NCBI RefSeq assembly: GCF_037996645.1
Contig: NZ_JBBMXV010000004.1
Location: forward strand, 1-64,000
DNA from: Halalkalicoccus tibetensis
GTDB lineage: Archaea; Halobacteriota; Halobacteria; Halobacteriales; Halalkalicoccaceae
Reading direction: 5' to 3'
DNA: 64,000 bases
This document shows, piece by piece, positions 1 to 64,000 of the stretch. The stretch's first letter is position 1. Each line of letters begins with the position of its first letter. The translations under genes and the position numbers were made by a program. The notes beneath the pieces were generated by a model. It did no database searches. It saw nothing but the letters and a program-made list of their open reading frames with translations, and was not told where the DNA came from.

Positions 1-492
1 ATCCTGAAGGGGCGCGGCGCGAGCGCGAACCACATCAGTATCGCCTTCGCGGGCGAGGGTCAGGACATCGACACGGGCGCGAAAGTGTATCACAACGCGC
101 CCAACACCAACTCGACGATCGAGTCCAAATCGATCAGCAAGGACGGTGGACGGACCAACTACAGAGGGCTGGTGCACATCTCGGACGGCGCACACGATTC
201 GTCGACGGCAGTCGAGTGTGACGCCTTGATGTTCGACAACGAGTCGATCTCGGACACGATGCCGTACATGGAGATCAACGAGTCGAAGGTCGACGTCGCC
301 CACGAGGCGACGGTGGGCAAGATCGGCGACGAGGACGTCTTCTACCTCCAGTCGCGCGGCCTGGACGACGACGACGCCAAACAGATGATCGTTTCGGGGT
401 TCATCGAGCCGATTACCGAGGAGCTGCCCATCGAGTACGCCGTCGAACTCAACCGGCTCATCGAGCTCGAGATGGAGGGATCGCTCGGATGA
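1..492 (+). CDS. sufB: Fe-S cluster assembly protein SufB (C-terminal part)
   Basis: This is the C-terminal part of SufB, the scaffold subunit of the cytosolic SufBCD complex that assembles Fe-S clusters. The reading frame is open from base 1, so the start lies outside the window; 163 codons are visible. The tail shows the family pattern: a beta-helix segment with STIESKSISKDGGRTNYRG, then YMEINESKVDVAHEATVG and a helical end that includes QSRGLDDDDAKQMI. The same tail pattern recurs in the next gene, sufD, as expected for SufB/SufD homologues. The stop overlaps the sufD start by four bases (ATGA), indicating co-translation. A sufC ATPase gene would be expected upstream but cannot be seen. 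Confidence 0.95.
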   Translation: MLKGRGASANHISIAFAGEGQDIDTGAKVYHNAPNTNSTIESKSISKDGGRTNYRGLVHISDGAHDSSTAVECDALMFDNESISDTMPYMEINESKVDVAHEATVGKIGDEDVFYLQSRGLDDDDAKQMIVSGFIEPITEELPIEYAVELNRLIELEMEGSLG

Positions 493-1757
493 GCGCCGGC
501 ATCCAGCACGCGGACATCTCGGAGGAAACAGTAGAGAAGATCTCCGAGGGGCTCGACGAGCCCGAGTGGCTCCTCGAGACTCGCCTGGAGGCCCTGGAGG
601 CGCTCGACTCGCTCGAGCTCCCCAGCGTCATTCAGACGCCGGGACGGCGATGGACGAACCTCGAGGACCTCGACTTCGAGGCGCTGGTCGACCCGCTCGA
701 CGCCGCCGAGGAGAAGGACCAGGTCGGCCCCGAGAACGTCGAGGTGCTGCCGTTCGCGGAGGCCGCACGCGAGCACGAGGAGCTCGTCCGCGAGCACTTC
801 GGGTCGATCATCGACCATCAGGAGAACTACCTGACGGCGCTCTCGACGGCGCTCTTCACGACGGGGACGGTCGTCTACGTCCCGCGGAACGTCGACGCCG
901 AGGACGTGACGATCCGGACGACGATGAACTCCCGGTCGCTGTTCAACTACACGCTCGTCGTGACCGAACAGTCGAGCTCGGTCACCATCCTGGAGCGCCA
1001 GTCGACGGGCAGCGAGGCGCGTAGCACCTCGGAACGAGCGAGCGGCGACGAGCCGCGAGCAGACGAGGTCGACAGCGAGGAGGGTCGCTACTACAGCGGC
1101 ATCGTCGAGATCAGTGCAGGGGAGAACAGCCACGTCCAGTACGGTAGCCTGCAGGACCTCGACGAAGACACCTACAACTACACGCTGAAACACGGCGTCA
1201 CCGACCAGTACTCGACGATCAACTGGATCGAGGGCAACCTCGGCTCGCGGCTGACGAAGTCGGGCGTCGAGACTACCCTCGCCGGCGAGGGCTCGGAGAG
1301 CCAGATCGTCGGGGCCTTCTTCGGCCACGACGACCAGCACTTCGACATCAACTCGCGGGTCTGGCACCGCGCGGAGCACACTACGGCGGACCTCGTGACC
1401 CGCGGCGTGCTCGACGACCGGGCCCGCTCGGTCTACGAGGGCGTTCAGGACGTCGGCTCGATGGCGTGGGACACCAACTCCTACCAGCGTGAGAACACCC
1501 TCATGCTGAGCGACGAGAGCGAGGCCGACGCCTCCCCGAAGCTGATCATCAACAACCACGACACCGAGGCGAGCCACTCGGCGACTGTCGGACAGGTCGA
1601 CGCCGAGGACCTGTTCTACATGACCTCGCGCGGGGTCGATCCTCAGACCGCGAAGAACATGCTCGTCGAGGGGTTCTTCGTGCCGGTCCTCGAGGAGGTC
1701 GCGGTCGACGAGCTGCGCGAGGACCTCGAAGCACGTATCAAAGAGCGGCTCCGATAA
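489..1757 (+). CDS. sufD: Fe-S cluster assembly protein SufD
   Basis: SufD, 422 residues, is the partner of SufB in the SufBC2D Fe-S assembly complex. The central part is beta-helix-like (about residues 120-370). Near the C-terminus the motif ASHSATVGQVDAEDLFYM carries the His conserved in SufD, followed by the helical SRGVDPQTAKNMLVEGFF segment that parallels the end of SufB. Residues about 175-200 form an acidic, low-complexity loop that interrupts the helix; such acidic insertions are common in haloarchaeal proteins. The ATG overlaps the sufB stop. A ferritin-like gene follows 50 bases downstream on the same strand, suggesting a shared iron theme. Confidence 0.95.
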   Translation: MSAGIQHADISEETVEKISEGLDEPEWLLETRLEALEALDSLELPSVIQTPGRRWTNLEDLDFEALVDPLDAAEEKDQVGPENVEVLPFAEAAREHEELVREHFGSIIDHQENYLTALSTALFTTGTVVYVPRNVDAEDVTIRTTMNSRSLFNYTLVVTEQSSSVTILERQSTGSEARSTSERASGDEPRADEVDSEEGRYYSGIVEISAGENSHVQYGSLQDLDEDTYNYTLKHGVTDQYSTINWIEGNLGSRLTKSGVETTLAGEGSESQIVGAFFGHDDQHFDINSRVWHRAEHTTADLVTRGVLDDRARSVYEGVQDVGSMAWDTNSYQRENTLMLSDESEADASPKLIINNHDTEASHSATVGQVDAEDLFYMTSRGVDPQTAKNMLVEGFFVPVLEEVAVDELREDLEARIKERLR

Positions 1758-1807
1758 AGGGGTATGCACGCCGGCCGTATCGCTTTCGAATCGCTGGGTG
1801 GTTTCCA

Positions 1808-2308
1808 ATGAGCCTCACGACACGGGTCGGCTCCGATCGCCAGCTCGCGCGGCTGCTCCAGATCGGCATCGTCCTCGAGGAAGTCGTCGAGGCACGCGCC
1901 TATCACCACCACCAGTCGCTTTCCACCGAGGAGAAAGCGGAGCTCGACGAGGAGATCGAGCACCTGCTCGAACACGCCGCCGAGGAGTCCGCCGAGCACC
2001 GCGAACGTCTCGAGGGGCTGATCGAGGAGCTCGACGCCGACAGCGTCGCCTTCGAGGAGATCGAGACCCTCGTCGAGGGCCAGTACGGCCAGACCAAACC
2101 CGACGATTTCGATGGGATCCTCTACGACCAGCTTCACAGCGAGGAGACCGCCTACAAGTTCTACGACGACCTCATCGAAGCGATCGAGGGCAGCGACGCC
2201 GAGTTCGGTATCGAACGCGGGCGGCTCCTGGAGACGCTCCGGTCGATCCGCGCCGAGGAGGAGGAGGGTGCCCGCGAGGTCACCGAGATCATGGAGGGAC
2301 GCGAATGA
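1808..2308 (+). CDS. Ferritin-like helical protein
   Basis: A 166-residue acidic, almost entirely helical protein. Its pattern resembles a four-helix ferritin/rubrerythrin-like fold: EEVVEARAYHHH near residues 20-32, EEIEHLLEHAAEESAEHRERL at about 48-68, and later YDQLHSEETAYKFYDDLIEAIE. The Glu and His residues spaced along the helices could bind a di-iron centre, but the canonical ferritin EXXH spacing was not proven by alignment. The gene sits between sufBD and a DtxR/SirR-type metal regulator, which supports a role in iron storage or delivery. Function is inferred from fold pattern and context. Confidence 0.7.
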   Translation: MSLTTRVGSDRQLARLLQIGIVLEEVVEARAYHHHQSLSTEEKAELDEEIEHLLEHAAEESAEHRERLEGLIEELDADSVAFEEIETLVEGQYGQTKPDDFDGILYDQLHSEETAYKFYDDLIEAIEGSDAEFGIERGRLLETLRSIRAEEEEGAREVTEIMEGRE

Positions 2309-2341
2309 CAGCATTCACAGCAACGCTGTTCGCTGCTCGCG

Positions 2342-2362
2342 GCGACCACGCGGGGTGGTCGC
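2342..2362 (+). promoter_or_regulatory. Perfect hairpin directly before the metal-regulator start
   Basis: GCGACCAC (2342-2349) and GTGGTCGC (2355-2362) form a perfect 8-bp stem with a 5-base loop, ending one base before the GTG start at 2364. It could be an operator or an RNA hairpin that limits translation of the regulator. An alternative in-frame GTG at 2355 lies inside the right arm. Confidence 0.5.
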
Positions 2363-2363
2363 T

Positions 2364-2798
2364 GTGAACACAGCCGATCAGTATCTCAAGACGATCTACG
2401 TCGTACAGCACGTGGAGAACGGACCCGCAGCGACCGGCGCGCTCGCCGACCGACTCGAGGTCAGCCCCGCGAGCGTCAACGAGATGATCGGCAAGCTCGA
2501 GGAGCGCGGGCTCGTCGACCACGAGAAGTACAAGGGCGCCTCGCTCACCGACGACGGGATCGTCCGCGCCCGGAACGCGCTCCAGACGTACTGCATCATC
2601 GAGCGGTTCCTCGCGAACGTCCTCGAGGTCGAGGAGTTCCGCGCGGAGGCCCACGAGCTCGAGAGCGTCATCGACGGCACGGTCGCAGAACGCCTGGACA
2701 CGATCATCGACCGCCGATCGGACTGTCCGGAGTGCTTCGACCCCGAGACGGATGCGTGTGAGTACCTGGAGACCTGTCTCGAGGAGCCGGCGGACTGA
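2364..2798 (+). CDS. DtxR/MntR/SirR-family metal-dependent transcriptional regulator
   Basis: A 144-residue regulator with an N-terminal winged helix. ADQYLKTIYVVQHV, AATGALADRLEVSPASVNEMI and LEERGLVDHEKYKGASLT match the DtxR-family DNA-binding domain. The dimerisation and metal-sensing part follows (VLEVEEFRAEAHELESVID). The C-terminus has a cysteine cluster, CPECFDPETDACEYLETC, that could add a metal site. It probably represses iron or manganese uptake and storage genes when metal is bound. The GTG at 2364 was chosen because it gives the usual family N-terminus; the same frame is open much further upstream but would overlap the ferritin-like gene. Its position after sufBD and a ferritin-like gene fits an iron-responsive group. 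Confidence 0.88.
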   Translation: MNTADQYLKTIYVVQHVENGPAATGALADRLEVSPASVNEMIGKLEERGLVDHEKYKGASLTDDGIVRARNALQTYCIIERFLANVLEVEEFRAEAHELESVIDGTVAERLDTIIDRRSDCPECFDPETDACEYLETCLEEPAD

Positions 2799-2887
2799 TT
2801 CTCGAAGCGTTCAAGTGATCGCCGTGGGTAGGTACGGCGAGGAATCCCGTGGCGTCCCACGATGGGGCGTGATACGGGCGTTCCGAA

Positions 2888-2996
2888 CGCAGTCCCGTGG
2901 TGTCTCACCGAGTGAAGCGAGGTGAGGCTTGGAACGCGAGCAAAGCGAGCGTTCCGGTGGTGAGCAAAACCGTAGGTTTTGCGATTCTCACGGGAC
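2888..2996. repeat. Nested inverted repeats beside tRNA-Gln
   Basis: The outer arms GTCCCGTG (2892-2899) and CACGGGAC (2989-2996) enclose three smaller hairpins: CTCACC/GGTGAG (2904-2926), GGAACGC/GCGTTCC (2931-2955) and GCAAAACC/GGTTTTGC (2964-2982, 3-base loop). The 16-mer CGCAGTCCCGTGGTGT at 2888-2903 is repeated exactly at 3015-3030, where it overlaps the 5' end of tRNA-Gln. The flanks (2799-2887 and 2997-3017) show no gene. Confidence 0.7.
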
Positions 2997-3017
2997 GAGC
3001 ACGTCGAAGACGCGCGC

Positions 3018-3090
3018 AGTCCCGTGGTGTAGTGGCCAATCATAATGGCCTTTGGAGCCATTGACGGCGGTTCGAATCCGCCCGGGACTA
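3018..3090 (+). tRNA. tRNA-Gln (anticodon TTG)
   Basis: A 73-base tRNA with acceptor stem AGTCCCG/CGGGACT, discriminator A, anticodon stem ATGGC/GCCAT and loop CTTTGGA giving anticodon TTG (reads CAA, Gln). The T arm is GGCGG-TTCGAAT-CCGCC. No intron is seen and CCA is not encoded. It is followed immediately by T5. Confidence 0.95.
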
Positions 3091-3095
3091 TTTTT
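3091..3095 (+). terminator. Poly-T terminator after tRNA-Gln
   Basis: A run of five T directly after the tRNA 3' end is a typical archaeal termination signal. Bases 3096-3199 show nothing further. Confidence 0.5.
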
Positions 3096-3199
3096 CGGTG
3101 ACATCGCGATCAGAGCGGTGGCCGCTTCCCGGCGAGACACGGCATCGGATCGGCATCGGTGAGGCCGTCCCGTCCGTCGATCATCGGAGGAGTACCGTA

Positions 3200-3211
3200 A
3201 GATTATAATCT
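3200..3211 (+). promoter_or_regulatory. Palindromic TATA box for the first PRC-like gene
   Basis: AGATTATAATCT is a perfect 12-base palindrome containing a TATA-like core, centred about 29 bases before the ATG at 3235. That spacing fits a leaderless transcript. A regulator binding the palindrome would directly occlude TBP. Confidence 0.6.
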
Positions 3212-3234
3212 GCCTCGTCCGAATCCATCGTCGG

Positions 3235-3486
3235 ATGTCGATCGAACTCACCGATATCACCGTTGGAACGCCGGTCGTCGACTCGACCGGTCTGGAGATC
3301 GGTATCGTCAGCACCGTGGAGGACGGGAGCGCGACGCTCGACCGGGACCCGACAATCGCCGACGAGCTCCGCTCCATCGTCGGGTTCGGACGCTCGGAAC
3401 CTGATCACCTCACCATCACCGGCGACCTGGTCGAATCGGCCGAAAACGGCGTGATACGGCTGGCCGTTCCCGACCGACACCTGTAA
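3235..3486 (+). CDS. Small PRC-barrel-like protein, copy 1
   Basis: An 83-residue protein related to the next gene. Shared blocks include GLEIGIVSTVEDGSATLDRDP and ADELRSIVGFG, against DGDEIGIISTVEGETALVDP and DDVKAALGFG in copy 2. The short beta-strand pattern with a central G-x-E/D-I-G-I turn resembles PRC-barrel or other small beta-barrel adaptor domains, which bind partner proteins or RNA; this is an inference from pattern. No membrane segment or signal peptide is visible. The tandem copy starts 56 bases downstream with its own promoter, so the pair is probably regulated separately. Confidence 0.75.
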   Translation: MSIELTDITVGTPVVDSTGLEIGIVSTVEDGSATLDRDPTIADELRSIVGFGRSEPDHLTITGDLVESAENGVIRLAVPDRHL

Positions 3487-3505
3487 CCTTCGGAAGCCGA
3501 GACAA

Positions 3506-3526
3506 GCCAGCCTATATGCGGCTGGC
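3506..3526 (+). promoter_or_regulatory. Inverted repeat flanking the TATA box of PRC-like copy 2
   Basis: GCCAGCC (3506-3512) and GGCTGGC (3520-3526) are perfect 7-base arms around TATATGC. The TATA-like core is about 27 bases before the ATG at 3542, consistent with leaderless transcription and with a repressor site over the promoter. Confidence 0.6.
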
Positions 3527-3541
3527 CGTCGAAGGCCGACC

Positions 3542-3784
3542 ATGGCGATCACTCTGACGGAGGCCGATGAGGGAAAGCGCGTCATCGATGCCGACGGCGA
3601 CGAGATCGGGATCATCAGCACCGTCGAGGGTGAGACCGCGCTGGTCGACCCCGACCCGAGCCTCACCGACGACGTCAAGGCCGCGCTCGGGTTCGGCGAC
3701 ACCGACGAGGACCAGTTCCCGCTGGACCCCAGTGACGTCGGCGAGGTCACCGACGACGAGGTCCGCCTCGAAACGACCTACTGA
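3542..3784 (+). CDS. Small PRC-barrel-like protein, copy 2
   Basis: An 80-residue paralogue of the preceding gene. It has the same order of elements: an N-terminal strand pair, DGDEIGIISTVEGE, LVDPDPSLTDD and ALGFGDTDED, then a C-terminal strand ending DDEVRLETTY. The protein is highly acidic and has no export signal or transmembrane segment, so it is probably cytosolic. The PRC-barrel-like assignment is an inference; a stand-alone small domain of this kind usually binds another protein. The next gene is convergent, so no operon partner downstream helps to define its role. Confidence 0.75.
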   Translation: MAITLTEADEGKRVIDADGDEIGIISTVEGETALVDPDPSLTDDVKAALGFGDTDEDQFPLDPSDVGEVTDDEVRLETTY

Positions 3785-3817
3785 ACGCTTCTCCGATCAC
3801 GGTCCGGGGACCGCCGG

Positions 3818-5131
3818 TCACTCGTACTGCTGGTTCCGTAGCTCGCTGGTCAGCAGACAGTCCGCCCCGACCTCGTCGATGTAGGCCATCGTCCGTTCGA
3901 ACCCCTCGGGGTCGATCCAGACGTCGTGGTCCTCGACCACGTCGTGGTAGTAGAGCACGAGCGTGTCGGTCGGGATCCGGTCGTCGAGCAACAGGTCGAT
4001 CAGCGCCATCGCCCGTTCGGGGTTGTCGCCGGGGTGGCGGTTGACCGACAGCGGCGAGCTGATCGTCCGGTTCATCGAGCCCCGTTGGCCGTGGGTCCCG
4101 AAGTCGTAGTAGTCCGCCGCGATGTCCATCGTGTCCGTGGTAAACGAGCCGAACGGGTAGGCGATCATCGAGGTCGCGCGCTCGAAGCCGTGATCGAGCA
4201 GCCACCGTTTCGACTCCTCGAGCTCCGCCCGCTGTTCGTCGAGCGAGAGCTCCCCGGTCCGGCGGTGGGTGTGGGTATGGCTCGCGAACTCCCAGCCGGC
4301 CTCCTGCATCTCCTCCATCTGTGCGAGGGTGAGGCTGCGGCTGTTCCCGACCCGGCCCGTGATCGTGTAGACGGTCGCCGGGACGTCGTACTCCTCCATG
4401 ATCGGGAACGCGGTGTCGTAGGTCGACCGCAGCGAGTCGTCGAACTGGACGAACAGCTTCGGCTCGCGCTCGACGGGCACCGCACGGAGGTCGTCGAGGT
4501 ACCAGTCGACGTCGTCGCCCGCCCAGGAGATCGTCGCGTAGGCCTCGTCGGCTGACGCGAGCGACGAGGTGTGGCTCACCCCCAGGTCGTAGCGGATCCA
4601 GCCCGGCTCGTCGATCTTGTGTCGGGTACGGAAATGCAGTTTCCGGCCGCAGTCGGGTGCGTTGACGTCGAACGACGGCGAGTAGTGGTTCCCGGGCGAT
4701 TCGATGTACATCGCCAGCGAGAACGAGGTCTCCGTGAGGTCGTAGCCCGAAAGCGGGATCCGAACCCGGACCTCGCCGTCGCCCGCGCTCGTCAGGTGCG
4801 CCGATCGCGAGCCCCGATAGGCCCGTTCGGTCGACGCCTCGAGCGAGCCGGCGAGCAGCTCCCAGTCGTCGAGATGTTCACAGTCCTGCCAGCTCTCGCC
4901 GCGGTCCCAGAACTCCTCGCGGGGATCGCCGTCGATGAACAGCGTCGCCTCCGGCGGCTCCGGGCCCGGATCGGGCTCCGGGTCCCGTTCGGGCTCCGTC
5001 TCGGCTCCGTTCTCGTCGGCCCCGCTCTCGTCGTCCTCGGGCTCCGCGCTACCCAGACAGCCGGCCGCGCATGCCGCGCCGGCCGCCGCCAGGAACGCCC
5101 GTTTAGTCATCGGTCGCTGGCTCCCGTTCAT
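3818..5131 (-). CDS. Polysaccharide deacetylase family lipoprotein
   Basis: A 437-residue exported protein. The N-terminus MTKRAFLAAAGAACAAGC is a Tat/lipoprotein-type signal with a lipobox Cys, followed by an acidic, proline-rich linker. A middle beta-rich domain (about residues 60-205) may bind carbohydrate. The C-terminal NodB-like domain (about 215-437) has FVQFDDS with the catalytic/metal Asp pair and SHTHTH with the metal His residues, then AYPFGSF. Enzymes of this family (CE4) remove acetyl groups from amino sugars, so it may act on surface glycans. An AT-rich TATA region 20-36 bases upstream supports the start at 5131; ATG at 5110 is the alternative. Confidence 0.85.
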   Translation of the reverse strand: MNGSQRPMTKRAFLAAAGAACAAGCLGSAEPEDDESGADENGAETEPERDPEPDPGPEPPEATLFIDGDPREEFWDRGESWQDCEHLDDWELLAGSLEASTERAYRGSRSAHLTSAGDGEVRVRIPLSGYDLTETSFSLAMYIESPGNHYSPSFDVNAPDCGRKLHFRTRHKIDEPGWIRYDLGVSHTSSLASADEAYATISWAGDDVDWYLDDLRAVPVEREPKLFVQFDDSLRSTYDTAFPIMEEYDVPATVYTITGRVGNSRSLTLAQMEEMQEAGWEFASHTHTHRRTGELSLDEQRAELEESKRWLLDHGFERATSMIAYPFGSFTTDTMDIAADYYDFGTHGQRGSMNRTISSPLSVNRHPGDNPERAMALIDLLLDDRIPTDTLVLYYHDVVEDHDVWIDPEGFERTMAYIDEVGADCLLTSELRNQQYE

Positions 5132-5150
5132 ACGGGAACCACAACTATCA

Positions 5151-5167
5151 GTAATATTATTATTAAC
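5151..5167 (-). promoter_or_regulatory. TATA region of the deacetylase gene
   Basis: GTAATATTATTATTAAC is a sharp AT-rich island, 20-36 bases before the start at 5131 on the minus strand. It fits a leaderless archaeal promoter. Confidence 0.5.
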
Positions 5168-5190
5168 GAGCTAGACTATCGCTCCCGTCG

Positions 5191-6480
5191 TCACCCGACC
5201 GGGTCGAACCGGGGCTCGCCGGCCTCGAAGCCGAGGCGGTCGTAACCCGCTACCGAGAGGTGCTCGACGGGCTCGTCGGCGAGCGCCGCCGAGACGCGGA
5301 ACTCCGAGAGATGGCCCGTATCGGGGATCCAGGCCATTCGGACCGTCTCGGGGTCGTAGCTCCCGATCGAGGAGACCGCGGCGATCAGCGCGAGCTCGCC
5401 GGTCGGCAGCGCGACCGGGAGCCGGGCCTTCGAGAGCGAGCCGCTCGTCAGCGCGTTCGTGTAGACTTGCTCAAGATCGAGCTCCTCCGCGACCGCGGTC
5501 GTGGTGAGGTCGGCCAGCCCGATCCCCTGGCCGTTGCCGTGGGTCGCCTCCGTCAGTCCGCGGACGACGACCCGGTCGATGTCGGGCGTCTCGGGATCGT
5601 CGGCGTTGAGCACCTCGTAGCGCCCGATCACGTTCGTGTCCATGCCCGTCCCGGAGACGTCCTTTCCGATCCGATCGACCACGAGGGCGTCGAGGTCGTC
5701 GTAGGGCAGTGTGGGCATGTACTCGCGGGCGCGTTCGAGCAGTTCGGCCTCGCGTTCGGGCAGCGCGTTCTCGGGGATTCCCTCGACGTGAGCCGTTCGG
5801 TCCTCGAAGTTCTCGACGATCGCGATCCCGCCGAGTACCTCCACCCCCTCGCGGACCGCCTCGAGCGCGTCGGTGATCGCGGGGACGTACCCCCGTGAGA
5901 GCGCGTCGCGGTGGACGGCCTGGGCGCCACGGTGCTTCCCGAGGCCGATCGCGAGCATCTTACAGAGCCCGCTCTCGACCTCGCCGGTGAAGTTGGTGTG
6001 GGGCTTCACCCGGTTGATAACGAGGACCGCGTCGGATTCGTGGGCGGCCCGCGAGAAGTACACGGGCCCGCCGCCCGCCTCGCCGACCTCCACGACGTCC
6101 ATCCGGGAGTCAATCGGACACCCGACCGATTCCGCGTCGATCCCCAGCGCCGCGAGGGTCTCTCGCTGGCCCTCGCTGGTCGCACCACCGTGGGACCCCA
6201 TCGCCGGGACGACCACGGGATCGAACCCCCGCTCGGCGAGTCCGTCCACGACCGCTCGTGCGACGGGTACGAGGTCGTGGATCCCGCGGCTGCCGACGCC
6301 GACGGCGACGGTCGCCCCCGCCGACAGCGTTTCGAGGGGGAGATCGGAAAGGGATTCGCGGGCCGTGCTGGCGGGGTCGTCGACGGTCGGCGTCGGCGGG
6401 TCGTACTCGACGCGCGCGAACCGCGGGAACTCGACGGGTTCGAGCATCCCTTCGACCGCCTGTTGATCTGGAAACTCCAT
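5191..6480 (-). CDS. LarA-like (lactate racemase N-terminal domain) protein
   Basis: A protein of about 429 residues from ATG 6480 (another ATG lies five codons upstream at 6495). GVGSRGIHDLVPVARAVVDGL and VPAMGSHGGATSEGQ resemble the N-terminal domain of LarA, the nickel-pincer lactate racemase. VINRVKPHTNFTGEVESGL is the block where LarA-type proteins have substrate and cofactor contacts. GKDVSGTGMDTNVIG is another conserved stretch. Whether it binds the nickel-pincer cofactor is unknown: no larB, larC or larE gene is nearby. It could racemise or epimerise a hydroxy acid, or be a family member of unknown activity. It stands alone on the minus strand. Confidence 0.7.
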   Translation of the reverse strand: MEFPDQQAVEGMLEPVEFPRFARVEYDPPTPTVDDPASTARESLSDLPLETLSAGATVAVGVGSRGIHDLVPVARAVVDGLAERGFDPVVVPAMGSHGGATSEGQRETLAALGIDAESVGCPIDSRMDVVEVGEAGGGPVYFSRAAHESDAVLVINRVKPHTNFTGEVESGLCKMLAIGLGKHRGAQAVHRDALSRGYVPAITDALEAVREGVEVLGGIAIVENFEDRTAHVEGIPENALPEREAELLERAREYMPTLPYDDLDALVVDRIGKDVSGTGMDTNVIGRYEVLNADDPETPDIDRVVVRGLTEATHGNGQGIGLADLTTTAVAEELDLEQVYTNALTSGSLSKARLPVALPTGELALIAAVSSIGSYDPETVRMAWIPDTGHLSEFRVSAALADEPVEHLSVAGYDRLGFEAGEPRFDPVG

Positions 6481-6564
6481 ACGGGGCGCTCGCACCGGAG
6501 CTACAAAAGCCGCCGTCCCGGTGTCGGGGGACCGTTTATGCTCCTCCTATGCCGATCCGTAGCC

Positions 6565-6936
6565 ATGTCCCGACTTCGCATTCGGGTCGGCGAGCGGGAG
6601 TCGACGGCCGAGTGGACCGACGAGAATCCGAGGACGCGTGAAGCGATCGAGGAAGCGCTGCCGCTCGCCGGCGACTGTCGGACGTGGGGCGACGAGCTCT
6701 ACTTTCCGACCGAGGTGGACGTCGGGCCGGAGAACGCCCGCGAGGAGGTCCCGGTCGGCGCGGTCGCCTACTGGCCGGTGGGCGACGTCATCTGCCTGTT
6801 CTGGGGGGCAACGCCCGCGAGCCACGGCGACGAACCGCGTGCGGCCGCGCCGGTGAACGTCGTGGCGCGGCTCGACGACCCGGACGCGTTGGTCGGTACC
6901 GAAGAGGGAGACGAGGTGCGGATCGCCCTCGATTAG
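6565..6936 (+). CDS. Cyclophilin-like fold protein
   Basis: A 123-residue protein resembling the small archaeal and bacterial cyclophilin-like family (TM1367-type). Features are an N-terminal strand with RIRVGERESTAEWTDEN, then CRTWGDELYFPTEVD, VGAVAYWPVGDVICLFWG and the acidic end. Proteins of this fold resemble cyclophilin but usually lack its catalytic residues, so prolyl-isomerase activity should not be assumed. ATG 6565 gives the usual N-terminus; an in-frame ATG at 6538 would add nine residues. The stop overlaps the stop of the convergent exonuclease-like gene. Confidence 0.75.
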   Translation: MSRLRIRVGERESTAEWTDENPRTREAIEEALPLAGDCRTWGDELYFPTEVDVGPENAREEVPVGAVAYWPVGDVICLFWGATPASHGDEPRAAAPVNVVARLDDPDALVGTEEGDEVRIALD

Positions 6937-7685
6937 CGGAACGCGCCGAAGACCTCGCTGTCGAGGCGCGTCGCGACCCGATCCGCGAGCGTCTCGAGGT
7001 TGCGGGTGTCGTCGCGGTTGTACCGCACGAGCCGCTCGAGGGCCTCCTCGTCGCCCCGTTCGTAGGCGTGCCACAGCCTGACGGCCTCGCGGCCGTCGAC
7101 GCCCGCCTCCTCGCGGCCGATCCCGAGCTCCCCCTCGATCGCCTTCAGCCCGCCCGTGAGCCCCGCCTGCTTGCAGGGGTACATCAGATCGAGGTGGGGG
7201 GTGTCGATCGAGAGGTCGAAGCTGGTCTCGAGGAAGGGGACGTCGAAGCGGGCGCCATTGAAGCTGACGAGCAGATCCGCCGCGTCGAGCTCCTCGGAGA
7301 CGGCCTCGCGGGTGAGGTCGTCGCCGGCGACCAGCGTCTCGGTCTCGCCGCCACAGTGAAAGCTCACCGTCGTCACCCGGTCGCGGTCCTTGCTGAGGCC
7401 GGTCGTCTCGATGTCGAAGAAACACGTCCCGGACCGGAAGTTCTCGTAGAAGCGCCAGTGGCTCGCGGAGGGTAGCCGATCGGCGAAGTAGGCGGCGTTT
7501 CGCCGGTCGAGCTCGGTTCTGGCCTCCGCGACGAACGACTCGATCGACGCGGCTCGCGAGTCGCCCACGGGAAGCGAGCCCGCCTCCCTGAAGGCGTCCC
7601 AGTCGGTGATCCCCGCCTCCCAGAGCTTCCGCTCGGTCCGCTCGCCCACGCCGTCGGCGGCGATGAAGCTGTTCTCTACGCGCAC
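6933..7685 (-). CDS. Ribonuclease H-like (YprB-type) 3'-5' exonuclease
   Basis: A 250-residue protein. The first 60 residues contain a helix-hairpin-helix-like segment, IAADGVGERTERKLWEAGI. From about residue 85 comes an RNase H-like exonuclease domain: CFFDIETTGLSKD (DxE motif), VSFNGARFDVPFLE (second acidic motif) and RYNRDDTRNLETLA (YxxxD motif). This DnaQ/YprB-like set suggests a nuclease acting on DNA or RNA. All expected acidic catalytic residues appear to be present. The gene is convergent with the cyclophilin-like gene and lies 30 bases downstream of the AlaX-like gene on the same strand. Confidence 0.85.
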   Translation of the reverse strand: MRVENSFIAADGVGERTERKLWEAGITDWDAFREAGSLPVGDSRAASIESFVAEARTELDRRNAAYFADRLPSASHWRFYENFRSGTCFFDIETTGLSKDRDRVTTVSFHCGGETETLVAGDDLTREAVSEELDAADLLVSFNGARFDVPFLETSFDLSIDTPHLDLMYPCKQAGLTGGLKAIEGELGIGREEAGVDGREAVRLWHAYERGDEEALERLVRYNRDDTRNLETLADRVATRLDSEVFGAFR

Positions 7686-7715
7686 GCGATACGGTCGGCG
7701 ACCGAGGGAAATAAC

Positions 7716-8453
7716 CTATTCGTCTTCGAGGACGAACGCGATCCGCTCCCCGTCCGCGCCCCGCGTCTCGCGGCCCGTCACCTCGACCCGGCCGATCTCC
7801 TTGGTGTCCTCCACGTGGGTGCCCGCGCAGGCGACCCGGTCGAACGGGTCGTCCGGATCGCCGATCTCGACGATCCGCACCTCGGTGATGCTGTCGGGCA
7901 GCAGTTCGAGGCGCGTTCGTTGGGGATCGAGCTCGCGTTCGGCCCGTTCGCGTTCGAGCGTGTACCACCGGACGCCGAGACCCGCCTCGACCAGCTCGTT
8001 CATCCGGTCCTCGATATCGGTCAGCTGCTCGTCCGAGAACCGCTCGTACGCACAGTCGAGGCGCGCGCGGTCGGCGTGGAGCTGGTTTCCGGTCGTCGGC
8101 GCGTCGTACCCCTCGAGCAGCAGCGCCGACAGCAGGTGCTGGGCGGTGTGATAGCGCATGTGGGCGCGCCGGCGCTCCCAGTCGAGCTCTCCCCGAACCA
8201 TCTCGCCGGCGGTCGGCCCCGCGTCCCCGCTCTCGACGACGTGGTAGACCTCGTCGGTCTTCTGAACATCCGGAACGGGCCAGGTCTCGCTCCCCGAGAG
8301 CGCCCCGTGGTCGGCCGGCTGGCCCCCACCCTCCGGGTAGAAGTGGGTGGCGTCGAGGACGACCCGCGACGTTTCGCCGTCGTCGATGACGCGCTCGACG
8401 CGCGCATCGAACTCCCGGACGGTCGAGTCCTCCAGATAGCGCTGTTCGGTCAT
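7716..8453 (-). CDS. alaX: Alanyl-tRNA editing protein AlaX
   Basis: A 245-residue stand-alone editing protein that hydrolyses mischarged tRNA-Ala (Ser- or Gly-tRNA-Ala). It has an N-terminal glycine-rich beta domain (THFYPEGGGQPADHG) followed by the editing domain with the zinc motif HTAQH (about residue 100) and CAGTH near the C-terminus. The length and the N-terminal domain suggest the AlaX-M/L group. The frame is open upstream to 8771, but ATG 8453 fits the family start and a TATA-like CTTATG lies about 27 bases upstream. The neighbouring gene is a divergent HD hydrolase. Confidence 0.92.
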   Translation of the reverse strand: MTEQRYLEDSTVREFDARVERVIDDGETSRVVLDATHFYPEGGGQPADHGALSGSETWPVPDVQKTDEVYHVVESGDAGPTAGEMVRGELDWERRRAHMRYHTAQHLLSALLLEGYDAPTTGNQLHADRARLDCAYERFSDEQLTDIEDRMNELVEAGLGVRWYTLERERAERELDPQRTRLELLPDSITEVRIVEIGDPDDPFDRVACAGTHVEDTKEIGRVEVTGRETRGADGERIAFVLEDE

Positions 8454-8474
8454 ATCCACGCTACTCGCTCGCCG

Positions 8475-8487
8475 GACATAAGCATCG
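8475..8487 (-). promoter_or_regulatory. Probable promoter of alaX
   Basis: On the minus strand GATGCTTATGTCC lies 22-34 bases before the ATG at 8453, fitting a leaderless promoter. Weak TATA match. Confidence 0.35.
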
Positions 8488-8612
8488 TCGGCGACGTAGG
8501 AACATTGGACCCGACCACCGATCGATACCGAGACCGTCGTAACGCTAAAGAGTAAAACACACGTTTTTGTAGGTAACAATGAACGACGACAGGACGCTTT
8601 CGAGGTGTTTCT

Positions 8613-9305
8613 ATGGGCGTTGAGATCAAGGAGACGCCCGTCTCGGACGAGGAGTTCGAATCGATGAAGGAGTTCGTCTACGAGTATCTCGACGCGAGCG
8701 TCCAGAACGAGGAGGAGGGCGGGCGCATGCGGTGGTATCCGTGGCATTCGGCGGAGTACCGGTTCAACCACACGCTGAACGTGCTATCGCTGGCCGAGGA
8801 GATCGCCGAGGCCGAGGGCGCCGACGTCGACGTCGTCCGGGTCGCCGCGCTGTTTCACGACGTCGCCAAGCTCGACGCCGACCAGGAGATCCACGCCGAG
8901 GAGGGCGCGCGCGTCGCCCGCGAGTATCTCTCCTCGCGGGGCTCGTTCCCGACCTCCTTCATCGACCGGGTCTGCCGGGCGATCGACGCCCACACCCACA
9001 CGGGCGAGCTTTCGGAGCTCTCGCTCGAGGGCCAGTGTCTGATCGAGGCCGACCTGCTCGATAAGGTCGGCGCGAACGGCACCGTGCTCATGCTGCTTCG
9101 GATGGGCTACGAGGCCCGCACCCACATGGACAGCGCGACGATGGTCCACCGGGTCTACGAGCGCGGCAAGGAGGCCTGCGAGCGCGTCGAGAGCGACACG
9201 GGTCGGAGCCTCGCGCACGAACGGCTCAAGCGCGTGCGCTGGTTCTGCGAGTGGCTCGAGATGGAGGTCCCCGAGATGGAGCGCGATACCGAGGCCCTAG
9301 AGTAG
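8613..9305 (+). CDS. HD-domain phosphohydrolase
   Basis: A 230-residue HD-superfamily hydrolase. The first conserved His is in RFNHTLNVLSLAEEIA, the HD pair in RVAALFHDVAKLDAD, and further His residues in DAHTHTGELSEL and the following helices. Such proteins cleave phosphomonoesters or nucleotides using bound metal; the substrate cannot be read from sequence. The ATG at 8613 follows GAGGTG, a possible Shine-Dalgarno sequence. A 14-codon ORF (8579-8623) overlaps the start and is probably chance. The stop overlaps the stop of the convergent lysE by nine bases. Confidence 0.85.
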   Translation: MGVEIKETPVSDEEFESMKEFVYEYLDASVQNEEEGGRMRWYPWHSAEYRFNHTLNVLSLAEEIAEAEGADVDVVRVAALFHDVAKLDADQEIHAEEGARVAREYLSSRGSFPTSFIDRVCRAIDAHTHTGELSELSLEGQCLIEADLLDKVGANGTVLMLLRMGYEARTHMDSATMVHRVYERGKEACERVESDTGRSLAHERLKRVRWFCEWLEMEVPEMERDTEALE

Positions 9306-9938
9306 GGCCAGCGCCCGGTAGAGGAAGACGACCCCGAAGCCCGCGAGGACGAGGGCGCTCCCCGCGGCGACCAGCGGCGCGAACCCGTCGATCCGTCGGC
9401 CCGCCCGGACCAACGCCGCCGGGAACAGCGTGATCCAGAGCGCGATCCCCGCGAAGAAGCCGAGAACGATGGCGACGCTCCCGGTCGCGACGCCCAGCTC
9501 GCCGATCACGGGCACCGCGACCGAGAGGGTACCGGGATCGAGCAGCGCCACGCCGACGGTGAGCCACCAGAGCACCTGGTACGGGTTGGTCAGCGAGAGC
9601 ATGAACGTCCTCCGGAACCCCTTCGAGGCGCTGCTCTCGCCCTCGACGAACGATCCGCGGGCGCTCCGCGCGGCGTCGAGCGCGAAGTAGAGCATGAGCA
9701 GTCCGCCGACCGCCATCATCCCGGCTCGCAGCGTCGGGGCGTCCTGCAGCACGGTCGCGACGCCCGCGAGCGCGACGACGAAGAAACAGGCGTCGGCGCT
9801 CATCGCGCCCAGTCCGGCGCGAACGCCCGCATCCCATCCCCGCAGAACGCTCTCCTCGGCGATGATCGCGTTCATCGGCCCCGGCGGGGCCGCGAGCGAG
9901 AGGCCCAGCAGGATCCCGGCGATCGCCGCCCCGAGCAC
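9297..9938 (-). CDS. LysE-family amino acid exporter
   Basis: A 213-residue membrane protein with about six hydrophobic segments. The family motif lies in the first helix region: GILLGLSLAAPPGPMNAIIAEE. LTNPYQVLWWLTVG follows near the middle. LysE/RhtB-type proteins export basic amino acids, homoserine or threonine. It starts with GTG at 9938, directly abutting the thrC stop, so both are probably on one transcript. A threonine or homoserine exporter next to threonine synthase would make metabolic sense, but substrate identity is an inference. Confidence 0.85.
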   Translation of the reverse strand: MLGAAIAGILLGLSLAAPPGPMNAIIAEESVLRGWDAGVRAGLGAMSADACFFVVALAGVATVLQDAPTLRAGMMAVGGLLMLYFALDAARSARGSFVEGESSASKGFRRTFMLSLTNPYQVLWWLTVGVALLDPGTLSVAVPVIGELGVATGSVAIVLGFFAGIALWITLFPAALVRAGRRIDGFAPLVAAGSALVLAGFGVVFLYRALALL

Positions 9939-11135
9939 TCAGATCCCCTTGCCCATCAGGTGGCTGCGCAGCACGTCGCTGTCCTTGTTGGCGGTCGCGG
10001 TGTTGAGCAGGATGACCGTCGAATCGGCGTCGAACTCGCCGCGATCCGCCAGTTCCCAGGCCCCGCTCGCGGCCGCGGCACAGGTCGCGCCCATCTCCAG
10101 GCCCTCGCCCTTCGCGACCGCGATCGCGCTCTCGAGGATCTCCTCGTCGGGCGTCGCGACCGCACCGCCATCGGATTCGCGCAGACACTCGAGGATCCAC
10201 GGGCTCGCGCCGGGGTCGGGGATCTCGATCCCGCCACAGATCGTGTCGGGATGCTCGACGGGCTCGTGGTGGTCCTCTCCCTCCTCGAAGGCCTCGACGA
10301 TCGGCGCACAGCCCTCGGCCTGGGCGGCGTACATCGCCGGGAGCTCGTCGATCAGGCCGTGCTCCCGGAGCTCTTTGGCGCCCTTGTGCATCCCGACGAG
10401 GCCGACGCCGCCGCCGGTGGGGTAGACGATCGCGTCGGGGGCCTCCCACTCGAGCTGTTCGAGGATCTCGTAGCCCATCGTCTTCTTGCCCTCGTGGCGA
10501 TAGGGCGTGACGAACGTTTGGACGGAGTGCCAGCCCTCCTCTTCGCCCTCCTCGTCCATCGCGTCGGCGTAGGCCGCGCCCGCGTCGCCGATCCGCCCGC
10601 CGACGACGGTCATGTCTCCCCCATGAACGTTCACCATCGCCTTGTTGGTGAAGCCGGATCGCGAGGGGAGGAAGACGTGCGAATCGATGTCGGCCCGGCC
10701 GGCGTAGGCCGCGGCGGCCTGCCCGGCGTTGCCCGCCGAGGCCAGTGCGATATCGCTTGCGCCCTCCTGAGCGGCCGCCGTCATCGCCACCGTCTGGCCG
10801 CGGTCCTTGAAGCTCCCCGTCGGGTTGCGGCCCTCGTCCTTGATCAGCACGCGCCCGACGCCCATCTCCTCGGCGAGCTTCTCGCACTCGACCAGCGGCG
10901 TCGCGCCCTCGTCCATCGTAACCGCCGATTCGCGGGTGAACGGCAGCAGCTCCTCGTAGCGCCACATCGAGTCGAACGGCCGCTCGGCGAGCGTCTCGCG
11001 ATCGAGGTCGATCGCGTCGTGGTCGTAGGCCGGATCGAGGATCCCGCCGCAGTCGGGACAGCGCTGGGCGTCGGGGCCGACCCGCTCGCCGCAGTCGATA
11101 CAGTCCAGGCCGACGAAGGCGGACGTCGTCTCCAT
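9939..11135 (-). CDS. thrC: Threonine synthase
   Basis: A 398-residue PLP-dependent enzyme that converts O-phosphohomoserine to threonine. An N-terminal zinc-ribbon-like segment (CIDCGERVGPDAQRCPDCGG, residues about 14-33) is typical of archaeal threonine synthases. The PLP lysine is in NPTGSFKDRG (about residue 110), with SAGNAGQAAAAYAGRA and TGGGVGLVGMHKGAKEL as cofactor and phosphate loops. Cysteate synthase and other fold-II enzymes are alternatives, but the zinc ribbon favours ThrC. It is upstream of, and abuts, the LysE-type exporter. Confidence 0.88.
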   Translation of the reverse strand: METTSAFVGLDCIDCGERVGPDAQRCPDCGGILDPAYDHDAIDLDRETLAERPFDSMWRYEELLPFTRESAVTMDEGATPLVECEKLAEEMGVGRVLIKDEGRNPTGSFKDRGQTVAMTAAAQEGASDIALASAGNAGQAAAAYAGRADIDSHVFLPSRSGFTNKAMVNVHGGDMTVVGGRIGDAGAAYADAMDEEGEEEGWHSVQTFVTPYRHEGKKTMGYEILEQLEWEAPDAIVYPTGGGVGLVGMHKGAKELREHGLIDELPAMYAAQAEGCAPIVEAFEEGEDHHEPVEHPDTICGGIEIPDPGASPWILECLRESDGGAVATPDEEILESAIAVAKGEGLEMGATCAAAASGAWELADRGEFDADSTVILLNTATANKDSDVLRSHLMGKGI

Positions 11136-11227
11136 ACCGGGGCTTGCCGGCCGGGGACAAAGGGCTTCCTCTGTAACGCGGGCAGCGCGTAGCAGGGACT
11201 TAGTAGGCGGCCGCCGAAGCCGATGAC

Positions 11228-12478
11228 ATGAACGTCGTGGTCGTCGGCGGCGGGCTCGCCGGGCTGGTCTGTGCCCGCCGGCTCGCGAGCGAGGGGGTGG
11301 AGGTAACGCTGTTCGAACGCGAACCCGAGGTCGGCGGGCGGGTCCGCTCGGTCCATGAGAACGGCTTCACCTTCGATCGGGGCTTTCAGGTACTGTTCAC
11401 GGCGTATCCCGCGGCGAAGACCGAACTCGACTACGACGCGCTCGACCTGCGGTACTTCACGCCGGGGGCCTGCCTCGCCCGGCCCGGGGAACGTTCGGTG
11501 CTCTCGGACCCGCTCGGCGATCCCGGGGCGGCCCTCGAGTCGGCGCTCAACCGCGAGGTCTCCTTTACTGATAAGCTCCGGACGCTCGCGCTGCGCCGCC
11601 GGCTCTCGAAGCTCGACCCCGAGGAGCTGTTCTCCGGCGGGGACCAGACCATCCGCGCGGCGCTGCTCGAACGCGGGTTCTCGGAGAGCTTCATCGGGAA
11701 CTTCGCCGCGCCCTTCTACGGCGGGATCACGCTGGATCGCTCGCTGTCGAGCTCCGCGGCGACGTTCGCCTACACCTTCGCGATGCTCTCGCGGGGCCGG
11801 ATCGCCGTCCCCGCCGGCGGGATGGGCACGATCACCGAGCAGCTCGCCGCGTCGGCCAAAGCGGCGGGCGCCACCGTTGAGACCGGACGCGAGGTTCAGT
11901 CGGTCGACGGCCCGTCGGTCTCCACGGGTGGGGAGTCGCTCGAGGCGGATGCAGTCGTCGTCGCGGCCGACCCGAAGCGTGCCCGCGAGCTGACCGGCGT
12001 GGCATCGATCCCGGCGGAGGCGCTGGGCTGTGTCACCCAGTGGTACTCGCTGTCGGGCGATCTGGGCGGCGGGAAACGGCTGATCCTCGACAGCGAGGGC
12101 GAGGAGGGCGCGCCGAACCAGGTCGTCCCCCACACGGCGGTCGCCCCCGAGTACGCCCCTGACCGGGAGACGCTCCTGAGCGCGACGTTCCTCGGCGAGC
12201 CCGAGGAGAGCGACGCGGCGCTCGCCGAACGGACCCGCGAGACCCTCTCCTCGTGGTATCCCGAGCACGTCTTCGACTCCCTCTCGCTCCTCCATACCGA
12301 CCGGATCCCGTTCGCGCAGTTCGCCCAGCCGCCCGGTTTCTACGCCGACCTGCCCGACGTCCGCGAGCCGGGGGGACCGGTCTACCTTGCCGGCGACTAC
12401 ACCGAGTGGTCCTCGATCCAGGGCGCGATGAAGAGCGGGCGGGTCGCGAGCGAGGCGGTGCTCGAGGACCTCGGGTAG
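11228..12478 (+). CDS. FAD-dependent amine oxidase/phytoene desaturase-like oxidoreductase
   Basis: A 416-residue flavoprotein. The dinucleotide-binding N-terminus VVVVGGGLAGLVCARRLA is followed by LFEREPEVGGRVRS, the second FAD motif of the amine oxidase/carotene desaturase superfamily. The C-terminal FAD motif VYLAGDYTEWSSIQGAMKSG is present. Relatives include protoporphyrinogen oxidase and carotenoid desaturases; the substrate cannot be assigned. No carotenoid genes are adjacent. The stop abuts the stop of the convergent SRPBCC gene (12478/12479). Confidence 0.85.
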   Translation: MNVVVVGGGLAGLVCARRLASEGVEVTLFEREPEVGGRVRSVHENGFTFDRGFQVLFTAYPAAKTELDYDALDLRYFTPGACLARPGERSVLSDPLGDPGAALESALNREVSFTDKLRTLALRRRLSKLDPEELFSGGDQTIRAALLERGFSESFIGNFAAPFYGGITLDRSLSSSAATFAYTFAMLSRGRIAVPAGGMGTITEQLAASAKAAGATVETGREVQSVDGPSVSTGGESLEADAVVVAADPKRARELTGVASIPAEALGCVTQWYSLSGDLGGGKRLILDSEGEEGAPNQVVPHTAVAPEYAPDRETLLSATFLGEPEESDAALAERTRETLSSWYPEHVFDSLSLLHTDRIPFAQFAQPPGFYADLPDVREPGGPVYLAGDYTEWSSIQGAMKSGRVASEAVLEDLG

Positions 12479-12919
12479 CTACTCGTCGGGGTCGTCGGAC
12501 TCATCGGATTCGTCCACGAGATCACGCGCGAGGCTGGCGACCAGCCGCTGGAGCTCGTCGCGGCGGATGTCCGCGCCGAGCCAGTCGGTCAGGAACGCCG
12601 TCCAGCCCCCGAAGGTGAACTCCGAGCGAACCGTCACTCGCGCCTCCTCGCTACCCCCGACTGTGATCCGGGTTCGCATCTCCTCGAAGGGACCCTCCTC
12701 GCCCCGCTGGACGTAGCTGTAGCCGTCCCCGTGTTCGGTGAACTCGAGGGTGATCCCGATGTCCTCACCCGTGGCTTCCACGACGGTCTTCCCCGCCCGC
12801 TGTTCGACCGACTCGATCTCGTACGTGCCGGCGTACTCGACGATGGACTCGGGCGTGAGCGTCCGCTCGACCTCGGCCCGCGGGACGTCGAGCGTCGCCG
12901 TCACCTCGACCTCTCTCAT
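12479..12919 (-). CDS. SRPBCC/START-like domain protein
   Basis: A 146-residue protein with the SRPBCC pattern. It starts with VEVTATLDVPRAEVERTLTP, has a central beta sheet (YEIESVEQRAGKTVVEATGE, ARVTVRSEFTFGG) and a long C-terminal helix with an acidic tail. The fold forms a deep hydrophobic cavity that binds lipids or other small ligands; the ligand is unknown. ATG 12919 was chosen because a clear TATA box lies 25-31 bases upstream, making it leaderless. The open frame continues to 13099 but runs through the promoter. Confidence 0.8.
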   Translation of the reverse strand: MREVEVTATLDVPRAEVERTLTPESIVEYAGTYEIESVEQRAGKTVVEATGEDIGITLEFTEHGDGYSYVQRGEEGPFEEMRTRITVGGSEEARVTVRSEFTFGGWTAFLTDWLGADIRRDELQRLVASLARDLVDESDESDDPDE

Positions 12920-12942
12920 TCGTCCGGTCCTTCGACCGCCAC

Positions 12943-12950
12943 GATATATA
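12943..12950 (-). promoter_or_regulatory. TATA box of the SRPBCC gene
   Basis: GATATATA on the plus strand reads TATATATC on the minus strand, 24-31 bases before the ATG at 12919. It is a strong leaderless promoter candidate. The modular hairpin element begins 37 bases further upstream. Confidence 0.6.
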
Positions 12951-12986
12951 CTGGCTTTGGAGCCGCCGTCCGTCGAACGGGTGGTT

Positions 12987-13142
12987 CGGTGGCCGGCGCG
13001 AACGGAACGCTTTGCGTTCCGTGAGCGGGGCGGGGAAAGGCTGGCGTCCCTGAGAGCGGTCGTCCAACCGGACGACCGCGATGCGGCCCTGGTGGACATG
13101 CAAAGGGCGAGCGAGGGCTGCCAAGCCCGAGTGAGGGCTTTC
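12987..13142 (-). repeat. Modular hairpin element, copy 1 (3' of metallophosphoesterase)
   Basis: In plus-strand order it holds CGGTGGCC (12987-12994), a perfect 9-bp hairpin with 3-base loop (13002-13022), GGCTGG (13039-13044), a perfect 10-bp hairpin with 4-base loop (13056-13079), ATGCGGCCCTGGTGG (13081-13095), ACATGCAAAG (13096-13105), a small GGGCT/AGCCC hairpin, and AGTGAGGGCTTTC (13130-13142). The last box overlaps the stop codon of the minus-strand gene. The boxes recur in the same order at 58055-58243, where the hairpins have different sequences but the same geometry. Confidence 0.75.
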
Positions 13143-13818
13143 AGAGGTAGGCCCGAAGCTCCGAGAGCGGGGGGAACTCCAGGGTCTCGTCGCCGTCCTC
13201 GTCGCGGACGACCGGTCGGAACGCCCCCGGGGGGCCCAGAAGCGGCGAGCGGAGCGCCTCCGCCCGCGAGACGTCGACCCCGGCGGCCAGCCGGGTGAAC
13301 GCCGGAAGCACGAGTGCCCGGCCGCCGCCCGCGGCCGGCCCCAGCAGGTAGCAGGGGCGTTTTCGGCCCTCGATCGTGATCGCCGGGTGGACGTGTCCGA
13401 GGACGTAGCCCTCGGCGCTCCCGGCGCGCTCGTGGCCGTGACAGGCCAGTACCTCGCCCACCCGATGGGTGCTCACCGTCCCGTCGAGAAGCGAGTCGAG
13501 CATCGTGTCGTGGTTGCCCCGCGTCACGACCAGCCGCGCGCCCGCCTCCGCGACGCGGCGTTCGAACGCCCGGAGGCTCTCCTCGACGCCGTAGGGGAGG
13601 TGATCGAAGCTGTGTAGCAGGTCGCCGGCGACGACGACCTCCTCCGGTTCGAACTCCGAGAGCAGTGCTCCGAGGCGTTCGAGCACGTCCTCGCGTTCGC
13701 CGAGCGGGAGCTCGACGCTCGAGGCGCGGTCCTTTCCCAGATGGACGTCCGCGAGCACGAGCGTTTCCTCCGCGGGGAAGTAGGCCGCCCGGTCCCGGAA
13801 GACGCAGTCCTCGAACAC
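13141..13818 (-). CDS. Metallophosphoesterase
   Basis: A calcineurin-like phosphoesterase of about 225 residues. Metal-binding motifs appear in order: LVLADVHLGKD (DxH), VVVAGDLLHSFDHLP (GDxxH-like), VVTRGNHD (GNHD), ACHGHE and GYVLGHVHPAI (GHxH). It resembles archaeal ICC-like or ligase-associated phosphoesterases; the substrate, a nucleic acid or nucleotide, is unknown. No in-frame ATG exists near the expected N-terminus. GTG 13818 is the best start, giving VFEDCVFRDRAAYFP. The frame stays open further upstream but overlaps the J-domain gene. The stop lies inside the last box of the modular hairpin element. Confidence 0.82.
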   Translation of the reverse strand: MFEDCVFRDRAAYFPAEETLVLADVHLGKDRASSVELPLGEREDVLERLGALLSEFEPEEVVVAGDLLHSFDHLPYGVEESLRAFERRVAEAGARLVVTRGNHDTMLDSLLDGTVSTHRVGEVLACHGHERAGSAEGYVLGHVHPAITIEGRKRPCYLLGPAAGGGRALVLPAFTRLAAGVDVSRAEALRSPLLGPPGAFRPVVRDEDGDETLEFPPLSELRAYL

Positions 13819-13870
13819 GGCCGAGGGTTCGTCGCCGCGGGCATGAGCCTGTCGCCGTCCCCGCGCAGGG

Positions 13871-14500
13871 TCAGGCCGACGCCGGGACGGCCTCGGCGCC
13901 CTCCCCGCCCGCGTGGGTGCGTGCGGTGGCGTAGGCGTTTCGCACCCGCTCGAACGACTCGCGGTCCCCGCCCTGGTCGGGGTGGACGTGCTTGACCTTC
14001 TCGCGATAGGCGGCCTTGATCTCGGCCTCGTCCGCGCCCGGCGGGAGCCCGAGCACGGCGAAGGCGGCCATCGTGGCGTCGTCGGTCCCCGAGCCCGACG
14101 AGAGGGTCGGCGTCTCGAAGGGGAGCCGGCGGCCGAGATGGACCCCCGGCATCTCGTGTTCAACCAGCACGGCGTGGGTGTCGGTCGCGTCGATGCGGAA
14201 GAACGCGCGCGCGTCGAAGGTGATCGCGACGTCGCGATCGGGCAGGTAGAACTCGACGGGCCCGCCGGCGACCTCGCGGTTCTCGACGAACTCCTCGCCG
14301 ATGGTCCGGAGGTAGCTTCGGATCTCGCTGCGCTTTCGGTTCTCGCCGCCCGCGGTCGGCTCGCGTCGCTCGTCGGGGAAGAGTCGGAAGCCGACGGCGA
14401 AGACCGCCGCAATGAACACGCCGATGACGAGCCCGACGAGGATCCCGATGACGAGCCACCACGGGAGGAACCACACCAGATCACCCTGCGTGGACTGCAC
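13871..14500 (-). CDS. Membrane-anchored J-domain protein
   Basis: A 209-residue protein with one strong N-terminal transmembrane segment (about residues 9-32, LPWWLVIGILVGLVIGVF) and a C-terminal J domain (about 140-195) containing the invariant HPD in VKHVHPDQGG. The J domain activates Hsp70 (DnaK); being C-terminal and membrane-tethered, it probably recruits DnaK to the inner face of the membrane. The middle part (YLPDRDVAITFDARAFF) is a beta-rich region of unknown role. GTG 14500 was chosen because it sits just before the transmembrane segment. The next gene upstream is PAC2, another chaperone-related family. Confidence 0.8.
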   Translation of the reverse strand: MQSTQGDLVWFLPWWLVIGILVGLVIGVFIAAVFAVGFRLFPDERREPTAGGENRKRSEIRSYLRTIGEEFVENREVAGGPVEFYLPDRDVAITFDARAFFRIDATDTHAVLVEHEMPGVHLGRRLPFETPTLSSGSGTDDATMAAFAVLGLPPGADEAEIKAAYREKVKHVHPDQGGDRESFERVRNAYATARTHAGGEGAEAVPASA

Positions 14501-14565
14501 GCCGTTCGGTAGGGGTGCGAGGACAAAGAAGCTTCGTGATGCGTGACGGGCGCCCTGTGCCCCGC

Positions 14566-15318
14566 CTATCCGATATACCGCAGGTCGTCGTCGGTCGGGA
14601 CGTTCTGGTTCTCGATCTCCTGCATCCGGTCGACGACGTCCTCCATCTCGTCGGCGCGCTCCTCGAGGTCCGAGAGGTCGATCTCGAACTCGAGCAGCTC
14701 CTGGAGGACGCCCAACAGCGCCTGTGCGCTCTTGGGATCGACGAGATAGCCGCTGGTCTCGCCCATCAGACAGGCCGCATCCAGGTCGCGCCGGCCACCG
14801 AGACCCACCAGCAGGCCGCTGATCCCGACGATCCCGCCCTCGGGCTCGTTCTCGCGGAACTCCACGCCTGAGGACTCGAGCGTTTCGATCAGCGTCTCGC
14901 TCGATGCGGCCCCGAGGACGGCGTGTTCCTCGACGAGCTCGCCCGTCGGCACCCCGCCGAGCGCGAGCACCTGCTCGACCTCGAGGTCGGTCGCGACGTC
15001 GAGGACGGCCTCGGCGATCCGGTAGTGGCCGACGCCGCTGCCGGCCTGCTGGTCGCCCGTCACGACGAGCGCGTCGCGGTCCCCGAGCGCGACGTGGTGA
15101 CACTCGATCGAGACGAGCTCGGCGAGTCCCGAGTCCGAGACGGTGACCTGTGGCGGCAGGTGCTCGGAGTGGATCCGGCGGACGAGCTCGCCATCGCCCT
15201 CCTCGATCAGGTGTTCGGCGACGAGCGTTCCGACGTGGCCGACACCGGGAAGCCCCTCGATCAACACCGGATCGGCGAACTCGGGCTCGGCGAGTACCTC
15301 GACCTCTACGTCGTTCAT
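14566..15318 (-). CDS. PAC2-family (proteasome assembly chaperone) protein
   Basis: A 250-residue PAC2 protein. The N-terminus has DPVLIEGLPGVGHVGTLVAEHL and VTGDQQAGSGVGHY, family hallmarks, with ALGGVPTGEL and GIVGISGLLVGLG in the middle. A C-terminal helical region carries a coiled-coil-like DLSDLEERADEMEDVVDRM. Eukaryotic PAC2 helps assemble the 20S proteasome; archaeal homologues are often encoded near nop10 and aIF2-alpha, as here, and their role is less certain. ATG 15318 gives the family start; an upstream ATG at 15366 would overlap nop10. It lies four bases after the nop10 stop. Confidence 0.88.
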   Translation of the reverse strand: MNDVEVEVLAEPEFADPVLIEGLPGVGHVGTLVAEHLIEEGDGELVRRIHSEHLPPQVTVSDSGLAELVSIECHHVALGDRDALVVTGDQQAGSGVGHYRIAEAVLDVATDLEVEQVLALGGVPTGELVEEHAVLGAASSETLIETLESSGVEFRENEPEGGIVGISGLLVGLGGRRDLDAACLMGETSGYLVDPKSAQALLGVLQELLEFEIDLSDLEERADEMEDVVDRMQEIENQNVPTDDDLRYIG

Positions 15319-15322
15319 GTCC

Positions 15323-15505
15323 TCATTCGCGCCCTCGGCGCTTAAGTGCGCGTCGGTACTCGCCATAGCGGTCCTCGGGCGAGAAGGGCGCTGGCGCGCT
15401 GTTTACGGCCTCGGCCCCGCAGTCGGGACACTCCGAAGAAAGCGTGTACACCGGGCGATCGTGGCTCGCGCGCCACTCGCTACAGACCCGGATGTCCGAC
15501 TTCAT
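15323..15505 (-). CDS. nop10: Ribosome biogenesis protein Nop10
   Basis: A 60-residue protein of the H/ACA guide-RNA complex that, with Cbf5, Gar1 and L7Ae, directs pseudouridylation of rRNA. The N-terminal part has a zinc-ribbon half (CPDCG); the other two metal ligands expected in archaeal Nop10 are reduced to C8 near the N-terminus. The C-terminal linear motif PAPFSPEDRYGEYRR is the Cbf5-binding segment typical of Nop10. Its start ATG shares one base with the stop of the aIF2-alpha gene, so the two are translationally coupled. Confidence 0.93.
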   Translation of the reverse strand: MKSDIRVCSEWRASHDRPVYTLSSECPDCGAEAVNSAPAPFSPEDRYGEYRRALKRRGRE

Positions 15506-16305
15506 TACTCGTCGTCGGTGCGTCGCTCGCGGTGGAACTCGCCGCTGCCGCCGAGCTCGGCGATCGCCTCGCTCGCGCGTGCGGCGCTCTCCTCGAGCTC
15601 GGACTCGGCGGTCTTGTAGTTCGGCGCCTGGACCCGGATGCGGTACTCGGGCGCGCCGACGTAGGTGACCTCGAGGTCGATCTCGTTGCCCACCTCGCCG
15701 TTGCCCTCGGCGGCCTGCAGCGCCTCCTTGACGGCGTCGACGCCGCCCTCGGCCGAGCAGACCAGGTCGACGTAGCCCGTGACGGTGACGTACGGCACCG
15801 AGACGTTCTCGCGGGCGGTCTCGACGATCGCCTCGACCTCCTCCTCGGAGAGGTCGGTCTCCGTCAGGGCTTTGTGGCCGTGGATCGCGGCCTGTTCGAA
15901 CCCCTCGTAGAGGCCGCCGTGGACGTCGATGAGCTCGTTGGCGACCGCGGTGTAGGTCTCGTCGTCGACGTCCTCGCCGAAGGCGATCGTCATCCAGTTG
16001 TCGGCCTTCTGGTCGTTCTTCCAGCGCTGGATGGTCTCCTTTCGCTGGTGCTCGTTGACGTCCTTATACGAGAGGTCGATCTGCTGGGAGCCCTTGTCGA
16101 CCTCGAGGACCTTACAGACGACGGTCTGACCGACGCGAACGTGATCGCGGACGTTCTTGATCCAGCCCGAGGCGACCTCGGAGATGTGGATCAGCCCCTG
16201 TTTGTCCTCGTACTCGAGCAGGTCGACGAAGACGCCGAAGTCCTCGATCTCCTCGATCTTGCCGACGACGAGCTCTCCCGGGTTCGGCCAGCCGCTGTAC
16301 TTCAT
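15505..16305 (-). CDS. eif2a: Translation initiation factor aIF2 subunit alpha
   Basis: A 266-residue alpha subunit of the aIF2 heterotrimer, which brings initiator Met-tRNA to the small ribosomal subunit. An N-terminal S1-type OB domain (about residues 8-85) includes [15 protein letters not shown] and [16 protein letters not shown]. It is followed by a helical domain with [10 protein letters not shown], and a C-terminal alpha/beta domain that binds the gamma subunit. ATG 16305 was selected because it gives the conserved [13 protein letters not shown] start; the 30-codon extension upstream would overlap rps27e. Overlaps of one base on both sides show a tightly packed operon. Confidence 0.95.
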
Positions 16306-16478
16306 TATCGTGCCTCGACCGTCTCGGTGACCTCGCCCTCGATGCGGGCCTTCCCGCCGGTCGGACGGGCCAGCGTGTGCCCGCAGATCGCACACGCGAC
16401 CTCGGTGGAGGCCTTATCGAAGACGACCTGTTCGTTCTCGCAGTCCGGACATTCGACGGAGTAGAAGTTGCCTGCCAT
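16305..16478 (-). CDS. rps27e: Small ribosomal protein eS27
   Basis: A 57-residue ribosomal protein of the 30S subunit. Its zinc ribbon has two Cys pairs, [10 protein letters not shown] and [10 protein letters not shown], with the spacing typical of S27e. The glycine- and basic-rich tail ends in VTETVEAR. The stop shares one base with the aIF2-alpha start, and the gene follows rpl44e by two bases; this gene order is conserved in many archaea. Confidence 0.95.
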
Positions 16479-16480
16479 CG

Positions 16481-16759
16481 TTACTCCTGGAAGTCGACGC
16501 GGCCGGCGCGCCATCCCTCGCGCAGGTGGGCGTTGCCACACTCGCCACAGCGGTACTTGAAGTCGGTCTTGCTCGTGGGCTTCCCCCCGCTGGGGACCTT
16601 CGAGAACTTCCCGCCGTTGCCGATGCCGGTCTGGCGCTCGCGCTGGCGGTCGATCCACTTCATTCCCGTCTGGCGCCCGGTACGGGTCTTCTCGAGCTCG
16701 TGCTCGTGGTGCTCGTTACAGTACGGACAGTAGGTGTTGAATCGTCGTGGGATCTCCAT
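16481..16759 (-). CDS. rpl44e: Large ribosomal protein eL42 (L44e)
   Basis: A 92-residue ribosomal protein of the 50S subunit. It has the zinc-binding cysteines [14 protein letters not shown] and [10 protein letters not shown], with the intervening region [18 protein letters not shown] typical of eL42. It is the first gene of the cluster rpl44e-rps27e-aIF2a-nop10-PAC2. A TTTTAAG element 29-35 bases upstream of the start is the probable operon promoter. Confidence 0.95.
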
Positions 16760-16787
16760 AGCCTTGTCGCCCGGTTGGATACCGCGG

Positions 16788-16794
16788 CTTAAAA
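16788..16794 (-). promoter_or_regulatory. Promoter of the rpl44e operon
   Basis: CTTAAAA (TTTTAAG on the minus strand) lies 29-35 bases before the rpl44e ATG at 16759, fitting a TATA box with a very short leader. Confidence 0.45.
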
Positions 16795-16952
16795 CCCGTT
16801 TGGTTGATCGCCGGCCCTCGCTGGAAAGGTTCATGTGGGCGCCTGCCTGAGCTAGAGTCACGGACGGGTACCGGGATCTACACGAAAAACCACACGACTC
16901 CGCGACGATCACGGTCGCCGGTACCGGGCGAACCCGGGCGGGAGAAACGACA

Positions 16953-18803
16953 ATGTACACGGGAATCTTCGGTGGACTACTGGTCGGTATGGTACTCCTC
17001 GCGCTCTGTGGAGGAGTCGTCTACCGATCGAACCGATCGACACGAACGCTAACGGCTGAGGACGACCTCCGGACCGACGGGGGTGAACGATCCGATGGCA
17101 CCGACGGCGGGAATACCGGCGGATCTGGGGAGTCGAAACCCCGGTCCGACGGCGGCGTCGCCACCGGCTACGGCTTCGTCACCGCGAAGCCGACGGGGCT
17201 GATCCGGTGGCTCACCACCGTCGACCACCGCGACATCGGCATCCTCTATCTCACCTTCGGGGTGTTCATGTTCCTCTGGGGCGGGACCGACGCGATGATG
17301 GCCCGGACGGAGCTGCTGACGCCGAACGCCGAGGTGTTCGGTATCCAGACGTACAACGAGCTGTTCACCACCCACGCGGTGACGATGCTGTTCCTGTTCG
17401 CGACGCCGATACTGTTCGGGATCGCGAACTACTTCCTGCCGGTGATGATCGGCGCCGACGACATGGCGTTCCCCCGGATCAACGCCATCGGGTTCTGGGT
17501 GCTGCCGCCAGCCGCCGTCCTGATGCGCTTCGGCATCATCAGCGACGCGATGGCGACGATCCTCGCGCCGCTGGCCCCTGCGCTCTCGGTGCTGTTTCTC
17601 GGGTTCGAACCCCTCGACATCGGCTGGACGCTCTACCCGCCGCTGTCGACACAGACGGCGAACCCCCAGATCGACATGTTCCTGCTCGGCTTACACCTCT
17701 CGGGCATCGGCACCACGCTGGGGGCGATCAACATCATCGCGACCGTCTTCACCGAGCGCGCGCCCGACGTCGGCTGGGAGCGTCTGGACATCCTCTCGTG
17801 GACGCTGCTCGTCCAGGCGGGGCTGATCCTCTTCGCGTTCCCGCTTCTGGGCAGCGTCATCGTCATGCTGCTGCTCGATCGGAACATCGGGACCTCGTTC
17901 TTCGCGATCGAGCACGGGGGACACATCCTCTATCAACACCTGTTCTGGTTCTTCGGCCATCCCGAGGTCTACATACTGATCCTCCCGCCGTTCGGGCTGA
18001 TCAGCCTGATCCTCCCGAAGTTCTCGGGCCGGAAGCTGTTCGGGTTCAAGTTCGTCGTCTACTCGACGATGGCCATCGGCGTCCTCTCCTTCGGCGTCTG
18101 GGCCCACCACATGTTCACCACCGGCATCGACCCGCGCATTCGGGGTGCGTTCATGGCGGTGACGATCGCGATCGCGGTGCCGAGCGCCGTGAAGGTGTTC
18201 AACTGGATCACCACGATGTGGATGGGTAACATCCGACTCGAGGCCCCGATGCTGTTCTGTATCGGCTCGATCTCGACGTTCATCTTCGGCGGGGTGACGG
18301 GGATCTTCCTCGGCTCGATCCCGGTCGACCTGCTGTACCACGAGACCTACTACGTCGTCGGCCACTTCCACTTCATCGTCTCGGGGATCATCCTCTTTGC
18401 CGTCTTCGCGGGCGTCTACTACTGGTTCCCGCTGATGAGTCGGCGGATGTACAACAAGCGCCTCGGGGCGGTCCACTTCTGGCTCTCGTTCGTGGGCGTG
18501 AACCTGCTGTCGTTCGGCATGCTGATCCTCGGGATGTTGGGGATGCCCCGACGTTCGGCGACCTATCCCGCGGAGTTCCTCCCGTTGCAGGTGATGGCGG
18601 GCATCGGCGCGGCGTTGCTCGCGATCGGCCAGGTCGTCTGGCTGTATAACATGCTCCAGTCCTATCGGGCGGGTCGGATCGTGATGGACGCCGACGTCTG
18701 GGACCTCAAGGAGTTCGGCCAGTTCACCCGGGAGTGGCAGTGGTTCGAGCGCCGCCTCGAACAGGTCCAGCGGACGGGAGAGGAGGGCGAGGAGGCCCGC
18801 TGA
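16953..18803 (+). CDS. coxA: Haem-copper oxidase subunit I (cytochrome c oxidase type)
   Basis: A 616-residue integral membrane protein, catalytic subunit of a terminal oxidase. One extra N-terminal transmembrane helix (about residues 5-27) and a 50-residue hydrophilic linker precede the classic 12-helix core. Motifs seen: [11 protein letters not shown] (Cu-B His, cross-linked Tyr and proton-channel Glu region, A-type), [12 protein letters not shown] (Cu-B histidines) and [11 protein letters not shown] (haem ligands). It accepts electrons, perhaps from a halocyanin-type copper protein, and reduces O2 while pumping protons. No subunit II or III gene is adjacent, which is notable. The stop is followed after four bases by the stop of a convergent membrane protein. 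Confidence 0.95.
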
Positions 18804-18807
18804 CTCG

Positions 18808-19227
18808 CTACACCCCCATCCGCTCGTAGGCGAACCCCAGAACGAAGCCGTACGCGAGGTGGCCCACGAGCGTGAAGAAGAGATAGAGGAGGACGAAGGG
18901 CCAGGTCAGCTGGCCGGTGCCGAGGATCAGGAAGGCGACCCACAGCACCAGCCCGAAGAGCATCCCCTGGACGGCGACGTCGTTCCCGCCGGGGAGCTCG
19001 ACGAGCAGCCGCCGGGCGAAGACGAAGACGATCGGCCAGACGAGGACGCCGGCGGCGGTGAAGACGACGAAGCCGACGACGTGCTGGTCCGGTAGCCCGA
19101 CGAAGCGGGCGATCGCCTCGGGGGCACCGAGCTGTGATCGCGTCTGGACCTGGCTGAACAGGAAAACGAGCATCATCACGGTCGTCGCGGCGGCGCCGGC
19201 TCCGATCGCACGCAGAAAGCGATTCAT
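18808..19227 (-). CDS. Four-helix membrane protein of unknown function
   Basis: A 139-residue protein with about four transmembrane segments: near residues 7-27 (AIGAGAAATTVMMLVFLF), 50-72, 85-105 and 112-135. A conserved-looking loop LGAPEAIARFVGLPD sits after the first helix. It resembles small haloarchaeal membrane proteins found near terminal oxidases, but I do not recognise a function. It is convergent with coxA rather than co-transcribed. Confidence 0.75.
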   Translation of the reverse strand: MNRFLRAIGAGAAATTVMMLVFLFSQVQTRSQLGAPEAIARFVGLPDQHVVGFVVFTAAGVLVWPIVFVFARRLLVELPGGNDVAVQGMLFGLVLWVAFLILGTGQLTWPFVLLYLFFTLVGHLAYGFVLGFAYERMGV

Positions 19228-19309
19228 ACGGCCGTGGGTACTGGGGTTTCACCGAAAGCTCTGTCGGTCATCCGAAGCGCTTAATCCTCCCTCCGCCGAA
19301 GCCGGGCGT

Positions 19310-19573
19310 ATGAAGCGGCTCATCATCCACGGGGACCCCGGCGTCAGGCGGGACGGGATCATCGACTACGACGGCGAGGAGATGGTCCTCTTCTCGATCT
19401 CGCGAAACGGCGACTGGCACGGGCCCGACCGCCCGCAGCTGTGGTGTGTCATCGGCACCGAGGACGAGCGAATGGACTTCGAGAAACGGAACTACGTCCC
19501 CCATTTTCTGGAGGTCGAGACCATCGACGCCGACGCCCTCGACGTCGTCCGAGAGCGGGGTACGGTCAGCTAA
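19310..19573 (+). CDS. Small conserved haloarchaeal protein (HAH_0734-like)
   Basis: An 87-residue protein with a mixed alpha/beta pattern. [35 protein letters not shown] and [24 protein letters not shown] resemble a small conserved haloarchaeal family known by a locus-tag name; its function is not known. No signal peptide, cysteine cluster or membrane segment is present. The stop overlaps the stop of the convergent mgsA by four bases. Confidence 0.72.
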
Positions 19574-19932
19574 ACGCACTCGATCAGACACGCCGCGCTC
19601 GCGAGGTTCGTCGCCAGCGGCGTGTCGTGGACGTCACAGATCCGCAACAGCGCGGTGATGTCGGGCTCGTGGGGCTGGGCACGAAGCGGGTCCCGGAGGA
19701 AGATCACGCCGTCGAGCTCGCCCTTCGCGACCTCCGCGCCGATCATCATGTCCCCGCCCAGCGGCCCGGACTCCATTCGCTCGACCTCGAGGCCGGTCTC
19801 CTCGTTGATGCGTTTGCCCGTCGTGCCGGTGCCGATGAGCTCACAGCCCGTGAGACGCTGTTCGTGCTCGTGGACGAACTCGATCAGGTCGGGTTTCTTC
19901 TCGTCGTGGGCGATCAACGCGAGTCGCGTCAT
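19570..19932 (-). CDS. mgsA: Methylglyoxal synthase
   Basis: A 120-residue enzyme that converts dihydroxyacetone phosphate to methylglyoxal and phosphate, a bypass of lower glycolysis. Conserved blocks: [15 protein letters not shown], the phosphate-binding [29 protein letters not shown] containing the catalytic Asp, and [15 protein letters not shown] with the active-site His. ATG 19932 gives the family N-terminus; upstream frame (to 20103) runs through the initiator tRNA gene and is not coding. Confidence 0.93.
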
Positions 19933-20043
19933 ACACCCCCTGTGTGCGCCGCCTTCAAAGGTGTTTGTCCCGGGTCGATCGCGCCGCCGGCCTGCGATTT
20001 CTGAATCACAACCCTTAACTACGGGACGCCGGTATGAACTGGT

Positions 20044-20118
20044 AGCGGGATGGGATAGCCAGGAGATTCCGGCGGGCTCATAACCCGCAGACCGGTAGTT
20101 CAAATCTACCTCCCGCTA
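20044..20118 (+). tRNA. Initiator tRNA-Met (anticodon CAT)
   Basis: A 75-base tRNA with acceptor stem AGCGGGA/TCCCGCT and A discriminator. The A1:T72 pair is characteristic of archaeal initiators. The anticodon arm GCGGG-CTCATAA-CCCGC has three consecutive G:C pairs, another initiator mark. The T arm is GGTAG-TTCAAAT-CTACC. No intron is seen. Confidence 0.95.
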
Positions 20119-20463
20119 TACTTCTGCTGCGAGCAAACCCGGCGAGTGGAAAGTGTAGCACGTGGTAGTTCGAATGAAACCGAGGTTCTTCACGAAGTGC
20201 ATGTTCTCGGGCGTAGTTCAGACCCACCTCCCGCTACGCCTTACGCGACTACGCGCGAGAAGCGACGGGCGCCGGAAACGCCACGATCGGCACATGAGAG
20301 CGGCATCCGGCGACCCGAATCCCCTCCCCGCAACCTCTTTCAAACCGAACCACGAGTGACGGGGGCGTGATCCGACTCCGAGTGGCCCCCAGTAGTGACG
20401 GGACGGAACACCGCCCGGCGATCCGTCGGCGAGGCGTCCCCGTGTCCGTCGGGTCGGGGCGTG
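20119..20463. other. Non-coding stretch after tRNA-iMet
   Basis: No convincing gene. The open frames here (for example 20146-20370) lack family features and composition of real genes. The stretch holds a degenerate copy of the tRNA 3' end (20213-20236) and a shorter GGTAGTTC-like match near 20164. It may be a decayed tRNA duplication or old integration scar. Confidence 0.5.
20213..20236 (+). repeat. Imperfect copy of the tRNA-iMet 3' end
   Basis: GTAGTTCA-GAC-CCACCTCCCGCTA matches the tRNA 3' segment (20095-20118) at 20 or more of 24 positions, including the final CTCCCGCTA. It could be an ancient attachment-site duplication or a tRNA remnant. No integrase gene is nearby. Confidence 0.5.
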
Positions 20464-20553
20464 CTACGCCCGCAGGAACACGTACGCGACCGCGAGGACG
20501 ATCAGGAGCGCGATTCCGGCGTAGATCACCATCGACCGCTGTCGTCTGGTCAT
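20464..20553 (-). CDS. 29-residue single-span membrane microprotein
   Basis: A very short frame, ATG at 20553 to TAG at 20464. It starts with a basic cap, MTRRQRSMV, followed by one strong hydrophobic segment (IYAGIALLIVLAVAYVFL), ending RA. The positive-inside N-terminus plus one helix is the design of a real small membrane protein. Third codon positions favour G/C as in neighbouring genes. It lies alone, 125 bases downstream of a 174-residue unknown gene on the same strand. Function unknown; it could be an accessory subunit of a membrane complex. Confidence 0.55.
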   Translation of the reverse strand: MTRRQRSMVIYAGIALLIVLAVAYVFLRA

Positions 20554-20677
20554 GGGATGAGTAGGGGGCGGGGACTGATCAATCGGTGGCTTGCCCCCTC
20601 AGGAAGCCGATCGCGCGGTGTACGGGTCGTTCGATCCGCGGGGCGGCGACGACCGCCGTTCCGACGCCGCGTCGGGC

Positions 20678-21202
20678 CTACGCTCGATCGACGTCCGGAA
20701 GGAACGGATCGGGGTTGCCGTGGCGAACCGACCCCAGGGCGGTCCCGTCGACGGTCTTGAAGTGCGAGTGGACACGGCCCTTCGCCAGGGCGGACTTGAT
20801 CATCCCCTTCGCGAGCCGAATGTCGTACTGGCCGGCGACGAGGATGATCGTATCGCTTTCAGGATCGACGAATTCGGTGACCAGATAGACGTAGCCGTCG
20901 GTCTCGTTCCGATAGACCTGGTACTCGGGGAACTCGCCCCGGTCGAACGCCTCGGAGAACGGCTCGGCGTGGTTATCCGGGAGCATGTAGACCAGGCCGA
21001 ACCGGTCGTCGTCGCCCTGGTCCCTGCTCACCGGGGAGGTATGAACGGCCGGCATCGAGACGACGTCCCAGCCCTCGTCCCGGCGGCGATCGGCGATCTC
21101 CGCCATCTCGTCGTTCGTTCGGACCCACGCCTCCTTCACGGCGTTCGACCGCTCTCGAACCCCGTCGCCGTCCGTCCCGGGTCGACCCATGTCTCCGTTC
21201 AT
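20678..21202 (-). CDS. Uncharacterised haloarchaeal protein (174 residues)
   Basis: A soluble, acidic protein with no family I can name with confidence. About residues 20-50 are helical (SNAVKEAWVRTNDEMAEIADRRRDEGWDV). From about residue 50 comes an alpha/beta part with SMPAVHTSP, FGLVYMLPDNHAEPF and YVYLVTEFVDPESDTIILVAGQYD. It ends GNPDPFLPDV. The block after the peptide transporter operon (membrane gene at 21241 and this one) has the same strand and close spacing, so it may share its transcript. Function unknown. Confidence 0.7.
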   Translation of the reverse strand: MNGDMGRPGTDGDGVRERSNAVKEAWVRTNDEMAEIADRRRDEGWDVVSMPAVHTSPVSRDQGDDDRFGLVYMLPDNHAEPFSEAFDRGEFPEYQVYRNETDGYVYLVTEFVDPESDTIILVAGQYDIRLAKGMIKSALAKGRVHSHFKTVDGTALGSVRHGNPDPFLPDVDRA

Positions 21203-21240
21203 GGAAACGATCGCTTAGTCTCTTTCGGTGAGGCTTCCGA

Positions 21241-21684
21241 TCAGGCGATCCCGAGGGCCGTCTCCATCAGGTACGACGCCAGGAGGATGAAGAGACTCCC
21301 CAGGAAGAGCTTCCCCGCGGGGTCGATGCGCCGGATCGGCGGGGGCGCCGGCAGCCACCGCAGCGGGGGGGACGCCGCCACGAGCGTCTGGAACCGGGTC
21401 CGCTCCGGCGCGGACTCGCTCGCGATCGCTCGCTGTCGATCCCGAGCGTCCTCTCGCAGCTCCTCGGGCGAGGAGGGCCACAGCCGGACGGTCGCGTACG
21501 CCATCAGCAGGAATCCGATCAGGAAGAGGACGGTCTTCGCCCGGACCAACCCGCCGCCGGTCGCGGCGGCGACGACGAGCGCGACGGCGATCGCCGCCGC
21601 CGTCGTTATCAGCGCGTATGCTACGGCGTCGACGCAGACCAGCGCCGCCGTCCGGAGGCGGGCGGCGAGCGAGTCCCTGTCCAT
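21241..21684 (-). CDS. Uncharacterised membrane protein at the end of the peptide ABC operon
   Basis: A 147-residue protein with three probable transmembrane segments: residues about 13-42 (VDAVAYALITTAAAIAVALVV), 50-68 (VLFLIGFLLMAYATV) and 122-143 (KLFLGSLFILLASYLMETALG). A charged cytosolic loop lies between the second and third (SSPEELREDARDRQRAIA). It starts three bases after the dppF stop, so it is probably co-transcribed and perhaps co-translated with the transporter. It has no recognisable enzymatic motif; an accessory role with the importer is an inference. Confidence 0.72.
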   Translation of the reverse strand: MDRDSLAARLRTAALVCVDAVAYALITTAAAIAVALVVAAATGGGLVRAKTVLFLIGFLLMAYATVRLWPSSPEELREDARDRQRAIASESAPERTRFQTLVAASPPLRWLPAPPPIRRIDPAGKLFLGSLFILLASYLMETALGIA

Positions 21685-21687
21685 CGC

Positions 21688-23067
21688 CTATCGGTGGCGC
21701 TCGTCGAGCACCTGACCGGGATCGCGGTAGTCCGCGTCCGGGTCGTGGCGGTGACAGAGGCTTCGGCGACCCGAGGGGCTGACCTCGTAGTAGTCGGGTT
21801 CAACCGGTTCGGCGTCCGCGTCCTCGGATCGATCTTCGTCGGGAACGCGTCCCTCACAGACGCTGCCGAACGTCTCGAAAAGGACCTCGAGGGCCGTCTC
21901 CTCGTCGCCCGATCGGACATGGTCGGCGGTCTCATCGAGCGTCGCCTCGACGTCCTCGGGGAGCTCCTGATCGGCGAACAGCTCCTCGTAGACCTCGTCG
22001 ATCGTCCCGAAACGCGACTCGCGCCCGAGCAGCCCCCGGATCCGCTCGGTGACCGTCCGATCGGCCCGCTCGCGCTCGCGCAGTACCTCCCGGAGAGTGC
22101 CGATGCGGGTCCACAGCTCGTCATCGAGATGGCGGTACTCCTCGGGCCGGATACGCGCCGGACAGCGCGTGCTGAACGGGCAACCGGTCGGCGGATGGCG
22201 CGGGTTCGGGGGCGTGCCCTGGAGGGTGATGCGGTCCCGCTTGGCCGTCGGGTCCGGTTTAGGGATGGCCGACAACAGCGAGTGAGTGTAGGGGTTCGCC
22301 GGGTCGGTGAACAGCTCCTCGGTCGGTCCCAGCTCCATGATGTTCCCGAGATACATCACCGCCACCCGGTCGCAGATATGCCTGACAACCGAGAGGTCGT
22401 GGGCGATGAAGAGGTAGGTCAGCCCGAACTCCTCCTGGAGGTCCTCGAGCAGGTTGATCACCTCGGCCTGCACCGAGACGTCGAGCGCGCTGACGGGCTC
22501 GTCGAGCACGATGAACTCGGGTTCGAGCGTCAGCGTTCGCGCGATGCCGATGCGCTGGCGCTGACCGCCCGAGAACTGATGGGGATAGCGGTAGTAGTGC
22601 TCGGGCTTGAGGCCGACGGTATCGAGCAGCTCCCGGACGCGCTGGCGGCGCTCCCTGGCGGTTCCCCAGTCGTGGACGTCCAGCGGCTCGCGGACGATCT
22701 CGCCGACGGTCATCCGGTCGTTGAGGCTCGAATCGGGGTCCTGAAAGACGATCTGCGTGTCCCGACGCCACTCGGCGAGCTCGCGTCCGGAGAGCTCGGT
22801 CGCGTCCCGGCCGTCGAACAGCACCTCGCCGCCGGTCGCGGACTCGAGCTGGACGAGCGTCCGGCCGAGCGTCGTCTTCCCACAGCCCGACTCGCCGACC
22901 AGCCCGAGCGTCTCGCCGCGCTTGATGTCGAAGCTGACGCCGTCGACGGCCTTGACCGGCGCGCTGGAGAACAGCCCGTCGTCGTCGTAGTAGGTCCGCA
23001 GGTCGCGGACTCGTACCATCACGTCTCCTCTACTGCGCTCGGCGTCGGAAGCGGGTTCCTGGCTCAT
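21688..23067 (-). CDS. dppF: Peptide-type ABC transporter ATPase (DppF/OppF)
   Basis: A 459-residue ATPase. Walker [17 protein letters not shown]-loop [11 protein letters not shown], signature [16 protein letters not shown], Walker [14 protein letters not shown] and the H-loop FIAHDL are all present. The C-terminal oligopeptide domain starts with CPFSTRCP but then contains an unusually long helical acidic insertion of about 110 residues before the last Cys (SLCHRH). Four cysteines (CPFSTRC, VCEG, LCHR) are kept, as in OppD/F-type tails, where they have been linked to an Fe-S cluster in a mycobacterial homologue. The start overlaps the dppD stop by four bases. Substrate: peptides or nickel are both possible. 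Confidence 0.9.
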
Positions 23068-24449
23068 CGGTCCTCACCTCCGGTCGGCCGGTCCCCGTCG
23101 GCGGGGCTCGCGGCCCCTCGGATCGAGTCGTCGCGCTCCGCGTGGCGCTCGACGGCTTCCTCGGTCGGCCGGTCCTCGGGGTACAGTAGGCAGGCCGCCC
23201 GGTGGCTATCGGTCCCCTCGTTGACGGGCATCGAGACCGGATGGACGTGCTCGCAGTCCTCGAATGCCTCGGGACATCGCGGCGCGAACCGGCAGTAGGT
23301 CGCCGGCTCGTTCGGCGTCGGGACGGTCCCCTCGATCGTCCGCAGTCGATCGCCGCTCTGTCGGCCGGGAATCGACTCCAACAGTCCGCGCGTGTAGGGG
23401 TGTCTCGGTTCGGCGAACAGCGGCTCCACGCCGGCGGTCTCGACGATCTCGCCGGCGTACATGACGTTCACCCGATTGGAGACGTCGGCGATCACACCCA
23501 TGTCGTGGGTGATGAACATGATCGCGAGGTCGCGCTCGACCTGCAGCTCCCGCAGGAGGTCGAGGATCTGGGCCTGGATCGTCACGTCCAGCGCCGTCGT
23601 CGGCTCGTCACAGATCAGGACCTCCGGGTCGCAGGCCAACGCCATCGCGATCACCGCCCGCTGGCGCATCCCGCCGGAGAACTGGTGGGGGTACTCGGCG
23701 ACCCGACGGCGGGCGTCGGGGATGCCGACCGCCTCCAGCAGGTCGATGGCCTCACGGGTCGCGTCCCGGCCGGAGAGGTCCTGGTGCAGCCGCAGTGCCT
23801 CCTTGATCTGGTTGCCGACGGTGTAGACGGGGTTGAGGCTAGTCAGCGGGTCCTGAAAGACCATCGCGATCCGGCCGCCGCGTATGGCCCGCTGGGCCTC
23901 CCCGCTCAGCCGGGTCACCTCGACGAACCCGTCGACCGGGTCCTCGTGGCTCCCCTCGGTGACGAACACGCAGTCCCCGCGGTCGATCCCGAGCGCGTCG
24001 CCGTAGCCCACCCCCGTGAAGTCCTCCAGGGTCGCCTCCTCGGGGTCCTCGTAGCCGAACGAGGAGGGCGTCGCGTCGACGTCCGGGTGGTCGAACAGCG
24101 CCGCCGGGTCGCGGTCGCCTTCGAAATCAGTCAGGTCGACCGTCCGCTTCGGGAACCGTTCGGCGAACTCGCGGACGGTCTCGGGATGCCGGTAGCGGAT
24201 GCTGCTGCCGTCGAGGATACGACCGGGCGATTCGATCAGTCCCATGATCGAGCGGGCGGTGACGCTCTTACCCGACCCGCTCTCGCCGACGATCCCGACG
24301 GTCTCGCCGGGTGCGATGTCGAACGAGACCCCGTCGACGGCCCGTATCACCTCCTTGTCGGTGAAGAAGGCCGTTCGGAGGTTCCGAACGGTGATGATCG
24401 GCTCGGTTCGCCCGGTCGTATCCTCGTGTTCGAGTTCCATCGACATCAT
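23064..24449 (-). CDS. dppD: Peptide-type ABC transporter ATPase (DppD/OppD)
   Basis: A 461-residue ATPase. Walker [19 protein letters not shown]-loop [12 protein letters not shown], signature [16 protein letters not shown], Walker [14 protein letters not shown] and [12 protein letters not shown] are intact. Between Walker A and the Q-loop there is an insertion of about 110 residues (from RILDGSS to [10 protein letters not shown]) that is rich in acidic and aromatic residues and absent from normal OppD. The C-terminal cysteine group ([17 protein letters not shown] and AACLL) is complete. Start and stop overlap the neighbours by four bases each. Confidence 0.9.
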
Positions 24450-26170
24450 CCACCACCTCCGGCGGCCGCGGCCCCCGCCTCGTCGGCCCCGGTATCGGTC
24501 TCGGGGTCCATCGCGTCGCGAATGCCGTCACCGAGCGCGTTGAACCCGGTGACCACCAGTACGATCAGTATCCCCGGGATCGTGGCGATATGCCACGACG
24601 ACGTTGAGACGTACGCACGGCCGTCGCTGACCATCCGTCCCCATTCGGGGGTCGGCGGGTTGATCCCCAGCCCGAGGAACGACAGCGAGGCCGTCAGGAT
24701 GATGACCCCGCCCAACAGCAGCGATGCGTAGATCATGATGTACGCCGAGATGTACGGCGCCATGTGCTTTCGCATCGTCATCGCGGGGGTCTGGCCGTAG
24801 CTCTTGGCGGCGTCGACCCACTCCTCCGCGGCGACTTGCAGAGAGGGCCCACGTATCGAACGCCAGAGTCCCGGCCAGTATATGATGGCGAATATCAGCG
24901 CCAACAACAGCCCGCCATCGTAGACGTCCGCGATCGGGTGGTTCGCCTCCTGGAAGATGACTGATAGCAACAACACCAGGAGGAACCCGGGAATCGAGAT
25001 GATGGTGTCGGTGGTGATGATGGTCAGCGTATCGACGAGTCCCTTGTAGTAAGCGGTCACCAGCGACATCGTCAGGGCGATTCCGGTCGCAAGCCCGATC
25101 GCCGTGATGGCGATCACGAGCGAGGTTCGGGCCCCGTAGACGAGGAAAGTAAAGAGGTCCTTCCCGTCCTGGTCGGTCCCGAACGGCGACCAGCGGTCGT
25201 AGTCGTCATAGCTCATCAGCCCGATCGTGCTCGACCCGCCGCGCGACTGGCTATCGAGGTTCGCGGTGCCGTGGGTCGTCGTCGCGACCGTGTCGCCGTC
25301 GAGATACTCGACCTCGTGGTCGTACGGCGTGTAGATGTTCGCCTCGGCCGTGACCGGGCCGAGCGCCGGCGCCCAGATCGCCATTACGACGAACATGAAC
25401 ACGACGATCAGCCCGAAGAGGCCCCAGTAGTTGGTCCGGAACCGGGCGAGGCTGTCGTCCGTCGGCGTCCAGTCGGCCTCGCGGTAGTGTTCGCGAAACA
25501 CCGTATACCCCTTCCACGCCCAGGCGAGGCAGACGAAGGCGTAGGTGTAGATGAGCGTGACGCGAAGTCCCCAGGCTACCGCCGGCGAGAGGCCGAGGAA
25601 GGGCCCCTCCCAGCCGCCTCCGGGCGTTCGATGGCCCTGGTTGGGTATCGTCTCGCGGCTGGTCAGGGTCTGTGTCGACGCGATGGACTCGAGAAGGCCC
25701 GTCAGCCGGCCGACGACGGCATCGAACGCCGCGCCGACCGGTCCCAGCGCGAACAGCCCGATGATCGCCGCCAGTGCGGCCGTCACGAGCAGCCGATCGA
25801 CGAGGACGGTTCGGTCGGCCTCCCTCGTCCCGGGGTCGAAACCGAGGCGATCGGACGGCGACCACGCGACGAACGACGTGAGTGCGGTGGCGATCCCCAA
25901 TAGGATCAAGAGCGTCGTGACGAGGAGGACCACCGTTCCAGCCATCGGACTGATCGTCTCCGCCACATTCCCCCCGATCCACCACGGGATCGCGACGAGA
26001 CCGTCGATGATAAACCGGAGTACCTCGCCGAACCGGATGACGCCGGCAACCACCCGGCCGAACTCGAGGGCGAGCAGGACGAACGCGACGGCTGCCCAGA
26101 CGGCGGCGGGACGCGGGTTCGCGGCGATGCGTTCGCGGAGCGTTCGGTCGTCGTACTCGTCGTGGCTCAT
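24446..26170 (-). CDS. dppC: Peptide-type ABC transporter permease (DppC/OppC)
   Basis: A 574-residue permease. It has a long N-terminal part with several extra hydrophobic segments (about residues 20-210) before the standard DppC core. The core includes FGTDQDGKDLFTFLVYGART, the typical BPD-transporter segment, and the EAA-like loop VDAAKSYGQTPAMTMRKHMAPY. FLGLGINPPTPEWGRMVSDG is a DppC hallmark near the C-terminus. The hydrophilic region around residue 290 lies outside the membrane. The extra N-terminal helices are unusual; most OppC proteins have about 300 residues. It overlaps dppB and dppD by four bases. Confidence 0.88.
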   Translation of the reverse strand: MSHDEYDDRTLRERIAANPRPAAVWAAVAFVLLALEFGRVVAGVIRFGEVLRFIIDGLVAIPWWIGGNVAETISPMAGTVVLLVTTLLILLGIATALTSFVAWSPSDRLGFDPGTREADRTVLVDRLLVTAALAAIIGLFALGPVGAAFDAVVGRLTGLLESIASTQTLTSRETIPNQGHRTPGGGWEGPFLGLSPAVAWGLRVTLIYTYAFVCLAWAWKGYTVFREHYREADWTPTDDSLARFRTNYWGLFGLIVVFMFVVMAIWAPALGPVTAEANIYTPYDHEVEYLDGDTVATTTHGTANLDSQSRGGSSTIGLMSYDDYDRWSPFGTDQDGKDLFTFLVYGARTSLVIAITAIGLATGIALTMSLVTAYYKGLVDTLTIITTDTIISIPGFLLVLLLSVIFQEANHPIADVYDGGLLLALIFAIIYWPGLWRSIRGPSLQVAAEEWVDAAKSYGQTPAMTMRKHMAPYISAYIMIYASLLLGGVIILTASLSFLGLGINPPTPEWGRMVSDGRAYVSTSSWHIATIPGILIVLVVTGFNALGDGIRDAMDPETDTGADEAGAAAAGGGG

Positions 26171-27237
26171 TGTTCATACCCCACGCGTGGGTCCAGGATG
26201 GTGTACAGGAGGTCCTGAAGGACGTTCAGCGAGATCGTGATCACCGCGAACACGAAGATCAGCGACCCCGCGAGCGGGAGGTCACCCTGAACGGCCGCCA
26301 GATAGAACAGCCGTCCGAGCCCGTTGATCGCGAAGACGACTTCGACGATGACCGACCCGCCGAGCAGCAACAGCGCCTCGTTCGTGATGATCGGCACCAG
26401 CGGGATCAGGGCGTTGCGAAAGACGTGCTTCCAGATGATCACGCGCCCCGAGAGCCCCTTGGCTTTGGCCGTCTCGACGTAGTTCGAGTTGATCGTCTCG
26501 AGGATGGCGGTCCGTCCGATCCGCAACTCGGTCGCCATCGACGCCGATCCCAACACCAGCGCCGCCGGGAGGATCACCTTGATCGCGACCGCAAGGGTTC
26601 CGGGATCGAAGAACAGACCGGTCGGGATCGCGATCATCCCGAGGCTCGTCCAGTCGGTCACCCCGACGAAATCGAGCGGCGGCGTCCCGAGAACGCTGCT
26701 GGTCGTGGGCCCGAACTCGTACCAGTCGAACCCGAGGAAGCCACCGCCCTGGGTCTGGCTGAGCAGCGCGATGATCATGATCCCCAGCCAGAAGTTCGGC
26801 ATCGCGAGCCAGACGATCCCCGAAAAGGAGGCGATGTAGTCGGACCAGCTGTTCGGGTTGAGGCCGGCATAGAAGCCGAGCGGGATACCGATGAAGATCG
26901 GCAGCAACACCGCCCAGAAGCCGAGCCAGATCGTTCGCGGGGCGAAGATATACACCAGATCGAGGACGTCCCGCCCGCTGTAGACCGCCCACGACTGGCC
27001 CAGGTCGAGCGTAAGCAATCCGGTGATGAAGTCGATGTACTGTCTCCAGAGCGGGTCGTTGAGTCCGAGGTTCTCCCGGATCTGTTCGGCCTGTGCGCCG
27101 CTGGCTTCCGGCCCGAGCAGCGACGCCACCGGATCGAGCGGCCCCATCCTGAGGATGACGAAGATCAGCGTCATCACGAGAAAGAGGACCGGTATCGCGA
27201 GCAGCGTTCGTTTGATGAAATATCGCCAGCGGCTCAT
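26167..27237 (-). CDS. dppB: Peptide-type ABC transporter permease (DppB/OppB)
   Basis: A 356-residue permease with the DppB pattern: an N-terminal helix (KRTLLAIPVLFLVMTLIFVIL), DPVASLLGPEAS followed by the periplasmic part QIRENLGLNDPLWRQYIDF, and the cytosolic EAA loop YVETAKAKGLSGRVIIWKHVF. Six helices are expected. The family-typical end DLLYTILDPRVGYE is present. It forms the transport channel with DppC. It is the second gene of the operon, 121 bases after the solute-binding protein. Confidence 0.92.
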   Translation of the reverse strand: MSRWRYFIKRTLLAIPVLFLVMTLIFVILRMGPLDPVASLLGPEASGAQAEQIRENLGLNDPLWRQYIDFITGLLTLDLGQSWAVYSGRDVLDLVYIFAPRTIWLGFWAVLLPIFIGIPLGFYAGLNPNSWSDYIASFSGIVWLAMPNFWLGIMIIALLSQTQGGGFLGFDWYEFGPTTSSVLGTPPLDFVGVTDWTSLGMIAIPTGLFFDPGTLAVAIKVILPAALVLGSASMATELRIGRTAILETINSNYVETAKAKGLSGRVIIWKHVFRNALIPLVPIITNEALLLLGGSVIVEVVFAINGLGRLFYLAAVQGDLPLAGSLIFVFAVITISLNVLQDLLYTILDPRVGYEQ

Positions 27238-27358
27238 GGTGCGTTACGTGTCTTTGCTGCCATATACGGGATAGTGTCGGCTCATGGTTCGGAGGGTCAT
27301 ATAGACCGCGATTTTCGGTCGATTCGGTCATGGGGCGCCCCGGACGAGGGCGGAGGTG

Positions 27359-29200
27359 CTACTCGTCGTCGAGTTCGGTCTGCCAGTCGAGGTAATAGCC
27401 GTCCGCCTCCTCGGGGATGAGTTCAGTGTTCGTGTTCTCCGGTTCGAACCCGAAGTGTCCGTAGGACGGGTCGACCCAGCTCCAGATCCATCCGAGGGTG
27501 TAGAACTCGAGGTCACCGTCCTCGCCGCGGTTCTGGAGGGTCCCGAATTCGGTCTCCTCGATCGAGAGGTCGATCGGCAGGTCGGCGACCTTATCGCGGG
27601 TCAGGCCGGCGAAGTCCTGGAACGCCTCATCGTCGTAGGTGGTGATCGTCATCTCGAAAGGGTCGTCGTCGCTGTAGCCGGCGTCCTCGAGGAGTTCCTG
27701 TGCCGCCTGTCGGTCGGTCTCGTTGGGGCTATAGGGCCACTCGTCGACGAAATCTTGATAGGCGTCCTCGCCGCCCGGCCACATGCCCGGCGGGGTGAAG
27801 GAGAACGCCGTCTCGCCGCGCTCCTTGAAGACGATCTCGATCAGCTCGTCGTGATCGGTGACGTACGCGATGGCCTGTCGAACCGGCCGCGGCACGTGGC
27901 GTGCGTTGAACGCGGCGTAGAACGTGCTCAGCTCGGCGACGCCGAGATAGTTGACGGTCTCGCCGTTCTCGAGGGGGCCGTATGTCCCCACCTCGCGGCC
28001 GGTGTCGTCGGCCTCGGCATCGACGTTCTCGGGCTCGTAGAACGGTGTCGGGATCTCAAAGAGGTCCGCGTTGCCCTCGTTTACGTACGTCCAGATCGCG
28101 TTGTCGTCCTCGATGATCTGCCAGTGAATCGATTCGAGCTCGGCCGGTTCGCCGTGGTAGTCGTCGAAGCGGGTGACGCGGGCCTCGGTGCCCGGTTCCC
28201 AGCCGTCGAGCTCGAAGGGACCGGTCCCCGCGGCCGTTCCGGTCGAGAACTCCTGTTGGTCGACCTCGCCATCGTACCCCTCGATATCGTCGACGAACCC
28301 CTCGGGCACGGCCGCGAAGGAGTCGTACGCGAGAATGTCGAGCGCTGCCGGATCGGGGTTGGCGAGCGTCACTTCGAGGGTACTGTCGTCGATCGCCTCG
28401 ACCGCGAGCGAGTCAGGGACGACGTTCGCCGCGCCGACGCCCTCATCCTCGTCGACCTCGTGTTCGATGCCGAGGAAGCCCGCCCCGATCGCGAAGTTCG
28501 CCCGTTGGCTGTCGGGCGACTCGACCAGTCGCCGCCACGCGTAAACGAAGTCGTCGGCGGTCAGCTCCTCGCCGTTGTGGAACTGGGCGTCGGTCAGCGT
28601 GAACGTGTAGGTCAACAGGTCGTCCGAAACGTCGACCCCCTCGACGAGCTGGTTCTCGAGCTCGGTCTCACCGTTGGGGTAGTGGACCAGGTTCTCGTAC
28701 ATCTGGTTGATGACGGCCCCCGATGCCGTGTCGGTGGACTGGATGGGGTCCAACGTCGTCATCTGGGAGTTGATCATCCGGAGCTCGTCGCTGCCCTCGA
28801 CCGTGGTATCGTTGTGCTGCTGGCGGTGTCCGCCGAGCGGACCGGTCTCAGCCACGTCGACCCGGTCGTACCACATCCGCTCCTCGAGGTTGTGAAACAG
28901 CGGCAGCAGGATCATGTCGTCGCGCACGGCCTCCTCTATCTCAACGTAGGCCTCGTTACGGATGTCTTCAGCGTCCTCATCGGGGTTCTCCTCGATCGTT
29001 TCCCAGGCGTTCTGGGCCTTCCGAGCGGGGTTCTCCTCGTCCCCATTGCCGCCGTTCCCGCCGTTCCCCCCGTCCCCGTCCTCGCCGTCGTCGCTGTCGA
29101 AACAGCCCGCCAGCGCGACCGCGGTCGCCGACCCGCCCGCAGCCTGTAGAAATCGCCGTCGGTTGATACGTTCGTCCGACGAACTGTCGTTTCGTACCAT
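27359..29200 (-). CDS. dppA: Peptide-type ABC transporter substrate-binding lipoprotein
   Basis: A protein of about 613 residues (ATG 29200) of the SBP_bac_5 family. The N-terminus RRRFLQAAGGSATAVALAGC is a Tat signal ending in a lipobox Cys, so it is anchored outside the cell membrane. It is followed by a glycine/asparagine-rich spacer. Family segments include PIQSTDTASGAVINQMYENL, TFTLTDAQFHNGEELTADDFVYAWRR, TGPFELDGWEPG and AIAYVTDHDELIEIV. It binds peptides or a similar ligand and hands it to DppBC. The TATA sequence at 29223-29234 supports this start; ATG 29221 is too close to the TATA box. First gene of the operon. Confidence 0.92.
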   Translation of the reverse strand: MVRNDSSSDERINRRRFLQAAGGSATAVALAGCFDSDDGEDGDGGNGGNGGNGDEENPARKAQNAWETIEENPDEDAEDIRNEAYVEIEEAVRDDMILLPLFHNLEERMWYDRVDVAETGPLGGHRQQHNDTTVEGSDELRMINSQMTTLDPIQSTDTASGAVINQMYENLVHYPNGETELENQLVEGVDVSDDLLTYTFTLTDAQFHNGEELTADDFVYAWRRLVESPDSQRANFAIGAGFLGIEHEVDEDEGVGAANVVPDSLAVEAIDDSTLEVTLANPDPAALDILAYDSFAAVPEGFVDDIEGYDGEVDQQEFSTGTAAGTGPFELDGWEPGTEARVTRFDDYHGEPAELESIHWQIIEDDNAIWTYVNEGNADLFEIPTPFYEPENVDAEADDTGREVGTYGPLENGETVNYLGVAELSTFYAAFNARHVPRPVRQAIAYVTDHDELIEIVFKERGETAFSFTPPGMWPGGEDAYQDFVDEWPYSPNETDRQAAQELLEDAGYSDDDPFEMTITTYDDEAFQDFAGLTRDKVADLPIDLSIEETEFGTLQNRGEDGDLEFYTLGWIWSWVDPSYGHFGFEPENTNTELIPEEADGYYLDWQTELDDE

Positions 29201-29547
29201 GATGTTCAGTCTGGACCACATTCATATATATGTATTGGTTTTTAGGCTCTCTAATACACCTCTTCTTCATGAAGCGGAGTTCATTTGACGACATATGGAA
29301 ATATATCCTGATATAAGTGGATGAATATACGATAAGTATCGACACGCGACCCACGTTTGAATCATAATTATAGATAATATATACTATTCCTCAGGCATTC
29401 ATCAACCGAAAAGCTAGACAAGGTACTGCCCGTCCGACCGATCGAGTACGGATAGGGACGTCGGCGGGTCGGCGAACCGGGCTGCCGGGGGAGGCCGACA
29501 CGAGTGTTCGCCCGCGAAGATCCCGTGAGGCCGATCCCGTGGCGCGA
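29201..29547. other. AT-rich intergenic region upstream of dppA
   Basis: No gene is seen. It is much richer in A/T than the surroundings, with several AT islands (29223-29260, 29290-29330 and 29365-29390). It holds the dppA promoter and the 3' flank of the DJ-1 gene. The several AT islands could mean more than one promoter or regulator site. Confidence 0.6.
29223..29234 (-). promoter_or_regulatory. TATA box of the peptide ABC operon
   Basis: CATATATATGTA is a palindromic TATA box 23-34 bases before the dppA ATG at 29200, consistent with leaderless transcription. Confidence 0.6.
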
Positions 29548-30237
29548 TCAGGCCGATCGCTCGATCCCGAGCTCCGAGAGCAGCGTCCGGGCGGCCTCGG
29601 CCGAGGACGCGGGGCCGCGAGCGGTGACGAGCTTTCCGTCGACGGTCACCGACGAGTCGGCGTCGAGTTCGGCGTCCCAGTTCCCGCCGACGGCGCGAAC
29701 CTCCTCTTCGACCCAGTAGGGCAGCTTCCGGCCGTCGGGCATGACGTCGTTCTCGCCGACGGTGTCCTCCTCCCATTCGTTGGGGAAGCCGGTGACGTCT
29801 CGCCCCTCGACGAGGAACGTCCCGTCGCTCGCGCGCGTGAAGGCGAGGATCCCGACGGCGTGACAGACCACGAGCGCTTTCCCGTCGCCCTCGACCGTTT
29901 CGGCGAGGATCCGGCGGGCGTCGCGGTCCTGATTGACGTCCCAGACGGTGCCGTGCCCGCCCGGATAGACCACGGCGTCGTAGTCCTCGGCATCGACGGC
30001 GGCCAGCGCCTCGGGGTCGTTCAGCCGCTCGTCGCTCTCGTGGACCTCCCGGACCCACTCGGCGGTCTCCTCGCCGACCATCTCGGGATCGAGCGAGGTC
30101 TCGTCGATCACGGGCGGCGCGCCGCTTGGCGTGGCGACGGTGATCTCGGCGCCGGCCTCCGAGAGCGTGGTCAGCGGCTCGATACACTCCTCTCCCCAGT
30201 AGCCCTCCTCGCTGACGACGAACAGTACGCGTGTCAT
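29548..30237 (-). CDS. DJ-1/PfpI-family protein (class I glutamine amidotransferase-like)
   Basis: A 229-residue DJ-1/PfpI-superfamily protein. LFVVSEEGYWGEECIEPL holds the conserved N-terminal Glu, DAVVYPGGHGTVWDV the oxyanion loop, and ALVVCHAVGIL the nucleophilic Cys at the elbow followed by His. Members act as glyoxalases, deglycases, proteases or chaperones; the CHA elbow resembles the Hsp31/glyoxalase III group. A role in detoxifying methylglyoxal made by the MgsA encoded at 19.6 kb is possible but not shown. ATG 30237 was chosen since the upstream frame is not coding. Confidence 0.85.
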   Translation of the reverse strand: MTRVLFVVSEEGYWGEECIEPLTTLSEAGAEITVATPSGAPPVIDETSLDPEMVGEETAEWVREVHESDERLNDPEALAAVDAEDYDAVVYPGGHGTVWDVNQDRDARRILAETVEGDGKALVVCHAVGILAFTRASDGTFLVEGRDVTGFPNEWEEDTVGENDVMPDGRKLPYWVEEEVRAVGGNWDAELDADSSVTVDGKLVTARGPASSAEAARTLLSELGIERSA

Positions 30238-30295
30238 GCAACGAGGTTGGCGATCGAACCCGATAAACGGCGCGCCGCCCCTCGGGCTTGCCGGC

Positions 30296-32068
30296 TCAGC
30301 GCCGGCTCGAGTGCCACGTCTGGCGGTCCCAGTCGCCGGCCGATTCCCCGGGGCCGGTGATGGTGTGGTGGTAGCCGACGATGGCGTCCTGCGAGACGAG
30401 GAAGTCGACCGGCCGCTCGGTCGCGAGCGTCGCGAAGACTCCCTCGAGAGCCTCCGTGCGGCCCTCGCCGCTTCGCGCGCTCCCATAGAGCCCCGCCAGG
30501 TCCGCCTCCGGGACGTAGCCCGTGAAGTTCATGTCGCCGTCCTCGAGCCAGTAGCGCGCGGTCGTCGTCGGCGCGTGGGGGTAGGCGTTCAGCCCGAGCC
30601 CGCAGAGCAGGTCCCAGGGCTCGGCGCTCGCGCTCTCCGTACGCGGGCCGGCGTTGTACTCGCCGGCGCTCCAGGGCGGCTCGCCCTCCCCGACCCAGCC
30701 GTTCTCGACGTATCCCTCGAACAGCGTCCCGAGCTCGACGGGCTGGCGGTCGATCGCGATCCCGAGGTGTTCGAGCTCGCGCTCGATGAACTCCGCGAGC
30801 GCCGTCGGGCGGTTCCCGTCGCTCGCGTGGACGAACGTCAGCTCGACCGGCTCGCCTTCGGGGCCGAGCAGCGTCGCGCCGTCGTAGCCGTAGTCCGTGC
30901 CGAGGGCATTCTCGAGGGCCATCGCAGCCTCCCGGTGGGAGTAGTTCTCCCCGATCCCGGGCGTCTCGAACTCCGCGTGCCACTCCGAGCCCGCCGGCTG
31001 GAAGGTGTGGATCGGCTCGCCGTAGCCCCCGAGTACGGACTCGGCGATCCGCTCCTTGCCGATCGCCATCGAGAGCGCGCGCCTGACCTCGACCTCCCGG
31101 AGCGGCTCCCAGCCGTTGGCCCGCTGGTTGAACGCGAGCGTCGTGACGTGGTCCTGGGGGACGCGGTAGAACTGTCGGTCGTCGTCGCCGGCGAACTGCT
31201 CGAACCGGGCGGGCGGGATCGTCGTCGTCGTCACGTTGCCGGCCCGCAGCGCCCCCAGCCGCGCGCGCTCGTCGTCGTAGACCCGGTACTCGTAGGTCTC
31301 GAAGTAGGGCGCCTCGGCCCACAGCTCCGAGTCCGCCCCGGCATCGCGCATGTAGTAGTCGTCGTTTCGCTCCGCGACGAACCGCCGGCCGGCCTCGCGG
31401 CTCTCGGCGCTGTAGGGCCCGAGGTTGCCCGTGTACTCCAGCCCGGCGATCGTTTCGTCGGCCTCTAAGCCCTCGCGGTCCTGCTCGGCGACGTAGGGCT
31501 CGATCAGCGTCCGCGGCAGACAGAAGCTCCGGCGGAGGGCGGGCGATTCGGGGAACTCGACGTTCGGCTCCTCGAGCTCGATCGCGAAGGTCCGGTCGTC
31601 GACGACCTCGAGGTCGGCGCCCTCCCAGTGGGGGGCCAGGCGCGACCCGGCCCAGTTGTCCGCCCCCTGGTGGATCCCCTGAACGTAGTAGACCCAGTCC
31701 TCGGCGGTCATCGGCCCGTAGGGATCGCTCCAGCGCACGCCGTCCCGCAGGGTGGCCTCGTAGCGCTCGCCGGCCTCGAGCTCGTCGAGGCTGAGCCAGT
31801 AAGGGAACCGCTCGCCGTCGTCGGTGATCGCGTACGGCCCGTCGAGGACGAGTTCCAGACGGGATCGCGAGGCGGCGTCGCTCACCCTGTGGGGGAGGAG
31901 GGTCCGTTCGGCCGTCGCGGTCCCGGTGACCCACCGCTCGTCGATCCGCGGAAGTTCGGCTTCGGTCTCGCCGACCTCGCCTCCGTTGGCGTCGCCACAG
32001 CCGGCCAGCGAGGTCATTCCGGCCGCCGCGAGCATGCGGATCGCCTCGCGGCGGGTCGGCTCCGACAT
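30296..32068 (-). CDS. Second peptide-type ABC substrate-binding lipoprotein
   Basis: A protein of about 590 residues of the SBP_bac_5 family. The N-terminus TRREAIRMLAAAGMTSLAGC is a Tat/lipobox signal. Segments such as LRDGVRWSDPYGPMTAEDWVYYVQGI, VPQDHVTTLAFNQRANGW, VRRALSMAIGKERIAESVLGG and EPVELTFVHASDGNRPTALAEFIERELEHLGI are typical. No permease or ATPase genes are adjacent, so it is either an orphan receptor for another importer (for example the dpp operon 1 kb away) or works independently. The long open frame to 32146 contains an implausible N-terminus; ATG 32068 was chosen. Confidence 0.87.
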   Translation of the reverse strand: MSEPTRREAIRMLAAAGMTSLAGCGDANGGEVGETEAELPRIDERWVTGTATAERTLLPHRVSDAASRSRLELVLDGPYAITDDGERFPYWLSLDELEAGERYEATLRDGVRWSDPYGPMTAEDWVYYVQGIHQGADNWAGSRLAPHWEGADLEVVDDRTFAIELEEPNVEFPESPALRRSFCLPRTLIEPYVAEQDREGLEADETIAGLEYTGNLGPYSAESREAGRRFVAERNDDYYMRDAGADSELWAEAPYFETYEYRVYDDERARLGALRAGNVTTTTIPPARFEQFAGDDDRQFYRVPQDHVTTLAFNQRANGWEPLREVEVRRALSMAIGKERIAESVLGGYGEPIHTFQPAGSEWHAEFETPGIGENYSHREAAMALENALGTDYGYDGATLLGPEGEPVELTFVHASDGNRPTALAEFIERELEHLGIAIDRQPVELGTLFEGYVENGWVGEGEPPWSAGEYNAGPRTESASAEPWDLLCGLGLNAYPHAPTTTARYWLEDGDMNFTGYVPEADLAGLYGSARSGEGRTEALEGVFATLATERPVDFLVSQDAIVGYHHTITGPGESAGDWDRQTWHSSRR

Positions 32069-32126
32069 ACCGTTCGCTTCGGCGCCCCGATTTACGTAGT
32101 TGTCGGCGCTTCGCCGCCTCACTCGA

Positions 32127-32696
32127 TCAGCCGTCGCCCCCCTCATCGACGATGACGACCTCGCCGTCGACGACGTCGACGTTGATCAGCGTCTTCACCG
32201 AGTACGGCGAGTCGTCGAGCTTGTTGCCGCCGCCGACCTTCTTGATCACCGCGACCACGTCCTCGACCTCCGCGCCGATGTCGCCCAGCGCCTCGGTGAT
32301 CGCCTTCAGCGTCCCGCCGGTCGAGAGCACGTCGTCGAGCACGAGCACGCGGTCGCCCTCCTCGACGTCGTTGATGTACATCTGGTTCTCCGAGTAGCCG
32401 GTTTCCTGGAAGAGCGCGACCTCGCCATCGAGGCCGTACTGGCGCTTTCGGATCACGACGAGGGGAATGTCGGTCATCAGCGAGACGGCCGTCGAGATGT
32501 GGATCCCCATCGCGGCGGGCGTGACGATCTTGTCGACGTCCTCCAGCTGGGCCTTGCGGATGATCTTGACGACGATCTCGCGAAGCAGGCTGGGTTCGAG
32601 CATCGGAACCCCGTCGCTGATCGGGTGGACGAAGTAGTGATACCCCTCCTTCTCGATGATCGGGGCCTCGAGCAACGACCGGCGAAGCTGATCCAT
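32127..32696 (-). CDS. hpt: Hypoxanthine/adenine-type purine phosphoribosyltransferase
   Basis: A 189-residue type I phosphoribosyltransferase for purine salvage. The PRPP-binding motif [13 protein letters not shown] (about residues 115-127), the N-terminal [14 protein letters not shown] and [24 protein letters not shown], followed by [10 protein letters not shown], match the archaeal HGPRTase-like group. It transfers ribose 5-phosphate from PRPP to a purine base (hypoxanthine, guanine or adenine). It is encoded just upstream (on the minus strand) of the SBP gene, 58 bases apart. Confidence 0.92.
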
Positions 32697-32742
32697 GTCG
32701 TATCTACTCGATCCGCCAGTAAAACCTGCCGATCCTCCGCCC

Positions 32743-33129
32743 CTACTTCCACACGACCCCCTCGAACTGCCCCCTCATTACTACGACATCCTCCTCGTTC
32801 CGACAGACCGCCACCCCCGTCGCCTCGTAGCGGTCCTCGCGTTCCACGACCGACTCGGTCGTCCACTCGCAGCCGATGGTCTCGTCCGTGTAGACCGGCC
32901 TACGGAAGTCATACTCCATCGTCCGGGCGATGAACTCCAGATCCCCGCCGATCTTCGTGGGGATCGTCGCCGTCAGCAGCCCCTGGACGATCAGGCGCCC
33001 CTCCTCGTCGGGATCGGTGTGGATCGGCTGGGTGTCGCCCGAGAGCTCGCCGAAGCGTCGGACGTCCTCGTTGGTGAACGTCCGCTCGTGGGTGTACGTA
33101 GCCCCTTCCGCGGGTGGTTCGGCTGGCAT
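32743..33129 (-). CDS. MaoC-like hot-dog dehydratase
   Basis: A 128-residue hot-dog-fold protein of the MaoC/(R)-enoyl-CoA hydratase group. The hydratase motif is visible as [18 protein letters not shown], with the catalytic Asp and His, and [19 protein letters not shown] follows. The substrate is probably an acyl-CoA-like compound. It is single-domain, as in typical archaeal MaoC proteins. It lies 46 bases upstream of the purine phosphoribosyltransferase gene on the same strand. Confidence 0.85.
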
Positions 33130-33175
33130 CGGACCGACTGTCGATTCGGTAGGGGATAAACTGTAGGGACGTGGT

Positions 33176-33334
33176 AGCGGTGGCGGTTGCCCGTGGTAGG
33201 CTGACCGCGAGTGAGCGCCAGCGAACGAGCGGTAGCGCCGAGCGACTGTAAGGAGCGAGGTGTGCTTTTGGTGCAGATTTTGCCGAGGGAGCGCACCTGC
33301 GGTGCGCGACCGCAGCGCAAAAGGTGCGTGCCTA
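33176..33334 (-). repeat. 3' structured element A (after the antiporter operon)
   Basis: This G/C-rich non-coding element follows the last antiporter gene. In plus-strand order it has GCGAGC-like repeats, the core GCTTTTGGTGCAGATTTTGC (33264-33283), a hairpin GCGCACC/GGTGCGC (33291-33307), and AAAAGGTGCGT leading into the stop triplet CTA of the minus-strand gene. The same order recurs at 53812-53936 (element B). Confidence 0.6.
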
Positions 33335-35173
33335 GAGGAAGACCAGCACGAACAGCACGATCGTGAGCACGAGGACGATCAGCAGGATCGTCCCGCCGAT
33401 GGTCGCCCGGAGGTAGAGCCGCGAGGGGTCGCTGGCCCCCGTGGTGCCCCCGTCGGGCTGGCGCTCGGAGGTCGACGGTGATCCGCCGTCGGTCGTCCTC
33501 CGCCCATTGTCGACCGGCAGTCGGCTGGTGACCCGTCCGACCGCGAGGACGGGGTTGTTGCCGACCCAGTAGCACTTGCGGACGAGCGCGACCCCCGCCC
33601 GGTCGACCGCGGCGAACGTCTCGGTCACCGCGAGCATGCTCAGACGGCCCGTGTAGAACGTCATGGGGTTCAACACGCCGTCGACGTCGTTGACGTGACC
33701 GATCTTCGAGAGGGGCTTTCGGATGATCGGGAACAGCACCACCGAGACGCCGAGCAGCAGCGCCGCGTCCGTCAGGTGGCCCACGCTGTAGGGGTCGAGG
33801 TCCAGACCCGCCGACAGGGGCAGCAGGTCGACGAACGTCGGCCAGGCGATCCCGAGGACGATACACGCCCCCGCGACCGAGAACATCCCCACCGAATGGC
33901 CGAGCTTCGCGTCCCTCACCGACGTGGTCGCGGGGCCGTGCAGGAACGCGTAGTAGCCCAGTTTGATGAACGAGAGGAACGTCCCCACGGCGCCGATCAT
34001 CAACAGCCAGTAGAGCGCCTGGTACTCGGGCGCGCCGTAGTAGCCCGGATCGGCGGCGTCGAGGATCATCCCCTTGCTGATGAAGCCGCTGAAGCCCGGC
34101 ACGGCGGTGATCGAGAGCGCCCCGACCAGATAGCCGATCGCGGTCAGGGGCATCTCGCGCCAGAGCCCGCCCAGCTCGTAGAGGTCCTCTTCCCCTGTTC
34201 GGTAGATGATGACCCCGACGGCCATGAACAACAGCGCCTTGTAGAGGATGTTGTTGAACAGGTGGGCCATCGCGCCGGCGATCCCGATCGCGGTGCCGAT
34301 GCCGATCCCGGCGACCATGTAGCCGAGCTGGGCCTGGATGTGGTAGGACAGCAGCGCGCGCATATCGTGTTGGAGCAGCGCGAAGCACACTCCATACACG
34401 GCCATCAGCCCGCCCATGTACGCGAGGTAGAGGTGGCCCTCGGGGAACGCCTGGTAGAGGACGTACGCCGAGGTCTTGGTCGTGAACACCGAGAGGAACA
34501 CCGACGCGGCGATATGCGGGCGCGGGTAGGTGTCGGGCAGCCAGGTGTGCAGCCCGATGAACGCGCAGTTGACGCCGATGCCGAGCGCCGCGAGCAGCGC
34601 GGGCGCGCCGGGGGCGATCCCCGCGGCCTCGACGCCGATGAAGAAGGTGCCGACCTCGACGTAGTGCCAGGTCACCGCCCACAGCACGAGCACGCCGCCG
34701 ATCCCGTGGGCGATGGCGTAGCGATAGCCCGCGCGCACCGCGTCGCCGCCGTAGTTCCAGACGACCAGCGTGCTCGTGACGGCCATCAGCTCCCAGAAGA
34801 ACAGCAGGGTGAGCCAGTCACCGGCGAAGACGACGCCCGCAACGGAGGCGATATACGAGAGGACGAACGCCATCGTCGACTTCGGGAGCTCGCTGGAGGC
34901 GGTGTAGGCGACCGCGGCCGTCCCCAGGAAGCCGAATCCGAGCCCCAGGAGCCGGGCGAAGTCGTCGACGACGAACAGCTGGGCGTCGAAGCCCAGGAAC
35001 AGCACCGAGAGGTACTCGCCGGGCTCGACGAGCCAGGAGACGACGAACAGGTAGGCGGTCGCGAGCCCGCCGACCGCGTAACCCGCCGTACGGGGGACGA
35101 GCGCGACCAGCACGGCAGCGAGCAGGATCGGCACCGCCGGCGGCACCGTCGAGAGCAGTTCCGTAGGACTCAT
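33332..35173 (-). CDS. mnhD: Mrp-type antiporter subunit D-like protein, copy 3
   Basis: A 613-residue proton-conducting membrane protein (ATG 35173). About 14 helices belong to the NuoL/M/N-MrpD family, including FFWELMAVTSTLVVW with the conserved Glu, LGIGVNCAFIGLHTWLPDTY with a conserved core, and HDMRALLSYHIQAQLGYMVAG with the conserved Lys-equivalent region. The C-terminal 75 residues form a hydrophilic linker and a last helix (TIGGTILLIVLVLTIVLFVLV). Last gene of the Mrp operon, overlapping the preceding D-like gene by four bases. Confidence 0.88.
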   Translation of the reverse strand: MSPTELLSTVPPAVPILLAAVLVALVPRTAGYAVGGLATAYLFVVSWLVEPGEYLSVLFLGFDAQLFVVDDFARLLGLGFGFLGTAAVAYTASSELPKSTMAFVLSYIASVAGVVFAGDWLTLLFFWELMAVTSTLVVWNYGGDAVRAGYRYAIAHGIGGVLVLWAVTWHYVEVGTFFIGVEAAGIAPGAPALLAALGIGVNCAFIGLHTWLPDTYPRPHIAASVFLSVFTTKTSAYVLYQAFPEGHLYLAYMGGLMAVYGVCFALLQHDMRALLSYHIQAQLGYMVAGIGIGTAIGIAGAMAHLFNNILYKALLFMAVGVIIYRTGEEDLYELGGLWREMPLTAIGYLVGALSITAVPGFSGFISKGMILDAADPGYYGAPEYQALYWLLMIGAVGTFLSFIKLGYYAFLHGPATTSVRDAKLGHSVGMFSVAGACIVLGIAWPTFVDLLPLSAGLDLDPYSVGHLTDAALLLGVSVVLFPIIRKPLSKIGHVNDVDGVLNPMTFYTGRLSMLAVTETFAAVDRAGVALVRKCYWVGNNPVLAVGRVTSRLPVDNGRRTTDGGSPSTSERQPDGGTTGASDPSRLYLRATIGGTILLIVLVLTIVLFVLVFL

Positions 35174-37044
35174 GGCACCACCTCCCCGGTGACCTCCTCG
35201 ACGATGTAGACGACCAGGTCGAGGAACACGGCCCGACCCGGGACGACCCCGAGGACGATCGCGCCGGTCACGATCAGGCCGATGGGCACCATCATGAGCC
35301 AGGTGCTCTCGGTCCAGGGCGTTCGTCGCTCCCATCCGTCCGCGGGCGGTCCGCCGTGGTGGTGGTCGTCGTGGTCATCGTGGTCGTCGTGATCGTGGTC
35401 ATCGTGGTCCGCGTCGACGTGGTCGCTCGGGAACCGGTCGACCGCGTAGCCGCTTCCGTGGTCCGCGTTCGTGTTCGTGTCCGCGTCCGCGTCTTCGTCG
35501 TCGACCGGCTCGCCACCGTCGGAACCCCGTTCCGACGAGGATCGCGAAGCGGGGCTTCGCTCACCACCGTCGGTGAGCCGCCCGACCTCGACGCCGTAGG
35601 ACTCGGTCTTCCCGCCGGCCGGGAACTCGAGCAGCGGCTTCGCGTCGTGGCGGTTCTCGCTCTCGAAGTAGGCCGTGTAGACGATCGGCCAGAAGTACGC
35701 GATGTTGAGCAGGCCGCTGACGATCAGCGAGCCCGAGAAGATCACGCCCATCGTCGGGCTCATCACGGCGCTCTCGGCGCCGATGGTGCCGATCCCGCCG
35801 GCGCCGAGCCCGCCGATCAGCATGTAGTACTTGCTGACGAACCCGCCGAGCAGGGGGATGCCGGCCATTGCGGCCGCCCCGAGCGTGAACGCGCCCATCG
35901 TGAACGGCATCCGCTTGCCGATGCCGGCCATCTCGCTGATGTAGTCGGTGTGGGTCTCGACGTGGATCGCCCCCGCACAGAAGAACAGCGTGAGCTTCCC
36001 GAACGCGTGGGCCGGGATGTGAAGCAGCCCGCCGAGGATCGCGTAGGGATGGAGCATCGACAGCCCCAGCACGATATAGGAGAGCTGGGCGGTCGTCGAG
36101 TAGGCGAGCCGGCGTTTGAGGTGGTCCTTTCGCAGCGCGATGATCGAGGCCGCGGTCAGGGTGAACGCCGCGACGATCGCGACCGGGACGTGGACGCTCA
36201 GGTCGGCGACGAGGCCGGGCCCGAAGACGTCGAGGATCACCCGCGCGATCCCGAACGCGCCCGACTTGACGACCGCGACCGCGTGCAGCAGCCCCGAGAC
36301 GGGCGTGGGCGCGACCATCGCGTCGGCGAGCCAGGAGTGCATCGGCATGAGCGCGGCCTTCACGCCGAAGCCGGCCACCAGGAGACCGAACGCGAGGCGG
36401 GCGAACCACGGGTCGGCGCTCGCGGCCTCCGCCAGTGCGGGGATGCCGCCCGCGGCGAAGTCGACGGTGCCGGCCATGAAGAAGACGAGCACCGTGCCCG
36501 CGAGCACGAGCACGCCGCCGCCGAAGAAGGTGTAGGCGACGTACTTCCGGCCGGCGATGCGTGCGTCGGCGTCCTCGTCGTGGGCGACCAGCGGGTAGGT
36601 CGCGATCGACAGCAGCTCGTAGAAGACGAAGATCGTCACGAGGTTCTGGGCGAAGGCGATACCGAGGGCGGTTGAAAGGCTCATCGCGAACGCGGCGAAA
36701 AAGCGCGTCTGATTGGGCTCGTCGAGCCCGCGCATGTAGCCCGTCGCGTAGAACGCGGTGAAGATCCACAGGAACGACGCGAGCAGGGCGAAGAGCATCC
36801 CCAGCGGGTCCGCGCGCAGCGCGAACTCGACGCCGGGGACGAAGGTGCCGAAGCTCCAGACGTAGATGGTCCCGTCCATCACGCCGGGAAGCATGCTGGC
36901 GACGATCCCGAACTTGGTGAGTGCGGTGATCACCGACCAGCTGTCGCGGACGTTCGGATAGCGATACGACGCGACGATCGCCCCCGTCGCGACGAACGAG
37001 ACGAGGACGGCCGCGAGCGGCCTGATGCTGTCTACTTCAACCAT
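35170..37044 (-). CDS. mnhD: Mrp-type antiporter subunit D-like protein, copy 2, with His/Asp-rich loop
   Basis: A 624-residue NuoM/MrpD-like proton-channel subunit. Conserved elements: FYELLSIATYPLVAH (key Glu), GFGVKAALMPMHSWLADAMVAPTPVS (key Lys and the loop), and RRLAYSTTAQLSYIV. Between the penultimate and last helices (about residues 480-570) there is a long hydrophilic insertion. Its end (about 538-564; DNA 35354-35430) is a run of Asp and His with a DDH repeat, which might bind divalent metal ions. The last helix is WLMMVPIGLIVTGAIVLGVVP. The overlap with both neighbours is four to eight bases. Confidence 0.88.
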   Translation of the reverse strand: MVEVDSIRPLAAVLVSFVATGAIVASYRYPNVRDSWSVITALTKFGIVASMLPGVMDGTIYVWSFGTFVPGVEFALRADPLGMLFALLASFLWIFTAFYATGYMRGLDEPNQTRFFAAFAMSLSTALGIAFAQNLVTIFVFYELLSIATYPLVAHDEDADARIAGRKYVAYTFFGGGVLVLAGTVLVFFMAGTVDFAAGGIPALAEAASADPWFARLAFGLLVAGFGVKAALMPMHSWLADAMVAPTPVSGLLHAVAVVKSGAFGIARVILDVFGPGLVADLSVHVPVAIVAAFTLTAASIIALRKDHLKRRLAYSTTAQLSYIVLGLSMLHPYAILGGLLHIPAHAFGKLTLFFCAGAIHVETHTDYISEMAGIGKRMPFTMGAFTLGAAAMAGIPLLGGFVSKYYMLIGGLGAGGIGTIGAESAVMSPTMGVIFSGSLIVSGLLNIAYFWPIVYTAYFESENRHDAKPLLEFPAGGKTESYGVEVGRLTDGGERSPASRSSSERGSDGGEPVDDEDADADTNTNADHGSGYAVDRFPSDHVDADHDDHDHDDHDDHDDHHHGGPPADGWERRTPWTESTWLMMVPIGLIVTGAIVLGVVPGRAVFLDLVVYIVEEVTGEVVP

Positions 37045-38635
37045 TGAGAACCTCCTCGATAAAGGGCGTCAGCAGCGAGTCGAACGCGCCGCCCGCGAAG
37101 CCGAGCGCGACCGAGAGCAGCGCGGCGATGATCGTCATCCAGAGCATCCCCCTCGAGACGGCGTCGGGGGCGATCGCACCGAGGTCGCGCGGCTCGGTCG
37201 GGCCGGGGTCGCGTTCCGCTTTGCCGGCGGTTCCGTCCGACTCGGCTCGCCATCCTTCGGGCTGCTCGCCACCGTCCGTCGCGACCGCACCCGGCGTCGG
37301 CCGGTCCGCGACCGGGGTGAAGTACATCTTCTCGAGCAGCCGGGCGACGTAGGCGAGCGTGAGCATCGTGCTCAGGAAGATCACGACCGCGACGGGCCAG
37401 GCGCCCGCCTCGACGGCGCCGACGGCGATGAACCACTTGCCGACGAAGCCGACCGAGGGCGGCACGCCCACGAGCGCGATCCCGAGCACCGCGAGCGCGC
37501 CGGCCGCAAAGGGCATGCGTTTCGCGAGCCCGCCGTACTCGTCGACGGTGCGGGCGCCGACGCCCGCGGCGACCACGCCGACCCCGAGGAACAGCCCGCC
37601 CTTCATGATCGCGTGGCCGAACAGGTGGATCAGCGCGCCGACCAGCGCGGTGTCGTTGAGCAGACCGTACGCCAGCACCACGAGGCCGAACTGTGAGACC
37701 GACGAGTAGGCGAGCATCCGTTTCACCTCCCGCTGCATCACCGCCAGCACGCTCCCCGCGAGCACGCTGAGCGAGCCGAGGGTGACGACGATCTCGGTCG
37801 CGTAGGGTGTCGCGAGCAGGAACTCGACGGTGAACACCGAGTAGGTCAGCCGGAACAGCGCGTACGCCGAGACCGTCGAGACCAGCGCCGAGATCATCGG
37901 CGTCACGCCGTCGGGCGCGCGCTGGTAGGCGTCGGGCTGCCAGGTATGGAGGGGAAACAGCGCGATCTTGATCGCGAAGCCGACGAAGATGAAGGCGAAG
38001 GCCGAGAGGATCAGCGGGTCGCCGTAGCCCGCCCGCTCGGGGATCGCGGTCGCCAGATCGATCATGTTGAGCGTCCCCGTCGCGACGAAGAGGAAGCCGA
38101 CGCCGACGAGATAGAGCGACGCGCCGACGGTCCCGATGATGAGGTACTTGAGCGCCGCGATCGCCGCCTCGCCCGACTTCCCTTTCGCGATCAGGGCGTA
38201 GGTCGTCAGCCCGACGATCTCGAGGAAGACGAACATGTTGAAGACGTCGCCGGTCAGCGAGAGCCCCGCGAGGCCCCCGACCAGCAGCAGGTAGGCGCTG
38301 TAGAAGCTGTTTCCGCGGGGGCCGCCCCTGCGGGTGTAGGCGAGCACGCCCGCCGAGATGGCGGTCACGAGCACGAGGAACGGCACCGAGAGCCGGTCGG
38401 CGACCAGCTCGATGCCGACCGGTCGGTCGAAGCCGCCCAACTGGTGGATCACCATCTCGCCGGCGGTGAAGACCTCGACGGCGAGCCAGACCGACAGCGC
38501 GAACAGCGCCGTGGTCGTGAGCGCGGCGATCGTCCAGCCCGCGTCCTCGTAGCGCAGCCCCACGAACAGCGGCAGGGTGGCCGCGAGGATCGGCACCACG
38601 ACCAACAGCGCGGGGACGTTCTCAATCATCCGCAC
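37037..38635 (-). CDS. mnhD: Mrp-type antiporter subunit D, copy 1
   Basis: A 532-residue proton-conducting subunit of the NuoM/MrpD family with about 14 helices. FLEIVGLTTYALIAKGKSGEA carries the key Glu, GFAIKIALFPLHTWQPDAYQRAPDGVT the key Lys and the loop typical of MrpD, and REVKRMLAYSSVSQFGLVV another conserved region. A shorter hydrophilic loop sits near residue 440. It works with MrpA-type and small subunits to exchange Na+ for H+. The start overlaps mnhC by 14 bases. Confidence 0.92.
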   Translation of the reverse strand: MRMIENVPALLVVVPILAATLPLFVGLRYEDAGWTIAALTTTALFALSVWLAVEVFTAGEMVIHQLGGFDRPVGIELVADRLSVPFLVLVTAISAGVLAYTRRGGPRGNSFYSAYLLLVGGLAGLSLTGDVFNMFVFLEIVGLTTYALIAKGKSGEAAIAALKYLIIGTVGASLYLVGVGFLFVATGTLNMIDLATAIPERAGYGDPLILSAFAFIFVGFAIKIALFPLHTWQPDAYQRAPDGVTPMISALVSTVSAYALFRLTYSVFTVEFLLATPYATEIVVTLGSLSVLAGSVLAVMQREVKRMLAYSSVSQFGLVVLAYGLLNDTALVGALIHLFGHAIMKGGLFLGVGVVAAGVGARTVDEYGGLAKRMPFAAGALAVLGIALVGVPPSVGFVGKWFIAVGAVEAGAWPVAVVIFLSTMLTLAYVARLLEKMYFTPVADRPTPGAVATDGGEQPEGWRAESDGTAGKAERDPGPTEPRDLGAIAPDAVSRGMLWMTIIAALLSVALGFAGGAFDSLLTPFIEEVLNG

Positions 38636-38993
38636 GCACCTCCCGGAGGACGTCCTCGCGCAGGGTGCCGTACTCGGTGTAGATCCGCACGATCAGTGCG
38701 AGGCCGACCGCCGTCAGGGCGACCCCGACGACGATGGCGGTGAGCACGATCACGTGGGGCAGCGGGCTCGCGAGCGCCTCGGTCGCCCCGCCGGGGTCGG
38801 CCGGGACGACAGGCGAAGAGCCCCCGTCGACGTAGGCCGCCGCGACGAAGAACAGGAAGATCGCGGTCTGGAAGAGGTTGACCCCGACCACCTTCTTCAC
38901 GAGGTTCTCGCTGGCGATCACCATGTACAGTCCCACCGATAGCAGGACGATGAACGCGACGTAGGCGTAGCGTGTGGCGAGTAGTTCGAGCAT
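38622..38993 (-). CDS. mnhC: Mrp antiporter subunit C
   Basis: A 123-residue, three-helix subunit of the NuoK/MrpC family. YVAFIVLLSVGLYMVIASENLVKKVVGVNLFQTAIFL is the characteristic first half with the SENLVKKVVG loop. The last helix is PHVIVLTAIVVGVALTAVGLAL. The start base at 38993 overlaps the mnhB stop by one base. Confidence 0.92.
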   Translation of the reverse strand: MLELLATRYAYVAFIVLLSVGLYMVIASENLVKKVVGVNLFQTAIFLFFVAAAYVDGGSSPVVPADPGGATEALASPLPHVIVLTAIVVGVALTAVGLALIVRIYTEYGTLREDVLREVRADD

Positions 38994-39532
38994 CAGTCGT
39001 CTCCCTCCGTGTCGGTGTCGCCCCGGATACGAGGCTGGTCGCCCTCGCTCGTTCCGACCCGCGAGCGCTCGGGCCGGGCGGTCGTCTCGGCGGTGAAGCC
39101 GGCGGCCGTCACGAAGAACAGGCCGATGACGGTGCCCGAGACGATCGCCGCGACGCCGAGGATCTCGATGCCCTCCATCCCGTAGCGGACGGGATCGGGG
39201 ATCGGCAGCAGGCGGTACTCGAGGAACGCGCCGCCCAGGAGCATCGTGGCGACCCCGATACCCGCGAAGGCGACGACCCCGCCGGCGATCAGGCCGATCA
39301 CCGTCGAGTTCGCGAGCCAGTCGCGGGTGGGCTCGATCCCGAAGGCGAAGGCGAGCATCAGGATCACGACCCCGATGATCGCCCCGCCCTGGAACCCCCC
39401 GCCGGGGGTGTCCGCGCCGTGGAAGGTGACGAACAGCCCGTAGGTGAGCACGAACGGCGTGACGATCTTCACCGTCGACATGATCACCTGGCTCTCCGTA
39501 TAGGAGTCGCCCCCGGTGTCGGGCGCGCTCAT
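38993..39532 (-). CDS. mnhB: Mrp antiporter subunit B
   Basis: A 179-residue membrane subunit of the MnhB family. MSTVKIVTPFVLTYGLFVTFHGADTPGGGFQGGAIIG carries the conserved HG-x-x-x-PGGGFQGG motif. About four helices follow. The hydrophilic acidic tail is haloarchaeal. ATG 39532 was chosen because it overlaps the preceding gene by four bases like the other genes of the operon; an in-frame extension to 39712 would run inside that gene. Confidence 0.9.
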   Translation of the reverse strand: MSAPDTGGDSYTESQVIMSTVKIVTPFVLTYGLFVTFHGADTPGGGFQGGAIIGVVILMLAFAFGIEPTRDWLANSTVIGLIAGGVVAFAGIGVATMLLGGAFLEYRLLPIPDPVRYGMEGIEILGVAAIVSGTVIGLFFVTAAGFTAETTARPERSRVGTSEGDQPRIRGDTDTEGDD

Positions 39533-40068
39533 GCGAACACCTCCCGGTGGAGCACCAGCAGAACGGCGACCGCCGCCCCGAAGACGACGACCGCCTCGCC
39601 GAAGGTGTCGAACCCGCGATACGCCGCGAGCACCGCTGCGACGGAGTTCTGGACGCCCGTATCGGCGTAGGTGTTCTGGAGGTAGTACCCCGTGACCTCG
39701 GGGTTGGCCCACGCGATCGCGTCGGGGTCGCCGACGGCCGGGATCTCGGGCAGGACGGCCGCCCCGAGCACGAGCGCGAACGCGCCGACCGCGATCAGTG
39801 CGGGGACGTTCACCGACTCGAAGAGCTCGTCGGTCGGCGGGCGGACGGTCTTCGCGATCGTCAACAGCAGCAGGATCGTCGTGACGCCCGCGCTGATGGC
39901 GGCCTCGGTCATCGCGACGTCCGGCGCCAGCAGCAGGGTGTAGATGATCGCCATCCCCAGGCTGTAGGCACCGAAGACGATGATCGCCGAGAGCACGTCC
40001 CGGAACAGCGCCGTGGCGACCGCGGTCACCAGCACGAACGCGATCAGCGTCGCCTCCAGCGGCGTCAT
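39529..40068 (-). CDS. DUF4040 (MrpA/MbhD-like) antiporter subunit
   Basis: A 179-residue protein that matches the C-terminal part of MrpA (MbhD/MbhE-like). ALFRDVLSAIIVFGAYSLGMAIIYTLLLAPDVAMTEAAISAGVTT is the conserved first block with an acidic residue in a helix. A second block near the C-terminus (DTFGEAVVVFGAAVAVLLVL) also matches. Since no full MrpA gene is present, its function seems split between this subunit and a D-type subunit. Four-base overlaps on both sides. Confidence 0.85.
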   Translation of the reverse strand: MTPLEATLIAFVLVTAVATALFRDVLSAIIVFGAYSLGMAIIYTLLLAPDVAMTEAAISAGVTTILLLLTIAKTVRPPTDELFESVNVPALIAVGAFALVLGAAVLPEIPAVGDPDAIAWANPEVTGYYLQNTYADTGVQNSVAAVLAAYRGFDTFGEAVVVFGAAVAVLLVLHREVFA

Positions 40069-40379
40069 GGCTCGTCCTCCCGCCAGGGCTCGATCCCCGA
40101 CTCGTAGGCCGCCCGCGCGACGGCGTGTGCGGCCGTGGGGTTGGTCACGAAGATGAAGAACAGCAGGAAGACGGTGATCACCGTCGAGGGTTGCCAGCCC
40201 AGCGCGAGCGCGACGGCCGCGAGCGCGAAGCCGGCCCCGAGGGTGTCGGCCTGCGAGGCCGTGTGGGCGCGCGTGTAGATGTCCGGCAGGCGAATCACGC
40301 CCGTCGCCGAGACGAACGTGAAGAAGACCCCGCCGGCGATGAGGACGACGATCGCCCCCACGCGGAGGCTCTCGATCAT
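40065..40379 (-). CDS. mnhG: Mrp antiporter subunit G
   Basis: A 104-residue, three-helix subunit of the MnhG family. GVFFTFVSATGVIRLPDIYTRAHTASQADTLG contains the conserved RLPDxYTRxHA-like motif. The C-terminal part VFLLFFIFVTNPTAAHAVARAAY is also typical. ATG 40379 overlaps mnhF by four bases. The longer open frame upstream overlaps mnhF and mnhE and is not coding. Confidence 0.92.
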   Translation of the reverse strand: MIESLRVGAIVVLIAGGVFFTFVSATGVIRLPDIYTRAHTASQADTLGAGFALAAVALALGWQPSTVITVFLLFFIFVTNPTAAHAVARAAYESGIEPWREDEP

Positions 40380-40651
40380 ATGATCCCACCCCGCTCGACG
40401 GTGAACTTCGAGATGGCGATCGTCATCAGGAAGTTGAGCAGCGCGTAGACCAGCGCGATGTCGAGGAACCACGGCTCGTCGAGCCCCGCCGCCAGTAGCG
40501 CGAGGATCACCACGGTGTTGGTTCCGAGCACGTTGACCGCGAGCACGCGGTCCTGCATGGTCGGGCCCTTGATCGCGCGATAGAGCATCGCGATCGCGAG
40601 GATCACGAAGATCGCCGCCGCGCCGAGGAAGACGTCGTTGACGAGGCTCAC
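40376..40651 (-). CDS. mnhF: Mrp antiporter subunit F
   Basis: A 91-residue, three-helix subunit of the MnhF family. The conserved segment AMLYRAIKGPTMQDRVLAVNVLGTN includes the GP-x-x-x-DR motif of MnhF; the last helix is LDIALVYALLNFLMTIAISKF. The ends overlap mnhE and mnhG by four bases each. Confidence 0.92.
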   Translation of the reverse strand: MSLVNDVFLGAAAIFVILAIAMLYRAIKGPTMQDRVLAVNVLGTNTVVILALLAAGLDEPWFLDIALVYALLNFLMTIAISKFTVERGGII

Positions 40652-41679
40652 GAGTCCTCACCCCGCAGCAGCTCGGCGTCGCCGCGCTCCTCCGGGCTCG
40701 GGATGCGCGCGCCGGCCCGCCCGTAGAAGACGAACCGGACCGCGCGCTCAAGGCTCCCCTCGAAGAGGCCTTCCCGGGTCTCGGGGATCAGCGCGTGGAC
40801 GATCAGGTCCTGGTCGTCGGCCCGGACGGTGAGCGTCCCGGGGGTGAGCGTGATGCTGTTCGCGAGCGCCGTCAGCGGCAGCCCGCCGGGGATCGTCATC
40901 CGGACGCGGGTCAGGCGCGGCTCGATCGGCATCGACGGCCGGAGGATGACGGCCGCGATCAGGATATTCGACTTGACGATCTCGAAGAGCAGATACGGGA
41001 CGTAGAGGACGAAAAAGCGCAGCGTCCGGATCGGTGACCGGCTCGCCGTCGGCGCGCTCGGAAACGTCACGTGCGAGAGCGTGATCGCAACGATCAACCC
41101 GGAGACCGTCCCGGTCACGAGGTCGAACCAGTAGGTCGGGTCCCCGAGGACGAGGTAGAAGCCGAAGGAGATCAGAAACAGCGTGAGAAACCGGCTCGCG
41201 CCGCCCGCGGTCACGAACTGGTCGCGCCGGGTCGCGGGTGAGACGGGCGCCTCCTCGTAGGTGAGGCCGTGTTCCTCGAGGCGGTGTTCGATCGGTCGGA
41301 GCATCGGCGCGCTCGCGCCGGGGCGGTACTCCGGGTCGATGATCGCGCGATCGATGGCGTGCTCGTCGGCGTACTCGGCGAGGCGATCGGCGTAGTCGCG
41401 CGGGCTGAACAGGTACCGGTCGGTCCCGACGACGGCGGTCTCGATCGGTATCGACTCGCCCCCGTCTTCGTGTACCCAGGCCCGGATCCGATCGAGCAGC
41501 GACTCGGCGTCCTCGATGGCCGCCCGACCCGTCGGCGTCTGGTCGTCGTCGGTCACCGCGGCGACGAAGTGGAGCTCGGCGGCACCGTCGGATTCGCGTA
41601 CCGAATCGACGGCGTAGGCGACGGTCCGCCGGAGCGTCACCGACTGCTCGATCGGCACGAGCACCCGGTCAGTCGCCAC
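40648..41679 (-). CDS. mnhE: UspA-MrpE fusion, Mrp antiporter subunit E
   Basis: A 343-residue protein with two parts. Residues 1-140 look like a UspA-type domain: RVLVPIEQSVTLRRTVAYAVD and EHAIDRAIIDPEYRPG. Residues about 160-343 are MnhE-like, with two or three helices, the segment FFVLYVPYLLFEIVKSNILIA and the cytosolic LTALANSITLTPGTLTV. First gene of a nine-gene operon. The UspA-like part might couple antiporter activity to nucleotide or stress signals; a typical glycine-rich ATP loop is not obvious. Confidence 0.9.
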   Translation of the reverse strand: MATDRVLVPIEQSVTLRRTVAYAVDSVRESDGAAELHFVAAVTDDDQTPTGRAAIEDAESLLDRIRAWVHEDGGESIPIETAVVGTDRYLFSPRDYADRLAEYADEHAIDRAIIDPEYRPGASAPMLRPIEHRLEEHGLTYEEAPVSPATRRDQFVTAGGASRFLTLFLISFGFYLVLGDPTYWFDLVTGTVSGLIVAITLSHVTFPSAPTASRSPIRTLRFFVLYVPYLLFEIVKSNILIAAVILRPSMPIEPRLTRVRMTIPGGLPLTALANSITLTPGTLTVRADDQDLIVHALIPETREGLFEGSLERAVRFVFYGRAGARIPSPEERGDAELLRGEDS

Positions 41680-41769
41680 GAACGACCCCTCCTGGTGGTG
41701 GAACTACCTTACTCATGGCTGGGGCCCATACTACTGGGATCAAGCGCGACTCATAGGAAAACGATTTCG

Positions 41770-42978
41770 TTATCCGTCGCGCGATTCGCCCTCGCCGACG
41801 AGCACTGTCGCGAGCTTCCCGACGACTTCGTTCGCGATCTCCGCCTTCGTCCCCGAGCGCTCCGTGACCCCCTCGTCGACCAGCAGCACGCGGGTCCCCT
41901 CGTCGCCCATCACGCTCGCGTCGTTGGCGACGACGAACGCCATGTCGATCCGATCGCGGATCGTCCGCGCGGCCTCGACCATCGCGTCGTCCTCGCCGCT
42001 CGTCTCGGTCTTGAACCCGACGATCGGCAGTCCGGGGTTCGCCTCGCGGACGGCGTCGACGACCTTCGGACTCGGCAGCAGGTCGAGCGAGAGGTCCTGG
42101 CCCGAGCGGATCTTCTGGTCCTCGCGCTCGACGGTGTAGTCGCTGATGGCCGCGACCGAGACGTAGGCGTCCGCGCCCTCGGCGGCCTCGAGGGCGGCCT
42201 CCGAGAGCTCCGCGCTGCTCTCGACGCCTACGAGGTCGATGCTTGGGGGGACTTCCTCGCTTCCCGCCCCCAGAGGGTGGGGACCCACGAGCGCGTGGAT
42301 CAGCGTGACCTCCGCGCCGGCGGCGTAGCAGGCCCGCGCGACCTCCCGGCCGGTCCGTCCAGACGAGCGGTTGGTCAACACGCGAACCGGGTCGATCGAC
42401 TCGGCGGTCGCCCCGGCGGTGACGACGACCCGATCGCCCGACAGCGGCGAGGGCGTCGCCGCGCGGGCGGTCCCGAGCGCGATGGCGTCCTCGCTCGCGA
42501 TCTTCGCCTTCCCCTCGTCGATCCGGGGGGAGACGAACGAGACGCCCCAGCCCTCGACTCGATCGATGGCCTCGAGCACCCCGGGATGGTCGTACATCGG
42601 CTCGTGCATCGCGGGGGCGATCACCACCGGGAGGTCGGCGCCGAGCGCGGTCGTCGCACAGGTCGTCACGGGCGTGTCGTCGATCGCGCCCGCGATCTTG
42701 CCGACGGTGTTCGCCGTCGCGGGCGCGATCAGCAGGACGTCCGCCCAGCCCTCCCGCCCACAGAGCTCGACGTGTTCGACCCGGCCGGTGATCTCGGCCA
42801 CGACGTCGTTCCCGGTCGCGAACTCCACGCTCCAGGGGTGGACGATCCCCTGCGCACTCGCGCTCATCACGGCCCGTACGTTCGCCCCGCGCCGGCGTAG
42901 CTCGTGGGCAAGCTCGACGGTCTTGACCGCGGCGATCGACCCCGTGACCCCAAGCGCGACGTTCACTCCCGAGAGCAT
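41770..42978 (-). CDS. coaBC: CoaBC, phosphopantothenoylcysteine synthetase/decarboxylase
   Basis: A 402-residue bifunctional enzyme of coenzyme A biosynthesis. The N-terminal CoaC flavoprotein domain (about 1-185) starts with LGVTGSIAAVKTVELA and contains PAMHEPMYDHPGV. The C-terminal CoaB ligase domain (about 190-402) starts with VVVTAGATAESIDPVRVLTNRSSG, includes GREVARACYAAGAEV and the Lys region LLPSPKVVDAV. It joins cysteine to 4'-phosphopantothenate and then decarboxylates the product. No neighbouring CoA gene is seen; it stands alone after the Mrp operon with a 90-base gap. Confidence 0.93.
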   Translation of the reverse strand: MLSGVNVALGVTGSIAAVKTVELAHELRRRGANVRAVMSASAQGIVHPWSVEFATGNDVVAEITGRVEHVELCGREGWADVLLIAPATANTVGKIAGAIDDTPVTTCATTALGADLPVVIAPAMHEPMYDHPGVLEAIDRVEGWGVSFVSPRIDEGKAKIASEDAIALGTARAATPSPLSGDRVVVTAGATAESIDPVRVLTNRSSGRTGREVARACYAAGAEVTLIHALVGPHPLGAGSEEVPPSIDLVGVESSAELSEAALEAAEGADAYVSVAAISDYTVEREDQKIRSGQDLSLDLLPSPKVVDAVREANPGLPIVGFKTETSGEDDAMVEAARTIRDRIDMAFVVANDASVMGDEGTRVLLVDEGVTERSGTKAEIANEVVGKLATVLVGEGESRDG

Positions 42979-43190
42979 TCACCCACAGTTCTCGGCGCGA
43001 CGGGTTAAACGTAGCCGGTCGGCCGCGGCGTCCGCGCGACGAAATCCCTCGTTCGTTCACTTCGGTTTTCAGCTTCCAACTGACAAATACTTCTAAATCG
43101 TAAACAATGTTCAAGTAATACCCCTGCGTGATACGTTTTGATCCCGCAGAACCGGCCGAGATCGGCCGACGGAGCGGGGTTCAGGCTACA

Positions 43191-44165
43191 ATGAGCGACA
43201 GCAATCTCAACCGGCGACAGGTACTGAGCGCGACAGGGGCGGCGATCGTGGGCGGGGCTCTCATGACGGGCAGCGCGGCGGCCGACGGGGGCAGCTACAC
43301 CGCGGAGCTCACGGGCGAGCCGCTCGGGGTCGATACGAACGCGGGCGGGACCGCCACGGTCTCCGTTTCCGACGGCGAGGCCAGCTACGAGCTGTGGGTG
43401 AGCTGCCTGCGCGACGGCACCCACGTCTCGCTTTCGGCCGACGGCGAGGTGCTCGCGGAGTACGACCTCGACGTTCACGGGGTCGTCCGCGACACGGTGG
43501 TTCTGGAGGGCACGACCGACGACGAGGGACTGCTCGACGCGCTGGAGGGTGAGGTGACGATTACGGCCCACACTGAACAGAACCCCGACGGCGAGATCGA
43601 GGGGACGCTCTCGGCGGTCGACGAGGCCGACCCGGCGCCCGAGGAGCCGACGGAGGAGGAACCCGAAGAGGAGCCAGAGGAAGAGGAGGAGGAACCGGAA
43701 GAAGAACCTGAAGAGGAAGAAGAAGAGGACGAGGAACCCGAGGAGGATGACGACGTCGCTGTGTCGGATGCACTCGAGATCAGCGATTTCGAAGTGCTCG
43801 GGAACGAACCTAACGACGAGTACGTCACGATCACCAACAATAGCGACGAAGACATCGATATGACTGGGTTCCAGCTTCGTGACGCACCCGGCGGGGCCGT
43901 CGATGATCGGAATACTCCTGATGGACCGTTTACGTTCCCCTCCTTCACTCTCGATGCCGGAAACAGCGTGACGGTGTTTACAGGTAGTGGGCAAGACGAC
44001 GATGCGAACCTATACTGGGGCGAAAACCTGCAGGTCTACAACCAAGAGGGCGATACAATCACCTTGCTTGATGCAGGCGGTAATACGGTCGCTGAGGTGA
44101 CTTACGATTCCCAGACTTCACTGATCGGCCAGCCGCTTCAGTTCGTTCGCTCGTTGTTCGCCTGA
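43191..44165 (+). CDS. Exported CHRD-like and lamin-tail-domain protein, copy 1
   Basis: A 324-residue exported protein. The Tat-type N-terminus NRRQVLSATGAAIVGGALM is followed by AAADG, a likely signal-peptidase site. Residues about 35-145 are CHRD-like, ending HTEQNPDGEIEG. A run of Glu/Pro (about 148-190) is a flexible acidic linker. The C-terminal domain (about 195-324) is lamin-tail-like (EISDFEVLGNEPNDEYVTITNNSDED and TGFQLRD). It ends QFVRSLFA. Unlike copy 2 it has no lipobox, so it may be secreted. ATG 43191 follows a short leader. The pair probably acts at the cell surface; partners unknown. Confidence 0.8.
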   Translation: MSDSNLNRRQVLSATGAAIVGGALMTGSAAADGGSYTAELTGEPLGVDTNAGGTATVSVSDGEASYELWVSCLRDGTHVSLSADGEVLAEYDLDVHGVVRDTVVLEGTTDDEGLLDALEGEVTITAHTEQNPDGEIEGTLSAVDEADPAPEEPTEEEPEEEPEEEEEEPEEEPEEEEEEDEEPEEDDDVAVSDALEISDFEVLGNEPNDEYVTITNNSDEDIDMTGFQLRDAPGGAVDDRNTPDGPFTFPSFTLDAGNSVTVFTGSGQDDDANLYWGENLQVYNQEGDTITLLDAGGNTVAEVTYDSQTSLIGQPLQFVRSLFA

Positions 44166-44171
44166 GCGAAC
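44145..44171 (+). repeat. Hairpin over the stop codon of LTD copy 1
   Basis: GTTCGCTC (44145-44152) pairs perfectly with GAGCGAAC (44164-44171) around an 11-base loop. The stop TGA (44163-44165) lies at the 3' arm. The same structure recurs exactly 1200 bases downstream with a compensatory base-pair change. Confidence 0.75.
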
Positions 44172-44190
44172 CCGACCACTCGTATCACCG

Positions 44191-44200
44191 GAATATTTTA
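44191..44200 (+). promoter_or_regulatory. Possible promoter of LTD copy 2
   Basis: GAATATTTTA is a TATA-like island in the short gap, about 75-85 bases before the GTG at 44274. The distance implies a leader. Confidence 0.35.
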
Positions 44201-44273
44201 TGACGGTACGAGATCGCTGATCGACCCGTTACCTGACCAATTCTGAACAGAACAAATAGAAACCGATCACACA

Positions 44274-45365
44274 GTGAGAGAAAACGACATCGACCGACGC
44301 GAATTTCTCGGCCTGGCGGGCGCAGCCTGTATCGTCGGGTCGGCGGGTTGTACTGACGATCCGGGCGACGACGAAGACGTCGAAGACGATCCCGAACCGG
44401 AACCGGACGAAGAACCCGAAGAGGAACCGGACGAAACGACCGAGGAAAGCGAAGGGGATGACGAAGAGCCCGACGAGGGCGAGGCCCAAGAGGATGAGAC
44501 GGAAGACGACGAGGCAGAGGAAGCCGAGGTAGAAGAGGACGAACCGGACGACGAGGAAGAAGGGCCGGAGGAGGGAGAACAGGAACAGACGGAAGAGGAG
44601 GAACCTGGCGAAGAATCAGAAGATGACGATCCGGACGAGGAGCCCGGCGAAGAGGACGACGATGACGATGAGAACGGTGACGACGACGATCCCGAGGGCC
44701 GCCCGATACTGATCACGGCGACTGACGCCGAGACGGGCGACCCGATCGAGGGTGCGGACGTCCACATGGCCTCCGCGGACGGCGATCCCGCCGACGCGGT
44801 CGAGTTCAGCTTCACGACGGATTCGGACGGGGAAGTCGACGAGGTCGTCGAGATCGGGAACCTCATCCTCACGATCGAGGCCGAGGGCTACGAGACCTAC
44901 TCGACTGAACTCAGCCTCGACGAGGAACACCATGCCGAGCTCGAACCCGAGGACGGAGGCGACCCGGGGCTCCAGGACGCTCTCGAAGTGGTCGATAGAC
45001 AGACCGACGTCGGCCACGACACCGACAACGAGTACATCCTCTTCGAGAACACGAGCAGTTCGGAGGTCGATCTCAGTGGGCACGTCGTGACCGACCGGGA
45101 GGAAGGCGGAACGGGGATCGAAGCACCCTTCCCCGACGGGTTTACCCTCGGTCCCGGTGATCAGGTTCGAGTGACTAGCGGTTCGGGAAGTCCGACCGAC
45201 GACGAGATCTTCATGGACAGCGGGCGAGCCGTCTGGCGACAGGACGGCGACGAGGTCCTCATCGTCGGTCCGGGTGGCGATGTCGTCTTCAGCTACTCGT
45301 ACGGTGACGGTGGAACGTCGTCCATCCAGTTCGTTTTCAACCAGGTCCGCTCGTTGTTCGCCTGA
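44274..45365 (+). CDS. Lamin-tail-domain lipoprotein, copy 2
   Basis: A 363-residue lipoprotein. The N-terminus RREFLGLAGAACIVGSAGC is a Tat motif with lipobox Cys. Residues about 25-140 are a very long Glu/Asp/Pro linker. A middle domain (about 142-225, PILITATDAETGDPIEGADV) looks like a carboxypeptidase-regulatory or PEGA-type beta sandwich. The C-terminal lamin-tail domain follows (about 235-363), ending QVRSLFA as in copy 1. The GTG start at 44274 gives the correct signal peptide. It probably sits on the outer membrane face with its domains held away from the cell by the acidic linker. Confidence 0.8.
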   Translation: MRENDIDRREFLGLAGAACIVGSAGCTDDPGDDEDVEDDPEPEPDEEPEEEPDETTEESEGDDEEPDEGEAQEDETEDDEAEEAEVEEDEPDDEEEGPEEGEQEQTEEEEPGEESEDDDPDEEPGEEDDDDDENGDDDDPEGRPILITATDAETGDPIEGADVHMASADGDPADAVEFSFTTDSDGEVDEVVEIGNLILTIEAEGYETYSTELSLDEEHHAELEPEDGGDPGLQDALEVVDRQTDVGHDTDNEYILFENTSSSEVDLSGHVVTDREEGGTGIEAPFPDGFTLGPGDQVRVTSGSGSPTDDEIFMDSGRAVWRQDGDEVLIVGPGGDVVFSYSYGDGGTSSIQFVFNQVRSLFA

Positions 45366-45371
45366 GCGGAC
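45345..45371 (+). repeat. Hairpin over the stop codon of LTD copy 2
   Basis: GTCCGCTC (45345-45352) pairs with GAGCGGAC (45364-45371) around the same 11-base loop as copy 1. One T:A pair of copy 1 is a C:G pair here. Beyond the hairpin, ACCCGACCACTCGT is also shared. Confidence 0.75.
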
Positions 45372-45382
45372 CCGACCACTCG

Positions 45383-45388
45383 TTTTTT
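45383..45388 (+). terminator. Poly-T terminator after LTD copy 2
   Basis: A T6 run lies 12 bases after the stop-codon hairpin and just before the convergent TrxB-like gene. Copy 1 lacks such a run. Confidence 0.5.
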
Positions 45389-45392
45389 CGCG

Positions 45393-46148
45393 CTACTCGT
45401 CGGCCAGGCTCGGGTGTGGCGTCGGCTCGTCGTCGTGGGGTTCGGCGAACCACTCGCGCATGGTCTCGCGGCTCTCTTCGGCCCGGCGTTCGCGCTCCTC
45501 CTCGTCGATCTCCTCGCAGCCCGGCGGGACGTCCCGTCCGCGCTCGGAGAAGTAGCCCTCCGGGGCGACCCAGTCGTTGTAGAACTGCAGGTCCGAGTCG
45601 TGGATCAGCGTCAGGGCGACCTGCGCGCCGTGGCCCGCCGAGATCACGGTCTGGTGGTACTGTTTGGCGATCCGGCCCGCCGCGTAGATCCCCTCGACGG
45701 CGGTGTGGCCGTCGCCGTCGGTCCCGATGTACTGCTTGGAGCCCCGCCGGTCGAGCTCGACGTCGAGCGCCTCCAGATAGCTTGAGTCGGACCACGAGGC
45801 GGCGATTACGCGCCCGGCTTCGTAGACCTCGCCGTCCTCGGTGGCGACCTCGAAGCCCCCCTCGTCGTCGGTTCCCTCCGTTCCCTCCTCGGCGGCATGG
45901 GTGATCTGGGTCACGGTCCCTTCCGCCAGCGTACAGCCGGCGCGCTCGGCCTGCGCGCGGGCCATGTCGAGGAAGAGCCGCGAGTCGACGCCCGCGGGGA
46001 ACCCGGGGTAGTTCTCGAGATGGGCGTTTCGCCGCAGGATCGACTCGTCGCCGCCGACGATCAGCGTCTCCAGGCCCGCACGCGAGGTGAAGGTCCCTGC
46101 AGTGAGCCCGGCGACCCCGCCGCCGACGATCAGCACGTCCGGTTGCAT
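45393..46148 (-). CDS. TrxB-like single-domain flavoprotein lacking the NADPH domain and CxxC
   Basis: A 251-residue protein of the thioredoxin reductase-like fold. DVLIVGGGVAGLTAGTFTSRAG and TLIVGGDESILRR are the FAD-binding start, and GIYAAGRIAKQYHQTVISAGHGAQVAL is the C-terminal FAD motif. The NADPH domain that normally lies in the middle (with CxxC) is missing: the sequence goes from EAGRVIAASWSDSS straight to the C-terminal FAD block. The tail is long, acidic and helical. It may take electrons from another partner or act as a flavin oxidase. Divergent from the chemoreceptor gene with an AT-rich promoter region between. Confidence 0.83.
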   Translation of the reverse strand: MQPDVLIVGGGVAGLTAGTFTSRAGLETLIVGGDESILRRNAHLENYPGFPAGVDSRLFLDMARAQAERAGCTLAEGTVTQITHAAEEGTEGTDDEGGFEVATEDGEVYEAGRVIAASWSDSSYLEALDVELDRRGSKQYIGTDGDGHTAVEGIYAAGRIAKQYHQTVISAGHGAQVALTLIHDSDLQFYNDWVAPEGYFSERGRDVPPGCEEIDEEERERRAEESRETMREWFAEPHDDEPTPHPSLADE

Positions 46149-46201
46149 ACCCCCATCCAGCCCCCCGGCGCTCGTAAGGATGTCCCTCGAAATCAGATCG
46201 G

Positions 46202-46226
46202 ATAATTATAATAACTTTAATTATAC
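46202..46226. promoter_or_regulatory. AT-rich divergent promoter region
   Basis: ATAATTATAATAACTTTAATTATAC is the AT island between the TrxB-like gene (start 46148) and the chemoreceptor (start 46247). On the plus strand the TTAATTATAC part is about 21-30 bases before the ATG, fitting a leaderless start. It probably serves both genes. Confidence 0.5.
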
Positions 46227-46246
46227 TTTGGTCCCGTCATACCACA

Positions 46247-47746
46247 ATGACTACCGACGAGCGCGCCTTCAGACACCGAATCGAGCAGGGCGAGTGGGTC
46301 GACGGGATCGGCCTCAACGACGCGGAGATCGCGTGGCGAAAGGAGTTCCTCGGGTTCGAGGCCGAGGACGCCCGGCGGGCGGCCGCCCTCGACCGGCTGC
46401 TCGAGGAGGAGGCCGACCTGACGGCGGCGACGGACCTGTTCATGGACCCGATCCTCGAACACGGGCGCACGCGGGCGGTCGTCGACCGTGGTACCCGCTC
46501 GAACGAGCAGCTCCGGGGGGTCGTCCACGCCTACTACGAGACCTTCACCGCCGGCAGCTACGACCGGGACTACTTCGCGAAGCGCACCCGGATCGGGCGG
46601 ATCCACGACATGCTCGACATGCCGATCCACTACTTCATCGGGATGTACGCGAACATCCACGTCCACTTCCTCGATGCCCTGCTCGCGGAGCGTGCCGCGG
46701 CCATCGAGGAGCGCCTCGACGACCCCGAGGCCGCGGCGGTCGTCCGCGAGGAGCTCGGCGAGGCCGGCGCCGACGCGGCGGCGTTCCTCCGGCTGACGAA
46801 CCTCGACCTGCAGGTGATCTGTAACACCTACCTCCACTCGCGGGAGGGCGGGCTCCGCGAGGAGATCGACCGCTCGCGCGAGCTGCGCGAGTCCGTCGAA
46901 AAGCTGATCGAGGAGCTCGACGAGACGAGCGCGGCCGTCGAGAGCCGCTCCGAGGAGATCGCGGTGCTCACGGACGAGCAGGCCGAGAACACCGGCCAGA
47001 TCGCGAGCGAGGTCGCCACCCTCTCGGCGTCGATCGAGGAGGTCGCCGCGAGCGCCGAGGAGGTCAACCGCAACAGCACCCGCGCGAGCGAGCGCGCCGC
47101 GGCGGGTCAGGACGCCGCGGGCGACGTCATCGAGCGGATGGACCGGATCGACGAGGCCACCGCGGCCGTCGCCGAGGACGTCGACGGACTGGTCGAGCGG
47201 ATCGACGACATCGACGACATCACCGACGCGATCAGTTCGATCGCCGAACAGACGAACATCCTCGCGCTCAACGCCTCGATCGAGGCCGCCCGCGCCGAGG
47301 GCAACGGTGACAGCTTCGCGGTGGTCGCCCGAGAGGTGAAGTCGCTCGCGGGCGACGCCCGCGAACGCGCCCGTGACATCGAGCGACGGATCGAGGCGAT
47401 CCAGGCCGACACCGCCCGGACCGCGGGGAGCTTAGAGACGGCGACGGGCCACGTCGAGGAGAGCATCGACGGGATCGAGGAGAGCCTCGCGCTGCTCGAC
47501 GACATCGCGGAGGCGACCGCCGACACCTCCCACGGGATCGAGGAGGTCGCCACGGCCACCGAGGAGCAGGCCACCAGCACCGAGGAGATCGCGAGCATGA
47601 TCGACGAGACCACCGACCTCTCGACGGAGGTCTCCGAGAAGGCCGACCGGATCGCGAGCACGAACGACCAGCAGCGCGAGCGCATCGAGGGGATCACGGC
47701 CGCCGTCGAGGCGCTCCGGGACGCCGAGGGGCGCAACGACGGCTGA
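46247..47746 (+). CDS. hemAT: Globin-coupled chemotaxis transducer (HemAT)
   Basis: A 499-residue soluble transducer. Residues about 20-185 form a globin-type sensor domain: FLGFEAEDARRAAALDRLLE, then AYYETFTAGSYDRDYFAKRTRIGRIHDMLDM, where the His of IGRIH is the expected proximal haem ligand. Residues about 200-499 are a methyl-accepting coiled coil with the hairpin tip IAEQTNILALNASIEAARAEG. The tip continues GNGDSFAVVAREVKSLAG. No transmembrane segment is seen, as for HemAT. It senses O2 through haem and signals to CheA. A 90-base AT-rich gap with a TATA box precedes the start. Confidence 0.93.
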   Translation: MTTDERAFRHRIEQGEWVDGIGLNDAEIAWRKEFLGFEAEDARRAAALDRLLEEEADLTAATDLFMDPILEHGRTRAVVDRGTRSNEQLRGVVHAYYETFTAGSYDRDYFAKRTRIGRIHDMLDMPIHYFIGMYANIHVHFLDALLAERAAAIEERLDDPEAAAVVREELGEAGADAAAFLRLTNLDLQVICNTYLHSREGGLREEIDRSRELRESVEKLIEELDETSAAVESRSEEIAVLTDEQAENTGQIASEVATLSASIEEVAASAEEVNRNSTRASERAAAGQDAAGDVIERMDRIDEATAAVAEDVDGLVERIDDIDDITDAISSIAEQTNILALNASIEAARAEGNGDSFAVVAREVKSLAGDARERARDIERRIEAIQADTARTAGSLETATGHVEESIDGIEESLALLDDIAEATADTSHGIEEVATATEEQATSTEEIASMIDETTDLSTEVSEKADRIASTNDQQRERIEGITAAVEALRDAEGRNDG

Positions 47747-47852
47747 ACCGTCGGCCCCACGGAACCGTCGCGACGGCGATCGATACGGAGCCGATAGCCG
47801 GCGTTCCCGTTCGGATCCAAACACTTAGGGCGGATTCGTCGCAACTGGGCGC

Positions 47853-48383
47853 GTGGACGAAGTCGAACTGAGCACTGTCATCCATCTGCCGCCCGAGGAG
47901 GTCTACGACTTCCTCATCGACTTTCCTCGCTACGCGAACTACTCGAAGTATCTCACCGACGTCCGCCAGCACGGCGACGGCTCGCCCGGCACGGAGTACG
48001 ACCTCCGGGTGGAGTGGTGGAAGCTCTCCTATACGGCCCGCTCGCGGGTGACCGACGTCGACCCGCCCGAGCGGATCGACTGGCGGCTGATCAAGGACGT
48101 CGACGCCCACGGCCACTGGCGCGTCGAGGAGGTGCCCGAGGAGGCCCCCGAGGGCGCGGAGACGGCCTCGCGGGTCTGGCTGCGCGTCGGGTTCGACCCC
48201 GACAGCGCCAGCTCCAGCATGATCGACCTCCCGGCGTTCGTCTCGCTGGGGGCCGTGATCCGGAAGGTGAAGCCGAAGGTCCTCGAGGAGGCCGAACGGG
48301 TCGTCGCGCGGATCGTCGCCGACCTCGAGGGCGAGCCCCGCGAGGTCGACCTCGAGATCCACCGGACGCCCGACTCCGTCTGA
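47853..48383 (+). CDS. SRPBCC-family (polyketide cyclase/dehydrase-like) protein
   Basis: A 176-residue protein with the START/Bet v1-like pattern: VELSTVIHLPPEEVYDFLIDFPRYANYSKY at the N-terminus, LTDVRQHGDGSPGTEYDLRVEWW and RSRVTDVDPPERIDWRL, and a long C-terminal helix (KPKVLEEAERVVARIVADLEG). Coenzyme-Q-binding or lipid-cavity proteins are the nearest type, but the ligand is unknown. GTG 47853 is the only start that gives the conserved N-terminus. It lies 60 bases upstream of trkA. Confidence 0.82.
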   Translation: MDEVELSTVIHLPPEEVYDFLIDFPRYANYSKYLTDVRQHGDGSPGTEYDLRVEWWKLSYTARSRVTDVDPPERIDWRLIKDVDAHGHWRVEEVPEEAPEGAETASRVWLRVGFDPDSASSSMIDLPAFVSLGAVIRKVKPKVLEEAERVVARIVADLEGEPREVDLEIHRTPDSV

Positions 48384-48443
48384 AGGGAAATACCCATACC
48401 GAACGACCGCAAACCGGCGGGCAATGAATCAAGCGGTGGTTTC

Positions 48444-49781
48444 GTGCGCGTGATCGTCATCGGGGCCGGCGAGGTCGGCTCCTCGATCGCAGCCGGGCTC
48501 GCGGACTCCCACGAGGTGATCGTCGTCGACGTCGACGGCGACCGCGTCGAGGAGCTCACCTACTCGATCGACGTGCTCGCGATCCAGGGCGACGGCACGA
48601 CGATGTCGACGCTCGAGGAGGCGGGCGTCGAGGACGCGGATATCTTCATCGCGAGCACCGACAACGACGAGACGAACATCGTCTCCTGCAGCGCCGCGAA
48701 GATCGCGAGCGACCCGTTCACCGTCGCCCGGGTGAAACGCCCCTCGCTGCTCGACACCTGGAACCGCTCGAACCAGGGGTTCGGCGTCGACTTCATGGTC
48801 TGTACGGACCTGCTGTCGGCCCAGGCGATCGTCACCATCGTCGGGCTGCCCGCGGCCCGCGACGCGGACCCCTTCGCGGGCGGAGCGATCCAGATGGCCG
48901 AGTTCGAGATCCCCGTGGACAGCCCAGTGACGGGTCAGACGGTCGCGGAGGCCGACCGGTTCGACTCCCTGACGTTCGTCGGCATCCTCCGGAACGACGA
49001 GGTCGAGATCGCGCGCGGCGAGACCACCCTCATGGAGGGCGACTACGTCGTCGTGATCGGCAGTCCCGAGAGCGTCCAGGGGTTCGGAACCGAGCTCTCC
49101 CCGGAGGCGACGCCGAGCTCGGCCGAGGAGATCGTCATCGTCGGGGGCAGCGAGATCGGCTACCAGGTCGCCCGTCTGCTCGAGGAGCGCGGGCTCGAAC
49201 CCCGGCTCATCGAGGAGGACCACGCCCGGGCGCGCGACCTCGCCGAACGGCTCCCGAAAACGGTTGTGATGGAGAGCGACGCGACGGACCTCGAGTTCCT
49301 CTCCCGCGAGCACATCGACGAGGCCGACGTGGTGATCGCCGCGCTCACCCACGACGAGGCGAACCTGCTGATCTCGCTGCTCGCGAAACAGCTGGGCACC
49401 TCGCGGGCGGTCGCGGTCGTCGAACACGCCGACTACGTCGACATCTTCGAGTCGGTCGGCGTCGACGTGGCGATCAACCCCCGGGAGATCACCGCCGAGG
49501 AGATCACCCGCTTCACCCACGAGGGGCGCGCCGAGAACATCTCGCTCATCCACAACGACCGCGCGGAGGTCCTCGAGGTGGAGATCGACGACGAGAGCAT
49601 CCTCGCGGGACGCGCGCTCAGCGAGTCGATGGCGGACCTGCCCGAGGAGGTCGTCGTCGGCGCGATCACCCGCGACGGCGAGTGCATCATCCCGCGGGGT
49701 GACACCCGGGTCGAGGTCGGTGATCACGTCGTGGTGTTCGCACGCGTCGACGTCGTCGACGCCGCCGCCGCCGCGCTATGA
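48444..49781 (+). CDS. trkA: Potassium uptake regulator TrkA
   Basis: A 445-residue peripheral gating subunit of the Trk K+ transporter. Two tandem RCK modules: the first starts VRVIVIGAGEVGSSIAAGLA with the nucleotide-binding GxGxxG, and the second starts EEIVIVGGSEIGYQVARLLEERG (about residue 230). Each is followed by a TrkA_C domain (about 135-215 and 360-445). It binds NAD(H) or ATP and controls the TrkH channel. GTG start. The stop overlaps that of the convergent trkH by six bases. Confidence 0.95.
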   Translation: MRVIVIGAGEVGSSIAAGLADSHEVIVVDVDGDRVEELTYSIDVLAIQGDGTTMSTLEEAGVEDADIFIASTDNDETNIVSCSAAKIASDPFTVARVKRPSLLDTWNRSNQGFGVDFMVCTDLLSAQAIVTIVGLPAARDADPFAGGAIQMAEFEIPVDSPVTGQTVAEADRFDSLTFVGILRNDEVEIARGETTLMEGDYVVVIGSPESVQGFGTELSPEATPSSAEEIVIVGGSEIGYQVARLLEERGLEPRLIEEDHARARDLAERLPKTVVMESDATDLEFLSREHIDEADVVIAALTHDEANLLISLLAKQLGTSRAVAVVEHADYVDIFESVGVDVAINPREITAEEITRFTHEGRAENISLIHNDRAEVLEVEIDDESILAGRALSESMADLPEEVVVGAITRDGECIIPRGDTRVEVGDHVVVFARVDVVDAAAAAL

Positions 49782-51272
49782 GGTCCAGAACGCCTTCGTG
49801 AAGAGGACGAGCACCGGGATCACCTCGATCCGGCCGACCCACATCAGCAGGATCATCACCGCCTTGGTCGTCGACGGAAACGCCTCGTAGGTGCCGAAGG
49901 GACCGGCGATGCCGAAGGCGGGGCCGATGTTGAGGAAGGTCGCGGCCGCGGCGCCCATCGCATCGAACTCGCTGAGCACCAGCCCCGCGCGGGCGCCGTC
50001 GACGACGACGAAGACCGTCGCCGCCGCAAAGAGCAGCACGTTGACGAGCGCGAACGCGTAGATGTCGCGGATGGTGTCCTCGTCGATCACCTCGCCGCTC
50101 AGGCGGATCGGCCGGATCGCCTCGGGATGGATCGAGGTGAAGAGGTCGCGGCGAAAGCCCTTGATCACGACCAGCCACCGGAGCGTCTTGATCGAGCAGG
50201 TGGTCGAGCCGGCCATCCCCCCGATGAACATCGCGACGAACAGGACGTGTTTCGCGCCCGCCTCCCAGAGGTCGAAGTCGGCGTTCGCGTAGCCCGTCGT
50301 CGTCATGATCGAGACGGTGTTGAACACCGAGTGGCGGATCGTCGACTCGACGCTTCCCGCGTAGGACTCGTCGAGAAAGAGCAGGACCGCCGTGACGACG
50401 CCCAGCAGCGCGAGCAAGGCGATGTAGAAGCGGAACTCCTCGCTGTCGAGCAGCCGCCGTCGGTCGCCCTGTAGCGCGAAGTAGATCAGCACGAAGTTCG
50501 TCGCCCCGACGATCATGAACGGGACGATCGTCCATTGAACGATCGGGGAGAACGCGGCGATGCTGTCGGGCTCGGGCGAGAACCCCGCGGTTGCGATCGT
50601 CGTCAGCGGGTGGGCCACGGCGTTGTAGAGGTCCATTCCCGGTGCGAGTCCGGTCAGATGCAGACCGTAGAGGATCGCGATCAGTGCGACCGTCAGCCCG
50701 ATGTAGAGCTCGCCGAGCAGGCGGGCCGTCTGTGCGATCCGCGGGGAGAGCTTGTTGATGTCGCGGGTCTGGGTCTCCGACTCCATCAGCTGGGCGCCAC
50801 CGACGCCGATCTGCGAGAGGATCGCCGTCGCGAACACGAGGATCCCGAGCCCGCCGAGCCACTGGATCACCTGGCGCCACATCAGTATCGAGCGCGAGTG
50901 GTTGCCGAAGTCGGTGATGACCGTCGCGCCCGTCGTCGTGACGCCGCTCATCGACTCGAACAGCGCGTTCAGCGGGTGGGCGATCGAGCCCGCCCCCGCG
51001 AGGACGAAGGGGATCGCCCCGACGAGCGCCACCGAGAACCACGCCAGCGCGACCATGAGGAACGCCTCCCGCGGGCCGAGGCGATCCTCGTACTCGATGG
51101 TGTCGAGGCCCGTGCCGACCGCGATCGAGACGGCGATCGTCACGAGAAACGGGACGACCGCCTCGCCGTAGTAGACGGCGATCAGAAGGGGGAAACAGAG
51201 CGGGACGGCGAGCCACTTGAGGACGACACCGGTGAGGCTCACGCTCACACGCCAGCCGACGTTGAGGCTCAT
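49776..51272 (-). CDS. trkH: Potassium uptake channel TrkH
   Basis: A 498-residue membrane protein of the TrkH/KtrB family with four pore repeats. Selectivity-filter regions include FESMSGVTTTGATVITDF, PLTTIATAGFSPEPDSIAAF, FNTVSIMTTTGYANADFDLW and LNIGPAFGIAGPFGTYEAF. These filter sequences have the G that forms the K+ pore in each repeat. It is the channel subunit working with TrkA on the other strand. Potassium uptake is essential for salt-in halophiles. Confidence 0.95.
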   Translation of the reverse strand: MSLNVGWRVSVSLTGVVLKWLAVPLCFPLLIAVYYGEAVVPFLVTIAVSIAVGTGLDTIEYEDRLGPREAFLMVALAWFSVALVGAIPFVLAGAGSIAHPLNALFESMSGVTTTGATVITDFGNHSRSILMWRQVIQWLGGLGILVFATAILSQIGVGGAQLMESETQTRDINKLSPRIAQTARLLGELYIGLTVALIAILYGLHLTGLAPGMDLYNAVAHPLTTIATAGFSPEPDSIAAFSPIVQWTIVPFMIVGATNFVLIYFALQGDRRRLLDSEEFRFYIALLALLGVVTAVLLFLDESYAGSVESTIRHSVFNTVSIMTTTGYANADFDLWEAGAKHVLFVAMFIGGMAGSTTCSIKTLRWLVVIKGFRRDLFTSIHPEAIRPIRLSGEVIDEDTIRDIYAFALVNVLLFAAATVFVVVDGARAGLVLSEFDAMGAAAATFLNIGPAFGIAGPFGTYEAFPSTTKAVMILLMWVGRIEVIPVLVLFTKAFWTS

Positions 51273-51352
51273 GCGTCGACCCGCTCCTCGGACCGTCGTC
51301 CGTTCACACCGTTACTGGCCCGACACTGCGGCTTAAGGGGTTCGCTTGCCGG

Positions 51353-52147
51353 TCACTCGATCCGGTCGCCCTCGTAGTCGCCGCCGTACTTCATGAACAT
51401 GTAGGTGAGCCCGAGCGTCGAGCCGAACGCGACGGTGAGCGCGACCCCGACGGCCCGCGCCGAGTCGGGGAGCTCGACCCCGCCACCGCCGCCGGCGTCG
51501 TCGTCGATCACCTCGCGGGTCTCGATGTCCTCGCCGACCGCGACCCCGCCGTGCATCCCCTGACCGGTGTGGGGCGTACACTCGTACTCGTTGATCCCCT
51601 CCTCCTCGAAGGTGTGTTCGAAGGTGAACCCCTCCTCCTCGGTGGTGTCGCTCTGGAAGTCCTCGCCCTCGGTGCTGTTGACGTTGTGGCCGCCGCCCTC
51701 GCCGGTCCACTCCCAGACGACCGTCGCGCCGGGGTCGATCCAGATCCCCGTCGGGGAGAACGCGAGCCCGTCGTCGCCCGCGCCGACCTCGACCGTGACC
51801 TCCTCCTCGCCGCGCGAGTCGTCGGTGCCGTCGAACTCGTTGGCGTCCTCGACGAAGCCCGGCCAGTCGGGCTCGACGTCTTCTTCGCCTTCCTCGCCCT
51901 CTTCGCCCTCTTCTCCTTCCTCCTCTTCCTCGCCGTTCTCCTCCTCTTCGCCCTCTTCTCCTTCCTCCTCTTCCTCGCCGTTCTCCTCCTCTTCGCCCTC
52001 TTCTTCCTCTTCCTCCTCGTCCTCCTCCTGGGCGGCCGCCGTGCCGCTGGCCGCGACGGCCCCGGCCGCCGCCGTCCCGCCGACCACGGTCTCGCGCATG
52101 AACAACCGCCGTGAGAGGTCCCGGTCCCGGTCTCGTTGCTCGCTCAT
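51353..52147 (-). CDS. Halocyanin-like blue copper protein with acidic repeat linker
   Basis: A 264-residue exported protein. RRLFMRETVVGGTAAAGAVAASG is a Tat-type signal. An acidic Glu/Gly/Asn linker (about 40-90) is encoded by a 45-base tandem repeat. The copper domain (about 115-205) has His in GGGHNVNS and the C-terminal ligand loop YECTPHTGQGMHG (Cys, His, Met). One C-terminal transmembrane helix (VGVALTVAFGSTLGLTYMFM) anchors it. It may donate electrons to a terminal oxidase such as CoxA in this window. Genes of the same class usually lack such a long repeat linker. Confidence 0.88.
   Translation of the reverse strand: MSEQRDRDRDLSRRLFMRETVVGGTAAAGAVAASGTAAAQEEDEEEEEEEGEEEENGEEEEEGEEGEEEENGEEEEEGEEGEEGEEGEEDVEPDWPGFVEDANEFDGTDDSRGEEEVTVEVGAGDDGLAFSPTGIWIDPGATVVWEWTGEGGGHNVNSTEGEDFQSDTTEEEGFTFEHTFEEEGINEYECTPHTGQGMHGGVAVGEDIETREVIDDDAGGGGGVELPDSARAVGVALTVAFGSTLGLTYMFMKYGGDYEGDRIE
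51911..52000. repeat. 45-base tandem repeat in the halocyanin linker
   Basis: A 45-base unit (51911-51955) is repeated perfectly (51956-52000) and continues partially on both sides. It encodes 15 acidic residues per unit (Glu/Gly/Asn) on the minus strand, and is likely to vary in copy number between strains. Confidence 0.85.
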
Positions 52148-52191
52148 ACGCGGGGGTTGGGAACGCGCCGTACTGAATATGTTGGTTTCCC

Positions 52192-53298
52192 TCAGAGCCG
52201 GTAGTCGCCCTCGCCGGTCTCCGAGTCGAGAAACGCGGTCAGGAGGTCGATCACCGCGGCGACGTCCTCGACGTGGGCGCTCTCGGTGACGGTGTGGAGA
52301 TAGCGCGTCGGGAACGAGATCGCACCCACCGGCGTCGCCCCGGCCGACGTCTGTAGCCCGCCCGTGTCGGTCCCGCCCGCGGGCAGCACCTCGAACTGGT
52401 GGGCGATCCCCTCGCTCTCGGCGACCTCCCGGAGCCGGCGGTGGACCTTCGGGCTGGTGATCACGCTCGAGTCCTTCAGCTTGATCCCCGCCCCCTCGCC
52501 GAGCTCGGTGACGTGCTCCTCCGCGCCGAAGCCCGGCACGTCGTTCGCGACGGTCGTATCAAGCGCGATCGCCAGGTCGGGGTCGACGTCGACCCCGAGC
52601 GCGCGGGCCCCGCGCAGGCCGACCTCCTCCTGGACCGTCGCGGCGAAGTGGACCGTCACCGCCGGGTCCTCGATCCGGCGGGCGGCCTCGATCAGCGCCA
52701 GCACGCTTACCCGGTTGTCGATCGCCTTGCCCGTGACGTGCTCGCCGACGATCCCCGTATCCTGGTCCATTGTCACGAGGTCACCCGGCGAGACGCGCTC
52801 CTCGACCGCCTCCGCGTCGAGCCCGAGGTCGATGCGCACGTCCTCGGTCTTCGGGGTCTTCTCGCGCTGCTCCTCGTCGAGGGTGTGGGGCGGCGCCGAG
52901 CCGATCACGCCCGGCAGGTCGCCGTCCGATCGGGAGGCCGTCCCCTCGACTCCCGAGTCCTCGGGCCCGGGAACCTCGGTGTGGACGGTCACCCGCTGGG
53001 CCTTCAGCACGCGGGGGTCGAACCCGCCGAGGGAATCGACCGCGAGGAAGCCGTCGTCGTCGACGTGGGTGACCATGAAGCCGATCTCGTCCATGTGGGC
53101 CGCGACGACCACCGAGTACTCCGAATCACCCTCGACGGTCCCGACCACGTTGCCCATCGCGTCGGTCCGGAGCCCGTCGACGTGCGGGGAGAGCTCCTCG
53201 CGGACGATCTCGCGCACCCGGTCCTCGTAGCCGGGAACGCCGCGGGCCTCGGTCAGACGCTTCAACAGCTCGTAGTCGAAGTCGGGGTCGACTGCCAT
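52192..53298 (-). CDS. M42-family metallo-aminopeptidase
   Basis: A 368-residue peptidase of the M42 glutamyl-aminopeptidase/endoglucanase-like family. Metal ligands appear as VVAAHMDEIGFMV (His), TGKAIDNRVSVLAL (Asp), TVQEEVGLRGARAL (catalytic Glu pair), IALDTTVANDVPG (Asp) and RYLHTVTESAHV (His). These enzymes form large tetrahedral complexes that degrade small peptides made by the proteasome. The start could be ATG 53298 or 53310 (four residues longer). Confidence 0.92.
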   Translation of the reverse strand: MAVDPDFDYELLKRLTEARGVPGYEDRVREIVREELSPHVDGLRTDAMGNVVGTVEGDSEYSVVVAAHMDEIGFMVTHVDDDGFLAVDSLGGFDPRVLKAQRVTVHTEVPGPEDSGVEGTASRSDGDLPGVIGSAPPHTLDEEQREKTPKTEDVRIDLGLDAEAVEERVSPGDLVTMDQDTGIVGEHVTGKAIDNRVSVLALIEAARRIEDPAVTVHFAATVQEEVGLRGARALGVDVDPDLAIALDTTVANDVPGFGAEEHVTELGEGAGIKLKDSSVITSPKVHRRLREVAESEGIAHQFEVLPAGGTDTGGLQTSAGATPVGAISFPTRYLHTVTESAHVEDVAAVIDLLTAFLDSETGEGDYRL

Positions 53299-53412
53299 GT
53301 CCTTTCTCACCGATCAGCGGGCATAAACCACGAGGGATCGCTCCGCTTCCCGATGACGTGCCGGCTCGATGGATACGGGAAACGAATCCGCCATACTAAT
53401 TATGGATAATAG

Positions 53413-53420
53413 ATTTAATT
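53413..53420 (+). promoter_or_regulatory. TATA box of the 85-residue gene
   Basis: ATTTAATT lies 20-27 bases before the ATG at 53440 on the plus strand. It fits a leaderless promoter. Confidence 0.5.
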
Positions 53421-53439
53421 TGCGTAGGTAACTAATCAC

Positions 53440-53697
53440 ATGGATTACGACGGCCTCACCTCTGCAGAAGATGGACGCCAGCAGAACCCCGATCTCGACA
53501 GCTATCGCCTCGGTAATTTCAAGCAGGGGTGGACGCGCGCCATCGAGGGCCAGCAATACGAATCGGTCCTCGATGAACTCAAGTGGAACAACCTCGGCTG
53601 GCGTCTCGGCAAGTTATTCGGTCCGACATCTGATGAGCTGAGAGAAGAGATGTTCAAATGGTGTGTGGAGCAACAAAAAGACGAACCGACGAAATAA
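53440..53697 (+). CDS. Small AT-rich gene, 85-residue unknown protein
   Basis: A short protein of unknown family. It has basic and aromatic stretches that are less acidic than the neighbours: NFKQGWTRAIEGQQYESVLDELKWNNLGWRLGKLFG, followed by TSDELREEMFKWCVEQQKDEPTK. The gene is more A/T-rich than neighbouring genes, suggesting horizontal transfer or low expression optimisation. The protein is probably mostly helical and cytosolic. A strong TATA box precedes it, and a hairpin/T5 terminator lies downstream (53838-53865). It stands alone between M42 and the IdsA gene on the other strand. Confidence 0.7.
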   Translation: MDYDGLTSAEDGRQQNPDLDSYRLGNFKQGWTRAIEGQQYESVLDELKWNNLGWRLGKLFGPTSDELREEMFKWCVEQQKDEPTK

Positions 53698-53811
53698 GCA
53701 GTAGCGTTGGGATCCGGGACCGATTCGTAGAGACACGTATCAGATATTTTAGCGTAGATTCAACGAATACAACATCGATATTTGATAGATAGTCTGATAC
53801 TGCCATCGCGA

Positions 53812-53936
53812 GCGAGCGGAGTGACCGCGGTAGCGGACCGGTGCGGCGAAGCCGCACCGGCTTTTTGGAGGAGATTTTTGCTCGGAGTGGTACGCGAGCG
53901 TAGCGAGCGTACCCGACGAGTAAAAAGGTCCGTCTA
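53812..53936. repeat. 3' structured element B (between the small gene and idsA)
   Basis: It contains GCGAGCGAGCGGAGTGACCGC, a perfect 10-bp hairpin with 3-base loop (53838-53860), the core GCTTTTTGGAGGAGATTTTTGC (53860-53881), a GGTACGC/GCGTACC hairpin (53888-53912) and AAAAAGGTCCGT directly before the stop triplet CTA of idsA. The order and core match element A at 33176-33334. Bases 53698-53811 are AT-rich and hold no gene. Confidence 0.6.
53838..53865 (+). terminator. Hairpin with T-run after the 85-residue gene
   Basis: CCGGTGCGGC/GCCGCACCGG with a GAA loop (53838-53860) is followed by CTTTTT. On the plus strand this has the form of an intrinsic terminator for the 53440 gene; it is also part of element B. 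Confidence 0.5.
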
Positions 53937-54998
53937 GACGTCCCGGTCGATGACGAACTCGGTAAAGGAGGCCAGCTGATCGGACCGTTCCTCGTCGAGG
54001 GGTACCTCCCGGAGGTGGGCCCGCGCGCTCCCGGCGAACTCCAGGGCGCGTTCGCGGGCGTACTCGATGCTGTCGGTCGACTGGAGGATCCCGATCGCGT
54101 CGACGATCTCCTCGCGCGTGTTCTCGTCGGCGTGGAGGATCGTCGCCAGTCGGTCGGCCTCCGCGGGATCGGCCTCCGAAAGGGCGTGGATCGCCATCAG
54201 CGTCCGCTTGCCCTCACGGATGTCGTTGCCGAAGGCCTTGCCGAACTCCGTGTTGCCCTCGATCGTACTCTCGATGTCGAGGATGTCGTCACCGATCTGG
54301 AAGGCGATCGACATCTCCTCGGCGTATTTGGCGATGGCGTGTTCGACCTCGTCGGGCTGGTCGGTGAGGATGGCAGGGAGCCGGGCGACGATCCGACCCA
54401 GACAGCCGGTCTTGCAGGCACACATCTCCAAGTATTCCGCCTCCGAGACCGTCGCCTCGCGGTTTCGGTGCCAGTGGATGTCCATCCCCTGGCCCAGATG
54501 CGTGCGGTTGAGCTCGTCCATCAGCATCTCGTACATCGCGAGCTGGGTCCCCGAATCGAGGCCCGCGGGGTTCTTGCCGACCACCTTCAGCGGCAGGAAG
54601 TACATCGCGTTGCCCGCGTTGAGCGCGACGTCCTGCCCGTATCGGTGGTGGAGGGCGGTCTCCCCGCGGCGGATCTCCGCCTCGTCCTCGACGTCGTCGA
54701 CGATGATCGTGCCGTTATGCAGCACCTCGGGGATACAGGCGTAGGCGAGATGCTCGTGGGGATCGGCCCCGAACCCGTCGAGCAGGAGCAGACAGACGAC
54801 CGCCCGCCAGCGTTTCCCCCCGCGATCCAGCAGGTCCCAGACCGGGTCCGATAGCGCCCGCTGGATCGCCTCCGGATCGTACCGGTGGCTCGCCGGGCCG
54901 AACCACTCGTCGAGGTAGGCCTCGTCGACGTCGCGGGGCAACAGCTCTGCTATCGCGTCGTCGACGACCGGCTGCCACTCGGCTAGGACGTCCCGCAT
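53934..54998 (-). CDS. idsA: Polyprenyl diphosphate synthase
   Basis: A 354-residue isoprenyl diphosphate synthase for archaeal membrane lipid chains. The first Asp-rich motif is IIVDDVEDEAEIRRG (DDxxD), and the second is FQIGDDILDIES (DDxxD). Between them, the region GQGMDIHWHRNREATVSE is typical. The product length (C20 or C25) cannot be decided from sequence. ATG 54998 was preferred over 55025. The stop forms part of element B. Confidence 0.9.
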   Translation of the reverse strand: MRDVLAEWQPVVDDAIAELLPRDVDEAYLDEWFGPASHRYDPEAIQRALSDPVWDLLDRGGKRWRAVVCLLLLDGFGADPHEHLAYACIPEVLHNGTIIVDDVEDEAEIRRGETALHHRYGQDVALNAGNAMYFLPLKVVGKNPAGLDSGTQLAMYEMLMDELNRTHLGQGMDIHWHRNREATVSEAEYLEMCACKTGCLGRIVARLPAILTDQPDEVEHAIAKYAEEMSIAFQIGDDILDIESTIEGNTEFGKAFGNDIREGKRTLMAIHALSEADPAEADRLATILHADENTREEIVDAIGILQSTDSIEYARERALEFAGSARAHLREVPLDEERSDQLASFTEFVIDRDV

Positions 54999-55112
54999 AC
55001 CGCGCAGGTGGCCCGGCGCGGTCAAAAAGCTTCAGTTTGCCGACGGAGAACTCACAATCAGTTCTTAGTTGTTTCAGAACGCTTTTGTTTCGCGGGCGAG
55101 CAGGTACCCGCT

Positions 55113-55367
55113 ATGGCAGACAGAGACGAACTCCGCTCGCAGCTGTACGACGCGTTCGAGGGCGCCGACTACCCCGTGAAGAACCAGATGGACCTCGTGC
55201 CCGCCCTGCCCAACGGCCCCGCGACGAAGTTCGAGTCGGGCGAGACGAGCTTCACCGCCATGGAGATGGCGACCCGGCTGTCGGGCCACCAGGAGTTCCC
55301 CTACGAGGACGCCGACTCGCTGGTCGACGACGTCATGACCGGCCTCGAAAAGGAGGACATGATCTGA
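55113..55367 (+). CDS. MTH865-like small helical protein
   Basis: An 84-residue protein resembling the MTH865 family, small helical proteins with an EF-hand-like arrangement. ADRDELRSQLYDAFEGADYPVKNQMDLVPALP and LSGHQEFPYEDADSLVDDVM are the main features. Function unknown. ATG 55113 is preceded by GGTACCCGCT rather than a good Shine-Dalgarno; the frame upstream is not plausible. It lies convergent with gyrA and divergent from idsA. Confidence 0.8.
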   Translation: MADRDELRSQLYDAFEGADYPVKNQMDLVPALPNGPATKFESGETSFTAMEMATRLSGHQEFPYEDADSLVDDVMTGLEKEDMI

Positions 55368-55538
55368 CCGGTACGGTTTCACCGTCCTTCCCCGAACGAC
55401 CGTTGTCGTGCGTGAGACCCTATATCACAACCCGGTCGTCGCCCCGGACCGCGGTCGGGGACCGTCGGCGAGAGCCCGGACGCCGTCGAGGCGCTCCACG
55501 CATGCTGATCGGGACGAAACGCCCGTCCGATCCCGTTT

Positions 55539-57980
55539 CTACGCCGCATCCGGCACCACGTCGACGCTCGCAACCCGATCGTCCTCGGCGAGCCGCATCA
55601 CGATCACGCCCTTCGTGTTCCGCCCGACCGTCGAGACGTCCGCCGCGCGGATCCGCATGATCTGGGCGTCGTCGCTCATCACGACGAGGTCGTCCTCCCC
55701 GCTCACCGACTCGATCGCGGCGACCGACCCGTTTCGGTCGCCGATCTTGATGTCGATCAGTCCCTTGCCGTAGCGCGACTGGGTGCGGTACTCCGAGAAG
55801 GGCGTCCGTTTCCCGTAGCCGTTCTCGGTGATCGTCAGCAGGTCACGGCCCTCCGCTGCGGTCACGAGCCCGACGACCGCGTCGTCGTCCCGGAGCTTGA
55901 TCCCGTTGACTCCGCGGGCGTTTCGTCCCATCGCGCGGGCCTCGCCCTCGGGGAACCGGATCGCCATCCCGCCCTCGGTGGCGATCACGAGGTCGGTCGA
56001 GCCGTCGGTGACGGTGACGTCGACGAGGCGATCGCCCTCCTCGAGCGAGGCAGCGATCAGCCCCGAGGCGCGAACGCGCTCGAAGGCGCTCGCCGCGGTG
56101 CGCTTGACGTAGCCGTTCTCCGTGACCATCGTCAGGAACTCGTCGTCCTCGAAGTCGTCGGTGTTCACCACGGCCGTCAGCTCCTCGTCGGGATCGAGAT
56201 CGAGGATGTTCACCGCCGACTTCCCCCTTGCCGTCCGGCTCATCTCGGGGACGTCGAACCCGCGGATCTGGTAGGCCTTGCCGTGGTTCGTGAAACAGAG
56301 CAGATAGTCGTGGGTGTTCGCGCGGAACACCTTCGAGACCTCGTCGCCCTCCTTCAGGTTTGCGCCGATGATCCCCTTGCCGCCCCGACCCTGGGGGTCG
56401 AACGCCGAGACGGGCATCCGTTTGACGTAGTCGTCCTCGGTGACGAGGATCAGCGACTCCTCCTCGGGGATGAGGTCCTCGTGGAGGACCGAGTCGCCGC
56501 CCTCGATGATGCTGGTGCGTCGGTCGTCGCCGTACTCCTCGCGGATCTCCCGGAGCTCCTCCTTGATGACGCCCAGGAGCTCGGATTCGTCGTCGAGGAT
56601 GGTCTCGAGGCGCTCGATCTCCGCGGTGAGGTCGTCGTACTCCTCCTCGATCTCCTCGCGTTCGAGCGAGGTCAGGCTGCCCAGCTGCATCCGGACGATG
56701 TGTTCGGCCTGCGCCTCGGAGAACTCGAACTCCTCTCTGAGGACGTCCTTCGCGCCGTTTCGGTCCTCGGCCCCGCGGATCAGCTCGACGACGCTGTCGA
56801 CGTTGTCGAGCGCCTTCAGGCGTCCCTCGAGGATGTGCGCGCGGTCCTCGGCCTCCCCGAGGTCGTACTCGCTGCGCCGGCGCACGACGTCCTTTCGGTG
56901 TTCGACGTAGTGTTCGAGCGTCTCCTTCAGGTCGAGCACCCGCGGCTGGCCGTCGACCAGCGCGAGGTTGATCACGCCGAAGGTCCGCTCGAGGTGGTGT
57001 TCGAGCAGCTGGTTCTCGACGACGTCGGCGTTCGCGCCGCGCTTGAGGTCGATCGCGATCCGGATGCCGTCCCGGTCGGATTCGTCGCGCAGGTCGCTGA
57101 TCCCCTCGATCCTGCCCTCGTTGACGTTCTCGGCGATGCGCTCGACCAGCCGGGACTTGTTCTGCTGGAAGGGCAGCTCGGTGATGACGATCCGTTCTCG
57201 CTTGCCCGCCTCCTCGCGCTCGAACTCCGCGCGTACGCGGAGCCGTCCGCGGCCCGTCGTGTACGCCGAGTGGATCGCCTCCCGGCCGACGATGTTCGCG
57301 CCCGTCGGGAAGTCCGGCCCCTTGACGTGCTCCATCAGGTCCGGAATCGAGCAGTCGGGGTTCTCGATCAGGTGGATCGTCGCGTCGATCACCTCCCGCA
57401 GGTTGTGGGGCGGGACGTTGGTGCTCATCCCGACGGCGATACCCGAGGAGCCGTTGACCAGCAGGTTCGGGATCGCCGAGGGGAGCACCTCGGGCTCCTC
57501 GAGGCGATCGTCGTAGTTCGATGTGAAGTCGACGGTGTCCTTCCCGATGTCGGTCAGCAGCTCCTCGGAGATCGGGCTCATGCGCGCCTCGGTGTAGCGC
57601 ATGGCCGCCGCGGGGTCGCCGTCGACGCTCCCGAAGTTGCCCTGACCGTCGATCAGGGGATAGCGCATCGAGAAGCCCTGGGACATGCGCACGAGCGTGT
57701 CGTAGATCGCCTTGTCGCCGTGGGGGTGGTAGTCCCCCATCGTCTCGCCGACGACCGAGGAGGACTTGCGGTGGGCCGAGCGGGAGCTGACGCCCATCTC
57801 GTGCATCGCATACAGGATGCGCCGGTGGACGGGCTTCAGCCCGTCCCGGACGTCCGGGAGCGCGCGGCCCGCGATGACGGACATCGCGTAGTCGATGTAG
57901 GACTGCTCCATCTCGTCCTCGATTCGGACGGTGTCGATGCGTGCGGCGTCGATATCGGGGTTCGGAACGTCAGAACTCAT
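55539..57980 (-). CDS. gyrA: DNA gyrase subunit A
   Basis: An 813-residue gyrase A subunit. The catalytic domain (about 25-500) has [20 protein letters not shown] and the catalytic Tyr in [11 protein letters not shown]. The C-terminal DNA-wrapping domain has beta-pinwheel repeats, with [10 protein letters not shown] as the GyrA box needed for negative supercoiling, slightly altered from the bacterial QRRGGKG. It is transcribed from gyrB, 273 bases downstream of it, with the modular hairpin element in the gap. Confidence 0.96.
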
Positions 57981-58054
57981 GGTGTGGGGGTCTCAGGGTG
58001 TGGTGGTCGCTGTGAGTGTCGTTCGTACTGCGGTCGCGATGGCTGTCCGCGGTG

Positions 58055-58243
58055 CGGTGGCCTCGCTTCGCGGCCCGTGGCCGCGAATCGAACGGGGAGG
58101 TGTGCGGCTGGGCCCTCAGCGAGCGATTCCGGTCGGAATCGCTCGCAATGCGGCCTGGTGGTCCTCGGAAATCTTCGATTTCCGGGACGCCGAGAGACCG
58201 TGAAGCGGTCTCTCGTAGCGACATGCAAAGAGTGAGGGCTTTC
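58055..58243 (-). repeat. Modular hairpin element, copy 2 (between gyrB and gyrA)
   Basis: In plus-strand order: CGGTGGCC (58055-58062), a perfect 9-bp hairpin with 3-base loop (58067-58087), GGCTGG (58106-58111), a perfect 12-bp hairpin with 4-base loop (58119-58146), ATGCGGCCTGGTGG (58148-58161), two extra hairpins CGGAAATC/GATTTCCG (58166-58184) and CGAGAGACCG/CGGTCTCTCG (58191-58215), ACATGCAAAG (58221-58230) and AGTGAGGGCTTTC (58231-58243). It ends 10 bases before the gyrB stop codon. Confidence 0.75.
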
Positions 58244-58253
58244 GGGGCGTTCG

Positions 58254-60170
<1,917 letters not shown>

Positions 60171-60300
60171 TTAAGCGTTCGTCCTCCGTAGTGATTAAAC
60201 TTCCCGTACGCGCGCCCGCGCGAGACGCCGGCGTTTGCTCGGCGTGGTCGGGGACCGGACGGGCCCGGCTGTACTCGAGCTGTCGGCCGAGCTGCATATG

Positions 60301-60324
60301 CCTCGCGTGCCGCGCGAGGTTTTT
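60301..60324 (+). terminator. Hairpin plus T5 upstream of the ZIP gene
   Basis: CCTCGCG (60301-60307) and CGCGAGG (60313-60319) form a perfect 7-bp stem with 5-base loop, followed by T5. It lies 25 bases before the ZIP start, so it could be a 5' leader attenuator rather than a terminator of an upstream gene, since none is present on that strand. Confidence 0.4.
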
Positions 60325-60348
60325 GGCCCGCTCGTGCCTCCCTCCGGT

Positions 60349-61131
60349 ATGGACCCTCTACTGACGGTTCTCCTCGTCTCGATTCTGGCCGGCTGTGCGA
60401 CCGGGCTGGGCGCGCTGCCGATCCTCTTTGCGGACAGCGTCTCCCACCGGGCCTACGACGCCGCGCTCGGGCTGGCCGCCGGGATCATGTTCGGCGCGGC
60501 GGTCTTCGCGCTGATCGTTCCGGGCATGGAGATCGGCTCGCTCGCGGAGGTGCTCGCCGGGATCCTGCTGGGCGGGCTGTTCCTGCTGGCCGCGAACCGG
60601 GCGATCCCCCACGTCCACCTCCGGGTCAACGGCCGGCGCGCCGACGAGCGCGACGCCGAGATCGCGCCTGAGGACGCCGACACCATCCGAAGGGCCCTCC
60701 TCGTCGGTGGCTCGATCACGATCCACAACGTCCCCGAGGGGCTGGCGATCGGTATCGCCTTCGGCAGCGGGCTCGACGCGGTCGGGATCGCGCTGGCGAT
60801 CGCCATCGCCATCCAGAACGTCCCCGACGGCTTCGCGATGGCCGTGCCGGCGAGCCAGACGGGACTCTCGGACGCGAGGACGATCCTCTACACCACCCTC
60901 TCGGGCGGGGTCCCGGAGCCGATCGCCGCCGTCGCGGGGTTCGCGCTCGTCTCGGTCGTCACCCAGCTGTTCCCCCTCGCGGCGGGGTTCGCCGCCGGGA
61001 CGATGATCGCCGTCATCTCCCGCGAGATGATCCCCCAGAGTCACGGCCACGGTTTCGCCGACGAGGCCACCCTCACCTTCCTCGCCGGCTTCGCGATCAT
61101 GCTGTTCGTCGACACCGCGCTCGCGGTCTGA
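60349..61131 (+). CDS. ZIP-family metal transporter
   Basis: A 260-residue membrane protein of the ZIP family with eight helices. The conserved metal-binding helices are HNVPEGLAIGIAFGSG (helix 4) and IQNVPDGFAMAVPAS (helix 5). A His-containing loop IPHVHLRVNG lies after helix 3. It imports Zn2+, Fe2+ or Mn2+ into the cytosol. ATG 60349 was chosen because the upstream frame includes the hairpin. It lies between divergent gyrB and top6B, which is unusual for these otherwise neighbouring genes. Confidence 0.9.
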   Translation: MDPLLTVLLVSILAGCATGLGALPILFADSVSHRAYDAALGLAAGIMFGAAVFALIVPGMEIGSLAEVLAGILLGGLFLLAANRAIPHVHLRVNGRRADERDAEIAPEDADTIRRALLVGGSITIHNVPEGLAIGIAFGSGLDAVGIALAIAIAIQNVPDGFAMAVPASQTGLSDARTILYTTLSGGVPEPIAAVAGFALVSVVTQLFPLAAGFAAGTMIAVISREMIPQSHGHGFADEATLTFLAGFAIMLFVDTALAV

Positions 61132-61166
61132 GACGCCCACTTCCACTTTCACCAAGCTACCGCACG

Positions 61167-61175
61167 GGTTTTACG
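61167..61175 (+). promoter_or_regulatory. Possible promoter of top6B
   Basis: GGTTTTACG lies 27-35 bases before the ATG at 61202, a weak TATA match with leaderless spacing. Confidence 0.35.
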
Positions 61176-61201
61176 TGCGCCGGCGATAGAGACGCGTACG
61201 A

Positions 61202-63571
61202 ATGACGTCGCTCCAGTCGACGCTCGGCGACGAGCAGGGGATCGCCGACGAGCTCGCTGCAAACCAGCGGGAGATCTCCATCGCCGAGTTCTTCGAGAAG
61301 AACAAGCACATGCTCGGGTTCGACAGCGGGGCCCGGGGGCTGGTCACCGCCGTCAAGGAGGCCGTCGACAACGCGCTGGACGCCACCGAGGAGGCGGGCA
61401 TCCTCCCCGACATCTACGTCGAGATCGAGGAGGTCGGCGACTACTACCGGCTGGTCGTCGAGGACAACGGTCCCGGCATCACCAAGGAGCAGATCCCGAA
61501 GGTGTTCGGGAAGCTGCTCTACGGCTCGCGCTTTCACGCCCGCGAGCAATCCCGCGGCCAGCAGGGGATCGGCATCTCCGCCGCAGTCCTCTACAGCCAG
61601 CTCACCAGCGGGAAGCCCGCACGGATCACCTCCCGAACCCAGGGCTCGAGCGAGGCCGAGTACTTCGAGCTGATCATCGACACCGACACCAACGAGCCCG
61701 AGATCAGCAGGGAGGAGACCACCTCCTGGGACCGCCCCCACGGGACGCGCATCGAGCTCGAGATGGAGGCGAACATGCGCGCTCGCGGCCAGCTCCGGGA
61801 CTACATCAAACACACCGCGGTCGTCAACCCCCACGCCCGGATCGAGCTCCACGAGCCGAACGACTCGTTCAAGGCCGAACGGGCGACCGACCAGCTCCCC
61901 GCCGAGACCGAGGAGATCCGCCCCCACCCCCACGGCGTCGAGCTCGGGACGGTCATCAAGATGCTCGGGGCGACCGACTCCCATTCGCTGTCAGGGTTCC
62001 TCCAGGAGGAGTTCACCCGCGTCGGGAGGAAGACCGCCGACAAAGTGCTCGACAACTTCCGGGACCGTTACTTCGGCCGCGAGATGGCCTGGGAGCCGCC
62101 CGCCGAGGACGAGATAGCGGACGCCGTGAGCGAGGCGACGACGAACAAGGCCGCCGACGCCATCGAGGCGTTCGCGAACGGGATCGCCGAGCGCGTGGCC
62201 GCCCGCGACAGCCTCGCCCACCACGAGCTCGAAGGGGTCGTCGCGGCGGTCGCCGACGAGATCAGCGTCGAACACGGCACCTTCGGCGAGACCGCCCGCG
62301 AGAAGGCCGTCGCGGCGGTCTGGAGCGCGGTCACTGAACACCGCGAGGAGGAGTGCCGTCGCCTGGTCGATGGCGCGACGAGCACCCACAAGGACGCGGC
62401 GACGATCGAGGCCCTCGCGGGGCGGATCGCCGCGAAGTTCGACGACGGCGGGCGCCACCGGCTGACCCGTTCGGCTCTCGCGGAGTACGTCGACCGCGCG
62501 GCGGACATGACCCAGGAGCGCGACGACGTGGCGATCGGCGAAACCGCCCGCGAGAACGTCGTCGAGGCGTTCTGGTCGGCCATGCGGACGGTCCCCGACG
62601 ACGTGCCGCTCGCCCGCGAGGTCGCGAGCGACCGCAACACCGCCCGCGACCTGGTCGATGCGATGCGCGAGACCGACATCATCGCCCCGCCGACGGACTG
62701 CCTGGCGCCGATCACCGACGAGCTGGTCGAAGCGGGCCTGCGAAAGGAGTTCGACGCGGAGTTCTACGCCGCGGCGACCCGGGACGCCGACGTCCACGGC
62801 GGCGACCCGTTCATCGTCGAGGCGGGGATCGCCTACGGCGGCGACATCCCCGCCGAGGGGTCGATCGACGTGATGCGCTTCGCGAACCGCGTCCCGCTGG
62901 TCTACCAGCGCGGGGCGTGTGCGACCACCGACGTGGTCAAATCGATCGGCTGGCGCAACTACGGGCTGGACCAGCCCGGCGACACCGGCCTGCCGAACGG
63001 TCCCGCGGTCGTGATGGTCCACGTCGCCTCGACGAACGTCCCGTTCACCAGCGAGTCGAAGGACGCCATCGCGAACGTCCCCGCCATCGAGGACGAGATC
63101 GAGCTCGCGATCCGTGAGGCCGCCCGCGAGCTGAAGTCCTACCTCTCGAAGCAGCGTTCGATCGCCAAACGCCGGAAGAAACAGGACGTACTGGCACAGA
63201 TCCTGCCCGAGATGGCCGAGAAGGTCGCGGAGGTGACCGGGAGGGAATCGCCGAACATCGATGCGGCGCTCGCCCGGATCATGAACAACGTCCAGGTCTC
63301 GCGCGCCGCCGAGAACGGGACGGTGAAGCTGGTCGTCGAGAACCACTCGAGCACCGCCGAGGAGCTCGACGTCACTGACATCGTCTCCGCGGAGCCGAGC
63401 GACCTCTCGGAGGGAACAGTGATAGAAATGGACGGCGAGTGGTTCGTCAAGTGGTCGCCCACGATATCGGCGGGCGAGACGGCGACCCTGGAGTACAGCG
63501 TGGACGGGGAGGCGACGTTCGACCTCGACGTGAGCGGGGTCGAGACCGCGAAACTCACGGTAGACGAATGA
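61202..63571 (+). CDS. top6B: DNA topoisomerase VI subunit B
   Basis: A 789-residue ATPase subunit. The GHKL domain has [30 protein letters not shown] and [14 protein letters not shown]. The H2TH-type region is enlarged (about 290-470) with a duplicated segment: [16 protein letters not shown] near residue 361 and [16 protein letters not shown] near 444. The transducer domain has the switch Lys region [13 protein letters not shown], and the C-terminus (about 695-789) is an Ig-like domain. It binds ATP to close the enzyme and drive strand passage. Four-base overlap with top6A. Confidence 0.95.
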
Positions 63572-64000
63572 GCACGGACACACCACACGACGCGCGAGAA
63601 CAGCTGATCGAACTGGCGGCGGAGTTCTACGACCAGTTCGCGGAGGGGGACATCCCCGAGATGACGCTCCCGACGCGGACGAAGAGCAACATCGAGTACG
63701 ACGAGGACTCGCAGGTTTGGGTCTACGGCGACCGGACGAGCACCCGATCGGCGAACTCGGTCCGGGGGGCTCGCAAGCTCCTGAAGGCGATCTACACGAT
63801 CGAGTTCCTCGCCGACCAGCTCGGCGAGGACCGCTCCTCGACGCTGCGTGAGCTGTACTACCTCTCGGAGAGCTGGGACAACGAGGAGGCGCAGTTCAAC
63901 GACCAGGACGAGTCCAACCAGCTGATCGAGGACCTCGAGATCGTCTCGGAGGTCACCCGCGAGGACTTCCACATGCGCCCCGAGGAGTCGGGCGCGACGA
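63568..64000 (+). CDS. top6A: DNA topoisomerase VI subunit A (N-terminal part)
   Basis: The first 144 codons of subunit A, cut by the window end. The N-terminal winged-helix (CAP-like) domain with the catalytic Tyr lies in the block [13 protein letters not shown], matching the R-E-x-Y-Y motif shared with Spo11. This subunit cleaves DNA; it pairs with Top6B. ATG overlaps the top6B stop. The TOPRIM domain would follow beyond base 64000. Confidence 0.94.

Follow-up and report, generated by a model that had tools for sequence, protein, structure and literature searches.

Two non-coding segments of the window (the whole 64,000-nucleotide stretch of a Halalkalicoccus tibetensis contig that was analysed) carry the same short boxes separated by hairpins of different sequence, which raises the question of what kind of element keeps its fold while its stems change. 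The original prediction offered either a functional RNA or a structured mobile repeat. The anatomy on which it was based is confirmed, as each copy contains the five boxes, identically ordered and oriented, and the hairpins between them are perfect, with stems of 9 and 10 bp in copy 1 and of 9 and 12 bp in copy 2. Beyond the original prediction, copy 1 has a third hairpin, and copy 2 has gained two cassette hairpins and lacks that third one. The two copies comprise the following features.

12987-13142, plus strand: copy 1, whole element, core and 3' module (covariance model R1 at 12987-13095, R2 at 13088-13142)
12987-12994, plus strand: copy 1, box A, CGGTGGCC (sequence; conserved in alignments A1-A3)
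13002-13022, plus strand: copy 1, hairpin 1, 9 bp, loop TTT (sequence, repeat finder)
13025-13044, plus strand: copy 1, box B, GCGGGGCGGGGAAAGGCTGG (sequence)
13056-13079, plus strand: copy 1, hairpin 2, 10 bp, 4-nt loop (repeat finder)
13081-13095, plus strand: copy 1, box C, ATGCGGCCCTGGTGG (exact-box search)
13096-13110, plus strand: copy 1, box D, ACATGCAAAGGGCGA, with the invariant GGGCG (sequence, class-wide modules)
13111-13132, plus strand: copy 1, hairpin 3, loop GCCA, flanked by GGGCGA and GAGGGC (sequence, covariance model)
13133-13142, plus strand: copy 1, box F, GAGGGCTTTC (sequence, gene placement)
58055-58243, plus strand: copy 2, whole element, gyrB on the right and gyrA on the left (sequence, covariance model)
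58067-58087, plus strand: copy 2, hairpin 1, 9 bp, loop CGT (sequence, repeat finder)
58119-58146, plus strand: copy 2, hairpin 2, 12 bp with loop GGTC (13 bp and 2 nt in the repeat finder)
58148-58161, plus strand: copy 2, box C, ATGCGGCCTGGTGG (exact-box search)
58166-58184, plus strand: copy 2, cassette hairpin 1, CGGAAATC-TTC-GATTTCCG (repeat finder, hairpin scan)
58191-58215, plus strand: copy 2, cassette hairpin 2 (repeat finder)
58221-58243, plus strand: copy 2, boxes D and F, ACATGCAAAG AGTGAGGGCTTTC, with hairpin 3 lost (sequence, covariance model)

An unfiltered covariance search of the window returned copy 1, which had helped to build the model, at E=2.5e-19 and copy 2, which lay outside the building set, at E=3e-8; as nothing else in the window scored better than E=0.026, the resemblance of the two copies is not a matter of chance. 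Folded as single-stranded DNA, copies 1 and 2 give z-scores of -3.7 and -7.1, respectively. The original prediction also placed the beginning of both copies at the 3' end of a minus-strand gene, which is true of their right ends: the last two bases of copy 1 lie inside the stop codon (13141-13143) of the minus-strand phosphoesterase gene on its right, and the right end of copy 2 lies 10 nt from the gyrB stop. The gene to the left of copy 1, used as a DNA query against the sister genomes, yielded no convincing ortholog; copy 1 and locus L205 of genome G005 have their right-flank gene in common, and no left-flank match was found for the pair.

Searching for the exact boxes gave five sites in this genome and, in a sister species, one true copy (L074); a further candidate (L075) was rejected as a chance coding match. 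Four of the exact-box copies were used to build R1, a covariance model of the core. It matched 20 places here, with counts of 8-23 per genome in six further members of Halalkalicoccus and few, weak matches elsewhere; the stretches around such model matches were the genomic sequence worked on. The 3' module (CCTGGYGGACATGAAAAGGGCGA-hairpin-GAGGGCTTTC) was found in 22 of 59 genomes of the class Halobacteria, with up to 39 matches. The consensus runs from CGGTGGCCGGCGCGA through hairpin 1 (loop often ACTYYC) and GAGCGGGGCGGGGAAAGGCTGGCGTCC to hairpin 2, often a loopless palindrome centred on GATC, and onward from ATGCGGCC(C)TGGTGG through optional cassettes, ACATGAAAAGGGCGA and hairpin 3 (loop GCCA) to GAGGGCTTTC. 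The smallest recurrent unit is the 3' module of 50-60 nt (CCTGGYGG, ACATGAAAAGGGCGA, a hairpin and GAGGGCTTTC); hairpins 1 and 2, as well as double-hairpin cassettes, are additions seen in larger elements. Across 102 class-wide modules, GGGCG never varies, A and GAGGG hardly vary, and pairing of the AAAG/CTTT flank is maintained through a few compensated changes; the 3' module thus forms one long hairpin, interrupted by a conserved internal loop rich in purines (GGCGA/GAGGG) beside a short AAAG/CTTT helix. As side observations, G014 holds 39 mostly short modules (CCTGGCGGATGAAGGGCGAG-hairpin-CGAGGGCTTCGGCGG; L338-L357) within GCGGT-rich intergenic DNA, two 3' modules stand in direct tandem at 274-366 of L285 (Halapricum sp. 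CBA1109), and GGGGGGGGACNAAGG, with an N in the assembly, takes the place of hairpin 2 at L123 (G000:C4:149601-149674), probably through an assembly gap or error at the hairpin.

Both segments are members of a hairpin-rich family of DNA elements, not labelled before, that are positioned exactly between the genes of salt-loving archaea; the boxes and positions of these elements have long been kept, and their stems are rewritten self-complementarily. Rfam gave no match at the gathering threshold or at E<=1, a DNA similarity search of plasmids gave no real match, the 3'-module pattern gave no hit in viral contigs, and a scan with a GyrB fragment brought up viral GyrB relatives only. No description of this hairpin family was found in the literature, although most subscription journals lay outside the search and a prior description is therefore possible.

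The proposal that structure is kept while sequence changes extends from the two copies to aligned relatives, in which stem changes are compensated; with further copies in related genomes and compensated stems, neither of the outcomes that would have refuted the original prediction was obtained. In an alignment of 100 copies, fitted to the model and hence favouring structure, 96.9% of stem cells pair and every pair has changed on both sides, with 452 double-change cells versus 112 in shuffles and 23-30 in slid controls (in which 26-39% of cells are paired). A separate hairpin scan recovered 331 hairpins, 281 of them perfect and 267 distinct in sequence, as opposed to 29 in shuffled stretches that were somewhat shorter. 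The covarying stems by which a structured RNA is recognised are thus present here. For fifteen inner stems, both orientations of the loop are found, and inversion is seen at orthologous loci (L141 vs L113/L149; L115 vs L154; L161 vs L122), the loop of copy 2 hairpin 1 reading CGT here and ACG in its G001 ortholog L161; the self-complementary loop GATC occurs in 34 hairpins. G.U-type mismatches outnumber A.C-type ones by 42:21 in hairpins 1 and 2 and by 16:9 in hairpin 3 (cells that are not independent), and by 24:16 in the separate scan. Loop inversions, loopless palindromes, nested hairpin insertions and the weak G.U excess together favour processes acting on DNA hairpins, so that the original pair of alternatives leans toward the mobile repeat; class-wide locus conservation and exact gene-boundary spacing also leave room for a cis-acting function, and the G.U-type excess for some role of the folded single strand, RNA included. 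Published work documents that template switching homogenises the arms of inverted repeats and inverts their spacers (PMC8604942). Homogenisation of stems within a genome by gene conversion was considered and is unsupported (16.5 same-genome best matches versus 13.3 expected). Stems are more similar between orthologs than between other copies, and their similarity is not raised within genomes, a pattern that fits vertical descent with fast rewriting and does not fit within-genome homogenisation.

The positions of the element are more stable than its stems. Both flanks of 18 of the 20 copies in this genome are common to a copy in another species (23 clusters), and within the genus nearly all copies occupy the same syntenic loci, where their hairpins differ strongly between species. 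At least eight loci also carry the element in other families, including the 3' ends of gyrB and of aCPSF1 (the termination nuclease). Outside the genus, 28 of 104 elements (a few redundant) agree with a Halalkalicoccus element in gene, side and strand, versus a chance estimate of 1-2% (60 gene ends among ~7,200, two flanks). The genes shared as element sites include aCPSF1, gyrB and a TPR-like protein gene, with a glutamate-dehydrogenase-like gene and acyl-CoA dehydrogenase further named by eye, and Halalkalicoccus has the eIF2B-like element locus in common with G014 and G079. Boxes are 85-95% identical at orthologous loci, compared with 67% at four-fold sites (partly an effect of ascertainment), so that some constraint acts in place. 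Among relatives, the element at aCPSF1 is present, decayed or absent, and it is missing from the rpoL locus of G004 and from the eIF2B-like gene of G002; these losses show that it is dispensable there.

Signs of insertion are also observed. Double-hairpin cassettes interrupt hairpin 2 (L144, L159) or hairpin 3 (L193, L118, the G001 rpoL locus) and, at L112, precede hairpin 1. In five genomes of different lineages, acyl-CoA dehydrogenase genes carry a minimal unit (L225, L238, L255, L293, L299) at their 3' end, with direct repeats of that gene end, 36-57 bp in length, on either side (alignment z 11-18). This arrangement suggests mobility, and a sixth case was seen by eye at another gene (L309). 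Such repeats are rare and not fully identical, and almost all of them occur at a single gene family; most other elements scanned have no significant flanking direct repeats. A Y1 (PF01797) transposase is present in G003, G004 and G015, and no match was obtained in the element-rich G000, G001, G002, G014, G079 and G068; no Y1 transposase accounts for the element. Boxes A and F in Halalkalicoccus are not inverted repeats of each other, terminal inverted repeats being seen only in the related elements of G068. At L304, L316 and L317, at least 390 bp around the module are apparently identical in three genomes of different families; this stretch was rejected as the right end of an IS, as its ORFs show a long non-coding stretch between regulator-like and RPA-like genes, and is probably part of a shared larger replicon.

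Given these observations, we assign roughly an even chance to the reading that the two segments represent an ancient composite hairpin element that is spread across Halobacteria, was mobile in origin, is now mostly inherited vertically and has its arms rewritten by template switching. Copy number, covariation, shared loci, loop inversion, nested cassettes and spacing are direct observations; template switching, an enzyme and the way in which the element spread are inferences. Under this reading, the element would persist at gene boundaries by vertical descent, and perfect complementarity of the arms would be maintained by DNA synthesis that changes template from one arm to the other, so that one is copied from its partner and the loop is sometimes inverted. 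Double-hairpin cassettes inserting into loops and slots of the element would change the arms further, as perhaps would exchange of hairpins between copies, and the GGCGA/GAGGG internal loop by the AAAG/CTTT helix is probably recognised on the folded strand by a candidate protein. The DNA-level hairpin dynamics and the patchy losses favour an old mobile element. Against it, no transposase or recombinase was identified (Y1, the family searched, is absent from copy-rich genomes), most copies are old and locus-stable, unlike those of an active mobile element, the boxes are constrained in place, and the direct repeats are few.

The main rival, which is possible though on the doubtful side, is a cis-acting gene-boundary element, either a minus-strand terminator or 3'-UTR signal just past the stop codon or an insulator or chromosome-organising site, with hairpins under selection in place. 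The right end falls -2 to +4 nt from the stop codon of a right minus-strand gene in most cases and 34-42 nt before the start codon of a right plus-strand gene, and the left side lies mostly 15-35 nt from stop codons and 45-84 nt from start codons, as judged from gene calls by a codon-usage script with some errors. Flank contexts at 30 loci are (-,-) at 11, (-,+) at 9, (+,-) at 8 and (+,+) at 2; the 11:2 orientation bias in codirectional pairs supports a signal at gene ends, as do the same-gene placements outside the genus, aCPSF1 and gyrB included, and the finding that hairpins can terminate transcription in Haloferax volcanii (PMC7237163). However, the 9 divergent loci have no nearby gene 3' end, the element is lost or decayed at aCPSF1 in many genomes, and large, free length changes through extra cassettes, like the loop inversions, would be odd for a precise signal. 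A 5'-UTR riboswitch was rejected because it is incompatible with the orientations of the genes. A role in place is nevertheless favoured by the exact spacing and by the deep conservation of loci, and a mobile origin is compatible with such a role, as in a domesticated element. A further reading, which we regard as rather unlikely, would have a class-wide element mark gene boundaries through recognition of its folded single strand by a candidate recombinase or chromosome protein, with template switching keeping the fold and covariation arising by mutation rather than RNA selection.

Quite unlikely is a multicopy family of trans-acting structured RNAs transcribed from the plus strand. Strong covariation would be expected of it, the purine-rich internal loop and G.A mismatches of hairpin 3 (35 cells, the commonest mismatch there) would suit it, and G.U exceeds A.C-type mismatches by about 2:1, yet structured RNAs are generally expected to show a larger excess than this. 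Moreover, Rfam is silent, the loops are often self-complementary or inverted, and no shared promoter was seen upstream of the copies inspected, in an unsystematic inspection.

Integron attC sites abut stop codons and combine conserved boxes with variable stems on a folded strand. The element is alike in all three respects, its cross-family association is mostly with the 3' end of the right-hand gene, and copy 1 and L205 share that gene, no left-flank match having been found, but an attC-like folded single-stranded DNA recombination site that moves or shuffles genes bearing it at their 3' ends is highly improbable, given the static synteny of loci within the genus, the divergent loci with no 3' end, the several hairpins per element and the lack of an integron context.

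The family provides a natural case of strong covariation together with signs of DNA-level arm rewriting, and thus a caution for RNA discovery in which covariation counts as proof of an RNA. Haloarchaeal intergenic DNA also gains a widespread, hitherto unlabelled component, located at housekeeping genes such as gyrB, aCPSF1 and rpoL, and the choice between mobile relic and gene-boundary function becomes a directly testable question.

Several known systems offer partial parallels. Mitochondrial double-hairpin elements are short GC-rich hairpins with varying stems; the present element is similar (a likeness, not homology) in its adjacent hairpin pairs, its stem-varying copies and their insertion at new sites (L144, L193, the G001 rpoL locus). 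Palindromic repeats fill intergenic DNA in volvocine algae (PMC2670323). The present element differs from both in its archaeal chromosomal setting, fixed boxes between hairpins, single orientation and cross-family locus conservation. BOX, RUP and SPRITE of Streptococcus pneumoniae are modular, structured intergenic repeats that insert into one another (PMC10969869), and the element shares modularity, intergenic location, secondary structure and mutual insertion with them but has other boxes, rewritten stems and class-wide positional conservation. REP/BIME sequences, served by RAYT/Y1 transposases, are likewise intergenic palindromes with irregular hairpins; unlike them, the element has no Y1 transposase match in several copy-rich genomes, forms no alternating REP arrays and has a composite unit of 150-300 nt. 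Haloarchaeal MITEs resemble it in being non-coding and dispersed, although the Halalkalicoccus element has no terminal inverted repeats and shows no clear short target duplication. In G068 (L318-L330), 3' modules form inverted pairs separated by ~30 bp within a probable MITE whose outer repeats are GTGTTCAGATAAG, and the long inner hairpins there have ACTATTCGACC..GAGAATATCC in common.
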